Assembly (NCBI GenBank): GCA_938023075.1
Contig: CALHDG010000112.1
Span: 1 to 41,718, forward strand
DNA from: an uncultured Chitinophagales bacterium
Lineage (GTDB): Bacteria; Bacteroidota; Bacteroidia; Chitinophagales; JAHDHT01
Direction of reading: 5' to 3'
DNA: 41,718 bases
In this document: positions 1 through 41,718 of the stretch, piece by piece
How the letters are laid out: each line of letters starts with the position of its first letter
Numbering within the stretch: position 1 is the first letter of the stretch
Translations under genes and position numbers: made by a program
The notes under the pieces: generated by a model
Seen by the model: only the letters and a program-made list of their open reading frames with translations
What the model was told of the DNA's origin: nothing
Databases searched by the model: none

Positions 1-135
1 GAATTGGCTTTGCAAAATTTAGTAAAAGCCATTCAATTAGGCTATGATGATGTTGAATGGTTAATGGAAGAAAGTTGTTTAGCATCTATCAAAGATAAGC
101 CACGTTTTAAAGATTTAGTGAATTCTATTCAGTGA
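1..135 (+). CDS. C-terminal end of a repeat-type (TPR-like) protein, 5' part outside window
   Basis: An open frame enters from the left edge and stops at TGA 133-135, giving 44 residues. The tail reads like the last helices of a tetratricopeptide-type protein (A-I-Q-L-G-Y-D-D, then P-R-F-K-D-L). The family cannot be named from so little sequence. A decayed second copy of the same tail lies at 2103-2179, so this gene or its end was duplicated nearby. The next gene is convergent, its stop lying 18 bases beyond this stop. Confidence 0.55.
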   Translation, partial: ELALQNLVKAIQLGYDDVEWLMEESCLASIKDKPRFKDLVNSIQ

Positions 136-152
136 TTAACAAAGCATTTAAT

Positions 153-458
153 TCACCGTCGACTTTTCCAATAATCAGGATGTCTCTTAGTATGAAATAC
201 TGCGATAATCAATATTTCATCTTTTAATACTTCATAAATCACTACATAAGGAAACCGACCCATTGAGGCTTTTCTTGTTTCGTTTTCAATTGCTGGGAAC
301 ATTTTAGGAAATGACTTGATGTATTTTTTCAATCTATCAAACTCAAGCAAAAATTCATACCCCAAACCAATTCTCTTGGATTCATACCATGCAGCAGCCT
401 GGTTTAAATCAGTATCTGCAAGTGGATGAAACCTAAATTTGAGGTTTGTATTTGGCAT
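153..458 (-). CDS. RelE/ParE-family toxin
   Basis: A 101-residue protein with the usual layout of the RelE/ParE superfamily: an N-terminal helix pair (A-D-T-D-L-N-Q-A-A-A-W-Y-E, then G-L-G-Y-E-F-L-L-E), a central R-x-A-x-M-G-R-F-P-Y-V-V-I-Y-E strand and a C-terminal strand ending I-I-A-V-F-H-T-K-R-H-P-D-Y-W. Relatives act as mRNA interferases or gyrase poisons; which applies here cannot be read from sequence. The start ATG lies inside the upstream antitoxin gene (26-base overlap), so the pair is translationally coupled. No lesion is visible. This is one of two apparently intact classical toxin-antitoxin operons in the window. Confidence 0.85.
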   Translation of the reverse strand: MPNTNLKFRFHPLADTDLNQAAAWYESKRIGLGYEFLLEFDRLKKYIKSFPKMFPAIENETRKASMGRFPYVVIYEVLKDEILIIAVFHTKRHPDYWKSRR

Positions 459-666
459 ACAATCTGTCCATTACATCTTTTTCTTCAATTGCTTGCAATT
501 CACCCGATTTATATTGGAGAAGTCGTCTACTAATTTCGGATAATTGTTCGTTGGTTAAGAAGTTGTCTTCTTTTTTACTTAAGGCATTGGTTAAAAATAA
601 CATTAAATCCAACTGCTCTGTTTTTGATAATGCTAATATTTCTTGCTGTAAGATTTCTAAAGACAT
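433..666 (-). CDS. Antitoxin of the RelE/ParE module (addiction-module component family)
   Basis: A 77-residue acidic protein that precedes the toxin at 153-458 and overlaps it by 26 bases. The N-terminal half has the helix L-S-K-T-E-Q-L-D-L-M-L-F-L and the C-terminal part carries the toxin-wrapping tail E-L-Q-A-I-E-E-K-D-V-M-D-R-L. This matches the addiction module component family (PF09720-like) that pairs with RelE/ParE toxins in Bacteroidota. The complex would be expected to repress its own promoter in the 667-870 gap, though I see no strong operator palindrome there. Confidence 0.8.
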   Translation of the reverse strand: MSLEILQQEILALSKTEQLDLMLFLTNALSKKEDNFLTNEQLSEISRRLLQYKSGELQAIEEKDVMDRLYAKYKPQI

Positions 667-870
667 TATTCAAAGATAGATTTTTTTGGGGAATAAATTT
701 TGTAAGTAACACAAAATATATAAAATAGCCCACCAACTACTGTCATTGATAATACAAACTAAGGAAGTAAATTGTTAGTATATTCGTCATAAAATGTGTT
801 ATAATAATTGTTATGCCAAGGCAATTAAATTAGCGAATAAATTATTAATCAAATATAAAAATTAAAAAGA

Positions 871-1155
871 ATGAGTAAATTGATAGAAGCAAGTGAATTA
901 TTGGATAAAGAATTTGGAGAAGAAGGCACCTCAACGCGTAATAAATTTAAAGAAGAAGCTTATACATTTTATCTAACTGAAATACTAAAATCGAGAAGAA
1001 AAGAATTAAAATTAAGCCAGCGAGCATTGGCTGAAAAAATTGGAAAGAAAAGACCTTATATATCAAGAGTCGAAAAAGGAGAAGATTTAAGACTTTCCAA
1101 TTTCATTCAAATTGCTACCGCACTTGGATTAAATTTTAATTTAACTCCAGTTTAG
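871..1155 (+). CDS. XRE/HigA-like helix-turn-helix protein, orphan antitoxin-like
   Basis: A 94-residue protein with a classical XRE helix-turn-helix in the C-terminal half: L-S-Q-R-A-L-A-E-K-I-G, then R-P-Y-I-S-R-V-E-K-G-E. It has a leading helix that includes S-R-R-K-E-L-K, typical of HigA-type antitoxins. The N-terminal 30 residues are charged and may bind a toxin. No toxin gene precedes or follows: 667-870 has no coding frame and the next gene is a Uma2 protein. I call it a solitary antitoxin or small regulator. It could also simply be a free-standing transcription factor. Confidence 0.75.
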   Translation: MSKLIEASELLDKEFGEEGTSTRNKFKEEAYTFYLTEILKSRRKELKLSQRALAEKIGKKRPYISRVEKGEDLRLSNFIQIATALGLNFNLTPV

Positions 1156-1270
1156 ATAAAAGGCGTAGGAATATAATAAATTCTATCTCTAAGAGATTGC
1201 AAATTACACCAAGAGTTGGGCTATGATGAATAATCATTTATTAATTGTAAAGCTAATTCGCTCATTGGTA

Positions 1271-1301
1271 TTGCATATTGTTGATATACTCCTTACCTTT
1301 A
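1271..1301 (+). promoter_or_regulatory. Bacteroidota-type promoter for the Uma2 gene
   Basis: TTG at 1271-1273 and TACCTTTA at 1294-1301 (seven of eight matches to TAnnTTTG) are 20 bases apart, close to the spacing of the Bacteroidota housekeeping promoter. The expected transcription start falls at or within a few bases of the ATG at 1306, so the message would be leaderless or nearly so unless the in-frame ATG at 1357 is used. Confidence 0.5.
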
Positions 1302-1305
1302 ACCT

Positions 1306-1896
1306 ATGTACATTAGCGAAAATACTTATTTAATTAAAAGTAAAGTCTTCGAAAGCATGACGGATGAAGAGTTCCTCCACTTCTGCCAAGAAAATGAAAC
1401 CTTACATTTTGAACGCGACGAAAAAGGAAATATAATTGTTATGCCGCCAACAGTTTACAACACAGGAGTCAAAAATAGCGATATCATTACGGATTTAAAT
1501 AACTGGAACAGAAAATCAAAATCAGGAAAAGTTCTTGACTCAAGCAGCGGTTTTACTTTACCGGATGGCTCTAACCGCTCACCCGATGCAGCTTGGGTTT
1601 CTAACGAAAAACACAATGCCTTAACTGATGCAGAAAAAAATAAATTTGCCCCTGTTTGCCCAGAGTTTATTGTAGAGTTGCGCTCCAAATCTGATAGATT
1701 ATCTTACTTACAAGATAAAATGCAAATGTGGATTAGTAACGGAGTACACTTAGGCTGGTTAATTGACCCGATAAACCAAAAAGCATACATCTACAGAAAA
1801 GATAGAAGTACAGAAACTATTGACAACTTTGATGGTTACCTATTTGGAGAAAATGTATTAAATGGTTTTAAATTTGATTTAAAATTGTTAGTGTAA
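1306..1896 (+). CDS. Uma2-family (DUF820) PD-(D/E)XK-like endonuclease
   Basis: A 196-residue protein with the Uma2/DUF820 landmarks: F-E-R-D-E-K-G-N-I-I-V-M-P-P near the N-terminus, S-P-D-A-A-W-V (catalytic Asp), then E-F-I-V-E-L-R-S-K-S-D (the E-x-K-like half) and L-G-W-L-I-D-P. Uma2 proteins are restriction-endonuclease-fold proteins, very common in cyanobacteria and Bacteroidota. Their role is unsettled, with mobile-element or nuclease functions proposed. The L-R-S-K segment keeps a Lys where the fold expects it. The start at 1306 gives normal length; an alternative in-frame ATG at 1357 would remove 17 residues. A repeat A element begins nine bases after the stop. Confidence 0.85.
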   Translation: MYISENTYLIKSKVFESMTDEEFLHFCQENETLHFERDEKGNIIVMPPTVYNTGVKNSDIITDLNNWNRKSKSGKVLDSSSGFTLPDGSNRSPDAAWVSNEKHNALTDAEKNKFAPVCPEFIVELRSKSDRLSYLQDKMQMWISNGVHLGWLIDPINQKAYIYRKDRSTETIDNFDGYLFGENVLNGFKFDLKLLV

Positions 1897-1905
1897 GACC
1901 AAATA

Positions 1906-2062
1906 ATACCAATTTGATTATAAAAAGTGACACTAAAATTTTGAATTTATTTTGGTGAGATTCAAACGCAGTCATAGCCAGCGGCTACGGCGAGTATTTT
2001 TAACGAAAATATCGCCAACAATAAAACGAAATTTGTGTTACATTTTATGGTCAATTTGGTAT
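1906..2062 (+). repeat. Repeat A, copy 1 (157-bp imperfect palindrome)
   Basis: The ends are ATACCAATTTGA and TCAATTTGGTAT, and inverted similarity continues inward for about 55 bases each side, so the element could fold as one long hairpin. The centre holds the small hairpin TAGCC-AGC-GGCTA followed by CGAGTATTTTTAACGAA. Copies at 31832, 37624 and 38210 match over the whole length, and a broken copy lies at 13658-14002. The five bases either side here are both AAATA, but other copies do not show matching flanks. Confidence 0.85.
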
Positions 2063-2102
2063 AAATAAGTAGCCCAAGCCATGTTTTTATAGTAAAACGA
2101 TA

Positions 2103-2179
2103 AATTGGTTATTGGAAGAAAGCAGTTTAGCTCTATTCACAAGCAACCCGAGTTTAAGCAATTGTTGAGTTCCATTTGA
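2103..2179 (+). pseudogene. Decayed copy of the C-terminal tail encoded at 1-135
   Basis: Read in two frames, this stretch gives N-W-L-L-E-E-S-S-L-A and then, after a one-base loss near 2132, S-I-H-K-Q-P-E-F-K-Q-L-L-S-S-I followed by TGA. The intact counterpart at the left edge reads E-W-L-M-E-E-S-C-L-A-S-I-K-D-K-P-R-F-K-D-L-V-N-S-I-Q. Only this short tail survives; nothing recognisable lies upstream, where repeat A ends at 2062. From 2180 to 2270 I see nothing further. Confidence 0.6.
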
Positions 2180-2270
2180 GAAGAACAATAATGCCAATCA
2201 AAAGATTATTTTGTAGCAATACTTAATAAAATTAAACAACCCAAAAACGGAAAGTAATATATCTTGTCTT

Positions 2271-2278
2271 TATCTTTG
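2271..2278 (+). promoter_or_regulatory. -7 promoter element for the M3 peptidase gene
   Basis: TATCTTTG matches the Bacteroidota -7 consensus TAnnTTTG in every fixed position and lies 38 bases before the ATG at 2317. No clear -33 TTTG is seen at the expected distance. Confidence 0.45.
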
Positions 2279-2316
2279 CAACTTGATAATTTATCATAAT
2301 CAGAGAATAAAAATCC

Positions 2317-4040
2317 ATGAACAAACATCAGTTTAACTATCAACACATCAAACCTAAAACACTCAACCAAAATTGGCAATTATTAAAAAAGGAAGTACTT
2401 GACTTAAACAATTGTGACCTTTCATCTCCCGAAATATTAGAACAATATATTGATAAAGTCAATGAGTTTGATGTGTTGGTTCAACAGATGGATGATTGGT
2501 TCTATATCAAATCGTTGCAAAACACGAAAGACGAAAAAGCTCAAAAAGAAAAAAGCAACTTTGACTTAAATCTTCAACCCTTTTACAAAAAGCAAAGGAA
2601 ACGCATTGATTTAAAAATTTTGGAAAGTCCTTTTTTTGAAGCGCTGATAAAGGAGCAACCGTTATACAAAATTTTACAAGAAAAAATAAAGCACGAACAA
2701 TTGGAGGTGGTTGAAAAAGACAACGACCTGGATAATAAAATATCGGAAACTGTAACGCTTTATAACAAAGAGTTAGCTACAATGAATATTGAAATTGATG
2801 GCGAACAAATATTTACTTTAGCTGCTATTTCAAAAGTAAAAGATGCCAACCGCGAAAAACGCAAAAGCCGCTATTACGCCATTCTGAAAAAAGAAAGTGA
2901 GTTTATTGAAACCTTCAACACCATTTACGACCAACAAATTAAGCTGAGAACCACTAAAGCAAAGGCAATGGGTTTTGCAAACTATAGAGATTATAATTGG
3001 TGGGAAAAAAAATGCACAGATTACCAACCTGAAGATGTGGATAATTCTGTAATTCAGTTAAAGACGTATTTATACCGATACAACAAAGATTTACTAATAT
3101 ACAAAAGCAAGCATTAGGTTTGCAACAAATAATGCCTTGGGATAAAACAGTAGATATTTTTAATGTCGGCGAACAAAAATTTTTTGAGGATGTACAAGAT
3201 TTGAAAGAAAAAGTTGGCAAAGTGTACAAACGCATTCATCCCGATTTTTATCAGTATTTCAAGTTGATGGAGGAGCGCAATTACATGGATTTAGACGCAC
3301 GCGAACAAAAATCATTTGGCATGTTTGCCTTCAATTTGCCGGCTGAAGGTATTCCATTCATTTACTTGTTAGCCACAAACACCGTGTCTGGTGTTACTAT
3401 TGTTTTTCACGAAACTACGCACGCTTTTCATTATTTATATAACTCCGATAAGCCATACCAATGGTTAAAATATCCTGATGCTGAAGCCAATGAACTTTTC
3501 CCTTTGTCTATGGAATTAATTGCTATGGAATATTTCGATGAGTTTGTTGATTCGGAAAAATACCTTTTAGTAGCTAAACTAAATAAACTACGAAGCTGTT
3601 TAAGCATTTTTAGAATGGCAGCACTTTGGGACCGCTTTCAAACTTGGGTTTATCTAAATCCTGACCACACTCATCAAGAGCGGGATTCGTATTGGATGAC
3701 CTTAATAGAACAATTTAATACCGGAGGCAAAATACTTGAAGAACACAAAACATCCTGGCAATTGCGTCCCTTAATTTTTCGATTTCCATTTTATATGATT
3801 GAATATGGCATGGCAACGTTGGGTGCCTTAGCCATCTATAAAAATTACAAAGCCGATAAAGATAAAACCCTCAATCAGTTAATTGATGCGATGAAACTTG
3901 GCAATACCGTTCCCTTAAAAACAATTTATCAAACAGCCGGTATCGACTTTAATTTCACCAAAGCAAAAGTACAAGAAACCGGCGATTTTTTGAATATCGA
4001 GATGGATGCGTTGTATGAGCGGATTAGAGCGGTTTGGTAG
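2317..4040 (+). pseudogene. M3-family oligoendopeptidase (PepF-like), frameshifted
   Basis: Two abutting frames, 2317-3117 and the one ending at 4040, together encode one M3 zinc oligopeptidase of about 570 residues, the usual size. The first supplies the N-terminal helical region. The second holds the metal site H-E-T-T-H-A-F-H-Y and the downstream E-A-N-E-L-F-P-L-S-M-E helix that supplies the third ligand. The break is at AAA 3060-3062: restoring one A gives V-I-Q-L-K-D-V-F-I-P-I-Q-Q-R, leading straight into L-G-L-Q-Q-I-M-P-W-D, a conserved M3 stretch. As written, the first frame stops at 3117. The enzyme would be a cytoplasmic peptide-degrading protease. The single homopolymer lesion could be a real knockout, phase variation or a sequencing error; the rest is intact, so the loss is recent or not real. 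Confidence 0.85.
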
Positions 4041-4072
4041 TAAGCCAAAGACTACTCATTAAATTCATTGTA

Positions 4073-4152
4073 AAATAGAATTCAAAATCAAGCAAGAAAA
4101 AATTATAAAATTTGGAAAAAAGATAGGGAACATCCGAGTCTTCATTTCAAAA
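4073..4152 (+). pseudogene. Fragment of a RelE-like toxin gene (copy of part of 6705-6967)
   Basis: These 80 bases match 6755-6834 with only about three differences before the similarity ends abruptly. They encode the same helix-strand piece (N-R-I-Q-N-Q-A-R, then W-K-K-D and P-S-L-H-F-K). Here the residues before P-S-L-H-F-K are R-E-H, while the longer copy has M-E-N, so the two may come from sister genes. No start codon or partner antitoxin lies here; it follows the M3 stop by about 30 bases. Confidence 0.75.
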
Positions 4153-4170
4153 TATAAGCATATAATCTTC

Positions 4171-4190
4171 CAAGTGAACATGTTCACTTG
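4171..4190 (+). promoter_or_regulatory. 20-bp perfect palindrome
   Basis: CAAGTGAACATGTTCACTTG is its own reverse complement over all 20 bases with no spacer, the form of a dimeric regulator operator rather than a terminator (no loop, no T run). It lies 128 bases beyond the hipT stop and just after the toxin fragment. No second copy was noticed in the window. Which protein would bind it is unknown. Confidence 0.5.
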
Positions 4191-4317
4191 TTGTAGTAAA
4201 GCTGCTTACTTTTGTTGACATAATGTAATGAAACAGGTTCCATTGGAACAGCAATTATTTTATTATCGAAACTTGAATTAAAAAATTGCTCGCAAATATT
4301 ATCAACGACAAAGTCCT

Positions 4318-5304
4318 TCATTCTTTCTGTAGTTTTTTTAATCGTGTTTGATACAACTGAAAATAGTTTCTTTGTGTTTTTTTATCCAAAAATGAAGCAT
4401 AGGTTAATTGTTCAACCAAATCAGATTGATTACACATGGTGTTTATGAGGTCAGTATAAACTAAGGAACTGATTCCTGCTATATCCGCTAATATTTTCAG
4501 TTGTTTACTGACTTTTCCATGAGCTAAACTTTTTGGTAAAAGTCCATCTTTTAAGGCAAAATCATTATCGTCAATATGTATCTTACTATTTAATAAATCA
4601 TAAGCTGGGCTTAATTTAAAATCCCCCATAGAAGTTTCAATTAAAGAGAAATTCTTAAAATGAGCATCACCGTTGCAGAACAAATAATTGAAGATGATTA
4701 TTTTCAAGAGTTTGGGAGCTTCTGTAATATAGGCAGGAACAAATTTCTTTAGAATTTGAAATAACTCATAATAATGTCCGGTATACTTGTAATGTGTTCC
4801 ATGAGTTTGTGGTGTTCTTCCCGAAAGTGAAGCAAAGTCTTCTTGCGCTAATTTAGTACCATCTTCTGTTAAGTCAAACCGTTTTGTTATATATGCTGGA
4901 GAATCATTTTTAAAAAATATCAATGCGTTTTTGGCAGTTTCTATTCCGAAAACTTGTTTCGCTATTTGCATGGTTAAATGCTCGTTCGCTGGCATATATT
5001 CAGATTGTTTACCGGTGCTTGGAATGGGTTTTAGGATATACTCGCCTTGTTCTCCTTCCTTAGTTAGTCGTAATTTATTTTTATCGAGTAATACTGAAAA
5101 TTTTTCCTGTACACCAGAAATAGATAGTTGTTTCCGATTATCATCAAATAATTCATCCGTTGCCGGGTTGGTAGTTGGTGAGTCATAAGGTAATAGGTGA
5201 CAGACTTTTTTTCCTTTGAATACTTTTGACAGACAAGCTCTACTATACATATTATGACCTTCAGCAAGCGTACCCGGGCAATATTTAATTTCAGGTAAAC
5301 TCAT
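4318..5304 (-). CDS. hipT: HipT-type serine/threonine kinase toxin of a HipBST module
   Basis: A 328-residue HipA-fold kinase lacking the N-terminal subdomain 1, which is encoded separately by the preceding gene. Visible kinase features are the Gly-rich loop region S61-I-S63-G-V-Q-E-K, the ATP-binding Lys in E-Y-I-L-K92-P-I-P, Y-I-T-K-R-F-D near 138-144, the catalytic loop N-G-D213-A-H-F-K-N218 and the metal-binding D236 in Y-D-L-L. The S-I-S motif, rather than the HipA S-I-A type, matches the two phosphorylatable serines of E. coli O127 HipT, which phosphorylates tryptophanyl-tRNA synthetase. The first 40 residues contain C9, C24 and C35. The start ATG follows the hipS stop by four bases. 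All catalytic residues are present, so it should be active. The target here is inferred only. Confidence 0.88.
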   Translation of the reverse strand: MSLPEIKYCPGTLAEGHNMYSRACLSKVFKGKKVCHLLPYDSPTTNPATDELFDDNRKQLSISGVQEKFSVLLDKNKLRLTKEGEQGEYILKPIPSTGKQSEYMPANEHLTMQIAKQVFGIETAKNALIFFKNDSPAYITKRFDLTEDGTKLAQEDFASLSGRTPQTHGTHYKYTGHYYELFQILKKFVPAYITEAPKLLKIIIFNYLFCNGDAHFKNFSLIETSMGDFKLSPAYDLLNSKIHIDDNDFALKDGLLPKSLAHGKVSKQLKILADIAGISSLVYTDLINTMCNQSDLVEQLTYASFLDKKTQRNYFQLYQTRLKKLQKE

Positions 5305-5308
5305 ATGG

Positions 5309-5632
5309 CTAGGCTACTTTTACCACTTTTATGGCACCTATGTTATCATGCTTTGCGGTTGTAAGCAGTAAGCCAAAATAATCATTTAAGTCCAACCTGT
5401 TTAACTTGCAAACTATCTGCTTATTTGAGCCCTCTGGCAACATATTATAAAAAAAAGGAAATAAAAATGTTGAATGATATGCTTGTTGCGATTTTGGAAA
5501 GGTTAAACTAATCACTGGTTTGTTGTCATCATTAATCCACAAATCATTATACTTAAAAGTAAAAGAACCATTGTCGTGTTGAATCAACATGCCCGCTTTT
5601 TGGTTCTTATAAAGTATTTTCGCCTTCCTCAT
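5309..5632 (-). CDS. hipS: HipS: HipA N-subdomain-1 protein, antitoxin of the HipBST module
   Basis: A 107-residue stand-alone HipA N-terminal subdomain 1 (Couple_hipA family). Landmarks are G-S-F-T-F-K-Y, S-L-T-F-P-K-S, F-P-F-F-Y-N-M-L-P-E-G near 57-67 and a terminal D-N-I-G-A-I-K-V. In one-piece HipA kinases this domain is fused to the kinase; here a stop and a new start separate it. In the described HipBST systems the small subunit, not HipB, neutralises the kinase. The gene overlaps hipB by 26 bases and ends four bases before hipT, so all three should be co-translated in order B, S, T. Confidence 0.85.
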   Translation of the reverse strand: MRKAKILYKNQKAGMLIQHDNGSFTFKYNDLWINDDNKPVISLTFPKSQQAYHSTFLFPFFYNMLPEGSNKQIVCKLNRLDLNDYFGLLLTTAKHDNIGAIKVVKVA

Positions 5633-5843
5633 CTGTTATAATTGTTTTAACCTTTAAACATATTTCCAATCCTAATACATTGGCTATTTTCTGAATAGTC
5701 TGTAAGGTAGGATTGCCTTTACCACTTTCAAATTGTTTTATCGTTCTTAAGCCCACCCCCGAAAGTTTTGCCAAGTTTTCTTGATTGACTTTTAGGTTTT
5801 CTCTACGTTCTTTTATGGTACAAATCAACTTTTTGAAGTGCAT
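5607..5843 (-). CDS. hipB: HipB-like XRE DNA-binding protein of the HipBST module
   Basis: A 78-residue helix-turn-helix protein, first gene of the three-gene operon. The XRE fold is clear: I-K-E-R-R-E-N-L-K-V-N-Q-E-N-L-A-K-L-S-G-V, then T-I-K-Q-F-E-S-G-K-G-N-P-T-L-Q-T-I-Q-K-I-A-N-V-L-G-L. By analogy with HipB it represses the operon and may add to toxin control. The upstream gap has inverted repeats suitable as an operator (5850-5902). The ATG at 5841-5843 gives the normal family length. Confidence 0.85.
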   Translation of the reverse strand: MHFKKLICTIKERRENLKVNQENLAKLSGVGLRTIKQFESGKGNPTLQTIQKIANVLGLEICLKVKTIITDEEGENTL

Positions 5844-5849
5844 TATAAA

Positions 5850-5902
5850 GCTCTTTTGTGTGTAAAAATAATAAGCAAATCACTTTATTTCAAATAAAGA
5901 GC
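5850..5902. promoter_or_regulatory. Nested inverted repeats upstream of hipB, candidate operator
   Basis: CTTTATTT-C-AAATAAAG at 5883-5899 is a perfect 8+1+8 inverted repeat. A second pair, GCTCTTT at 5850-5856 and AAAGAGC at 5896-5902, encloses the region immediately upstream of the hipB start. Position and symmetry suit autorepression by the HipB-like protein. The E. coli HipB operator sequence itself is not present. Confidence 0.45.
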
Positions 5903-5941
5903 GGTTAAATGCACTTTTATGCTGATTTTTATGGTAATGCT

Positions 5942-6109
5942 TTAAGCACCTTTTATATATAAAGTTGGCAGCAAGTTTCTGTTAATAATGAAGTTTGCCT
6001 TAGAAAATGGTGCAGTAGTATATTTCTCTGTTGCTATATAAGTAAATTGTTCTGCATAACGCTGTAAATTTCCGCGGTAAGAAAATTCGCCATCCTGAAA
6101 TGTTGTATA
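5942..6109 (-). pseudogene. Start-less open frame, probable 3' remnant of an unknown gene
   Basis: Within the 330-base gap between hipB and the next gene, the minus strand is open for 55 codons from just after a stop at 6110-6112 to TAA at 5942-5944. It has no ATG, GTG or TTG near its 5' end. The composition looks protein-like (F-Q-D-G-E-F-S-Y-R-G-N-L-Q-R-Y, then P-T-L-Y-I-K-G-A at the end). I do not recognise the family. It may be the tail of a gene removed when the flanking toxin-antitoxin genes arrived, or chance. Confidence 0.3.
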
Positions 6110-6174
6110 TTACATCCAAATATTGACTTATCAACAAAAACATTTTATTTTTAAAATTTTAAATAACCAACTGA

Positions 6175-6486
6175 ATGGATATAGCCAAGCAAATACGATT
6201 AGAAATTGTTGATATACTTTCAAAAGTAGATAATGTAAATTTATTGAAAAGTGTGCGACAACAACTTGAATTATTAGCTCAAAACGTGTCATCACAACAG
6301 GCCTCTCAAAATAGTGAGCCTGCCTTTATGAATGGTGTACAACCCATTAGACAAAATGTAAGCTTAGAACAGATGATGAAAGAACAACATTATCAACCGG
6401 TAACTTATGAGCAGTTCAGACAAATAGCTGATGAGATCGCCTGGCAAGAAAGTTTGGATGAGTTGTTGGAAGCTGTAAATACTTAA
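6175..6486 (+). CDS. Small acidic antitoxin-like protein, partner missing
   Basis: A 103-residue protein with an N-terminal helix (I-R-L-E-I-V-D-I-L), a polar Gln/Ser-rich middle (about 37-58) and a C-terminal segment S-L-E-Q-M-M-K-E-Q-H-Y then W-Q-E-S-L-D-E-L-L. From memory, tails of this form occur in antitoxins encoded just before PIN-domain toxins in Bacteroidota and cyanobacteria; I am not certain. No PIN gene follows: the next gene, 20 bases on, is another antitoxin-like protein. It is either orphaned or the first gene of a three-gene unit with 6507 and 6705. Confidence 0.55.
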   Translation: MDIAKQIRLEIVDILSKVDNVNLLKSVRQQLELLAQNVSSQQASQNSEPAFMNGVQPIRQNVSLEQMMKEQHYQPVTYEQFRQIADEIAWQESLDELLEAVNT

Positions 6487-6506
6487 GAAAAACCTAACTT
6501 TGAAGT

Positions 6507-6704
6507 ATGATAGAACCAATGCAAAATGCAATAGACAAAATAAGCGAACTATCTGAGAAGGAACAAAAAGAGCTTGCAAATTTGATTGAGCAAGAGCTAA
6601 AATGGCAAAGCATGGAATTAAAAAATGATGCTAAATTAGAAGAATTAGCCAACGAAGCAATGAAAGAATTTGAATTGGGCAATACTAATGAGGAAGAATG
6701 GTAG
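6507..6704 (+). CDS. Antitoxin-like small protein preceding a broken RelE-like toxin
   Basis: A 65-residue, highly charged, helical protein (I-S-E-L-S-E-K-E-Q-K-E-L-A-N-L-I-E-Q-E-L, then A-N-E-A-M-K-E-F-E-L-G). Size, charge and placement directly before a RelE-like gene indicate an antitoxin. Its TAG stop is followed with no gap by the toxin ATG at 6705, a typical coupled arrangement. The antitoxin frame is intact although the toxin is not. Its start codon is reasonable, with the previous gene ending 20 bases upstream. Confidence 0.65.
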   Translation: MIEPMQNAIDKISELSEKEQKELANLIEQELKWQSMELKNDAKLEELANEAMKEFELGNTNEEEW

Positions 6705-6967
6705 ATGAAATTAGTAACAACAAAAAGAATTAAAAAACGCTTTGAAAACTTACCAAATAGAATTCAAAATCAAGCAAGAGAAAATTATAAAATTTGGAAA
6801 AAAGATATGGAAAATCCGAGTCTTCATTTCAAAAAAATTAACGTCAGGTCTATTTACTCAATAAGAGTAAGTCTTGGGTATAGAGCTTTAGGAGCAAAAA
6901 AAATGACACCATGATTGAGTTTTAGATAGGTTCTCATTCAGATTATGATAAATTTGTTTCAGGGTAA
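6705..6967 (+). pseudogene. RelE/HigB-like toxin, inactivated by frameshift and stop
   Basis: The frame opens as an ordinary RelE-like toxin (K-R-F-E-N-L-P, W-K-K-D, P-S-L-H-F-K-K-I, Y-S-I-R-V-S-L-G-Y-R-A-L-G) but runs off at the A8 tract 6896-6903 and stops at 6914. Adding one A restores K-K-N-D-T-M-I-E-F, then a TAG at 6923-6925 where a Trp is expected, then I-G-S-H-S-D-Y-D-K-F-V and a final stop at 6967. Two independent lesions, one of them a nonsense codon, argue for genuine loss rather than a sequencing slip. The missing C-terminus contains strands of the RNase fold. Confidence 0.8.
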
Positions 6968-7072
6968 TTCAAAATTTTGAAGATTATGTAAATGTTAGAA
7001 AAGAAGATGATGATAAATCAATATGTATTTTTATATTTAGTGATTACTCCAACTTTATTCTAAAGTAAAAGA

Positions 7073-8272
7073 ATGTCATACAAACAACTGCAAAATAAAT
7101 GGTCAAACCAATATCCCGCTATAGAGGATTTGTTTGCCAAAGCCAAAAAGCGAATTCCACCAGTGGCTTGGGCATATCTCTCCTCCGGTACAGGCGATGA
7201 AGATTTGTTGGATGACAACAAAAGATCATTTCAAAAAATAAAATTTTTACCCAGGTTTTGCAAAGGAGCCTTACATGCCAATTTAACCACCACGTTATTT
7301 GGTAGAACCTATGCCGCACCAATTGGCGTGGCACCGGTTGGCTTAACCGGCTTAATGTGGGCACGGGTAGAACATTATCTGGCAGCCTCTTGTCAACGCT
7401 TCAACATCCCGTATGCATTAAGCACTTTAGCCACCGAAACGCCGGAAACGGTTGGCAAATATGTTGGGGAGATGGGTTGGTTTCAACTCTACCCACCAAA
7501 AGATATGGACTTGACGGAATCCTTATTAAAACGGGCAAAAGCAAATGGCTTTCATACTTTAATAGTTACCGCCGATGTACCCATGGCAAGCCGGAGAGAA
7601 CGAACTAAGCGGGCAGGCTTAGCGATGCCTCCAAAAATTACCCCCAAAATGATTTGGGAAGGCATCACCCATCCCGCTTGGAGTTATCATACTTTACGCC
7701 ATGGTTTACCCCGTTTGCGAACGGTTGAATATTACACCAACAACAGCGATTTCAAATTTGTAAGCGGCTTTGTAGGTAACCGTTTAGGTGGCACGTTAGA
7801 TTGGGACTACTGCAAACGCCTAAAAGAATTATGGGGCGACGGACCAGTTTTACTAAAAGGAATTCTACACCCTGAGGATGCAACTAAAGCCATTGAAATT
7901 GGCTTAGATGGCATTTATGTCTCAAACCATGGCGCCCGACAATTTAATGGAGCACCCACCGCTATTGAAGCATTGCCTGCCATTGCAAAAGCAGTAAATA
8001 GCAAAGCACCCATAGTTTTTGATAGTGGTGTTACCACAGGTTTAGATATTATGCGAGCTTTATATCTTGGTGCAGATTTCGTAATGGCAGGCAGGGCGTT
8101 TATTGCTTCGGTTGCTGCATTAGGTAAGTATGGAGGCGACCATGCCGCCCATATTTTTATGGATGATTTGCAAAATAACATGGTGCAGTTGGGCGTAACA
8201 ACTATTGAAGAATTGAGGAAGGCGGAATTGGCGGATGGACTTTGGTTGGAAATTGATGAGGATGCTGGATAA
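7073..8272 (+). CDS. FMN-dependent alpha-hydroxy-acid dehydrogenase/oxidase (LldD-like)
   Basis: A 399-residue TIM-barrel flavoenzyme of the L-lactate dehydrogenase/glycolate oxidase family, oxidising an alpha-hydroxy acid to the keto acid. Landmarks in order: P-I-G-V-A-P-V-G near 83-90, W-F-Q-L-Y (FMN/substrate Tyr), V-T-A-D-V-P, R-R-E-R, the Lys of L-L-K-G-I-L, the catalytic S-N-H-G-A-R-Q (His base and substrate Arg), then D-S-G-V-T-T-G and A-G-R-A-F binding the FMN phosphate. All active-site residues are kept. The length is normal. L-lactate is the commonest substrate, but the specificity loop cannot be read, so no gene symbol is assigned. It stands alone, with no lactate permease nearby. 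Confidence 0.9.
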   Translation: MSYKQLQNKWSNQYPAIEDLFAKAKKRIPPVAWAYLSSGTGDEDLLDDNKRSFQKIKFLPRFCKGALHANLTTTLFGRTYAAPIGVAPVGLTGLMWARVEHYLAASCQRFNIPYALSTLATETPETVGKYVGEMGWFQLYPPKDMDLTESLLKRAKANGFHTLIVTADVPMASRRERTKRAGLAMPPKITPKMIWEGITHPAWSYHTLRHGLPRLRTVEYYTNNSDFKFVSGFVGNRLGGTLDWDYCKRLKELWGDGPVLLKGILHPEDATKAIEIGLDGIYVSNHGARQFNGAPTAIEALPAIAKAVNSKAPIVFDSGVTTGLDIMRALYLGADFVMAGRAFIASVAALGKYGGDHAAHIFMDDLQNNMVQLGVTTIEELRKAELADGLWLEIDEDAG

Positions 8273-8662
8273 AATTTATTCTGCTTCGCTACATCAATTT
8301 TTTCAGCAGGATGTAAGAAAGAGTATGGAATTTTTCGGAGTACGAAACATGTTTATCAAAGTGGTTGATACTTTCTTGTTTCGATTATTTTTTATTTTTA
8401 CGAAGAACCGAAGTTTTTAAACTAGCCCCGATTGCAGCGGTTATGCCATTTTTGCGTGGGCTTTGAAGCGTTGGCAAAATGGCATTTGAGCGGAAAGCGG
8501 GACCCACGTTATTGTAATGCCACATAGTTTCGCTTCAAAAAATATTAAGCAAGTATTAACAACTTAATTGTTTAGATAAACTGTCGAGTGCATTGAAACA
8601 AAATATCCTGAATCTTCAAGTTAATTAGCCTGAAGTTATAGCTTTATAATTTATTTTATAAA
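8273..8662. other. Gene-free gap of 390 bases
   Basis: It contains the Flavo-1-like repeat (8423-8543) and its shared upstream flank (8351-8422). The remaining 8544-8662 is AT-rich and presumably holds the promoter of the next gene. I see no clear TAnnTTTG box, terminator or coding frame there. Confidence 0.6.
8423..8543 (+). ncRNA. Flavo-1-like structured repeat, copy 1
   Basis: The core from TAGCCCCG (8423) to CGGGAC (8503) can pair CCCG with CGGG and ATGCCATTTT with AAAATGGCAT, leaving asymmetric internal loops containing GCAGCGG and GAGCGGAAAG. Conserved sequence continues to GTTTCGCTTCAAAAAAT. Copies lie at 19728 (plus) and 31591, 36112 and 13531 (minus). A further 70 bases upstream (8351-8422) are shared with the flank of the 31591 copy. 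From memory this resembles the Flavo-1 RNA motif described in Flavobacteria; transcription here is not shown. Confidence 0.6.
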
Positions 8663-9748
8663 TTGACTGAAACATTGGACGATATATTGAATACAGATAT
8701 AATAATAATTGGTGCCGGACTTACTGGTTTAACAACAGCCATGCTTTTATTAAAGCAAGGGAAAAGTATAAAAATCATAGAGTCGAGATTAAGACTTGGT
8801 GGTAGAATTTATACGCTGGGTTTTGAAGTAAACCAACCAATAGAAATGGGCGCAACCTGGTTGGGATATAAACATAAACATCTATACGATTTTTTAAATG
8901 AATTAGATGTAGAAGTATTTATACAAGAGTTGGGCAACAATGCCATTTTTGAACCCATTTCAACAAGTCCGCCGTATTTAGCATTGATGCCCGCAAATGA
9001 TGAACCTTCTTTACGGATAAAAGGGGGAAGCACAGCATTGATAAAAAGTCTTGCTGATAAGGTTGGAATAAAAAATATACATCTTTCAGAAAAGGTACTT
9101 TCAATTTCAAAAAGTACAAACTCAATATCAGTTACAACGGATAAGGCGACTTACCAAGTGGAAAAGGTCATTTCTACCTTACCGCCCAACTTGCTCATCA
9201 ATACCATAAAATTTAATCCTGAATTACCGGATGAGCTAAAATCGGTAGCGTTGGCTACTCATACATGGATGGGAGATTCTATAAAAGTTGCCTTGAGCTA
9301 TTCAAAACCATTTTGGAAAAATGAAAACAGCTCTGGTACTATTTTAAGCAATGTTGGTCCGGTTAATGAAATGTATGATCATTCTAATTTTGAAAAGAAT
9401 TATTATGCACTGAAAGGTTTTTTGAACGGCAGCTTTTTCGGTATAAGTAAAATAGAAAGAAAGCATATGGTGTTGAAACAATTGAAAAAATACTTCGGCT
9501 CGGTAGTGGAAGATTACGATAACTATTTTGAACAAGTATGGATGCACGAAGGGGATACTTTTTGTTCTTACAATGAACATGTTTTACCTCATCAAAATAA
9601 TGGGCATCAAATTTATCAACAGACTTTTTTAGAAGACCGTTTGATTATTGCCGGTAGCGAAACCTCACCAATATATCCTGGTTATATGGAAGGTGCTGTT
9701 TATAGTGCGAAGACTGTTTCTAATTTACTCGGCACTGCTGATTCATAA
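8663..9748 (+). CDS. FAD-dependent amine-oxidase-like protein (flavin monoamine oxidase family)
   Basis: A 361-residue flavoprotein. The dinucleotide fold is at the N-terminus, I-I-I-I-G-A-G-L-T-G-L-T-T-A (about 14-27), followed by the E39 that binds the FAD ribose and L-G-G-R-I-Y. It has the Glu-Met-Gly-A-T-W-L-G region of amine oxidases and the C-terminal FAD signature I-I-A-G-S-E-T-S-P then G-Y-M-E-G-A. The start must be TTG at 8663: the next ATG is inside the Rossmann fold and an in-frame stop lies at 8639-8641. It is shorter than typical monoamine oxidases. The substrate is unknown. The next gene follows after 27 bases, so the two may be co-transcribed. Confidence 0.85.
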   Translation: MTETLDDILNTDIIIIGAGLTGLTTAMLLLKQGKSIKIIESRLRLGGRIYTLGFEVNQPIEMGATWLGYKHKHLYDFLNELDVEVFIQELGNNAIFEPISTSPPYLALMPANDEPSLRIKGGSTALIKSLADKVGIKNIHLSEKVLSISKSTNSISVTTDKATYQVEKVISTLPPNLLINTIKFNPELPDELKSVALATHTWMGDSIKVALSYSKPFWKNENSSGTILSNVGPVNEMYDHSNFEKNYYALKGFLNGSFFGISKIERKHMVLKQLKKYFGSVVEDYDNYFEQVWMHEGDTFCSYNEHVLPHQNNGHQIYQQTFLEDRLIIAGSETSPIYPGYMEGAVYSAKTVSNLLGTADS

Positions 9749-9775
9749 ATACAAGATTTTTAAAATTATAATGAT

Positions 9776-10411
9776 ATGAATTCATTGGTAGAAAAAATAG
9801 ATCATTTGGTTTACTGTGTTCATCATTTAGAAGAGGGTATTAATTTCTTTAAAGATCAATATGGTATGCAAGCGGTTGTAGGAGGAAGACATCTTAATGA
9901 AGGAACCAAAAATGCCATCATTAGTTTAGCTAATCAATGCTATATAGAAATTCTTGCAGTGGATGAAGAGCATACTAAACATACTAACGATCGTTGGATG
10001 GGAATTGATCTGTTGACAAATCCCAAGTTAACTCGCTGGGCGATAAAATCAACAAATCTTGAGGCAGACAAACAAGCCTTGGTTCATTACAATGATCAAT
10101 TAGGTAAGATTGAAAGTGGACTTAGACAAAGACCTGACCTTTCCAATTTAACTTGGCAATTGACTAAACCGCTGAGTTATCCTGAAGTAGAAGTCGTTCC
10201 GTTTTTAGTAGATTGGTCAGGTTCTGATTCATATCCCACCGATGGATTACCCATTCAAGGTAGTTTGTTGGAAGTGACTGTAGGCTGCGATAATCCTGAC
10301 AAAATAAGCACCTGTTTAGATGCCTTAAATATAGAAATACCTATTATAAAAAGTAAAAAATCATACATTAAAATAGTGATTGACGGACCGACAGGAAAAT
10401 TTGAGCTATAG
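9776..10411 (+). CDS. Glyoxalase-like (VOC superfamily) protein
   Basis: A 211-residue protein beginning K-I-D-H-L-V-Y-C-V-H, a beta strand with the metal-ligand-type His of the vicinal-oxygen-chelate fold, followed by G-I-N-F-F-K-D-Q-Y-G-M. The second half (W-S-G-S, then G-S-L-L-E-V-T-V-G) looks like the partner lobe. It resembles the Glyoxalase_3 family (PF13468) of uncharacterised proteins. It sits 27 bases after the amine-oxidase-like gene on the same strand, so a joint catabolic role is possible but not shown. Confidence 0.8.
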   Translation: MNSLVEKIDHLVYCVHHLEEGINFFKDQYGMQAVVGGRHLNEGTKNAIISLANQCYIEILAVDEEHTKHTNDRWMGIDLLTNPKLTRWAIKSTNLEADKQALVHYNDQLGKIESGLRQRPDLSNLTWQLTKPLSYPEVEVVPFLVDWSGSDSYPTDGLPIQGSLLEVTVGCDNPDKISTCLDALNIEIPIIKSKKSYIKIVIDGPTGKFEL

Positions 10412-10494
10412 CAATATATTAAGTAACTTACCATTGGTTTAGTTTTCCGTACTAATTTTATCTATTCATACAATTTCCGAAACACAGTTTAAAG

Positions 10495-10508
10495 CAGACA
10501 AGTCTGTC
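10495..10508. promoter_or_regulatory. TetR operator, site 1
   Basis: CAGACAAGTCTGTC here is the exact reverse complement of GACAGACTTGTCTG at 11187-11200. It lies about 96 bases before the TetR gene start and about 20 bases before a -7-like box TATATTCG (10528-10535), so a bound dimer would cover the -33 region. Identical 14-base sites on both sides of a tetR gene are strong evidence for operators. Confidence 0.7.
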
Positions 10509-10603
10509 TATTTTCAAAAATTTAGCCTATATTCGTATTTTGTTATCTCTACAAGTATCTGCAAAAAGTTACAAAATAACCACCCAAATGTAAATTTTAT
10601 ACA

Positions 10604-11182
10604 ATGAAAGTGAGTAAAGCAAGAACGCAAATCATCAATACCGCCTCAGAGTTATTTTATAAAAAAGGCTATAACCTAACGGGCATTAACGAAATTATTG
10701 CTAAAGCCAATATTGCCAAAGCAACTTTATACAGCCATTTTAAATCAAAAGAAGATTTATGCATTGCTTATTTAGAATACAGAGATGAAATACTCTCAAA
10801 AAATTTGCAAGAATTTTGCGAAAGCAAAACCAAAGGCGATGCACAATTACTTGCAGTGCTACAATTTTTAATTCCCTTTTTTAAAAGTGAGCAGTTTAAT
10901 GGCTGTTGGTGCATTAGAACGCTTGCTGAAATTGAACCACAAAATGAAAAAATAAGAACCTGCATCAAAGCCAATAAAGTTAGCTTTTTGCAATACTTAA
11001 AAAAACTGGTGAAGCAAAACAAACCAGAATTAAAAGCAAGCATTCAAAAGCAGATAGCCAACCGTATTTATTTATTGTATGAAGGCGCCATTTTAGAAAG
11101 TCATTTACACAATGAAATATGGCCCATTAAAGAAGCTATAAAATTACTTAGAGATGTTTTAGAAAATACGGCTTCAAAATAA
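10604..11182 (+). CDS. TetR-family transcriptional repressor
   Basis: A 192-residue protein. The N-terminal helix-turn-helix is typical: T-A-S-E-L-F-Y-K-K-G-Y, then G-I-N-E-I-I-A-K-A-N-I-A-K-A-T-L-Y-S-H-F-K-S-K-E-D-L. The C-terminal ligand domain includes C-W-C-I-R-T-L-A-E and resembles the YxaF/LmrA-type subgroup. Identical palindromic sites flank the gene (10495-10508 and 11184-11201), the second lying before the short-chain dehydrogenase at 11287. The simplest reading is that it represses both itself and that enzyme and is released by the enzyme's substrate or a related compound. Confidence 0.88.
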   Translation: MKVSKARTQIINTASELFYKKGYNLTGINEIIAKANIAKATLYSHFKSKEDLCIAYLEYRDEILSKNLQEFCESKTKGDAQLLAVLQFLIPFFKSEQFNGCWCIRTLAEIEPQNEKIRTCIKANKVSFLQYLKKLVKQNKPELKASIQKQIANRIYLLYEGAILESHLHNEIWPIKEAIKLLRDVLENTASK

Positions 11183-11183
11183 A

Positions 11184-11201
11184 ACAGACAGACTTGTCTG
11201 T
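11184..11201. promoter_or_regulatory. TetR operator, site 2, over the SDR promoter
   Basis: ACAGACA-GACT-TGTCTGT is a 7+4+7 inverted repeat immediately after the tetR stop. It contains the same 14 bases as site 1. A -7-like box TACCTTTA lies about 22 bases downstream of the TTG within the operator, so the operator overlaps the probable -33 element of the SDR promoter. Confidence 0.72.
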
Positions 11202-11286
11202 TTTACAAAAAAAATTCATACCTTTACATCATATTTTGAAAACATCTTTACAAACAAAAAGATTTTTTAACTAATAAAATTTTAAT

Positions 11287-12033
11287 ATGTCAAATTTTAA
11301 ATCGAAAACAGCCTTAATTATTGGCGGAACTAGTGGAATAGGTAAAGCTACTGCCGAAGCCTTATTGAACAACGAAGCCACCGTGCACATTGTAGGAAGA
11401 AACCCGGATAAAGTTAATGACCAACCAAACTTACACAAGCATAAGGTTGACATTACCAAGCGCGAAGAAGTGGATGCATTGGTTGCTCAATTAGGTCAAC
11501 TGCCTAACTTAGATTATTTAGTGAATGCATCCGGTATTTTTGGACCTAAGCCGTTTTTAGAGCATACCGTTAGTGATTATGATTCGTACTTAGACTTAAA
11601 CAGAGGGTTCTTTTTTATCAGTCAGGCAGCTGCAAAAGTGATGAAGAATACAAGCGGCGGCTCTATTGTAAACGTTGGCTCTATGTGGGCAAAACAGGCA
11701 GTTAAAGCCACACCTTCTTCTGCTTATTCTATGCAAAAAGCAGGTTTGCACTCTTTAACCCAACACTTGGCGATGGAATTAGCCGAGCACAATATCCGGG
11801 TAAATGCAGTTTCTCCTGCAGTTGTTGATACCCCAGTTTACCACAGCGTTTTTGGCAGCGAAGAAGCCGCTAAAGAAGCCTTAGTTGGCTTCAACAATTT
11901 CCACCCTATTGGCAGAAATGGAACGGCACAGGATATTGCTTCTACCATTGTATTTTTACTATCCGATAATTCTAGTTGGGTTACCGGCACTATTTTAGAT
12001 GTAGATGGTGGCGTAATGGCTGGTAGAAATTAG
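11287..12033 (+). CDS. Short-chain dehydrogenase/reductase (classical SDR)
   Basis: A 248-residue NAD(P)-dependent oxidoreductase. The cofactor motif G-G-T-S-G-I-G-K-A is at about 13-21. The structural N-A-S-G (near 80) is present; it replaces the usual N-A-A-G. The catalytic Ser lies in I-V-N-V-G-S, and Y-S-M-Q-K supplies the Y-x-x-x-K pair. The C-terminus [11 protein letters not shown] is classical. The substrate is unknown. The position after a TetR gene, with a shared operator between them, suggests an inducible detoxification or catabolic enzyme. A terminator follows at 12072. Confidence 0.9.
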
Positions 12034-12071
12034 ATACCGAATAGTCATTTTTAAAATATTAAAGTATCAAT

Positions 12072-12109
12072 AAGCCTTGTTATTTATTTTAACAAGGCTT
12101 TTTCTTTTT
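12072..12109 (+). terminator. Rho-independent terminator after the SDR gene
   Basis: AAGCCTTGTTA (12072-12082) pairs perfectly with TAACAAGGCTT (12090-12100) across a seven-base loop, followed by a T-rich tail TTTCTTTTT. It ends the tetR-SDR transcription unit 39 bases after the SDR stop. Confidence 0.85.
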
Positions 12110-12135
12110 ATTAGGATATTTCTTATCTCTGCATC

Positions 12136-12435
12136 ATGTTGAAATCCATAACCTTAGAAAATTTTTTCTCTTTTAAAGAAAAGCAAACCATTCACTTAAA
12201 CAAAGGTGTTAGTGTATTGGTGGGTATTAATGGAAGTGATAAATCTAATTTTATTAAAGCAATTAGGTTGTTGTATGAAGGAGTTGCTGGTATTGGTTTT
12301 GAAAAGGTTTTTTTGCAGGAATGGGTAGGGTTTTCTCCTAATGCAAATGTTGCAGCACTTGCTTCCAATGCAGCTGAAGCTGAAATTTTGAAAGACGACA
12401 ACTTGTTTTCTTTTTTACAAATTATACCAAAATGA
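12136..12435 (+). pseudogene. Truncated AAA/RecF-like ATPase with damaged Walker A
   Basis: A 99-residue frame equals only the N-terminus of an AAA15/AAA21-type ATPase: M-L-K-S-I-T-L-E-N-F-F-S-F-K-E-K, then the P-loop G-I-N-G-S-D-K-S-N. The last Gly before Lys is replaced by Asp, which should destroy nucleotide binding. The normal protein is several hundred residues; here it stops at 12435 and the AraC gene starts 22 bases later. No Walker B or signature region remains. Complete relatives act in anti-phage or repair systems, often with a TOPRIM/DUF4276 partner. A DUF4276-like gene is at the far right edge but 29 kb away, so a link is not claimed. Confidence 0.75.
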
Positions 12436-12456
12436 TTTTAATGCTAGTTATCAAAA

Positions 12457-13278
12457 ATGATATATAAAGGAAAAACCAACGAATATTTACAATTAGCCAA
12501 AATTAAATGCCAACAAAGTTTTCAGGAAACGGAGACCTTAGAAAGTCCGTTAACCTTTATTTGGTTTGAAAAAGACAAGCAAAATATTATGATTGATAAT
12601 GTGACCTACCAATCGGTAGCGAACCAAATTATTTGCTTAACCGAGTTTCATCAAGTAGATTTTTCAACGGCTTGCCACGCCAAGTTAATCCGGTTCAACC
12701 GTTCTTTTTATTGTGTATTAGATCACGATAGCGAAGTAAGCTGCAAAGGCATTTTATTCTTTGGGGCTTCTCAACTACCCAAATTTATCATCCCTGCCGA
12801 GGAATTAGAAAAATTTGAAACCATCTGGAAAATGTTTGAAATTGAAATTCGCTCAAACGATGCCTTACAATTAGAAATGTTGCAGGCAATGCTAAAGCGC
12901 TTTATCATTTTATGTACACGGGTTTATAAAAATCAACATCATTATACAAAACTTGATAAAACTAAGGTAGACCTTGTTCGAGAGTATAACTTTTTAGTAG
13001 AACAAAATTTCCGAACAATCCATACCGTAGCCGATTATGCAGCCTTGTTGAATAAGTCGCCCAAAACGCTTTCTAATCTATTTTCGAAATTAGCCAACAA
13101 GTCGCCTTTGCAATACATTCAAGATCGCAAAATGCTGGAAGCCCGCCGCTTGCTGCGCTTTACCGATAAAAGCGTAAAAGAAATAGCCTACGAAATTGGC
13201 TTTGAAGACCTGCAATCGTTTAGCCGGTTTTTCAAAAAAATAGAGGGCATTGCCCCTACTCAATATAAAGTGAGTTGA
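12457..13278 (+). CDS. AraC-family transcriptional regulator
   Basis: A 273-residue protein with an N-terminal cupin-like sensor region (about 1-150) and a C-terminal AraC double helix-turn-helix (about 175-273): T-V-A-D-Y-A-A-L-L-N-K-S-P-K-T-L-S-N-L-F, then S-V-K-E-I-A-Y-E-I-G-F, F-S-R-F-F-K-K and the closing G-I-A-P-T-Q-Y. The linker includes L-Q-Y-I-Q-D-R-K-M-L-E-A-R-R-L-L. It is probably a one-component activator. No target operon is adjacent: the upstream gene is a dead ATPase fragment and the downstream 750 bases are gene-free. Confidence 0.9.
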   Translation: MIYKGKTNEYLQLAKIKCQQSFQETETLESPLTFIWFEKDKQNIMIDNVTYQSVANQIICLTEFHQVDFSTACHAKLIRFNRSFYCVLDHDSEVSCKGILFFGASQLPKFIIPAEELEKFETIWKMFEIEIRSNDALQLEMLQAMLKRFIILCTRVYKNQHHYTKLDKTKVDLVREYNFLVEQNFRTIHTVADYAALLNKSPKTLSNLFSKLANKSPLQYIQDRKMLEARRLLRFTDKSVKEIAYEIGFEDLQSFSRFFKKIEGIAPTQYKVS

Positions 13279-13530
13279 GTAATTTCCACTCGTACTAAAA
13301 GTTTGGCTGACAAGTGGTGGCACAAGTTTTATCTATTTTTTTAGAAACGAAACATATGGAGTATTTATACTTGTTTAGGTTGAGTTTTGGGCTTTTTTAC
13401 TTCTGGATTTTGTGCTTAGGCGATTCAAAAAATCGCCTCATAGTGGTGTATGGAGCTATTTTTTGAAGAAGTATAAGTGCAAAAGCCTTAGTCAAAAAGT
13501 TTAAAATTCAGCCTATTTAAGTATATAACC

Positions 13531-13614
13531 GCGCAGCCTGCTATCCGCTCATATGCTATTGCCAACGCTTCAAAATCTTCGCTGCAAAATAGCATAACCG
13601 CTACTATCAGGGTT
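13531..13614 (-). ncRNA. Flavo-1-like structured repeat, divergent copy with compensatory changes
   Basis: Read on the minus strand it has the same layout as the other four copies, but the outer stem is CCTG/CAGG instead of CCCG/CGGG and the inner stem is ATGCTATT/AATAGCAT instead of ATGCCATT/AATGGCAT. Both changes are paired substitutions. The loops AGCGG and GAGCGG are unchanged. The 3' extension GTTTCGCTTCAA of other copies is not evident here. Confidence 0.55.
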
Positions 13615-13657
13615 ATACTTCTAAGCTCGCAACGCTTTAATACCGTTTACCACAGTT

Positions 13658-14002
13658 ATACCAATTTGTTTATAAGATAGTACACTAAAATTTAGATTAC
13701 CCATCTAAGCCCGAACAATAAAAAAAAAGGTAGATACTGCGCAAATCATTCCGCTCCATTCCGATACTGAATCAAGTTCAGCACAAGTTTCGCAGCATAA
13801 CGGTTGTAGTACCGAAAACTGTCATGCTGCGATTCACTGCCTTGTCGGTTAAACACTAAGTTTAACTTGTTATTATTTTATGTGAATCTACTGTACAAAG
13901 ATAATCGCAGAGGGATGACAGCTTGATAGCAAAAAAAGCATGTACGGAATTTGATTGAGCAACTCCCAACATTAAAACTAAATTTGTATGTCAATTTAGT
14001 AT
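13658..14002 (+). repeat. Repeat A, degenerate copy with an internal insertion
   Basis: The left end ATACCAATTTG then ACACTAAAATTT and the right end AAAACTAAATTTGTATGTCAATTTAGTAT are recognisable. The core is replaced by about 250 bases of other sequence, including a nested inverted pair at 13819-13834 and 13903-13921. The element now spans 345 bases instead of about 160. Confidence 0.55.
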
Positions 14003-14028
14003 TATTCGTACCACAGGAAATGCCAAAA

Positions 14029-16362
14029 TTAATTTCCTAGCTGACATCCGCTAATCACCACATCATCAAAATAAACCCGGTCATTATTAACCGATGCATC
14101 TACTCGAAACCTAATTTTTGTAGTAGCCGAAAATGCCTGATTGATGATAACCGATTCGCGGTAAGTCTTGTCGTTCTCAAAGTCAGTTCCTTTTATCCAT
14201 GTTTTAAGGCTAGTAAAAGTATTTCCGCCATCTGTAGACAGTTGCAACCAAAAATCTTCCCCATCTTCTAACTCCACCGGAAAGTAAGAAAACTCAACCG
14301 TCAATTCTTCATAATTTGTTGCATTAATATTGTCTGAAGTCATATATGAACTGGAGCTATTATCTCTTATGCGAATGGTATAACTACCACTACTGGCATA
14401 TGGCGCATAATTATTTCGGTAACAATCACCACCGCCATCATTCCAAATACCCCAACCGGTTTCAAAATCTTCGCTGTTAATAATTTGGTTGCTACAATTA
14501 CCTTCATTGCCGGTTTCAAAACAAAAATTACTAATTTCAGAAGCAGCAAAACTTCCGCCCGAAGCTAGTGTATTACCATTAGCAGATAAAACATAAGAGC
14601 CATTGCCAAAGCTGCAACACATGCCATCAGAATAAGCATCATTTATAACAAAGCTGTAACATCCATCAACAAGACATTCGGTTAAATTAAGCGAACTTCC
14701 ATCCGGTTGATTATCGTATGGTCCGCCACTTAATACTACTTCACCAGAAGTGTTGGTAATTTCCCAACTGTTTTCTTCGGGATAATTATCAAAGTTTAGG
14801 GTTAAGTTAAGTTCATTATTTTGGCAACCTTCCGGGCAAGGAGCACATGACCCGCCGCAGTCAATACCTGTCTCATCTTGATTTTGAATGCCATCTGCAC
14901 AAGAAGGGCATGCCGTACACGGACCACCGCAGTCAATACCCGTTTCATTTTGGTTTTGAATACCATCTTCACAAGTTGGCTCTGATGAACCTAAGCAAAA
15001 GTTGGTTGTTTCTGCTTCATTAAAAGTGGCACCGGAAGCTATGGTGTTTCCATTGGCGGTTACACTATATGAACCATTGCCATAACTGCAACAAATACCA
15101 TCTTGAAAAGCATCTTTAATAGTAAAATCATAACATCCATCATTTAAACATTCTATAATCGATAGGGTGCCCCCATCTTCCTCATTAGCATATGGACCAC
15201 CTGAAGCCACTACATTTCCAGCTGCATTGGTGATTTCCCAACTGTTTTCTTCCGGGTAATTATCAAAGTTAATCGTAATTTTTACGTCGTTTGCCTGGCA
15301 ATCAACTTGGCAGGGAGCACAAGGTCCGCCACAATCCGTTCCAGTTTCTCCTTGATTTTGTATACCATCTGAACAATTAGCTACCGGCTCTTCTCCGCCT
15401 CCACCACAAGCATTGGAGTTTAGCAGGCTGGCTCTAAAACCATCGGGATCAAACAAAGCGCGCATTCGTTCAGTTTGCCCTTGTGTAAATAAGTTCATAC
15501 AAGCATCATCCGAATAATCCATATAATTTTGAACCATATCAGTGGAGTTGCAGGAAACGTGTCCAGCAGCACAACCATAATTTGGTGCATCAGAAGTTGG
15601 GGTGTCACCTACAAAATCATCTACACTACAACCACCATCTCCCCAAATATGGCGTAAGTTTAACCAATGTCCCACTTCGTGTGTAGTGGTTCTTCCGCCA
15701 TTAAAAGGCGGTTGGGCAGAGCCGGTAGTTCCAAAAAATTGCGGACTCATCACAACGCCGTCCGTTGAGGCATCATCTCCTGGAAATTGAGCATAACCTA
15801 AAATACCGCCACCAATATTGCAGACCCACATATTTAAATAGCTTCCGGTAGGCCAAGCATCAACACCGCCTTGCGATGCTCTTTTCATCGCATCGTTTGT
15901 ACCCCAACTACTTCGATCTGCAAACTTACGGGTAATGCCATCGGTTGTATTTCCATTGGGGTCTATTGTTGCCATACAAAATTCAATTTGGGTATCTGTT
16001 GCTTGCGACCAAGTATCATTTGCATCGCCGTTAGTTCGTCTAAAATCGTTATTTAATACTTCCATTTGAGAAAATATTTGGGCATTGCTGATGTTTTGTT
16101 CATCGGTTTGATATATAATGTGCACTACTACCGGTATAGTAATAATGCCTGATACTCGCGACGTGTTATTTCGACTTCTTTGGATACATTCTCGTGTAAC
16201 GCGTTCTATTTCGTTCATTTTTCTAGAGAGCGTAGGATCTTGCTCCATTTTGGTTTCCAATACATTCATAGTGCCGCAGTTACGTTGTTGAGCGTTGCCA
16301 TCTATTATTATTAGAAATAGTAAGCTGTTTAGTACAATTGAACACAGAAGATTTTTAACCAT
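14029..16362 (-). CDS. Secreted M43-family zinc metalloprotease with Cys-rich repeat modules
   Basis: A 777-residue protein. A Sec signal peptide (about 1-24, ending G-N-A-Q) is followed by a pregnancy-associated-plasma-protein-A type M43B catalytic domain (about 75-310) with the zinc site H228-E-V-G-H232-W-L-N-L-R-H238 and the conserved [11 protein letters not shown]. Next come short C-x-D-G-I-Q-N-Q-x-E-T-G-x-D-C-G-G units and two copies of a roughly 95-residue module ([12 protein letters not shown] to D-G-I/M-C-C to T/S-N-F-C). The C-terminal 150 residues look like a jelly-roll (S-E-D-F-E-T-G-W-G to V-Y-F-D-D-V-V-I-S). It should be an active extracellular protease. No typical type IX sorting tail is visible. 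The lysyl-oxidase-like protein at 23262 carries the same module. Confidence 0.9.
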
Positions 16363-16857
16363 ATTAATTTTTTTAGAGAATTAAATATAAAATACAAAAG
16401 AACAAAATCGACAATGAAGCTTACTAATAGCTATCATATATTGGTTAAAGATACTACTTTTTAAATTGTATAAGCATTTATCGTACCAAATATCATATAG
16501 ATTTTTTTGTGCAAGGGTTGCATGATGAAATTCGCAAAAATTGTTAATTCTGCTGAGCGTTTTATATGTACTATGGAGTTTTGCTACGAATTAATGAAAA
16601 ATATTGAGAAGGCTTTATGAGTTTTTAATCTTTCAATAGAAACCCCTATAAGATGCTACTTATAATTTTTGTGTCCAATAGTAATTTAACTTACGTTTCG
16701 CAAGTCTAAAAATATATGCTAAACTTCAGAACAAAAGTCATCGCAGATTAGTTAGCCGACCTTCGAAAAACAAAAATCATAGCTCGGAATAAAATTTCTA
16801 TCATTTTATAAAAGTAAATGCTGAAATATTTATCTTTGGGAAAAGACAGTATTTTTT
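16363..16857. other. Divergent intergenic region, 495 bases
   Basis: It separates the divergent M43 and Rpn genes and must hold both promoters. Only the Rpn -7 box (16831-16838) is clear. I see no coding frame, no copy of the repeat families and no terminator here. Confidence 0.6.
16831..16838 (+). promoter_or_regulatory. -7 promoter element of the Rpn gene
   Basis: TATCTTTG matches TAnnTTTG fully and ends 19 bases before the ATG at 16858, so the expected leader is about 14 bases. A matching -33 box is not obvious. Confidence 0.45.
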
Positions 16858-17700
16858 ATGTCCAGCAAAACACGATTTATTAATCCGTATACAGACTTTG
16901 GCTTCAAAAAATTGTTTGGAGAAGAAGCCAACAAAGATTTATTGATAGATTTTTTAAATCAACTGTTGCCACAAAAACACATTATAAAAAAACTTACCTT
17001 CAGAAATGTAGAAAAGCAAAGCGATGTAGCTTTAGACAGAAAAGCCATTTTTGACATTCATTGCTTAAGTGAAACGAACGAAAGATTTGTTGTTGAAATG
17101 CAAAAAGCTAAAATCAAATATTTCAAAGACCGGTCGCTATTTTATACAACATTTCCAATTAAAGAACAAGCTGAAAAGGGAGATTGGAATTTTAGATTAG
17201 ACCCGATTTATTATGTCGCCATTTTAGATTTTTTCTACGACGAAGAAAAGGAAAAAGCTAAAGTACGACGAGAAGTTCAACTGAAAGACCAGGATTGTGA
17301 ACTGTTTTTTGACAAATTGAATTACGTTTTTCTTCAAATGCCAGCCTTTAATAAAAAGAAAGAAGAACTAAAAAGTCATTATGACAAGTGGCTATATTTT
17401 TTGAAACATCTTGAACATTTAGAAGATGTTCCAGAGATATTGAAAGAGCCGGTATTTGAAAAAGCATTTAAAGTTGCTGAAATAGCAAACTTTAGTGCCG
17501 AAGAATATAGTGCTTATCAACAAAGCTTACTCTTATACCGGGACATGGTTAACATGATGAAAACAAAATTTGATGAAGGGATTGAATATGTTGCTATCAG
17601 ATGCCTAAAACAAGGGAAAACTATTGATGAAATATCTGATATTACCGGATTACTAAGAGAGAAAATAGAGCAAATAAAAAAGAAGATGAGCAAAGGCTGA
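16858..17700 (+). CDS. Rpn-family PD-(D/E)XK nuclease / putative transposase
   Basis: A 280-residue protein of the Rpn (recombination-promoting nuclease, PF12784-like) family. It opens with the family signature F-I-N-P-Y-T-D-F-G-F-K-K-L-F-G. The nuclease core is D-I-H-C-L-S-E-T-N-E-R-F-V-V-E-M-Q (D-x(n)-E-x-Q, catalytic). The C-terminus carries the helix G-K-T-I-D-E-I-S-D-I-T-G-L. Such proteins cut DNA and promote RecA-independent recombination. Some have internal short products implicated in phage defence. The frame is complete. No inverted repeats flank it, so mobility is not evident. Confidence 0.88.
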   Translation: MSSKTRFINPYTDFGFKKLFGEEANKDLLIDFLNQLLPQKHIIKKLTFRNVEKQSDVALDRKAIFDIHCLSETNERFVVEMQKAKIKYFKDRSLFYTTFPIKEQAEKGDWNFRLDPIYYVAILDFFYDEEKEKAKVRREVQLKDQDCELFFDKLNYVFLQMPAFNKKKEELKSHYDKWLYFLKHLEHLEDVPEILKEPVFEKAFKVAEIANFSAEEYSAYQQSLLLYRDMVNMMKTKFDEGIEYVAIRCLKQGKTIDEISDITGLLREKIEQIKKKMSKG

Positions 17701-17934
17701 CACCTCCTTTCTGTAAATGTAAATTAATTTATGGTCGAACTAATTTGGTTAGTTTTTTAACAGTCTGTCGTTGAAAAGCCTCCTCTTACAAAAAATGGCA
17801 AGCTATGTAGCTATTAAAAATAAATAACACCTTGCTTATAATGTTTTTAAGGAACATAACGTTAACTTAACACTTTGTTTAGAAGCCGAGCATTTCACTT
17901 CTAACCTTAATCAATTAAAAAAAGGATATAGTTA
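17701..17934. other. Gap before porX with a possible half-copy of repeat B
   Basis: On the minus strand, AGAGGAGGCTTTTCAACGACAGA resembles the repeat B core segment GACGAGGCTTTTCAACGAAGTA. Next to it is a small hairpin AGCT-ACAT-AGCT. The flanking inverted ends of repeat B are not convincing. No coding frame is seen. Confidence 0.3.
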
Positions 17935-19485
17935 ATGAGCAACGTTAAAATACTTTGGGCAGATGATGAAATTGATTTGCTGAAACCACAAATTTTATTT
18001 TTGGAAGAAAAGGGCTACGAGGTAATAGCTGTAACCAATGGGCACGATGCCGTGGAGAAATGTAAAGAAGGAGTTGCAGATGTCGTTTTTTTGGATGAGA
18101 GCATGCCCGGATTAACCGGTTTAGAAACGCTCACCCAAATTAAAACGATTGACAATAGTTTACCCATTGTAATGATTACTAAAAATGAAGAAGAGAATTT
18201 AATGGAAGATGCTATTGGTGGGCAAATTACCGATTACCTGATTAAACCGGTGAATCCCAAGCAAATACTCATGTCGCTGAAAAAGATTTTGGAAACGAAA
18301 GATTTACGGAGTGAAAAAACCAACTCTTTATACCAGCAGGAATTCCAGAAAATTTTTATGGAAGTGCAAAACGTAAGTAATCATGAAGAGTGGGCAGAGT
18401 TGTACAAAAAATTAGTGTATTGGGAGTTAGAGTTAGATAAAAACAATGCCAACGAAATGCGTGAAGTGTTTACCATGCAAAAGAGTGAAGCCAATACCGA
18501 GTTTTCAAAATTTATTATAAAAAATTATTTGCCATGGCTAAAAGGCGAAAGCGAAGGACCAACCTTGTCGCATAATTTATTCAAGCACAAAATATTTCCA
18601 AAGTTAAAAAACGACGTATCTAATTTTGTAGTGGTGATTGATAATTTACGCTTCGATCAGTGGAAAATTTTACAACCGGTTATTGCCGAGTATTTTAAAT
18701 TTTTAGAAGAGGATCATTTTTACAGTATCTTACCAACGTCCACTCAATATAGTCGTAATGCTATTTTTTCGGGCTTATTGCCTTCTGAAATATCAAGACG
18801 ATACCCCGATAAATGGTTGAATGATGATGAAAAAGGAGGTAAAAATTTGCACGAGGCTTTCTTTTTAGAAGAACAAATTCGTCTATCTAATTTAGACTAT
18901 AAAACCAGTTACACCAAAATCACCAATCATAACAATGGCAAAAATTTGGTAGACAATATTCACAATATGCTCAACAACAACTTGAATGTAATTGTATATA
19001 ATTTTGTTGATATGCTATCACACGCCCGAACTGAAATGGAAGTGTTGAAAGAATTAGCAAGTGATGAAGCCGCCTATCGCTCTTTAACCTTAAGTTGGTT
19101 TGAACATTCTCCATTGTTAGAAGCTTTGAAAAAATTGGTTGATAAAAAAGTGAATATTGTGGTCACTACCGATCATGGTACGGTGCGGGTAAAACGCCCT
19201 TCAAAAATTATTGGCGATAAAAACACCAGCACCAACTTACGCTACAAAATGGGCAGAAATTTAAATTACGATAAAAAAGATGTGTTGGCAGTCACTAATC
19301 CTGATGAAGCCGGCTTGCCAAAATCGAATATAAGTTCGAGTTATGTGTTTGCCAAAGATGATTTGTTTTTTGTGTATCCGAACAATGCCAACCATTATAC
19401 CAATTATTTTAAAGATACCTTTCAGCACGGCGGTATTTCATTAGAAGAAGTGATTGTGCCGGTGGCGCAGTTTGAGAGTAAGTAA
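17935..19485 (+). CDS. porX: PorX: response regulator with PglZ domain, type IX secretion control
   Basis: A 516-residue two-domain protein, matching PorX length. The receiver domain (1-120) has D10-D11, phosphoacceptor D54 in V-V-F-L-D-E-S-M-P-G, T-K near 86-87 and K in Y-L-I-K-P-V. The PglZ domain (about 210-510) belongs to the alkaline-phosphatase superfamily and has V-V-I-D-N-L-R-F-D-Q-W, P-T-S-T-Q-Y-S-R-N and T-T-D-H-G as metal and nucleophile motifs. PorX, with the sensor kinase PorY, regulates type IX secretion genes in Porphyromonas and acts as a cyclic-oligonucleotide phosphodiesterase. porY is not adjacent. The gene stands alone, with about 230 bases before it. Confidence 0.92.
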   Translation: MSNVKILWADDEIDLLKPQILFLEEKGYEVIAVTNGHDAVEKCKEGVADVVFLDESMPGLTGLETLTQIKTIDNSLPIVMITKNEEENLMEDAIGGQITDYLIKPVNPKQILMSLKKILETKDLRSEKTNSLYQQEFQKIFMEVQNVSNHEEWAELYKKLVYWELELDKNNANEMREVFTMQKSEANTEFSKFIIKNYLPWLKGESEGPTLSHNLFKHKIFPKLKNDVSNFVVVIDNLRFDQWKILQPVIAEYFKFLEEDHFYSILPTSTQYSRNAIFSGLLPSEISRRYPDKWLNDDEKGGKNLHEAFFLEEQIRLSNLDYKTSYTKITNHNNGKNLVDNIHNMLNNNLNVIVYNFVDMLSHARTEMEVLKELASDEAAYRSLTLSWFEHSPLLEALKKLVDKKVNIVVTTDHGTVRVKRPSKIIGDKNTSTNLRYKMGRNLNYDKKDVLAVTNPDEAGLPKSNISSSYVFAKDDLFFVYPNNANHYTNYFKDTFQHGGISLEEVIVPVAQFESK

Positions 19486-19947
19486 ATAATGTTCTACTAC
19501 AAATTTAAGGAGAAGTCTTTTATGACTTTTTTAAACTACCCCGACCTTTTTCGTTTGAAAAAGCCCACCTACCGAAGTATCGGTACAGGCTCTTCAATAT
19601 TTGAAGGGGAATTAGTCCGGCTTACCTTATATGACATAAAAATGAATATCAAGTAATACCTGCTTACCAAAAGGAAAAGCACCGCAGGTGCAACACGCTT
19701 ATATAGAACGCGAAGAAGTTGGAAGCCTAGCCCCGATTGCAGTGGTTATGCCATTGTGCGCAGGCTTTGCAGCGTTGGCAAATGGCATTTGAGCGGAAAG
19801 CGGGACCACCGTTTCCAAACATACTGATTGTTTCGCTTCAAATAATTTTGATGATTGCTTAGCCAATTTCGTCTACTATAGTTATGGCTGTTTAAAAGTC
19901 AAGCTTTCTTTGTATCTTCATCGTATAATTAAATTATTCAACAAACC
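19486..19947. other. Gene-free gap after porX, 462 bases
   Basis: Apart from the Flavo-1-like copy (19728-19846), the stretch 19540-19640 has a series of short inverted pairs (ACCGAAGTATCGGT; CTTCAATATTTGAAG) that look like dispersed intergenic repeat material rather than a gene. The promoter of the 19948 gene should lie in 19850-19947; a weak TATCTTCA box is at about 19913. Confidence 0.45.
19728..19846 (+). ncRNA. Flavo-1-like structured repeat, copy 2
   Basis: TAGCCCCG to CGGGAC (19728-19806) with the inner stem ATGCCATT/AATGGCAT and the loop segments GCAGTGG and GAGCGGAAAG, followed by the conserved tail GTTTCGCTTCAAATAAT. It has the same orientation and layout as copy 1 at 8423. Confidence 0.6.
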
Positions 19948-20478
19948 ATGTCAACTAAAACAAATCAAACCGCTTCGTTTATGGTGCGGTTTACACAAAA
20001 TATTTTTGAAGAAAACGGTGAATCGAATGTACAGTGGCGCGGTAGAATTTCGCACGTGCAAGATGGCGAACAACTCAACTTTGCCAACTTTAACGATGCT
20101 ATAACTTTTATGCAACAAAAACTGACCGACCTAACAGAGGAAGCTACGCAAGACAAAACGCCGGAAGAACGAGAAGGCATCCTCAGCAAAAGTTTTAACG
20201 TTTGGAAAAAAGTAGCGCAAAGTGGTCCGAAAATGTTGATGGAAACCATTAAAGACCCACGGAAGCAAGTTAGCCAATTGCAAGATCAAATTTCGCACTT
20301 AGGTGATGAATTATCGAACAAAGTAGGCATTAACGATTGGCGGACAGCTTCAAAAACCGACTTTAATAAAATTATTGATACTTTAGAAAACTTATCTGCT
20401 GAAGTAAAACAGATTAACGAAAAAGTAGACCAACTGCAACAACCGAAAACCACCAGAAAAAAAACCACCAAAAAGTAA
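19948..20478 (+). CDS. Conserved hypothetical protein with W-R-G-R-I-S-H-V-Q domain and coiled coil
   Basis: A 176-residue protein in two parts. The N-terminal domain (about 8-60) is compact: F-M-V-R-F-T-Q-N, V-Q-W-R-G-R-I-S-H-V-Q-D-G-E, then A-I-T-F-M-Q-Q-K-L. The C-terminal part is helical and polar with a probable coiled coil (L-E-N-L-S-A-E-V-K-Q-I-N-E-K-V-D-Q-L) and ends in a basic K/T tail. The C-terminal half is reminiscent of phasin-like proteins, but I do not recognise the family. It lies seven bases upstream of a BTAD regulator and is surely co-transcribed with it, suggesting a regulator-partner pair. Confidence 0.6.
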   Translation: MSTKTNQTASFMVRFTQNIFEENGESNVQWRGRISHVQDGEQLNFANFNDAITFMQQKLTDLTEEATQDKTPEEREGILSKSFNVWKKVAQSGPKMLMETIKDPRKQVSQLQDQISHLGDELSNKVGINDWRTASKTDFNKIIDTLENLSAEVKQINEKVDQLQQPKTTRKKTTKK

Positions 20479-20485
20479 GAAAGCC

Positions 20486-21277
20486 ATGCATAAAGAACTG
20501 ACCAAACAAATGGCTTTTGCTCAACAAGCACTTCTAAGGGTACATACCTTAGGTCGCTTTGAAGTGGTACGCCTTGGAGAGCACATCACCGCTAAAATGT
20601 GGGGGCGTGATAAAACCATTCAACTGTTTCAGTTTTTTATTGCTAACCGCCACCGGAAGGCTTTACATAAAGAACAAATTATTGATCGCCTTTGGGAAGA
20701 CGCCAACGACCGTGATTTTAAAGTTGCGTTGCATGGCATTAATAAAGTTTTAGAACCCAATCGGCCTGCCCGTAAAGAACCCACTTATTTAATTCGGCAG
20801 GGGCAAAGCTATTGTTTAAATTTACAAGCCATTTGGATTGATGTGGAAGCCATAGAACAATACATCATTATTGGTAACCAATACACGCAAAATAATCGGA
20901 CGTTGAGTATAGCAGCTTATCGTTTGGCAATTGAGTTGTATCAAGGTAATTATTTACCCAACCGGGTTTATGAAGATTGGTCCTCTGAAGAACGAGAACG
21001 CATACAAGTTTTGGCATTGGGTGCTTACATGAGTTTGGCAGAATTGTTATTGCCCACTCAACCTATGGAAAGTATTCGCCTTACCCAAGCCGCTTTAGGT
21101 ATAGATGCCTGTTGGGAAAACGCTTACCGCATTCAAATGCAAGCCCACTTAAACAATGGCAACCGGCCCCTCGCCATTAAAACCTATCAAACATGCGAAC
21201 ATATTTTAGATCAGGAATATGGTATTAGTCCGTTGCCGGCAACCAAAAATTTGTTAGCAGAGATTACAGCTATTTGA
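20486..21277 (+). CDS. SARP-type transcriptional regulator with BTAD domain
   Basis: A 263-residue protein with an OmpR-like winged helix (about 12-105; V-H-T-L-G-R-F-E-V then K-E-Q-I-I-D-R-L-W-E-D-A and a V-A-L-H-G-I-N-K-V-L-E recognition helix). A bacterial transcriptional activation domain of TPR-like helices follows (about 115-263; Y-Q-G-N-Y-L-P, R-I-Q-M-Q-A, Y-G-I-S-P-L-P). No ATPase or sensor domain follows, so it is a short stand-alone SARP. The start could also be the ATG at 20510. Spacing to the upstream gene is seven bases. Targets are unknown. Confidence 0.85.
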   Translation: MHKELTKQMAFAQQALLRVHTLGRFEVVRLGEHITAKMWGRDKTIQLFQFFIANRHRKALHKEQIIDRLWEDANDRDFKVALHGINKVLEPNRPARKEPTYLIRQGQSYCLNLQAIWIDVEAIEQYIIIGNQYTQNNRTLSIAAYRLAIELYQGNYLPNRVYEDWSSEERERIQVLALGAYMSLAELLLPTQPMESIRLTQAALGIDACWENAYRIQMQAHLNNGNRPLAIKTYQTCEHILDQEYGISPLPATKNLLAEITAI

Positions 21278-21375
21278 TTTCCGTAGCCGTTGCAAAAATT
21301 GCGACCTATGGGCTTGTTCCTAATTTATTTGCTAACTTTATCCAAATTAATTTGTTATCATATAAAGAATAAATT

Positions 21376-21543
21376 ATGAAACAATCCACACTATTTGCGG
21401 TAACTTTCATTGCTTTGGCTATTGCATTAACCGGTTTATTTTTAAAATGGAAAGGTTATGAATATGGTGGACCCATATTTTTTGTTGGCTTAGTGCTTTA
21501 TTTAATTAATCGAATTGCCTTTTACCGGAGGTTTAGAAAGTAA
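21376..21543 (+). CDS. Small membrane protein, 55 residues
   Basis: A short frame from ATG 21376 to TAA 21541 encodes two hydrophobic helices: F-A-V-T-F-I-A-L-A-I-A-L near 6-17, extending to L-F-L, and P-I-F-F-V-G-L-V-L-Y-L-I near 31-42. Between them is the polar turn K-W-K-G-Y-E-Y-G-G, and the C-terminus R-R-F-R-K is basic. The pattern is that of a two-helix inner-membrane protein with positive ends inside. No family is recognised. It follows the BTAD gene by 98 bases and may be independently transcribed. Confidence 0.5.
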   Translation: MKQSTLFAVTFIALAIALTGLFLKWKGYEYGGPIFFVGLVLYLINRIAFYRRFRK

Positions 21544-21551
21544 TGAATCAG

Positions 21552-21620
21552 ACTCCAGAGGAATTAAATTTTGGTAGTAGATAGATATCAAAAAGATTAA
21601 GCTCCAGAGGAGCGACACGT
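21552..21620 (+). repeat. Repeat C, copy 1 (paired CTCCAGAGGAG element)
   Basis: An ACTCCAGAGGA unit, then TTAAATTTTGGTAG, an A-rich stretch with an A about every four bases, then GCTCCAGAGGAGCGACACGT. The same order, reversed, occurs at 37477-37544. The ends are self-complementary. Elements of this type, palindromic G/C-rich boxes joined by GGTAG, are common between Bacteroidota genes. I know of no assigned function. Confidence 0.6.
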
Positions 21621-21778
21621 TGAATGCTATCCGGTTGGTGTCACTGCGCTGCAGTTCTCTCTTGCCAATTAACATATGCTACCAAGTTGCCGTTCCTCTG
21701 AAACTTGTGTTTTTTTCAAGAAAATAGGGCGATATGAACTTACCATTAACTTTAATTACTACTTGGTTCTTCTTTAAT

Positions 21779-21786
21779 TATTTTTG
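21779..21786 (+). promoter_or_regulatory. -7 promoter element deciding the start of the HipA-like kinase
   Basis: TATTTTTG is an exact TAnnTTTG match. It would start transcription at about 21793, after the upstream in-frame ATG at 21734 and just before the ATG at 21800. This supports 21800 as the true start and implies a leader of only a few bases. Confidence 0.5.
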
Positions 21787-21799
21787 TACCTTACCATCA

Positions 21800-22579
21800 A
21801 TGCCAAAAATTGAGATCAGAACAGTAAATGTTGTTCAGTACTTGCAGCCTTTAAGAGAAGGCGGTTCGCTTCCTGCCATTGTTAAAGCGGATGATGGTTT
21901 TTTATATGTTATAAAATTTAGAGGTGCCGGACAAGGAAAAAAGGCATTGATCGCAGAATTAATTGGAGGAGAATTGGCTCGGGCAATGGGTTTAAAAGTG
22001 CCCGAGATCGTCTTTATGCAGTTGGACGATTCCTTTAGCAAAACAGAACCGGACGAAGAAATTCAGGATTTGCTAAAGTTTAGCGTTGGCTTAAATTTGG
22101 GCTTGCACTTTTTATCTAGTGCAATAACGTATAATCCCTTAGTAGGCAAAATAGATGCCTTAACTGCCTCGAAAACCGTTTTGTTAGATAGTATCATTTC
22201 CAATATTGATCGAACTGCAAAAAACACGAACTTACTCAATTGGAATAAGGAGTTGTGGTTGATTGACCATGGAGCAAGTCTATATTTTCATCATAATTGG
22301 AATACTTGGGAAAGTCATTTAGATCGAACCTTTCCACCTGTAAAAGATCATGTTTTATTAGAAAAAGCAACACAATTGAGGGAAGCACCGGGTATTATTC
22401 AAAATTTAATTGATGAACAAATTATACAAGCTATTGTCAACTCAATTCCCGAAGATTGGTTGTTAGAAGAATCCACCGAAATGCAAGCGAATGAAATTAG
22501 AGATGCTTATAATCGTTTTCTAAATGCACGCTTGAATAAAATTGATGTATTAGCAAAAGAAGCCATCAATGCAAGGTAG
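21800..22579 (+). CDS. HipA-family kinase-like protein paired with DUF3037
   Basis: With the start at 21800 it has 259 residues (an in-frame ATG at 21734 would add a poorly conserved hydrophobic leader that overlaps the promoter). Features: G-G-S-L-P-A-I-V-K-A near 21-30, Y-V-I-K-F-R-G-A-G-Q (ATP-binding Lys), A-E-L-I-G-G-E-L-A-R, then S-N-I-D-R-T-A-K-N-T-N (catalytic loop with Asp and Asn) and W-L-I-D-H-G-A-S-L (metal Asp). This is the small HipA_2-type branch that is always found beside a DUF3037 gene; its substrate is not known. The DUF3037 gene overlaps its end by 11 bases. It is distinct from the HipBST module at 4318-5843. Confidence 0.82.
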   Translation: MPKIEIRTVNVVQYLQPLREGGSLPAIVKADDGFLYVIKFRGAGQGKKALIAELIGGELARAMGLKVPEIVFMQLDDSFSKTEPDEEIQDLLKFSVGLNLGLHFLSSAITYNPLVGKIDALTASKTVLLDSIISNIDRTAKNTNLLNWNKELWLIDHGASLYFHHNWNTWESHLDRTFPPVKDHVLLEKATQLREAPGIIQNLIDEQIIQAIVNSIPEDWLLEESTEMQANEIRDAYNRFLNARLNKIDVLAKEAINAR

Positions 22580-22952
22580 AGTGACATACGAATTTGCGGT
22601 AATCAGGTTAGTCCCCAAAGTGGAACGGGAAGAATTTTTAAATGTCGGCGTCATTCTTTTTTCAAAGCGAAAGAAATTTTTAGCCATAAAATACTGGATA
22701 GATGAAAATCGTATTAAGGCATTTTCAAACAAAGTAGATATTGACATGTTAAAAGATTCACTAAACGCATGGGAACAAGTTTGTGAAGGCACCCCAAACG
22801 GTGGAAAAATTGGTCAATTAGATATAGCCGAACGATTCCGTTGGTTAGTGGCTTGCAGAAGTACCATCATACAAAGTTCAAAAACGCACCCAGGTTTGTG
22901 TTATCATCCTGAAGAAGTTTTGGAGGAGTTGTTCGAATTGTATGTGTTGTAA
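22569..22952 (+). CDS. DUF3037 protein, partner of the HipA-like kinase
   Basis: A 127-residue protein with the DUF3037 pattern: T-Y-E-F-A-V-I-R-L-V-P (strand), E-E-F-L-N-V-G-V-I-L-F-S, then R-F-R-W-L-V-A-C-R-S-T-I-I-Q-S-S near the end with H-P-G. It starts 11 bases inside the kinase gene, so the two are translationally coupled. The pair recurs in many bacteria. It may be a kinase-regulator or toxin-antitoxin-like pair, but this is inference. Confidence 0.85.
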   Translation: MQGRVTYEFAVIRLVPKVEREEFLNVGVILFSKRKKFLAIKYWIDENRIKAFSNKVDIDMLKDSLNAWEQVCEGTPNGGKIGQLDIAERFRWLVACRSTIIQSSKTHPGLCYHPEEVLEELFELYVL

Positions 22953-22981
22953 TATTTAGTTGTTTGCTTTCAAGTTTTTCA

Positions 22982-23200
22982 CTATTTGCTTAACCTTTTT
23001 ATTTCATTTATTAACAAGGGGATATCTTGTCTTGCAGACGCTGTAAAATCTTGATCTTCTATAGTAGCTCCCAAAAGTTCAATATCGTTTTCTCTATTAT
23101 TTTCTTCTCCAACCATAATAAAACTTGAACCACTTGTAAAATCTCTTCCTTCCACATAAGACTGCCAGGGACCTTTTCTTGCTGCTTCAGCTCTTTCCAA
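22982..23200 (-). CDS. Conserved hypothetical protein, 5' end uncertain or truncated
   Basis: A 72-residue frame beginning at TTG 23200 and ending E-I-K-R-L-S-K. The body (R-A-E-A-A-R-K-G-P-W-Q-S-Y-V-E-G-R-D, S-G-S-S-F-I, D-I-E-L-L-G-A-T-I, D-Q-D-F-T-A-S-A-R-Q-D-I-P) reads like a small conserved bacterial family of about 90 residues whose function I do not know. The same frame stays open upstream, adding family-like residues (S-L-S-N-R-E-F-K-L-I-L-E), to a stop at 23249-23251. It contains no ATG, so the natural start seems lost. The frame abuts the end of the lysyl-oxidase-like gene, 11 bases away. Confidence 0.55.
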   Translation of the reverse strand: MERAEAARKGPWQSYVEGRDFTSGSSFIMVGEENNRENDIELLGATIEDQDFTASARQDIPLLINEIKRLSK

Positions 23201-23261
23201 AATAAGTTTAAATTCTCTATTACTCAGAGAACAGGCTAAATTTATTTTTTATTAAAATAAA

Positions 23262-24980
23262 TTAATCTTCACAACCACTATTGCGCACCTTGAAAGATGC
23301 ATTACCATCAGTACTAAAACCGTTATTTAAGGTAACCCTATCGGCATCAAAAATTACATCAGCGTTGTTTCCAGAAACCACGCCGTTACCAATAATAGTT
23401 TGGTTGGCTTTATAATGTACTTTGGTGTTGTTCAGCGTTTCAGTGACATACAAAAATTCTTCGCAGCCTACTATACAAAAGTTAGTAATTTCTTCGTCGC
23501 CAAAGCTATCCCCTTCAGCCAAAATAGTACCTTCGGCATCGGTTAAGGTATAATATCCACCTTGAAAGTTACAACACATGCCATCGCCAAAATCATCTTT
23601 CATAATTAAGCTGTAACAGCCCGATGGTAGACAAAGTGCTTCAATAATAAAGGTGCGTTGCGGTGTTCCGATATAAAAATCGTGTTCAGCAACAATATTG
23701 CCTGAATAGTCCTGTATTTCCCAAGCCGTTTCATATGGAAAAAGATCGAACTGTAAACCAAGTTGTATTTGATGTGGACAGTTTTCATCTACCACTGTAC
23801 CTATGCATGTGCATCCATCCGGTCCAATTTCATCGTGGTTAGTTAAGGGGTCATTATCATCACAAGCAGCTCCAGCCGGTGCGGGTACTGTAGCGTTGTT
23901 GTCGTCGCAATCTAATTCTGCACATATTCCGTCGTTATCGTTATCTATACAACTTACATCTTCTCCAATACAAAACGAATTAATTTCATTGCTTTCAAAA
24001 CTACCTCCACTTAACAACAACTGACCAGAGGCATCTACTATTTGATAGAATCCATTACCAAAATTACAGCATATGCCATCATCACCACTATCAAAAATGG
24101 TAAAATTATAACAATCGTAGGGTAGGCAAATTACTTCACTTAGTAAGCTATTCGCATCAGCACTGTTATAGGGTCCACCAGAAAACAAGGTGTTGTTTTG
24201 AGTACCTTTAATTTCCCAACGGGTTTCTTGTGGATATTGATCAAATAATAAATTGATGGTTGCTGAAGAACAAGGGGCGGCAGTTGAGCCACCACAAGCA
24301 GTACCATTGCCAAGTACATTTACAAAATGCTCGCCACTGCTGTTTCTCGTTAAATTAAAACAAGCTTGTACCGAGTTATTATTGTAATTTGCTTCGGTTC
24401 TACCAAAAAAATCAGAATGTTCATAAGCATTCACTTTCATTTGAAATTTATAAGTTCCATCGGGTATGTCCGTTACATCAATCCATTGGCAATCTAAGTT
24501 TGAGGCATAAATATCAGTACAATGTGCAGAAATGCCTTGGTTAGTACAAGTATATTTTGGAGCGTACCCTTCATCGCAAGTAATATCTGCCAAACAAAAT
24601 CCATTTTTAAAACCTACCGGTGTAGGGTTACCGTTACTATCTAACAATCTATATTCTGCATAGCCTTCATAGTGCCAATGTCCGTGGCAATAATCAAACT
24701 CCCAAAAATCACTGGGCTCATTTAAAGTTGTTGGGGGGGCGCCTACATAAAAATCTTGATTTCCAATGTTTGAAATTTGAGTAGTAAATCGAAGAATTTG
24801 ACGACTACCCACATCAGACAAACAACCTTCACTGATAAAACATTGATCGTTATTTACTATAACATCAGCACGAAATGAGTTGATAAGTGCTTGCTCACTC
24901 AAAATCAAATCAGGCTGTGCCACAGTAGTATTAACAAAAGCCAGTAAAACAATGTAAAGTTGAAGCAATAATATTCTCAT
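23262..24980 (-). CDS. Secreted lysyl-oxidase-like copper amine oxidase with Cys-rich modules
   Basis: A 572-residue protein. Signal peptide 1-21; lysyl oxidase domain about 22-215; repeat module; a short D-x-D-N-D-G calcium-type and Cys-rich segment (about 315-370); a second repeat module; and a C-terminal coat-hanger-type beta segment ending N-S-G-C-E-D. The oxidase domain keeps the copper ligands H99-G-H101-W-H103. From comparison with remembered animal LOX, it also keeps K125 (G-F-K-N-G-F-C-L) and Y158 (T-D-I-Y, before D-C-Q-W-I-D), which would form the lysyl tyrosylquinone cofactor. It could therefore oxidise lysine side chains outside the cell. The modules (F-D-Q-Y-P-Q-E-T-R-W-E-I to D-G-I-C-C to F-C) match those of the M43 protease at 14029. 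No typical type IX sorting tail is seen. Confidence 0.88.
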   Translation of the reverse strand: MRILLLQLYIVLLAFVNTTVAQPDLILSEQALINSFRADVIVNNDQCFISEGCLSDVGSRQILRFTTQISNIGNQDFYVGAPPTTLNEPSDFWEFDYCHGHWHYEGYAEYRLLDSNGNPTPVGFKNGFCLADITCDEGYAPKYTCTNQGISAHCTDIYASNLDCQWIDVTDIPDGTYKFQMKVNAYEHSDFFGRTEANYNNNSVQACFNLTRNSSGEHFVNVLGNGTACGGSTAAPCSSATINLLFDQYPQETRWEIKGTQNNTLFSGGPYNSADANSLLSEVICLPYDCYNFTIFDSGDDGICCNFGNGFYQIVDASGQLLLSGGSFESNEINSFCIGEDVSCIDNDNDGICAELDCDDNNATVPAPAGAACDDNDPLTNHDEIGPDGCTCIGTVVDENCPHQIQLGLQFDLFPYETAWEIQDYSGNIVAEHDFYIGTPQRTFIIEALCLPSGCYSLIMKDDFGDGMCCNFQGGYYTLTDAEGTILAEGDSFGDEEITNFCIVGCEEFLYVTETLNNTKVHYKANQTIIGNGVVSGNNADVIFDADRVTLNNGFSTDGNASFKVRNSGCED

Positions 24981-25323
24981 TAAGTTTAGTTTAATATTTA
25001 TTAAACAATAAAAGTACCATAATTAACCGGATGCTTTAGTTTTATTGTTGGTATGTACGCAACTTTACATAAAGAGTTGGTTTACATATGGATAAAAAAG
25101 ACTTTGGGTTTTTTTATAACAAAATTTTACTATGGTAATTTGCCAAAAAGAAACCTTTTTTATTGTAATGAATACTCATATACGAATTTTAGCATTTGTT
25201 TTTAAATATTTTCTAAAAAAAATCGATTTTTATTAATATGTTTGCAAGATTACATTGTTTTTATACAAAATAGCTAAAAAAGGTATAATTTTACTAATAT
25301 GCTAGTTAACAACAATAAAGTTC
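24981..25323. other. Divergent intergenic region, 343 bases, very AT-rich
   Basis: It separates the lysyl-oxidase-like gene from the M28 peptidase. TATGTTTG at 25237-25244 matches the -7 consensus on the plus strand, 80 bases before the peptidase start. A weaker TAATTTTA lies nearer. No minus-strand box is convincing. No coding frame or repeat is seen. Confidence 0.4.
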
Positions 25324-27030
25324 ATGAAGTTAAAATTTAGTTTGTTTTTGATCTCGCTTTTTTGTGGGATAGCCATAGTTGGTCAGTGTCAATCTACTGT
25401 AAAATTTGATAGTACCGATGTGGTGCTCAACCAATTTAAAGAGCACATTGTATATTTGGCTGATGATAAATTACGTGGACGGGCTACGGGTTCGAAGGGA
25501 GAGCAATTAGCATATGAATATATTATTAATGCTTTCAATGAAATTGGTTTAGATAAAATTAAAGGCGATACTGATTTTTTACTGCCATTCGATTTTTACA
25601 AAGGTATGGTGCTGGGCATGGAAAATAACCTAAGTATTAATAATGTAGCGTTAACCCTCGGAGAAGATTATTATCCGGTAGGTCAATCGGCTAACCAAAG
25701 CTATCAAGGCAAAATTAAAGAAGTTGGCTTTGGCATTGATGCTCCTGATTTAAATTATAATGATTATCAAAAAAAGAATAAGGATTTAAAACGATTAGCG
25801 GCATTGATTGATCTATCTAACCCCGAGCCGGATAATCCACATTCAGCCTATGCACCGTATAATGGAATTAACTATCGTATTGAAAAAGCCATTGAAAAAG
25901 GGGCTGGTGCAATTTTGTTTTATAGTAGCAACAATTTTTCACAAAATCCTGATAAAGAGTATACTATAAAAGTAAACCGGTTTAGTGTTCCAATTGTATT
26001 TTTAAATGCATCGGGCTATAGAAAAATAAGTGGGCAGAAATTAAAAAAAGCCATTGTTAACCTTTCCGTTCAGTTAGATGAAATAAATAAGACCGGACAT
26101 AATGTAGTAGCATATATTAATAACAAGGCAGACCAAACTGTGGTAATTGGTGGTCATTATGATCATTTGGGCTATGGTGGTTCTGGCTCAAGATATACCG
26201 GTAAAACGGCAATACATAATGGAGCGGATGACAACGCCAGTGGTACCGCCATGGTCATTGAGTTGGCACGTTGGTTAAAAAATAGTGATCTGACAAACAA
26301 CAATTATATGTTTGTTGCTTTTTCTGGCGAGGAGATGGGTTTGTATGGGTCAAAATCTTTAGTAAAACACGAAGGTTTCAAAAAAGAAGATATGAATTAT
26401 ATGCTTAACTATGATATGGTTGGGCGTTTAAATAAAGACAGTATTTTGAATATTAATGGTGTTGGTACTTCTTCAAAATGGAACATTATAGATAGCTTGA
26501 TGGTTGACGGCATTAAAGAAGTAGTTACTACCGAGTCGGGTATGGGACCTAGCGATCATGCTTCATTTTATATGCAAGATATACCAGCAATACATTTTTT
26601 TACCGGCGCACACAATGATTACCATAAGCCTAGTGATGATGAAGAGTTTATTAATTATGCAGGTATGCGGGCAATATATAATTTTACAACAAAACTTATA
26701 AGTCAATTAAACCAGGTTGGTGAATTAGATTTTAAAAAGACGCAAGATAATAATGCTGCCGCTGCCCCAAAGTTTACCGTTACGCTGGGTGTGATGCCTG
26801 ATTATGTTTTTTCTGGCAAGGGTATGCGTATTGATGGCGTTAGTGCCGGTAAAACAGCTGAAGAAGCAGGTATAAAAAATGGAGACATTGTTATTAAAAT
26901 GGGCGACTTTAATGTAAATGATATGATGAGTTATATGGAAGCATTGAGCAAATTTAAGAAGGGAGACCAAACTGTGGTTACTGTAAATAGAGAAGGCGAA
27001 ATTTTGCAAATAGAAGTTATATTTAAGTAA
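25324..27030 (+). CDS. Secreted M28-family aminopeptidase with PDZ domain
   Basis: A 568-residue protein. A signal peptide (about 1-22) precedes a protease-associated insert (about 120-255) and an M28 di-zinc peptidase domain. Metal and catalytic residues are visible: H278-Y-D-H-L-G, A-D-D-N-A-S-G near 301-307, S-G-E-E-M-G-L near 334-340, N-Y-D-M-V-G-R near 362-368, and H-N-D-Y-H-K-P-S-D. A C-terminal PDZ domain (about 480-568; M-R-I-D-G-V-S-A-G-K-T-A-E-E-A-G-I) follows. It is likely a periplasmic or surface exopeptidase. It is monocistronic, with the next gene 104 bases downstream. Confidence 0.92.
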   Translation: MKLKFSLFLISLFCGIAIVGQCQSTVKFDSTDVVLNQFKEHIVYLADDKLRGRATGSKGEQLAYEYIINAFNEIGLDKIKGDTDFLLPFDFYKGMVLGMENNLSINNVALTLGEDYYPVGQSANQSYQGKIKEVGFGIDAPDLNYNDYQKKNKDLKRLAALIDLSNPEPDNPHSAYAPYNGINYRIEKAIEKGAGAILFYSSNNFSQNPDKEYTIKVNRFSVPIVFLNASGYRKISGQKLKKAIVNLSVQLDEINKTGHNVVAYINNKADQTVVIGGHYDHLGYGGSGSRYTGKTAIHNGADDNASGTAMVIELARWLKNSDLTNNNYMFVAFSGEEMGLYGSKSLVKHEGFKKEDMNYMLNYDMVGRLNKDSILNINGVGTSSKWNIIDSLMVDGIKEVVTTESGMGPSDHASFYMQDIPAIHFFTGAHNDYHKPSDDEEFINYAGMRAIYNFTTKLISQLNQVGELDFKKTQDNNAAAAPKFTVTLGVMPDYVFSGKGMRIDGVSAGKTAEEAGIKNGDIVIKMGDFNVNDMMSYMEALSKFKKGDQTVVTVNREGEILQIEVIFK

Positions 27031-27134
27031 AGAATGTAAAAAAAACTTAAAAACGCATCTTAAATTAAAATTTATTGTAATTTATATAATAATATTATTA
27101 TCTTAGAGTTAAGGTGTTATACAATTTAATTTAA

Positions 27135-27824
27135 ATGTTTTTAAATTTTATATCAATAGAAACGGCAACAAACGTTTGTTCGGTTGCAGCATTCAAAGCA
27201 TCAAAATTAATTGCTTTAGCAGAAAGTGAACGAGTAAACTCACATTCAACAAATATTACCACATTTGTTGACCGTGTTTTAACTAAAAGTGGCTTAAAAT
27301 ACGAAGAATTACACGCAATTGGTATAAGCGAAGGTCCAGGTTCGTATACCGGTTTACGAATAGGTGCTTCGGTTGCAAAAGCCTTAGCCTATACTTTAAA
27401 TATACCGATTATTGCTTATAGCACACTACAGGCATTAGTAAATGGGCTAGTACAAAAGCATACAGCAAAAGCAGGCTATTATTATGGAGCAGCCATAGAT
27501 GCCAGAAGAGATGAAGTGTACATTGCTATATACGATGAACATATGCAAGAAGTACTTTCGCCAGCCAATATGGTGTTAAAAAGAGGTTGCTTAACATATA
27601 TTTTAAATAATAAAAAGCTAATTATTTCGGGCGATGGAGGAGAAAAAGTGAAAAAAATTACAGAAAATTGTTCTATCATATATGACCATTTCGTAAAATG
27701 TTCGTCTAAATTTTCGATTGAGTTAATTACTCAAAAATATTCGCAAAACCAATTTGCGGAAACCACCTACTTTGAACCTAATTACATAAAACCATTTTAC
27801 ACTGTTAAAAAAACCAAAATATAA
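27135..27824 (+). CDS. tsaB: tRNA threonylcarbamoyladenosine biosynthesis protein TsaB
   Basis: A 229-residue ASKHA-fold protein needed, with TsaD and TsaE, for the t6A37 modification of ANN-decoding tRNAs. Diagnostic features are I-S-I-E-T-A-T at the N-terminus, N-S-H-S-T near 37, and G-I-S-E-G-P-G-S-Y-T-G-L-R-I-G-A-S-V-A-K with the following A-L-A-Y. The C-terminal half is divergent, as is usual for TsaB in this phylum. Length is normal and no partner genes are adjacent. Confidence 0.93.
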   Translation: MFLNFISIETATNVCSVAAFKASKLIALAESERVNSHSTNITTFVDRVLTKSGLKYEELHAIGISEGPGSYTGLRIGASVAKALAYTLNIPIIAYSTLQALVNGLVQKHTAKAGYYYGAAIDARRDEVYIAIYDEHMQEVLSPANMVLKRGCLTYILNNKKLIISGDGGEKVKKITENCSIIYDHFVKCSSKFSIELITQKYSQNQFAETTYFEPNYIKPFYTVKKTKI

Positions 27825-27924
27825 ATTTTTAAGAATGCGAACCAAAGTATAATTTTTTACGTTAATATATTAATTAGATAATAAACTTCATTTCATAAAC
27901 AAATAAACTTCAAACAGAAAAAAA

Positions 27925-28275
27925 ATGGCAGCAACTAAAACAGATGTCGTAGTTTTAAAGGGGGACGGAAAATCTAAAGGAGAAATCAAATTAGATTATG
28001 CTGTACTTAGAAAAGCAGTTCTTATATTGAGAGCGGTTAATCATGATTTACGACAAGCGATTATTAAGCTACTGGAATCAAATAAAAAGTTGACAGTAAC
28101 AGAAATTTATATTAAATTACGATTAGAACAATCTGTAGCATCACAGCACTTGGCTATCTTAAGAAAAGCAGGCGTTGTTGTTACAGAGCGGGATGGTAAG
28201 TATATTCATTACACCTTAGACAAGGGTAGAATTAAAGAAATATCAGAATTAATTGGTGATTTAGTAAGCGAATAA
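27925..28275 (+). CDS. ArsR-type winged-helix regulator 1
   Basis: A 116-residue protein. After a 25-residue extension comes a winged helix: L-R-A-V-N-H-D-L-R-Q-A-I-I-K-L-L, T-V-T-E-I-Y-I-K-L-R-L-E-Q-S-V-A-S-Q-H-L-A-I-L-R-K-A-G-V-V, then E-R-D-G-K-Y-I-H-Y-T-L. No metal-binding Cys or His cluster is present, so it is not a classical metal sensor. A paralogue follows 84 bases downstream. The recognition helix S-Q-H-L-x-I-L-R-K-A-G is identical in the two apart from one position, so they may bind related sites. Confidence 0.87.
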   Translation: MAATKTDVVVLKGDGKSKGEIKLDYAVLRKAVLILRAVNHDLRQAIIKLLESNKKLTVTEIYIKLRLEQSVASQHLAILRKAGVVVTERDGKYIHYTLDKGRIKEISELIGDLVSE

Positions 28276-28359
28276 GGTAATTTTAACAATGTTTAATTAA
28301 CCTTATCTATTAATTTACGTTAAATATTGTATAATGTATAACTATAAAGTTGTTAGAAT

Positions 28360-28674
28360 ATGACTACTATACTGAATAATGATTTGTCGACAGCTACGGA
28401 AATTTTACGTGCATTGGCACATCCTTTAAGGATGAAAATAATATCTTTTATTGATAAGCAAAACAAAATTAATGTCAATAAAATTTATAACACACTGAAG
28501 TTAGAGCAGTCTATAACTTCTCAGCATTTGCGTATTTTACGAAAAGCGGGGTTAGTAGAAACCGTAAGAGATGGAAAATTCATTTTTTATTCGGTGAACT
28601 ATGATAAACTTAAGCAAGTAAATATGTCAATTGGGTCGTTTTTAGAAAAAGAAGGCTCTAAGTCAAAAGTATAA
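28360..28674 (+). CDS. ArsR-type winged-helix regulator 2
   Basis: A 104-residue paralogue of the preceding gene: I-L-R-A-L-A-H-P-L-R-M-K-I-I-S-F-I, V-N-K-I-Y-N-T-L-K-L-E-Q-S-I-T-S-Q-H-L-R-I-L-R-K-A-G-L-V, R-D-G-K-F-I-F-Y-S-V. It has no Cys at all, so it is not a thiol or metal sensor of the usual type. A strong bidirectional terminator follows immediately (28677-28707). The two genes probably arose by tandem duplication and may form heterodimers. Confidence 0.87.
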   Translation: MTTILNNDLSTATEILRALAHPLRMKIISFIDKQNKINVNKIYNTLKLEQSITSQHLRILRKAGLVETVRDGKFIFYSVNYDKLKQVNMSIGSFLEKEGSKSKV

Positions 28675-28676
28675 TT

Positions 28677-28707
28677 AAAAAGGAGGATATTATATCCTCC
28701 TTTTTTT
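28677..28707. terminator. Bidirectional rho-independent terminator
   Basis: AAAAAGGAGGATA pairs perfectly with TATCCTCCTTTTT across a three-base loop, with A and T tracts on both sides. It lies between the convergent ArsR 2 and bactofilin genes and should serve both. Confidence 0.9.
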
Positions 28708-28730
28708 ATTTATTTAATACGTTTAAATCA

Positions 28731-29114
28731 CTACTTTCCTCCAAATCTACCCAATGGTTTTACTTTTTCATTCTGCACTCCTCCGGTTGACATGGAGTTC
28801 ATTTTAATATTTCCATTTACAAACGCCCCAGTTTCTACTACTAAATTTTTGGTTGAAACATTACCAGTTACCTGACTGTTTTTCATTAGCGTAATACTTT
28901 CTTTTGTAATTACCGATCCATCAATGTTGCCAGAAATAGTTGCCGAATTGGCACTTATCTCACCAATAACTTTTCCATGCTCTCCTACTATAACTTTGGT
29001 TTTGGTATTGATGTCTCCTTCCACCTTGCCATCTATTCTAACATCGTCGTTCGTGCTTATTTTACCTTTTACTGTGGTACCTGCACCAATGAAGTTAATC
29101 TGTCCATCATTCAT
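28731..29114 (-). CDS. Bactofilin (polymer-forming cytoskeletal protein)
   Basis: A 127-residue beta-helix protein. It opens I-N-F-I-G-A-G-T-T-V-K-G-K-I, followed by short repeating turns (D-V-R-I-D-G-K-V-E-G-D-I, G-K-V-I-G-E-I, A-T-I-S-G-N-I-D-G, S-Q-V-T-G-N-V) that form the right-handed helix. Flexible ends are the norm for the family. Bactofilins polymerise without nucleotide at the membrane and shape cells or position enzymes. It lies 44 bases after the MscS-like gene on the same strand, so it is probably the last gene of that operon. Confidence 0.92.
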   Translation of the reverse strand: MNDGQINFIGAGTTVKGKISTNDDVRIDGKVEGDINTKTKVIVGEHGKVIGEISANSATISGNIDGSVITKESITLMKNSQVTGNVSTKNLVVETGAFVNGNIKMNSMSTGGVQNEKVKPLGRFGGK

Positions 29115-29158
29115 AATTCAATTTTTATTTATTCTTATTCTCTAATTTTCTTAATCGC

Positions 29159-29983
29159 TTATTTAGAAATTTCTACAATTTCATTAGCCAACTTATTCAT
29201 AGGTATTGTTATTAACGAATCGTTATTTGATTTAATAATAACAGAAGTTGAAGTGAGTTCAACAACTTCACCGGCAATATTGTTCATTTTAATTTTACTG
29301 CCTATTTGCACAGAATCTTTTACATAAACAGAACTTAACATACTCGCCATTAAATCTTTAGAGGCAAAACCAAAGCCTATCATAAAAGCTAATAAAATAC
29401 CACCAATTAATAGCGTAAGGTTATTGGTAATAAGTTCTGTATTGATGCCGGCTTGCCCTAATGCGGTTAACGCAATAATAATTACGAGAAAATAAAATAC
29501 TGCATCACTTAAAAATTTACCCGTTTTTATGTTTAATGATTCGGTGGTAGTACGCAAAGCATTTTTAATAATATTAGCAATAAAAACACCAATAATAAAA
29601 ATTACAGCTGCTGTTAACAAACGGGGCATGTAAGCCATAATGGCGTTTAAACCATTCGATAAACTTTCAACACCCATTAGCCCAACAGATATTTGGATAA
29701 CCAACAGCAACAAAAAGTAATAAATTAGTTTGGCAATCACTTTAGGCAAGTTTAAGTCAAAAGATTTAAACATATCTACTTCTCGCAGTTTATCATCTAA
29801 CTTATCTAGCTTAATAGCTTTAAGTGCTTTAAAAATAATTTTATATATAATTTTTGCGATAATATAGCCAATTATAAAAACAACAATACCCAATACAATG
29901 TTAATAAACATGGGTAAATATTGATTGGTTAAGTCACTAAGTACGGTTTGTAAACTTTCGTTAATTGCTAATATTAATATCAT
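29159..29983 (-). CDS. MscS-family mechanosensitive channel
   Basis: A 274-residue membrane protein with four or five predicted helices (about 18-45, 88-110, 119-145, 160-180, 185-210). The last contains the Gly/Ala-rich pore stretch I-G-G-I-L-L-A-F-M-I-G-F-G-F-A-S-K-D, followed by a short beta domain (S-V-Q-I-G-S-K-I-K, I-A-G-E-V-V-E-L, S-V-I-I-K-S, I-P-M-N-K-L). The protein ends soon after, so the large C-terminal cage of E. coli MscS is absent. It probably relieves osmotic pressure. It follows the 58-residue membrane protein gene after 33 bases and belongs to the sigma-factor operon. Confidence 0.9.
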   Translation of the reverse strand: MILILAINESLQTVLSDLTNQYLPMFINIVLGIVVFIIGYIIAKIIYKIIFKALKAIKLDKLDDKLREVDMFKSFDLNLPKVIAKLIYYFLLLLVIQISVGLMGVESLSNGLNAIMAYMPRLLTAAVIFIIGVFIANIIKNALRTTTESLNIKTGKFLSDAVFYFLVIIIALTALGQAGINTELITNNLTLLIGGILLAFMIGFGFASKDLMASMLSSVYVKDSVQIGSKIKMNNIAGEVVELTSTSVIIKSNNDSLITIPMNKLANEIVEISK

Positions 29984-30016
29984 AAGTACTACTGTTTAGT
30001 TTTTGTTAAGTTGGGT

Positions 30017-30193
30017 TTATTTTTTATTAAAAATATTGACAAAATCAATAATTACTTTTTGCAGCAAGGTGGCAAAAAAACCGATGAATTGAAAAATAAA
30101 ATTTATTAAAGAAAAGGTACCTCCAACCTCGTCTTTTAAATCTTCTCTTAAATCAGCTTCCTCTTCTGGAATAAAATTTTGGTTATCCTCCAT
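30017..30193 (-). CDS. Small single-span membrane protein between sigma factor and MscS genes
   Basis: A 58-residue frame whose ATG (30191-30193) is two bases beyond the sigma-factor stop. The first 22 residues are acidic (P-E-E-E-A-D-L-R-E-D-L-K-D-E). A hydrophobic helix follows (I-N-F-I-F-Q-F-I-G-F-F-A-T-L-L), then a short tail ending F-N-K-K. I do not recognise a family. Tight coupling to an ECF sigma gene is where an anti-sigma factor is often found, but this protein lacks the usual zinc or HxxxCxxC features, so that role is only a possibility. It could equally be a channel accessory peptide. Confidence 0.65.
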   Translation of the reverse strand: MEDNQNFIPEEEADLREDLKDEVGGTFSLINFIFQFIGFFATLLQKVIIDFVNIFNKK

Positions 30194-30195
30194 TA

Positions 30196-30753
30196 TTAAA
30201 CTTCCTCCTTATATACTTTTTTATACAGTACACGCATTTTTTCCTTTGCCCGTTTAATTCGCATTTTAATGGCACTTTCCGAAACACCCAATGAAACTTG
30301 AATGTCTTTAATACTCATGCCATCTTGGTACTTCATTAATAAAATCATTTTTTCATCTTCTCTCAGCAAATTCAACAATTCTAACATTCTTCCTGTTTCA
30401 ATTTCAATTAAATGAGTATCGTCTTCTGCAGTTTCCAATTTGTTTTCTTCTTCTGTAATTTCAACGTAATTCATTTTTCTGCTTTTTCTTATAAAATCAA
30501 TACAATAATTATAGGTGATTGAATATATCCAAGTAGAAAATTTGGATTTCTTTTTAAACTTAGATAGGTTTAATAAAGTTTTTATAAAAATATCGTGCGT
30601 TAAATCTTCTGCGAGTGAAACTTCTTTAACAAAGCTAAGGCATTTTCTATAAATTTTGGTTGAGTAGCGCTTATACAACTCCTCTATTGCCTTATCATCT
30701 TGTGTTTCCACAATAAGATCAATTAGCGTATCATCTGAAAACTGTGTAACCAA
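30196..30753 (-). CDS. RNA polymerase sigma factor, ECF subfamily
   Basis: A 185-residue protein with sigma region 2 (about 24-92: E-E-L-Y-K-R-Y, A-E-D-L-T-H-D-I-F, F-S-T-W-I-Y-S-I-T-Y-N) and region 4 (about 125-178: L-R-E-D-E-K-M-I-L-L-M-K-Y, S-I-K-D-I-Q-V-S-L-G-V-S-E-S-A-I-K-M-R-I-K-R-A-K). No conventional anti-sigma gene follows; a 58-residue membrane protein and a mechanosensitive channel do. ridA precedes by 24 bases and may share the promoter at 31220. The operon suggests a membrane or osmotic stress regulon, by inference. Confidence 0.92.
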   Translation of the reverse strand: MVTQFSDDTLIDLIVETQDDKAIEELYKRYSTKIYRKCLSFVKEVSLAEDLTHDIFIKTLLNLSKFKKKSKFSTWIYSITYNYCIDFIRKSRKMNYVEITEEENKLETAEDDTHLIEIETGRMLELLNLLREDEKMILLMKYQDGMSIKDIQVSLGVSESAIKMRIKRAKEKMRVLYKKVYKEEV

Positions 30754-30777
30754 AGGAATATATCGTTTGCGCCTGCT

Positions 30778-31161
30778 TTAAAAATGTGCGGTTATGGAAA
30801 TTTCGACTTGAACCCCTTTGGGTAAGCCGCTTACTTCTACGGTTTCTCTAGCCGGTGGATCGGTATCTTTAAAATAACTACCATAAACAGCGTTAACCCG
30901 GGCAAAATCATGCATACTCTTTAAAAAAATACTGCTTTTCACTACATGCTTGAAAGTAAGTTTTTCTTGTGTTAAAATGGCTTGTATATTTTTCATTACT
31001 TGATGCGTTTCAGTTTCTATATCGTCTAATATAAGTTCACCACTTGCCGGATCAATGGCTATTTGCCCCGATAAGTACAAAAACGAGCCAACCTTAATAG
31101 CTTGGCTGTACGGTCCTATCGGTTCAGGTGCATTACTGGTGTATACCACTTTTTTATCCAT
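30778..31161 (-). CDS. ridA: RidA-family enamine/imine deaminase
   Basis: A 127-residue YjgF/YER057c/UK114 protein that hydrolyses reactive 2-aminoacrylate-type imines made by PLP enzymes. Family markers: A-P-E-P-I-G-P-Y-S-Q-A at 11-21, L-Y-L-S-G-Q-I-A-I-D-P, V-K-S-S-I-F-L, the catalytic Arg in P-P-A-R-E-T-V-E-V at about 104, and L-P-K-G-V-Q-V-E-I. Length is exactly typical. It is first in the minus-strand run leading to the sigma factor. Confidence 0.93.
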   Translation of the reverse strand: MDKKVVYTSNAPEPIGPYSQAIKVGSFLYLSGQIAIDPASGELILDDIETETHQVMKNIQAILTQEKLTFKHVVKSSIFLKSMHDFARVNAVYGSYFKDTDPPARETVEVSGLPKGVQVEISITAHF

Positions 31162-31219
31162 GGGGATAGTTTGTAAAAATTTTTGTTGGAAATAAACTAT
31201 TCTTCAATTCGAAACCTGT

Positions 31220-31227
31220 CAAATATA
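31220..31227 (-). promoter_or_regulatory. -7 promoter element of ridA and the sigma-MscS run
   Basis: On the minus strand this reads TATATTTG, an exact TAnnTTTG match, with TTTT 19 bases upstream as a weak -33. It predicts a leader of about 53 bases before the ridA ATG. Confidence 0.5.
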
Positions 31228-31430
31228 CTAATTTTGATTTAGTTAAAAAATAAAGCATACAAAAGAAATTTTTCAAAGGATATTCATCTTTACTAATCTA
31301 ATGCTAAAAAAGCAGGTTAAATTTTATTTTATCAAAAAAAAGTAAGCAATACTTTGAATAACGAATAACATAAATTGACATTTGTTGACTTGCCCTTTAG
31401 AAGAGACAAAAAGAAATAAGGACCAGTTTA

Positions 31431-31563
31431 TCTAAGTAATGCGGAGAAAATAAATCTACTTTTTATGTCAAAGTCATTTTTTGATTGACGAGGCTTTTCA
31501 ACGAAGTATATCGAAAAATGGCAAAGACAGAAATGTAGATTTAATTTTTGTAGCATTACTAAA
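31431..31563 (+). repeat. Repeat B, copy lacking the central hairpin
   Basis: The inverted ends TCTAAGTAATGC and GCATTACTAAA, followed inward by AAAATAAATCTAC and GTAGATTTAATTTTT, mark the element. The core reads TTGATTGACGAGGCTTTTCAACGAAG. Compared with the full copy at 35926, the segment between two ACGAG sequences, which carries the hairpin, is missing. Confidence 0.7.
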
Positions 31564-31590
31564 CCATAAAGTAATTGTCATTTTTTTGAT

Positions 31591-31708
31591 ATTTTTTGAA
31601 GCGAAACCATATAGCATTATAATAACACCCGTCCCGCTTTCCGCTCAAATGCCATTTGCCTGCGCTGCGAAGCCCCTCAAAATGGCATAACCGCTGCAAT
31701 CGGGGCTA
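31591..31708 (-). ncRNA. Flavo-1-like structured repeat, copy 3
   Basis: On the minus strand: TAGCCCCGATTGCAGCGG, stem ATGCCATTTTG/AAATGGCAT, GAGCGGAAAGCGGGAC, then the conserved tail GTTTCGCTTCAAAAAAT. The upstream flank 31709-31789 matches 8351-8422 beside copy 1, so the repeated unit is about 190 bases in these two. Confidence 0.62.
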
Positions 31709-31831
31709 GTTTGCAAACTTCGGTTCTTCGTAGAAAAATAAAAAACGATGATAGTTGAAAACAAGAATGTATCAACCACTTTGATAAACTTGTCGAAATA
31801 AGCTATTCAATTTTGATTCCGTAATTATATA

Positions 31832-31994
31832 ATACCAATTTGACTGTAATATGTGACACAAAAATTTTGGAATTAATTTGGTGAGCTCAAGGCAAAAAAC
31901 GCAGGCATAGCCAGCAGCTACGGCGAGTATTTTTAACGAAGAGATCACCAATATTAAACCGAAATTTGTGTTACATTTTATGTTAAATTGGTAT
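31832..31994 (+). repeat. Repeat A, copy 2
   Basis: ATACCAATTTGACTGTAATA at the left and TTACATTTTATGTTAAATTGGTAT at the right, with the core CATAGCCAGCAGCTACGGCGAG then TATTTTTAACGAA. The core hairpin is TAGC-CAGCA-GCTA. It is 163 bases long and clearly homologous to the other copies throughout. Confidence 0.85.
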
Positions 31995-32176
31995 AATACC
32001 CCCCAAAGCTTCTATTAAAAGTTGAACAATTGCTGAAGGTTGCCGTTTTACAATCTATTTTGTTCAATTTAAAAATTTCTTTATCCAAATTCAGAACTTA
32101 TTATTTAACCAACCGTAATTAAACAAAATAAATGGTATACTTGTACAGTTACAATTTTAAGATTAATCAAACTACC

Positions 32177-33046
32177 ATGTATAAATCATTTTTAAAATTT
32201 GCCGTTTTTATTTGGGCTTTACTCCTGTTAAATACTTGTGAAATGGGCAACCCGCTAAATATTTCAAAAAGTGAAAATGGTATTCAAACAGAAAACATTG
32301 TTTTAGATGTAAATGGCACCGAAGAACAAAGAAATATATTTACTTACGGAGAACTGATAACGCTTAAATTTAAAAACGTTACCGGCTTACAAAAAGAAAA
32401 TGGTAAAGTATTTCCACAAGGTTCTATTTTTGTATTAAATGAAAAACAAGATACCATAGATAGAGGCATCAATATATTTGGTGAAGAAGGTATGGACGAT
32501 GATCCCTTAAATTTAACCGTACAAATACAAGCAGGTTTAGCTCAAAATTACAACAAGCAATATACCTTAAAAGTAGAAATAAATGATGCAAAAGGGGAAG
32601 GCTCTCTTCAAATGGAGATGCCGATTACCATAATCGAAAACGAACGCTTTGTTATTAGCACCGATTCTATACAATACAAAGCCATTTATTTATTAGATAA
32701 AACTACAAACACGGTAATTGTAGATAACAAAGTTAACAAGGCAGACGGGGTAGTTATCTTATATGAAGGTTTAAAAGGTTTACAAACTGATGAAATTAAT
32801 TATGTGTATCCAGGCATGTCAATAAAATTAGTAGACAATAGCGGCAAAGTAATACTGGAAAATGAAAATATGCTAGATACTTACAATGCATTAGGTTTTA
32901 AAAGTGCCAATATTGAGCAACGCTTGCCCATTAATATTGCTTTTAAAGAGGTGCCTATTGAAAATCCCGTAAAATTGACGGCTACTTTGTTTGATTTAAA
33001 ATCTGACCGGCAATTAGTTTTGGAAACTGATTTGGAGGTGAATTGA
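32177..33046 (+). CDS. Hypothetical surface-type protein, probable lipoprotein
   Basis: Taking the ATG at 32177 gives 289 residues with a clear signal sequence (M-Y-K-S-F-L-K-F-A-V-F-I-W-A-L-L-L-L-N-T-C); the in-frame ATG at 32132 would put 15 polar residues before it. The Cys after L-N-T is where a lipobox would place it, though Thr at -1 is unusual. The rest is beta-rich with no catalytic motif I recognise (Y-G-E-L-I-T-L-K-F-K-N-V, P-Q-G-S-I-F-V-L-N, Y-P-G-M-S-I-K-L-V). It may be a cell-surface binding or structural protein. Repeats flank it on both sides. Confidence 0.6.
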   Translation: MYKSFLKFAVFIWALLLLNTCEMGNPLNISKSENGIQTENIVLDVNGTEEQRNIFTYGELITLKFKNVTGLQKENGKVFPQGSIFVLNEKQDTIDRGINIFGEEGMDDDPLNLTVQIQAGLAQNYNKQYTLKVEINDAKGEGSLQMEMPITIIENERFVISTDSIQYKAIYLLDKTTNTVIVDNKVNKADGVVILYEGLKGLQTDEINYVYPGMSIKLVDNSGKVILENENMLDTYNALGFKSANIEQRLPINIAFKEVPIENPVKLTATLFDLKSDRQLVLETDLEVN

Positions 33047-33069
33047 GTAAAGCGAAATAACCAAGCGTT

Positions 33070-33236
33070 CATTTAAAAATAATGAGAAAATAAATTTACC
33101 AATTATGATAAAGCAATTTTTTGATAGACGAGGCGAAAAACGTATTCTTAGTGGTGCTAAAACGAGTATTTTTAATGAAGTAGATCGGAAAATCTCAAAG
33201 GTAAAAATGGACAGTTATTTTTGAATTATTCCTTAG
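33070..33236 (+). repeat. Repeat B, copy 2
   Basis: The core TTGATAGACGAGGCGAAAAACG, hairpin TTAG-TGGTG-CTAA, then AACGAGTATTTTTAATGAAGTAGATCGG matches the full copy at 35926. The inverted ends (AATAATGAGAAAATAA and TTATTTTTGAATTATT) are more diverged. Its AACGAGTATTTTTAA is closer to repeat A's core than to the other B copies, linking the two families. Confidence 0.65.
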
Positions 33237-33250
33237 CCTCAAACACATCC

Positions 33251-33280
33251 TTTCTTTACATCAAAAAAAGTGTATTTTTG
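33251..33280 (+). promoter_or_regulatory. Promoter of efp
   Basis: TTTC at 33251-33254 and TATTTTTG at 33273-33280 are 18 bases apart, close to the ideal TTTG-N19-TAnnTTTG. The predicted leader to the ATG at 33312 is about 26 bases. It probably drives efp, accB and accC together. Confidence 0.6.
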
Positions 33281-33311
33281 CAGTCAAATTAAAAATTAAT
33301 ACATTTAAATA

Positions 33312-33878
33312 ATGGCATCAACATCAGATATTAAAAATGGTATGTGTATCGTCTTTAAGACAGATATTTATAAAATTGTTGAATTTCAGCATGTTAAACC
33401 AGGTAAAGGTCCGGCGTTTGTACGCACCAAATTGAAAAATTTATCAACCGGTAGAGTAATAGACAACACCATACCTGCCGGTCATAAAATTGAAGAAGCC
33501 AGAGTAGAAAGACGAACCTTTCAATTTTTATATAAAGACGATAGTGGCTATCACTTTATGAATAATCAAACCTACGATCAAATTGCTTTAGAAGAAAAAC
33601 TATTAGACGGGCACGAATTTTTAAGTGAAGGCATCAATGTTGAAATATTATACCATGCCGAAACCGAAAAAATATTAACCTGCGATATGCCTGATTATGT
33701 AGAGTTAGAAGTAACCTATGCAGAGCCAGGCGTTAAAGGCGATTCTTCTTCAACAGCTACCAAACCGGCAACTTTATCAACCGGTGCCATTGTACATGTA
33801 CCCATTTTTATAAATGAAGGGGAAAAAATAAGAGTTGATGTAAAAGCAAAATCGTATATGGAACGCGTAAAATCATAA
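33312..33878 (+). CDS. efp: Elongation factor P
   Basis: A 188-residue three-domain translation factor that rescues ribosomes stalled at polyproline stretches. The tip loop is K-P-G-K32-G-P-A-F, with the Lys at 32 that is the modification site in many bacteria. The oligonucleotide-binding domains follow, with the hallmark P-D-Y-V-E-L-E-V-T and a C-terminal G-A-I-V-H-V-P-I-F-I-N-E-G-E-K-I-R-V-D. No efp-modifying enzyme is adjacent. accB starts five bases after the stop. Confidence 0.95.
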   Translation: MASTSDIKNGMCIVFKTDIYKIVEFQHVKPGKGPAFVRTKLKNLSTGRVIDNTIPAGHKIEEARVERRTFQFLYKDDSGYHFMNNQTYDQIALEEKLLDGHEFLSEGINVEILYHAETEKILTCDMPDYVELEVTYAEPGVKGDSSSTATKPATLSTGAIVHVPIFINEGEKIRVDVKAKSYMERVKS

Positions 33879-33883
33879 AAGGG

Positions 33884-34405
33884 ATGAACTTAAACGAAAT
33901 AAAGGAGCTAATTGACAAAATAAGTGAAACTGAAATTGGCGAACTAAAATTAGAACAAGCCGATTTTAAATTAAGTATTCGATCAAAAACGTTTGTTGAG
34001 GCTACGCAAAAAGGCAAAGTTCAAGTTAGTCAAATGATGCCTGTCGGGTCTTCAGCTAATCCGGTGATGCCCATGTTAACACCACAAGCTCCTGTTGTTT
34101 CAAATGTGCCAGCTAACAATGTGGCAAGCCCTAGCTCTGCCGATGAAACAACTGCAAACGATAACTTGATTACTATTAAAGCTCCTATGATTGGTACTTT
34201 TTACCGGTCTTCTGCACCAGATAAACCACCATTTATAAAAGTTGGAGATAGCATTGCTACGGGCGATACGATTTGCATTATCGAAGCGATGAAATTGTTT
34301 AATGAAATTGAATCGGAAGTAAACGGAAAAATTATTAAAATATTGGCAGATGATGCAAGCCCGGTAGAGTACGATCAACCCATTATGATAATCGAACCAG
34401 CATAG
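33884..34405 (+). CDS. accB: Biotin carboxyl carrier protein of acetyl-CoA carboxylase
   Basis: A 173-residue protein with an N-terminal helical segment, a Pro/Ala/Ser-rich linker (about 50-92) and a C-terminal biotinyl domain holding E-A-M-K137-L-F-N-E-I-E, where the Lys receives biotin. A-P-M-I-G-T-F-Y-R-S marks the start of the domain. It carries the carboxyl group made by AccC to the transferase. It lies between efp and accC, the usual Bacteroidota arrangement. Confidence 0.95.
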   Translation: MNLNEIKELIDKISETEIGELKLEQADFKLSIRSKTFVEATQKGKVQVSQMMPVGSSANPVMPMLTPQAPVVSNVPANNVASPSSADETTANDNLITIKAPMIGTFYRSSAPDKPPFIKVGDSIATGDTICIIEAMKLFNEIESEVNGKIIKILADDASPVEYDQPIMIIEPA

Positions 34406-34483
34406 GTATTATAATGTTGAATGATTAATTTTGAATAAATCCAAAGGTTGAAACACCGCTTTCAAAATCCTTATGCAAACAAT

Positions 34484-35833
34484 ATGTTTAAAAAAATTTT
34501 AATAGCCAACCGGGGCGAAATAGCGGTTAGGGTACAACGTACTTGTCGCGAAATGGGCATCAAAACGATAGCGGTTTATTCTACAGCTGATAAAGATAGC
34601 TTACACGTACGCTTTGCTGACGAAGCCGTTTGTATTGGTCCACCACCAAGTAAAGATTCGTATTTAAGCATACCCAAAATAATGGCAGCCGCCGAAATTA
34701 CGAACGCCGATGCCATTCATCCGGGTTACGGCTTTCTTTCAGAAAACGCCAATTTCGCCGAAGTTTGTAAAGATTATAACATCAAATTTATTGGTCCTGA
34801 TGCGAAAATGATTAACAGCATGGGCGATAAAGCTACGGCAAAAGCGACCATGAAAAAAGCACGCGTACCCGTTATTCCTGGTTCAGAAGGTTTAATTGAT
34901 ACCCGGGAAAGTGGAAAAACCATCGCCAATAAAATTGGGTATCCGGTTATTTTAAAAGCAACGGCAGGCGGAGGAGGAAAAGGCATGCGCGTGCTTTGGC
35001 AAGAAAGTGAATTTGATGATGCTTGGGATTCTGCCAAAGCCGAATCGAAAAATGCTTTTGGTAATGATGGCATATATTTGGAAAAATTTATTGAAGAACC
35101 CCGCCACGTAGAAATTCAAATTGTAGGCGATCAATATGGAAAGGTGATTCATTTATCCGAAAGAGATTGTACCATTCAACGGCGACATCAAAAATTAGTG
35201 GAAGAAGCCCCATCCCCAATTTTAGATAATCGTACCCGAAAGCAAATGGGTAATGCTGCCATTAAAGCTGCCAAAGCTATAAACTACGAAGGTTTGGGCA
35301 CCGTAGAATTTTTGGTAGACAAGCACAAGAAATTCTACTTTATGGAAATGAACACCCGCGTACAAGTGGAGCATACCGTTACCGAAGAAGTAATAGATCG
35401 TGATTTAATTAAAGAGCAAATTAAAATAGCTGCCGGCGAACGGATTAGCGGCAAAAGTTATGAACCTCAATTTCATGCCATTGAATGTAGAATTAATGCC
35501 GAAGACCCTTATCGAAACTTTATCCCTTCTCCAGGTAAAATTACCGCTTACCACACCCCAAAAGGTTTCGGCGTTCGGGTAGATACGCACGCTTTTGCTA
35601 ACTATGTGGTGCCCCCTTACTACGATTCTATGATTGCCAAAGTAATTGCTCGCGGCAACGACCGTGAAGAAGCCATTGCCCGCATGTCAAGAGCCTTAGA
35701 TGAATTTATTATAGAAGGTATCAAAACCACCATACCTTTTCATAAGCAATTGATGCGCAATGATCAGTTTCGATCAGGAGTTTATAATACCGGGTTTATT
35801 GATACTTTTGAGTTAGTGGAAGAGGAAGAGTAG
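34484..35833 (+). CDS. accC: Biotin carboxylase subunit of acetyl-CoA carboxylase
   Basis: The ATG at 34484 gives 449 residues, the family length; the frame is open back to a TTG at 34448 but the protein normally begins [17 protein letters not shown]-grasp motifs are all present: [10 protein letters not shown], the Gly-rich loop [36 protein letters not shown] and [10 protein letters not shown]. The enzyme carboxylates biotin on AccB using ATP and bicarbonate. The accA and accD genes are elsewhere. Confidence 0.96.
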
Positions 35834-35925
35834 TTCGTATTTTTCATTACAACCTTAAAATCTCTGATCCCGTACTGTATAATCATAAGTTCATAACGCC
35901 CAATCTCGAGCACGAAAATCAACAG

Positions 35926-36087
35926 TTAGGAATGATTAAAAAATAAATGTTCAAATTTTAGCAAAGAGATTTTTTGATATACGAGTTAAAAAACACAGGC
36001 TTAGTGGTGCTAAGACGAGGCTTTTCAACGAAGTATATCCGAAAATTGTAAAGTCAGCATGTAAATTTATTTTTTTCTTATTCCTAA
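35926..36087 (+). repeat. Repeat B, most complete copy
   Basis: The inverted ends TTAGGAATGATTAAAAAATA and the complement of TTTATTTTTTTCTTATTCCTAAA continue inward to GATATACG. The core is AAAAAACACAGGC, hairpin CTTAG-TGGTG-CTAAG, then ACGAGGCTTTTCAACGAAG. At 162 bases it matches repeat A in length and in the plan of its core, but the outer sequence is different. Confidence 0.72.
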
Positions 36088-36111
36088 AGTAGTTAACACT
36101 TTCTTTTTAAT

Positions 36112-36228
36112 TTTTTTGAAGCGAACCCTATAGCATCACAATAACACCCCTCCCGCTTTCCGCTCAAATGCCATTTGCTTGCGCTGCAAAAACCATGCAA
36201 AATGGCATAACCGCTGCAATCGGGGCTA
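36112..36228 (-). ncRNA. Flavo-1-like structured repeat, copy 4
   Basis: On the minus strand TAGCCCCGATTGCAGCGG, stem ATGCCATTTTG/AAATGGCAT, GAGCGGAAAGCGGGAG and the tail GGTTCGCTTCAAAAAAA. It follows repeat B by 24 bases, as does copy 3 (27 bases). Confidence 0.62.
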
Positions 36229-36412
36229 GTTTGCCAACTGTGGTCATATTCATAAACGTTTCAATAGTACTATTTAAAATTAATTGACAACAAAAAAACC
36301 GGTTTCAAAACATACTTTATCAACATTTTTTCGTTTATATCAATACAAAATAGTTCAAAAAAAAATAATTGCTCATTTCCCTAAAATAGTACACGAGTTG
36401 AATATTATCTCA

Positions 36413-37264
36413 ATGAAATCAAAAATGTTTAAATATACTTTGCTGGCAGCTATGCTATGTTGTTTTGCTAAAGTACAAAGCCAAAGCATCGAAGTAGGGC
36501 TTATGGCCGGTGCAGCCAATTATTATGGCGATCTCAATGCCAACTTCGGGTTTAAACAAGTCGGACCATCCGCAAGTTTAATGGTTAAACAAAATTTAAA
36601 CTACTATATATCCGTAAAAGGTACCGCCAGTTATGGTCGCTTAGGCGCGTCAGACAATCAACAAAGCCAAGTGTTTGAACAAACGCGAAACCTGAGCTTT
36701 CAGTCCAATATTTTTGAGTTAGCCGCACAGGTAGAGTTAAATTTTTTCCGCTACGAATTACAAAATTTAAACCATTACTTTACCCCTTATTTAACTACTG
36801 GAGCAGCTGTTTTCCGTTTTAATCCAAAAACAGAATTAAATGGTGAAATGATTAACCTGCAATCTATTGGAACGGAAGGTCAAATGAATCCCGATATCAG
36901 CAAAAATTTTCCATACAAACTTAATCAGTTTGCCATACCAATGGGCATGGGTTTTAAATATTGGATAGGCGGTAATTGGACAATTGGCGGCGAAATTACC
37001 TACCGCAAAACCTTTACCGACTACATAGATGATGTAAGTGATGCCTATGTAGATGATTTTATTTTAGGTCCGGTAGCGCAATTGGTACACGATCAATCTA
37101 CCGAAGAGCCCAACACCTTAGGCACTTCCGACAAACAACGTGGTAATAAAATCAGTACCGATGATTACTTATTTGGTGGTGTCTTTATCACCCGTACCTT
37201 CAATCGTTCAAAGTGCCCTTCTGCCAAAAAAGGGAAAAATGCTTCGTTGAGAGGGAGACGGTAA
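36413..37264 (+). CDS. Outer-membrane beta-barrel protein, DUF6089/PorG-like type IX secretion component
   Basis: Starting at ATG 36413 gives 283 residues with a proper signal peptide (M-F-K-Y-T-L-L-A-A-M-L-C-C-F-A-K-V-Q-S-Q); the frame is open upstream to a TTG at 36284, but that would bury the signal. The mature protein has the DUF6089 pattern: G-L-M-A-G-A-A-N-Y-Y-G-D-L-N near the start, F-R-Y-E-L, F-T-P-Y-L-T-T-G-A-A-V-F, G-F-K-Y-W-I-G-G-N-W-T-I-G-G-E-I-T-Y-R-K-T-F-T-D-Y-I-D-D-V. PorG is an outer-membrane partner of the type IX ring. It stands alone here rather than beside uppS and bamA. Confidence 0.78.
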   Translation: MKSKMFKYTLLAAMLCCFAKVQSQSIEVGLMAGAANYYGDLNANFGFKQVGPSASLMVKQNLNYYISVKGTASYGRLGASDNQQSQVFEQTRNLSFQSNIFELAAQVELNFFRYELQNLNHYFTPYLTTGAAVFRFNPKTELNGEMINLQSIGTEGQMNPDISKNFPYKLNQFAIPMGMGFKYWIGGNWTIGGEITYRKTFTDYIDDVSDAYVDDFILGPVAQLVHDQSTEEPNTLGTSDKQRGNKISTDDYLFGGVFITRTFNRSKCPSAKKGKNASLRGRR

Positions 37265-37623
37265 CTGAGGAATACTTATCAAATTAAAATAAATTCATTT
37301 CAAGAGAGTTAAAGTAATCCTCAAAATGCATATCAGATTTCTTATAAAATGCCTAAATCGAAAATAGTTCTTGCGAAACGATAGCTTGGTAGAAAAAAAC
37401 ACCATCACCAAAGTTCCCGTAGGAGCGACACTTAGCGAAATCGGTAAACAAACATATGATGATCTAAAATAAAGGATGTAACGCTCCGCTGGAGCTACTA
37501 ATCTGTGTTAATTTTTAGCTACCAAAATTTTACTCCTCTGGAGTAAGGCTACTGCATATTTTTCAATGGCAATGCTAAAAACTTCCATTTTCTTCATAGA
37601 ACATTTAGTGTTGTCGCATTCTT
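37265..37623. other. Gap after porG containing two opposed repeat C units
   Basis: GGTAGAAAAAAACACC with GTTCCCGTAGGAGCGACAC (about 37389-37435, plus) and a complete unit on the minus strand (37477-37544) face each other. No coding frame is seen in the remainder. Confidence 0.5.
37477..37544 (-). repeat. Repeat C, copy 2
   Basis: On the minus strand: ACTCCAGAGGAG, TAAAATTTTGGTAG, an A-periodic stretch, then GCTCCAGCGGAGCGTTACAT. It corresponds box for box to 21552-21620. In the right-hand box CTCCAGCGGAG replaces CTCCAGAGGAG. Confidence 0.6.
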
Positions 37624-37789
37624 ATACCAATTTGATTATAAAAAGTGATACTAAAATTTTGAATTTATTTTGGTGAGATTGGGGTAAAAAAAACGCAGGC
37701 ATAGCCAGCGGCTACGGCGAGTATTTTTAACGAAAATATCGCCAACAATAAAACGAAATTTGTGTTACATTTTATGGTCAATTTGGTAT
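37624..37789 (+). repeat. Repeat A, copy 3, left of the ParS-like gene
   Basis: Nearly identical to copy 1 (1906-2062) except for a few added bases before the core (GGGGTAAAAAAAACGCAGG). The core hairpin is TAGCC-AGC-GGCTA. Its last base is the first base of the stop codon (complement strand) of the ParS-like gene, so the gene's end is formed at the repeat junction. Confidence 0.88.
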
Positions 37790-38199
37790 TAGACATTATC
37801 TCCGTATTCTATACCAGTTAATCTTTCTTCAATTAATCTTATACCAGAAATAGTTTTCGGATAATCTATCGGTGAGTCGTTGTCTAAAAAGAAATTTTTG
37901 GTAGTCAGCCAATTGTAAAAATGATTGGTAGAACCAAAAACATCAACTCCATATTTAAACAGCGAAATGAGCAATACAATTTGTTCTTTTGTATTGTCTT
38001 TTAACACTACTGCCTTTCTGAAAGTTTTTACACTAATGTTCAACCAATCCGAAATTAAATCATCTTTTAAGTTTGAGTATTCTTTAATAATCGAAATGTA
38101 ATTCCAATTAATCTTTTTGGATTTTAATAAATTCAATATCTCCACCTCAGTTATTCTTTTTGGTAATTCATCCATAAGTTTCGAACTAAGCGTTGTCAT
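37789..38199 (-). CDS. ParS/MbcA/Xre-type antitoxin with DUF2384 toxin-binding domain, solitary
   Basis: A 136-residue protein. The N-terminal helical region (about 10-75) includes a helix-turn-helix-like stretch (L-I-S-D-W-L-N-I-S-V-K-T-F-R-K). The C-terminal domain has the DUF2384 signature: G-V-D-V-F-G-S near 84-90, F-Y-N-W-L-T-T-K-N, P-I-D-Y-P-K-T-I-S-G, then I-E-E-R-L-T-G-I-E-Y-G-D. Such proteins neutralise RES-domain toxins that deplete NAD and repress their own operon. No RES gene is present on either side. Instead, two direct copies of repeat A bracket the gene, ending at its stop and starting 11 bases before its ATG, leaving no room for a normal promoter outside the repeat. Confidence 0.82.
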   Translation of the reverse strand: MTTLSSKLMDELPKRITEVEILNLLKSKKINWNYISIIKEYSNLKDDLISDWLNISVKTFRKAVVLKDNTKEQIVLLISLFKYGVDVFGSTNHFYNWLTTKNFFLDNDSPIDYPKTISGIRLIEERLTGIEYGDNV

Positions 38200-38209
38200 G
38201 AACTTTCTA

Positions 38210-38373
38210 ATACCAATTTAACTGTAAAAGGTTACACTAAAATTTTGAATTTAATTTGGTGAGATTGAGACGAAAAACGGAGTCATACCTGGAAGGTCTG
38301 ACGAGTATTTTCAACGAAAAGGTCGCCAATATTAAAACTAAATTTGTGTTACATTTTATGGTTAATTTGGTAT
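38210..38373 (+). repeat. Repeat A, copy 4, right of the ParS-like gene
   Basis: The ends are as in the other copies. The core hairpin differs: TACCT-GGA-AGGTC replaces TAGCC-AGC-GGCTA, keeping pairing with new bases. The rest (CGAGTATTTTCAACGAA, AAATTTGTGTTACATTTTATGG) is conserved. Confidence 0.85.
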
Positions 38374-38522
38374 TATAAAATAAGGTTATTTTGTCTTTTA
38401 AAACAAGAAATTTCACCTTTTTTCAGAGTTTGAAAATTTCAATAGACTAAGGACATGATATTGCTAAAAACGATACCAAAATTTAACTATAAAAGCCATT
38501 AGTAATTTAAACAAATCAATTG

Positions 38523-38530
38523 TACTTTTG
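38523..38530 (+). promoter_or_regulatory. -7 promoter element of uvrA
   Basis: TACTTTTG is an exact TAnnTTTG match ending 16 bases before the uvrA ATG; the leader would be about 10 bases. No LexA-type palindrome is evident. The rest of 38374-38546 is AT-rich with nothing else notable. Confidence 0.5.
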
Positions 38531-38546
38531 AACGTTAACGCAATAC

Positions 38547-41351
38547 ATGGCAAAAACAGTAAAACGGGTAAAAGCAAACAAAAGCATTTTTATAAAAGGA
38601 GCAAGGGTGCACAACCTTAAAAATGTAGATGTAGAGATACCAAAAAATCAATTAGTAGTAGTTACCGGCGTATCGGGCTCAGGCAAATCGAGTTTAACTA
38701 TTGATACGCTATATGCCGAAGGGCAACGCCGTTATGTAGAAAGTCTGTCTTCATATGCGAGGCAGTTTTTAACCAGAATGAACAAGCCTGATGTAGATTA
38801 TATTAAAGGCATCTGCCCGGCTATCGCTATTGAACAAAAAGTGATTACCCGTAGCAGCCGCTCAACAGTTGGTTCACTCACCGAAATTTATGATTATTTG
38901 CGTTTGCTCTATGCCCGGGTTGGAAAAACCTATTCCCCTATTTCGGGCAAAGAAGTGAAAAAGCACGAAGTTAGTGATGTGTTAAATTTTATATTTAAAC
39001 AACAAGCCGATGTGCGTTTACTCATCTTATCGCCTTTAAAAATTAAAGATTATCCTGACCGGAATTTGTTTGAAATTGCGCAATTACTCAATCAAAAAGG
39101 TTTTGCCCGTCTATCCATAAACGATGAAGTTATTCGTATAAAAGATATGGTCGAAAAAGATCATAACAAAAAAAAATTACCTAAAAATATACATATAGTA
39201 GTAGATAGAATTACTTCTGCCGACACTGAAGAAAACCGTAGCCGGGCAGGCGACTCCGTTCAAATTGCGTTTTACGAAAGTGGAGGCGATTGTATCATTC
39301 AAGTAGTAGACGGCAAGTCTATGCATTTCAATAACCGCTTTGAGTTAGATGGAATGGCTTTTGAACAACCCTCCCCCTTATTTTTTAGCTTTAATAATCC
39401 ATATGGTGCCTGCGATAGATGCGAAGGTTTTGGAACCATTATTGGCATTGATGAAGACTTGGTAGTGCCTAATAAAAATCTATCGGTTTATGAAAGTGCC
39501 ATTGCCTGTTGGCGAGGTGATAAAATGAAAGCATGGTTAAATACCTTGTTGCGCCATGCTGCTCAATTCGATTTTCCGGTGCATCGCCCATTTAAAGATT
39601 TAAGTAAAGATGAAAAGCAATTGCTATGGACAGGCAACGAGTGGTTTGAAGGCTTAGATGCTTTTTTTAAAGAATTAGAATCGCAGAGCTATAAAATTCA
39701 ATACCGGGTTATGCTAAGCCGTTATCGGGGCAGAACGGTTTGTACCGATTGTGGAGGCTCCCGTTTAAGAAAGGATGTTCAATATGTTAAGATCAATAAC
39801 ATTAGTATCAATGAGTTGGTGGACATTCCGATTGACCAGGTGACGCAGTTTTTTAATAACTTAAAACTCACCAAACGCGAACAACAAATTGCCAAACGTA
39901 TTTTATTAGAAGTAAATAGCAGATTAAGTGTAATGCAAGAAGTTGGCTTAGGCTACTTAACTTTAAACCGTTTGTCGAGCACTTTGTCCGGTGGCGAAAC
40001 CCAACGCATTAATCTAACCCGCAGTATAGGTAGTAACCTAACAAGCTCCATGTATATTTTAGATGAACCGAGTATTGGCTTACATCCGCGCGATACCGAT
40101 CGATTAATTAAGGTATTAAAAAAACTACGAGACTTAGGCAACACGGTTATTGTAGTAGAACACGATGAAGAAATTATACGAGAGGCCGATCATTTAATTG
40201 ATATGGGACCTCAAGCCGGCATTTTTGGTGGAGAGGTTACTTTTAACGGACCGGCGAAAAACATACCAGCTAATAATGGCAGTTTAACGGGTAAATATTT
40301 GAGTGGTGCAGAAGCCGTTCCGCTGCCAGAACGCAGACGAAAAACAGTGAATTCAATTGAGTTAATGGGGGCAAGTCAACATAATTTAAAAAATATTGAT
40401 GTTACTATTCCCTTAAACCAAATTGTAGTAGTTACCGGAGTGAGTGGTTCTGGTAAAACTACTTTAATAAAAGATATTTTACATCCGGCATTGTACCGGC
40501 ACATTAACGACTATGGTGAAAAGCCCGGTGACTATGAACAACTAATTGGCGATTTGAAATCGATCCAACAGGTTGAAATGATTGACCAAAACCCTTTGGG
40601 TCGCTCCTCCCGGTCTAACCCAATCACTTATATTAAAGCATACGATGCTATTAGAAGTTTATATACTAAGCAAAAAATAGCGAAGGTGCGCGGTTATAAA
40701 CCCAAACATTTTTCTTTTAATGTAGAAGGAGGGCGCTGCGAAACTTGTAAAGGCGAAGGTTATATTACTGTAGAGATGCAATTTTTGGCAGATGTACGCT
40801 TGTTGTGTGATGAGTGCGATGGGCATCGTTTTAAAAAAGAAGTATTAGAGGTGAAACATGCCGGCAAAAATATTTTTAATGTGTTAGATATGAGTGTGGA
40901 TGAGGCGATGGTCTTTTTTGAAAAGGTACCTGATGTATTTAGAAAGATTAAACCCATACAAGATGTTGGTTTAGGTTACGTTAAATTAGGACAAAGCAGC
41001 AGCACCTTAAGTGGCGGTGAAGCGCAACGGGTAAAATTGGCATCTTATTTAAATAAAGAATCCTCTACTAAACATATTTTATTTGTTTTTGATGAACCCA
41101 GCACAGGCTTACATTTCGACGATATTAAAAAACTAATGAAAGCCTTTAACGCCTTAGTCGAAAACGGACATTCCATCATTATTATTGAACATAATTTAGA
41201 TATTATTAAATGTGCTGATTATATTATTGATTTAGGACCAGAAGGCGGCGAAGCCGGCGGGCATTTGGTTTTTCAGGGCAAGCCTGAAGATTTGGTAAAG
41301 GAGAAAGGGAGTTATACGGGTGGTTATTTGAAGGAGAAGTTGAATGTTTAG
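38547..41351 (+). CDS. uvrA: Excinuclease ABC subunit A
   Basis: A 934-residue DNA-damage recognition ATPase of nucleotide excision repair. It has two ABC modules. The first Walker A is G-V-S-G-S-G-K-S-S at 41-49, with its signature L-S-G-G-E-T-Q-R and Walker B Y-I-L-D-E-P-S-I-G-L-H-P. The second is G-V-S-G-S-G-K-T-T, with L-S-G-G-E-A-Q-R-V-K-L-A and F-V-F-D-E-P-S-T-G-L-H. Zinc modules are visible as C-D-R-C-E-G-F-G with C-T-D-C-G-G, and C-E-T-C-K-G-E-G with C-D-E-C-D-G. The R-Y-V-E-S-L-S-S-Y-A-R-Q-F stretch is typical. It is intact and monocistronic; the next gene converges with a one-base gap. Confidence 0.97.
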   Translation: MAKTVKRVKANKSIFIKGARVHNLKNVDVEIPKNQLVVVTGVSGSGKSSLTIDTLYAEGQRRYVESLSSYARQFLTRMNKPDVDYIKGICPAIAIEQKVITRSSRSTVGSLTEIYDYLRLLYARVGKTYSPISGKEVKKHEVSDVLNFIFKQQADVRLLILSPLKIKDYPDRNLFEIAQLLNQKGFARLSINDEVIRIKDMVEKDHNKKKLPKNIHIVVDRITSADTEENRSRAGDSVQIAFYESGGDCIIQVVDGKSMHFNNRFELDGMAFEQPSPLFFSFNNPYGACDRCEGFGTIIGIDEDLVVPNKNLSVYESAIACWRGDKMKAWLNTLLRHAAQFDFPVHRPFKDLSKDEKQLLWTGNEWFEGLDAFFKELESQSYKIQYRVMLSRYRGRTVCTDCGGSRLRKDVQYVKINNISINELVDIPIDQVTQFFNNLKLTKREQQIAKRILLEVNSRLSVMQEVGLGYLTLNRLSSTLSGGETQRINLTRSIGSNLTSSMYILDEPSIGLHPRDTDRLIKVLKKLRDLGNTVIVVEHDEEIIREADHLIDMGPQAGIFGGEVTFNGPAKNIPANNGSLTGKYLSGAEAVPLPERRRKTVNSIELMGASQHNLKNIDVTIPLNQIVVVTGVSGSGKTTLIKDILHPALYRHINDYGEKPGDYEQLIGDLKSIQQVEMIDQNPLGRSSRSNPITYIKAYDAIRSLYTKQKIAKVRGYKPKHFSFNVEGGRCETCKGEGYITVEMQFLADVRLLCDECDGHRFKKEVLEVKHAGKNIFNVLDMSVDEAMVFFEKVPDVFRKIKPIQDVGLGYVKLGQSSSTLSGGEAQRVKLASYLNKESSTKHILFVFDEPSTGLHFDDIKKLMKAFNALVENGHSIIIIEHNLDIIKCADYIIDLGPEGGEAGGHLVFQGKPEDLVKEKGSYTGGYLKEKLNV

Positions 41352-41352
41352 T

Positions 41353-41718
41353 TTACGACAATAGTTCATCAAAAGCTCCCACAAATTCTTTAAAATAAGC
41401 ACAAGTTAAAACCTGTTGAAAATTAAGTTTTTCAAATATTTCAGGATTGTGTGATTCCACGTATTTGTTGTTTCCTTTTACTGCAATTTTTAGTAATTCT
41501 TTGGGTTCTTCAATTTCCATTACATCTTCAAAAGCTTCAAGATCGGTTTTATATTCTGCATTAAAAGTTACAATATCCGCTAATATTAATGCCTCAATTT
41601 CATAAATGTTCAATAAGTAGATTCCTTTTTTATCAACTACTGAGTTTGAATCGGTAAAATATTGTTTCCTAATGTTAAGTTGGTGTTTGTTTGATTTAAG
41701 TCCATCTAAATCTCTAAT
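41353..41718 (-). CDS. DUF4276/TOPRIM-like protein, 5' end outside window
   Basis: The minus-strand frame is open from the window edge (41718) to TAA at 41353-41355, giving 121 residues of the C-terminal part. It begins I-R-D-L-D-G-L, a D-x-D of TOPRIM type, then L-L-N-I-Y-E-I-E-A-L-I-L-A-D, similar to the E-x-E-A-x-x-L-A-D of DUF4276 proteins, and ends F-D-E-L-L-S. A TTG at 41613 could be mistaken for a start, but the protein clearly continues upstream. DUF4276 proteins usually accompany an AAA ATPase in defence-type loci; whatever lies beyond the edge is not visible. Confidence 0.6.
   Translation of the reverse strand: MRDLDGLKSNKHQLNIRKQYFTDSNSVVDKKGIYLLNIYEIEALILADIVTFNAEYKTDLEAFEDVMEIEEPKELLKIAVKGNNKYVESHNPEIFEKLNFQQVLTCAYFKEFVGAFDELLS

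Follow-up and report, generated by a model that had tools for sequence, protein, structure and literature searches.

The gene at positions 23262-24980 on the minus strand of the window, by which we mean the whole stretch of 41,718 nucleotides analysed here, raises the question of whether a bacterium of the phylum Bacteroidota encodes a genuine lysyl oxidase (LOX) and, if so, on what such an enzyme might act. The window corresponds to a single contig of a genome assembly of 6.1 Mb in 288 contigs, with a completeness of 97%. The open reading frame is real and its product has 572 residues, whose family, fold, residue conservation and domain layout were computed here. The features are as follows.

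23262..24980, minus strand: LOX-domain protein of 572 aa, predicted to be secreted (open reading frame; PF01186, E 5.3e-38; 5ze3, E 1.2e-25)
24918..24980, minus strand: N-terminal signal peptide, residues 1-21 (MRILLLQLYIVLLAFVNTTVA, followed by QPDL), recognised by eye with a predicted cleavage site; residues 2-16 are a helix in the model
24291..24920, minus strand: LOX catalytic domain, residues 21-230 (AlphaFold2 pLDDT 89, pTM 0.84; Z 22.4 versus 5ze3_B)
24672..24686, minus strand: H99-x-H101-x-H103 copper-ligand motif (aligned with LOXL2 H626/H628/H630; invariant in 45/45)
24606..24608, minus strand: K125, predicted lysine of the lysine tyrosylquinone (LTQ) cofactor (aligned with LOXL2 K653; invariant in 45/45)
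24507..24509, minus strand: Y158, predicted LTQ tyrosine (aligned with LOXL2 Y689; invariant in 45/45)
23961..24275, minus strand: Cys-rich module 1, largely beta structure in a model of low confidence (module alignment; other proteins of the genome carry the module too)
23784..23960, minus strand: Asp/Cys-rich linker that by eye looks like thrombospondin-type-3-like calcium-binding repeats (seen in the sequence; homologues L006-L009 have it repeated)
23466..23783, minus strand: Cys-rich module 2 (module alignment)
23271..23414, minus strand: C-terminal GCX_COOH (3-coathanger stack) domain, residues 523-570 (NF045639, E 5.9e-8, 32.4 bits)

LOX was the sole Pfam family matched in the 572-residue protein, with PF01186 (Lysyl_oxidase) covering residues 55-210 at 131.1 bits against a cut-off of 20.4 bits, and the Asp/Cys-rich linker had no Pfam match. 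Human LOXL2 (5ze3) was the only PDB match by sequence. A sequence-only reading of this locus had called the product lysyl-oxidase-like, an identification that these scores bear out, and it had proposed a structure prediction against human LOXL2 as the means of checking it. AlphaFold2, given residues 21-230 and nine homologues, produced the confident domain model listed above, for which Foldseek matched nothing in the PDB at E < 0.001 except the two 5ze3 chains (best E 4.8e-16). VIA-align superposed the model on 5ze3_B with an rmsd of 2.1 over 193 residues at 34% identity, the runner-up being a CARDB domain at Z 8.2. The full-length model was of lower confidence (pLDDT 62, pTM 0.38), and its only significant fold match was again LOXL2. 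Our analyses of the sequence thus support a genuine LOX-family domain that retains the full set of copper and LTQ residues, in a protein that is predicted to be secreted.

In the pairwise alignment, all five residues that had been named from the sequence as copper ligands and cofactor Lys and Tyr fall on their LOXL2 counterparts (H99-H626, H101-H628, H103-H630, K125-K653 and Y158-Y689), and the earlier numbering of K125 and Y158 is exact. The same alignment matches eight LOXL2 cysteines that take part in disulfides, with C47, C53, C98, C129, C135, C145, C154 and C164 opposite C573, C579, C625, C657, C663, C673, C685 and C695, respectively. LOXL2 has ten such cysteines, in five disulfides (PMC9180022); in the window protein the remaining pair may be C207 and C229, which lie beyond the aligned stretch. 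One difference from LOXL2 is that animal enzymes have a further His upstream (LOXL2 H623, LOX H289) with no equivalent here; it is also lacking in bacterial and fungal LOX and has been argued to be dispensable for copper binding (Grau-Bove et al., PMC4448552). The sequence-only reading would have taken a large separation of K125 and Y158 in a model as refutation. That closeness is an unsuitable criterion, because Lys653 and Tyr689 lie 16.6 Å apart in the human 5ZE3 precursor structure, before cofactor formation (PMC9694262), and the model distance therefore cannot refute LTQ formation.

The three His, the Lys and the Tyr are invariant in all 45 LOX-domain proteins (window protein counted) obtained from related genomes and a GTDB scan, the stretch compared having been cut around HxHxH, which every protein examined had, with K and Y not used as selection criteria. 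G149, D156 and N202 are likewise kept by all 45. In the LOX tree there are two groups, the window protein sharing one of them with LOXL2 and two Pseudomonadota-labelled sequences, although long branches in some rows, including L004 of this genome, make the deep placements unsure. The second group is divergent, with weaker PF01186 matches (E about 1e-4 to 1e-9), and holds the other four of the five LOX copies in this genome. Because the five catalytic residues are invariant across these homologues, the best reading of the window protein is an active copper/quinone amine oxidase, and on its sequence and model we consider it probable (about 0.85) that this member of the bacterial LOX family acts outside the cell as a copper/LTQ amine oxidase. 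Since the LOX domain is one part of a multi-domain protein, it might instead be a catalytically dead surface domain with the LOX fold that serves binding only, but binding alone would not need five catalytic residues held invariant across two deeply split groups, and we regard this explanation as very improbable.

The layout around the catalytic domain sets the window protein apart from its animal relatives. It has in common with human LOXL2 (5ze3) and animal LOX the catalytic fold, HxHxH, the LTQ Lys and Tyr and the eight aligned cysteines. However, in animal LOX and LOXL proteins the LOX domain is C-terminal, after a propeptide or SRCR domains, whereas here SRCR domains are absent and the LOX domain directly follows the signal peptide and precedes the Cys-rich modules and GCX_COOH. 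The earlier claim that these modules are foreign to animal enzymes was correct, as two copies of about 104 aa exist (residues about 236-340 and 400-505, with the Asp/Cys-rich linker between them) that are unlike the modules of animal LOX. The same module occurs twice in an M43 pappalysin-type metallopeptidase encoded elsewhere in the window (14029-16362, minus strand) and weaker copies are present in roughly a dozen other proteins of this genome. For this reason we take it, as judged by sequence similarity, to be a mobile accessory module and not a LOX-specific feature. Comparison of the module with solved structures gave no convincing match (best E 0.14). A Cys-rich C-terminal domain was noted in 2019 in the LOX of Sorangium cellulosum (PMC6452851), which, as described, is a precedent for such an extension.

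The window protein has no Por_Secre_tail (type A, TIGR04183) and carries GCX_COOH in its place, NF045639 matching its C-terminal 48 residues above the cut-off of 26 bits. There are 106 GCX_COOH matches and at least 150 type IX type-A sorting tails in this genome, and type IX tails terminate the homologues L006, L008, L011 and L013 as well as the paralogue L005. Given the abundance of GCX_COOH and the tails on those homologues and the paralogue, the predicted export of the LOX protein is well supported. GCX_COOH itself may act as a sorting or anchoring end; our literature search returned no paper naming it. More generally, the source genome encodes a large exported proteome with C-terminal ends of these two kinds.

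The sequence-only reading held that a free-living Bacteroidete that cross-links or oxidises lysines of extracellular proteins would be notable. A LOX in this phylum is not a surprise, since Bacteroidetes LOX was published in 2015 (PMC4448552) and LOX was present in 20 of the 59 genomes in our search of relatives, mostly members of other families within the order. Across the phylum as a whole, LOX turned up in only 4 of the 392 genomes sampled, the source genome counted, so that it is frequent in this part of the order but rare in other Bacteroidota. The closest scan matches were Saprospiraceae MAGs at 52-57% identity, and the literature search found no paper linking LOX with Saprospiraceae. 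Within this analysis, the assignment of the genome to Bacteroidota is based on these closest relatives together with its many type IX tails. The two LOX groups tend to share genomes, the second being present in 8 of the 11 genomes with the first (p 0.001, uncorrected for kinship). Two adjoining genes for divergent LOX-domain proteins, L002 and L003 (G000:C27:88571-91118 of the source genome), have Ig-like domains fused and the catalytic residues kept. Another LOX protein, L012 (CAMBZJ010000010.1), lies in a record titled Klebsiella pneumoniae, a species label that looks doubtful; its surroundings are proline/arginine-rich coding sequence and apparently very GC-rich.

If the window protein is an extracellular copper/LTQ amine oxidase, it would leave the cell by way of its Sec signal peptide and then, probably, through type IX secretion or a related pathway that recognises its GCX_COOH end. 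The three histidines would bind Cu(II), which would drive the autocatalytic oxidation of Y158 and its cross-linking to K125, yielding LTQ. Oxidative deamination of primary amines by this quinone would then give aldehydes, ammonia and H2O2. Positioning or tethering of the enzyme outside the cell is probably the job of the Cys-rich modules and the C-terminal domain, and the substrate there would most likely be exposed peptidyl lysines of surface or matrix proteins, although we put protein lysines at only about even odds of being the main physiological substrate.

A comparison that bears on substrate is the LOX of Haloterrigena turkmenica, the sole characterised prokaryotic LOX found in our literature search, which has the same catalytic residues as the window protein but differs in domain architecture and phylum. 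This archaeal enzyme is active, BAPN-sensitive and acts on lysine-containing polypeptides with relaxed specificity (PMC6452851), oxidising simple amines, aminoglycosides and polymyxin as well. The window protein could by analogy be a broad-specificity extracellular amine oxidase that gains nitrogen or carbon, or oxidises amine-bearing antibiotics or peptides, and cross-links no protein. Such a role would also sit with the lack of co-occurrence with collagen-like genes described below and of neighbours tied to a substrate. Against it, in our judgement, the fact that the genome's five LOX copies belong to large, exported proteins of several domains suggests surface modification over scavenging, and we consider it possible but somewhat unlikely. 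The H. turkmenica enzyme has no clear native role, and since its cultured cells had no detectable amine oxidase activity (PMC6452851), residue conservation need not, by analogy, imply a strong physiological role for the window protein.

The gene neighbourhood was considered as a source of clues to substrate and gave none in the form of an operon or conserved neighbour, as in nine relatives no neighbour matched the genes adjoining LOX in the window, and the other window matches were to generic families. At 21734-22952 of the window, on the plus strand, a HipA-like kinase gene (PF20613) overlaps a DUF3037 gene (PF11236) by a few bases, and the two are likely a two-gene unit.

A more specific role, in which the enzyme would be devoted to cross-linking the collagen-like fibre proteins that the bacterium itself makes, draws on the presence in the same genome of tandem arrays encoding collagen-like proteins of about 370 aa each with signal peptides. 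Those arrays sit on other contigs, however, and among the 59 genomes collagen-like genes occurred in 8 of the 20 that have LOX and in 16 of the 39 that lack it (Fisher p 1.0); in genomes with the window gene's clade the frequency was, if anything, lower (2 of 11 versus 22 of 48, p 0.17). Collagen cross-linking as a general LOX role was rejected on this absence of co-occurrence, and we think it improbable for the window protein. The arrays are L050 (842-8421 of G000:C107), L051 (G000:C276) and L052 (G000:C231); their proteins have G-X-Y repeats and an N-terminus with weak similarity, under the cut-off, to the mosaic adhesive trimer family NF053851. A broader proposal, that Bacteroidota of this order mature their surface matrix by animal-like chemistry, several exported LOX enzymes oxidising lysine residues in secreted adhesins or collagen-like fibres to give a bacterial matrix with covalent cross-links, is in our estimation a long shot.

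Bacterial LOX with conserved catalytic residues had already been described from Bacteroidetes, Actinobacteria, Proteobacteria and others (Grau-Bove 2015, PMC4448552), and the window gene, of the same family and phylum and with the same catalytic residue set, belongs to that described group as a further, well-formed multi-domain member. The prokaryotic LOX proteins of that study were single-domain in all but three cases, whereas those of this genome and its relatives are large, predicted secreted and multi-domain. The present analysis adds the multi-domain export architecture found in relatives as well, a divergent second LOX group that keeps those catalytic residues, and the lack of association between LOX and collagen-like genes. 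Our literature search found no report of activity, copper or quinone for any Bacteroidota LOX. If active, the window protein would bring LTQ amine oxidase chemistry into a phylum for which that search found no LOX assay, and it would provide a way to test what purpose bacterial LOX enzymes serve, which is a question in the evolution of the LOX family.
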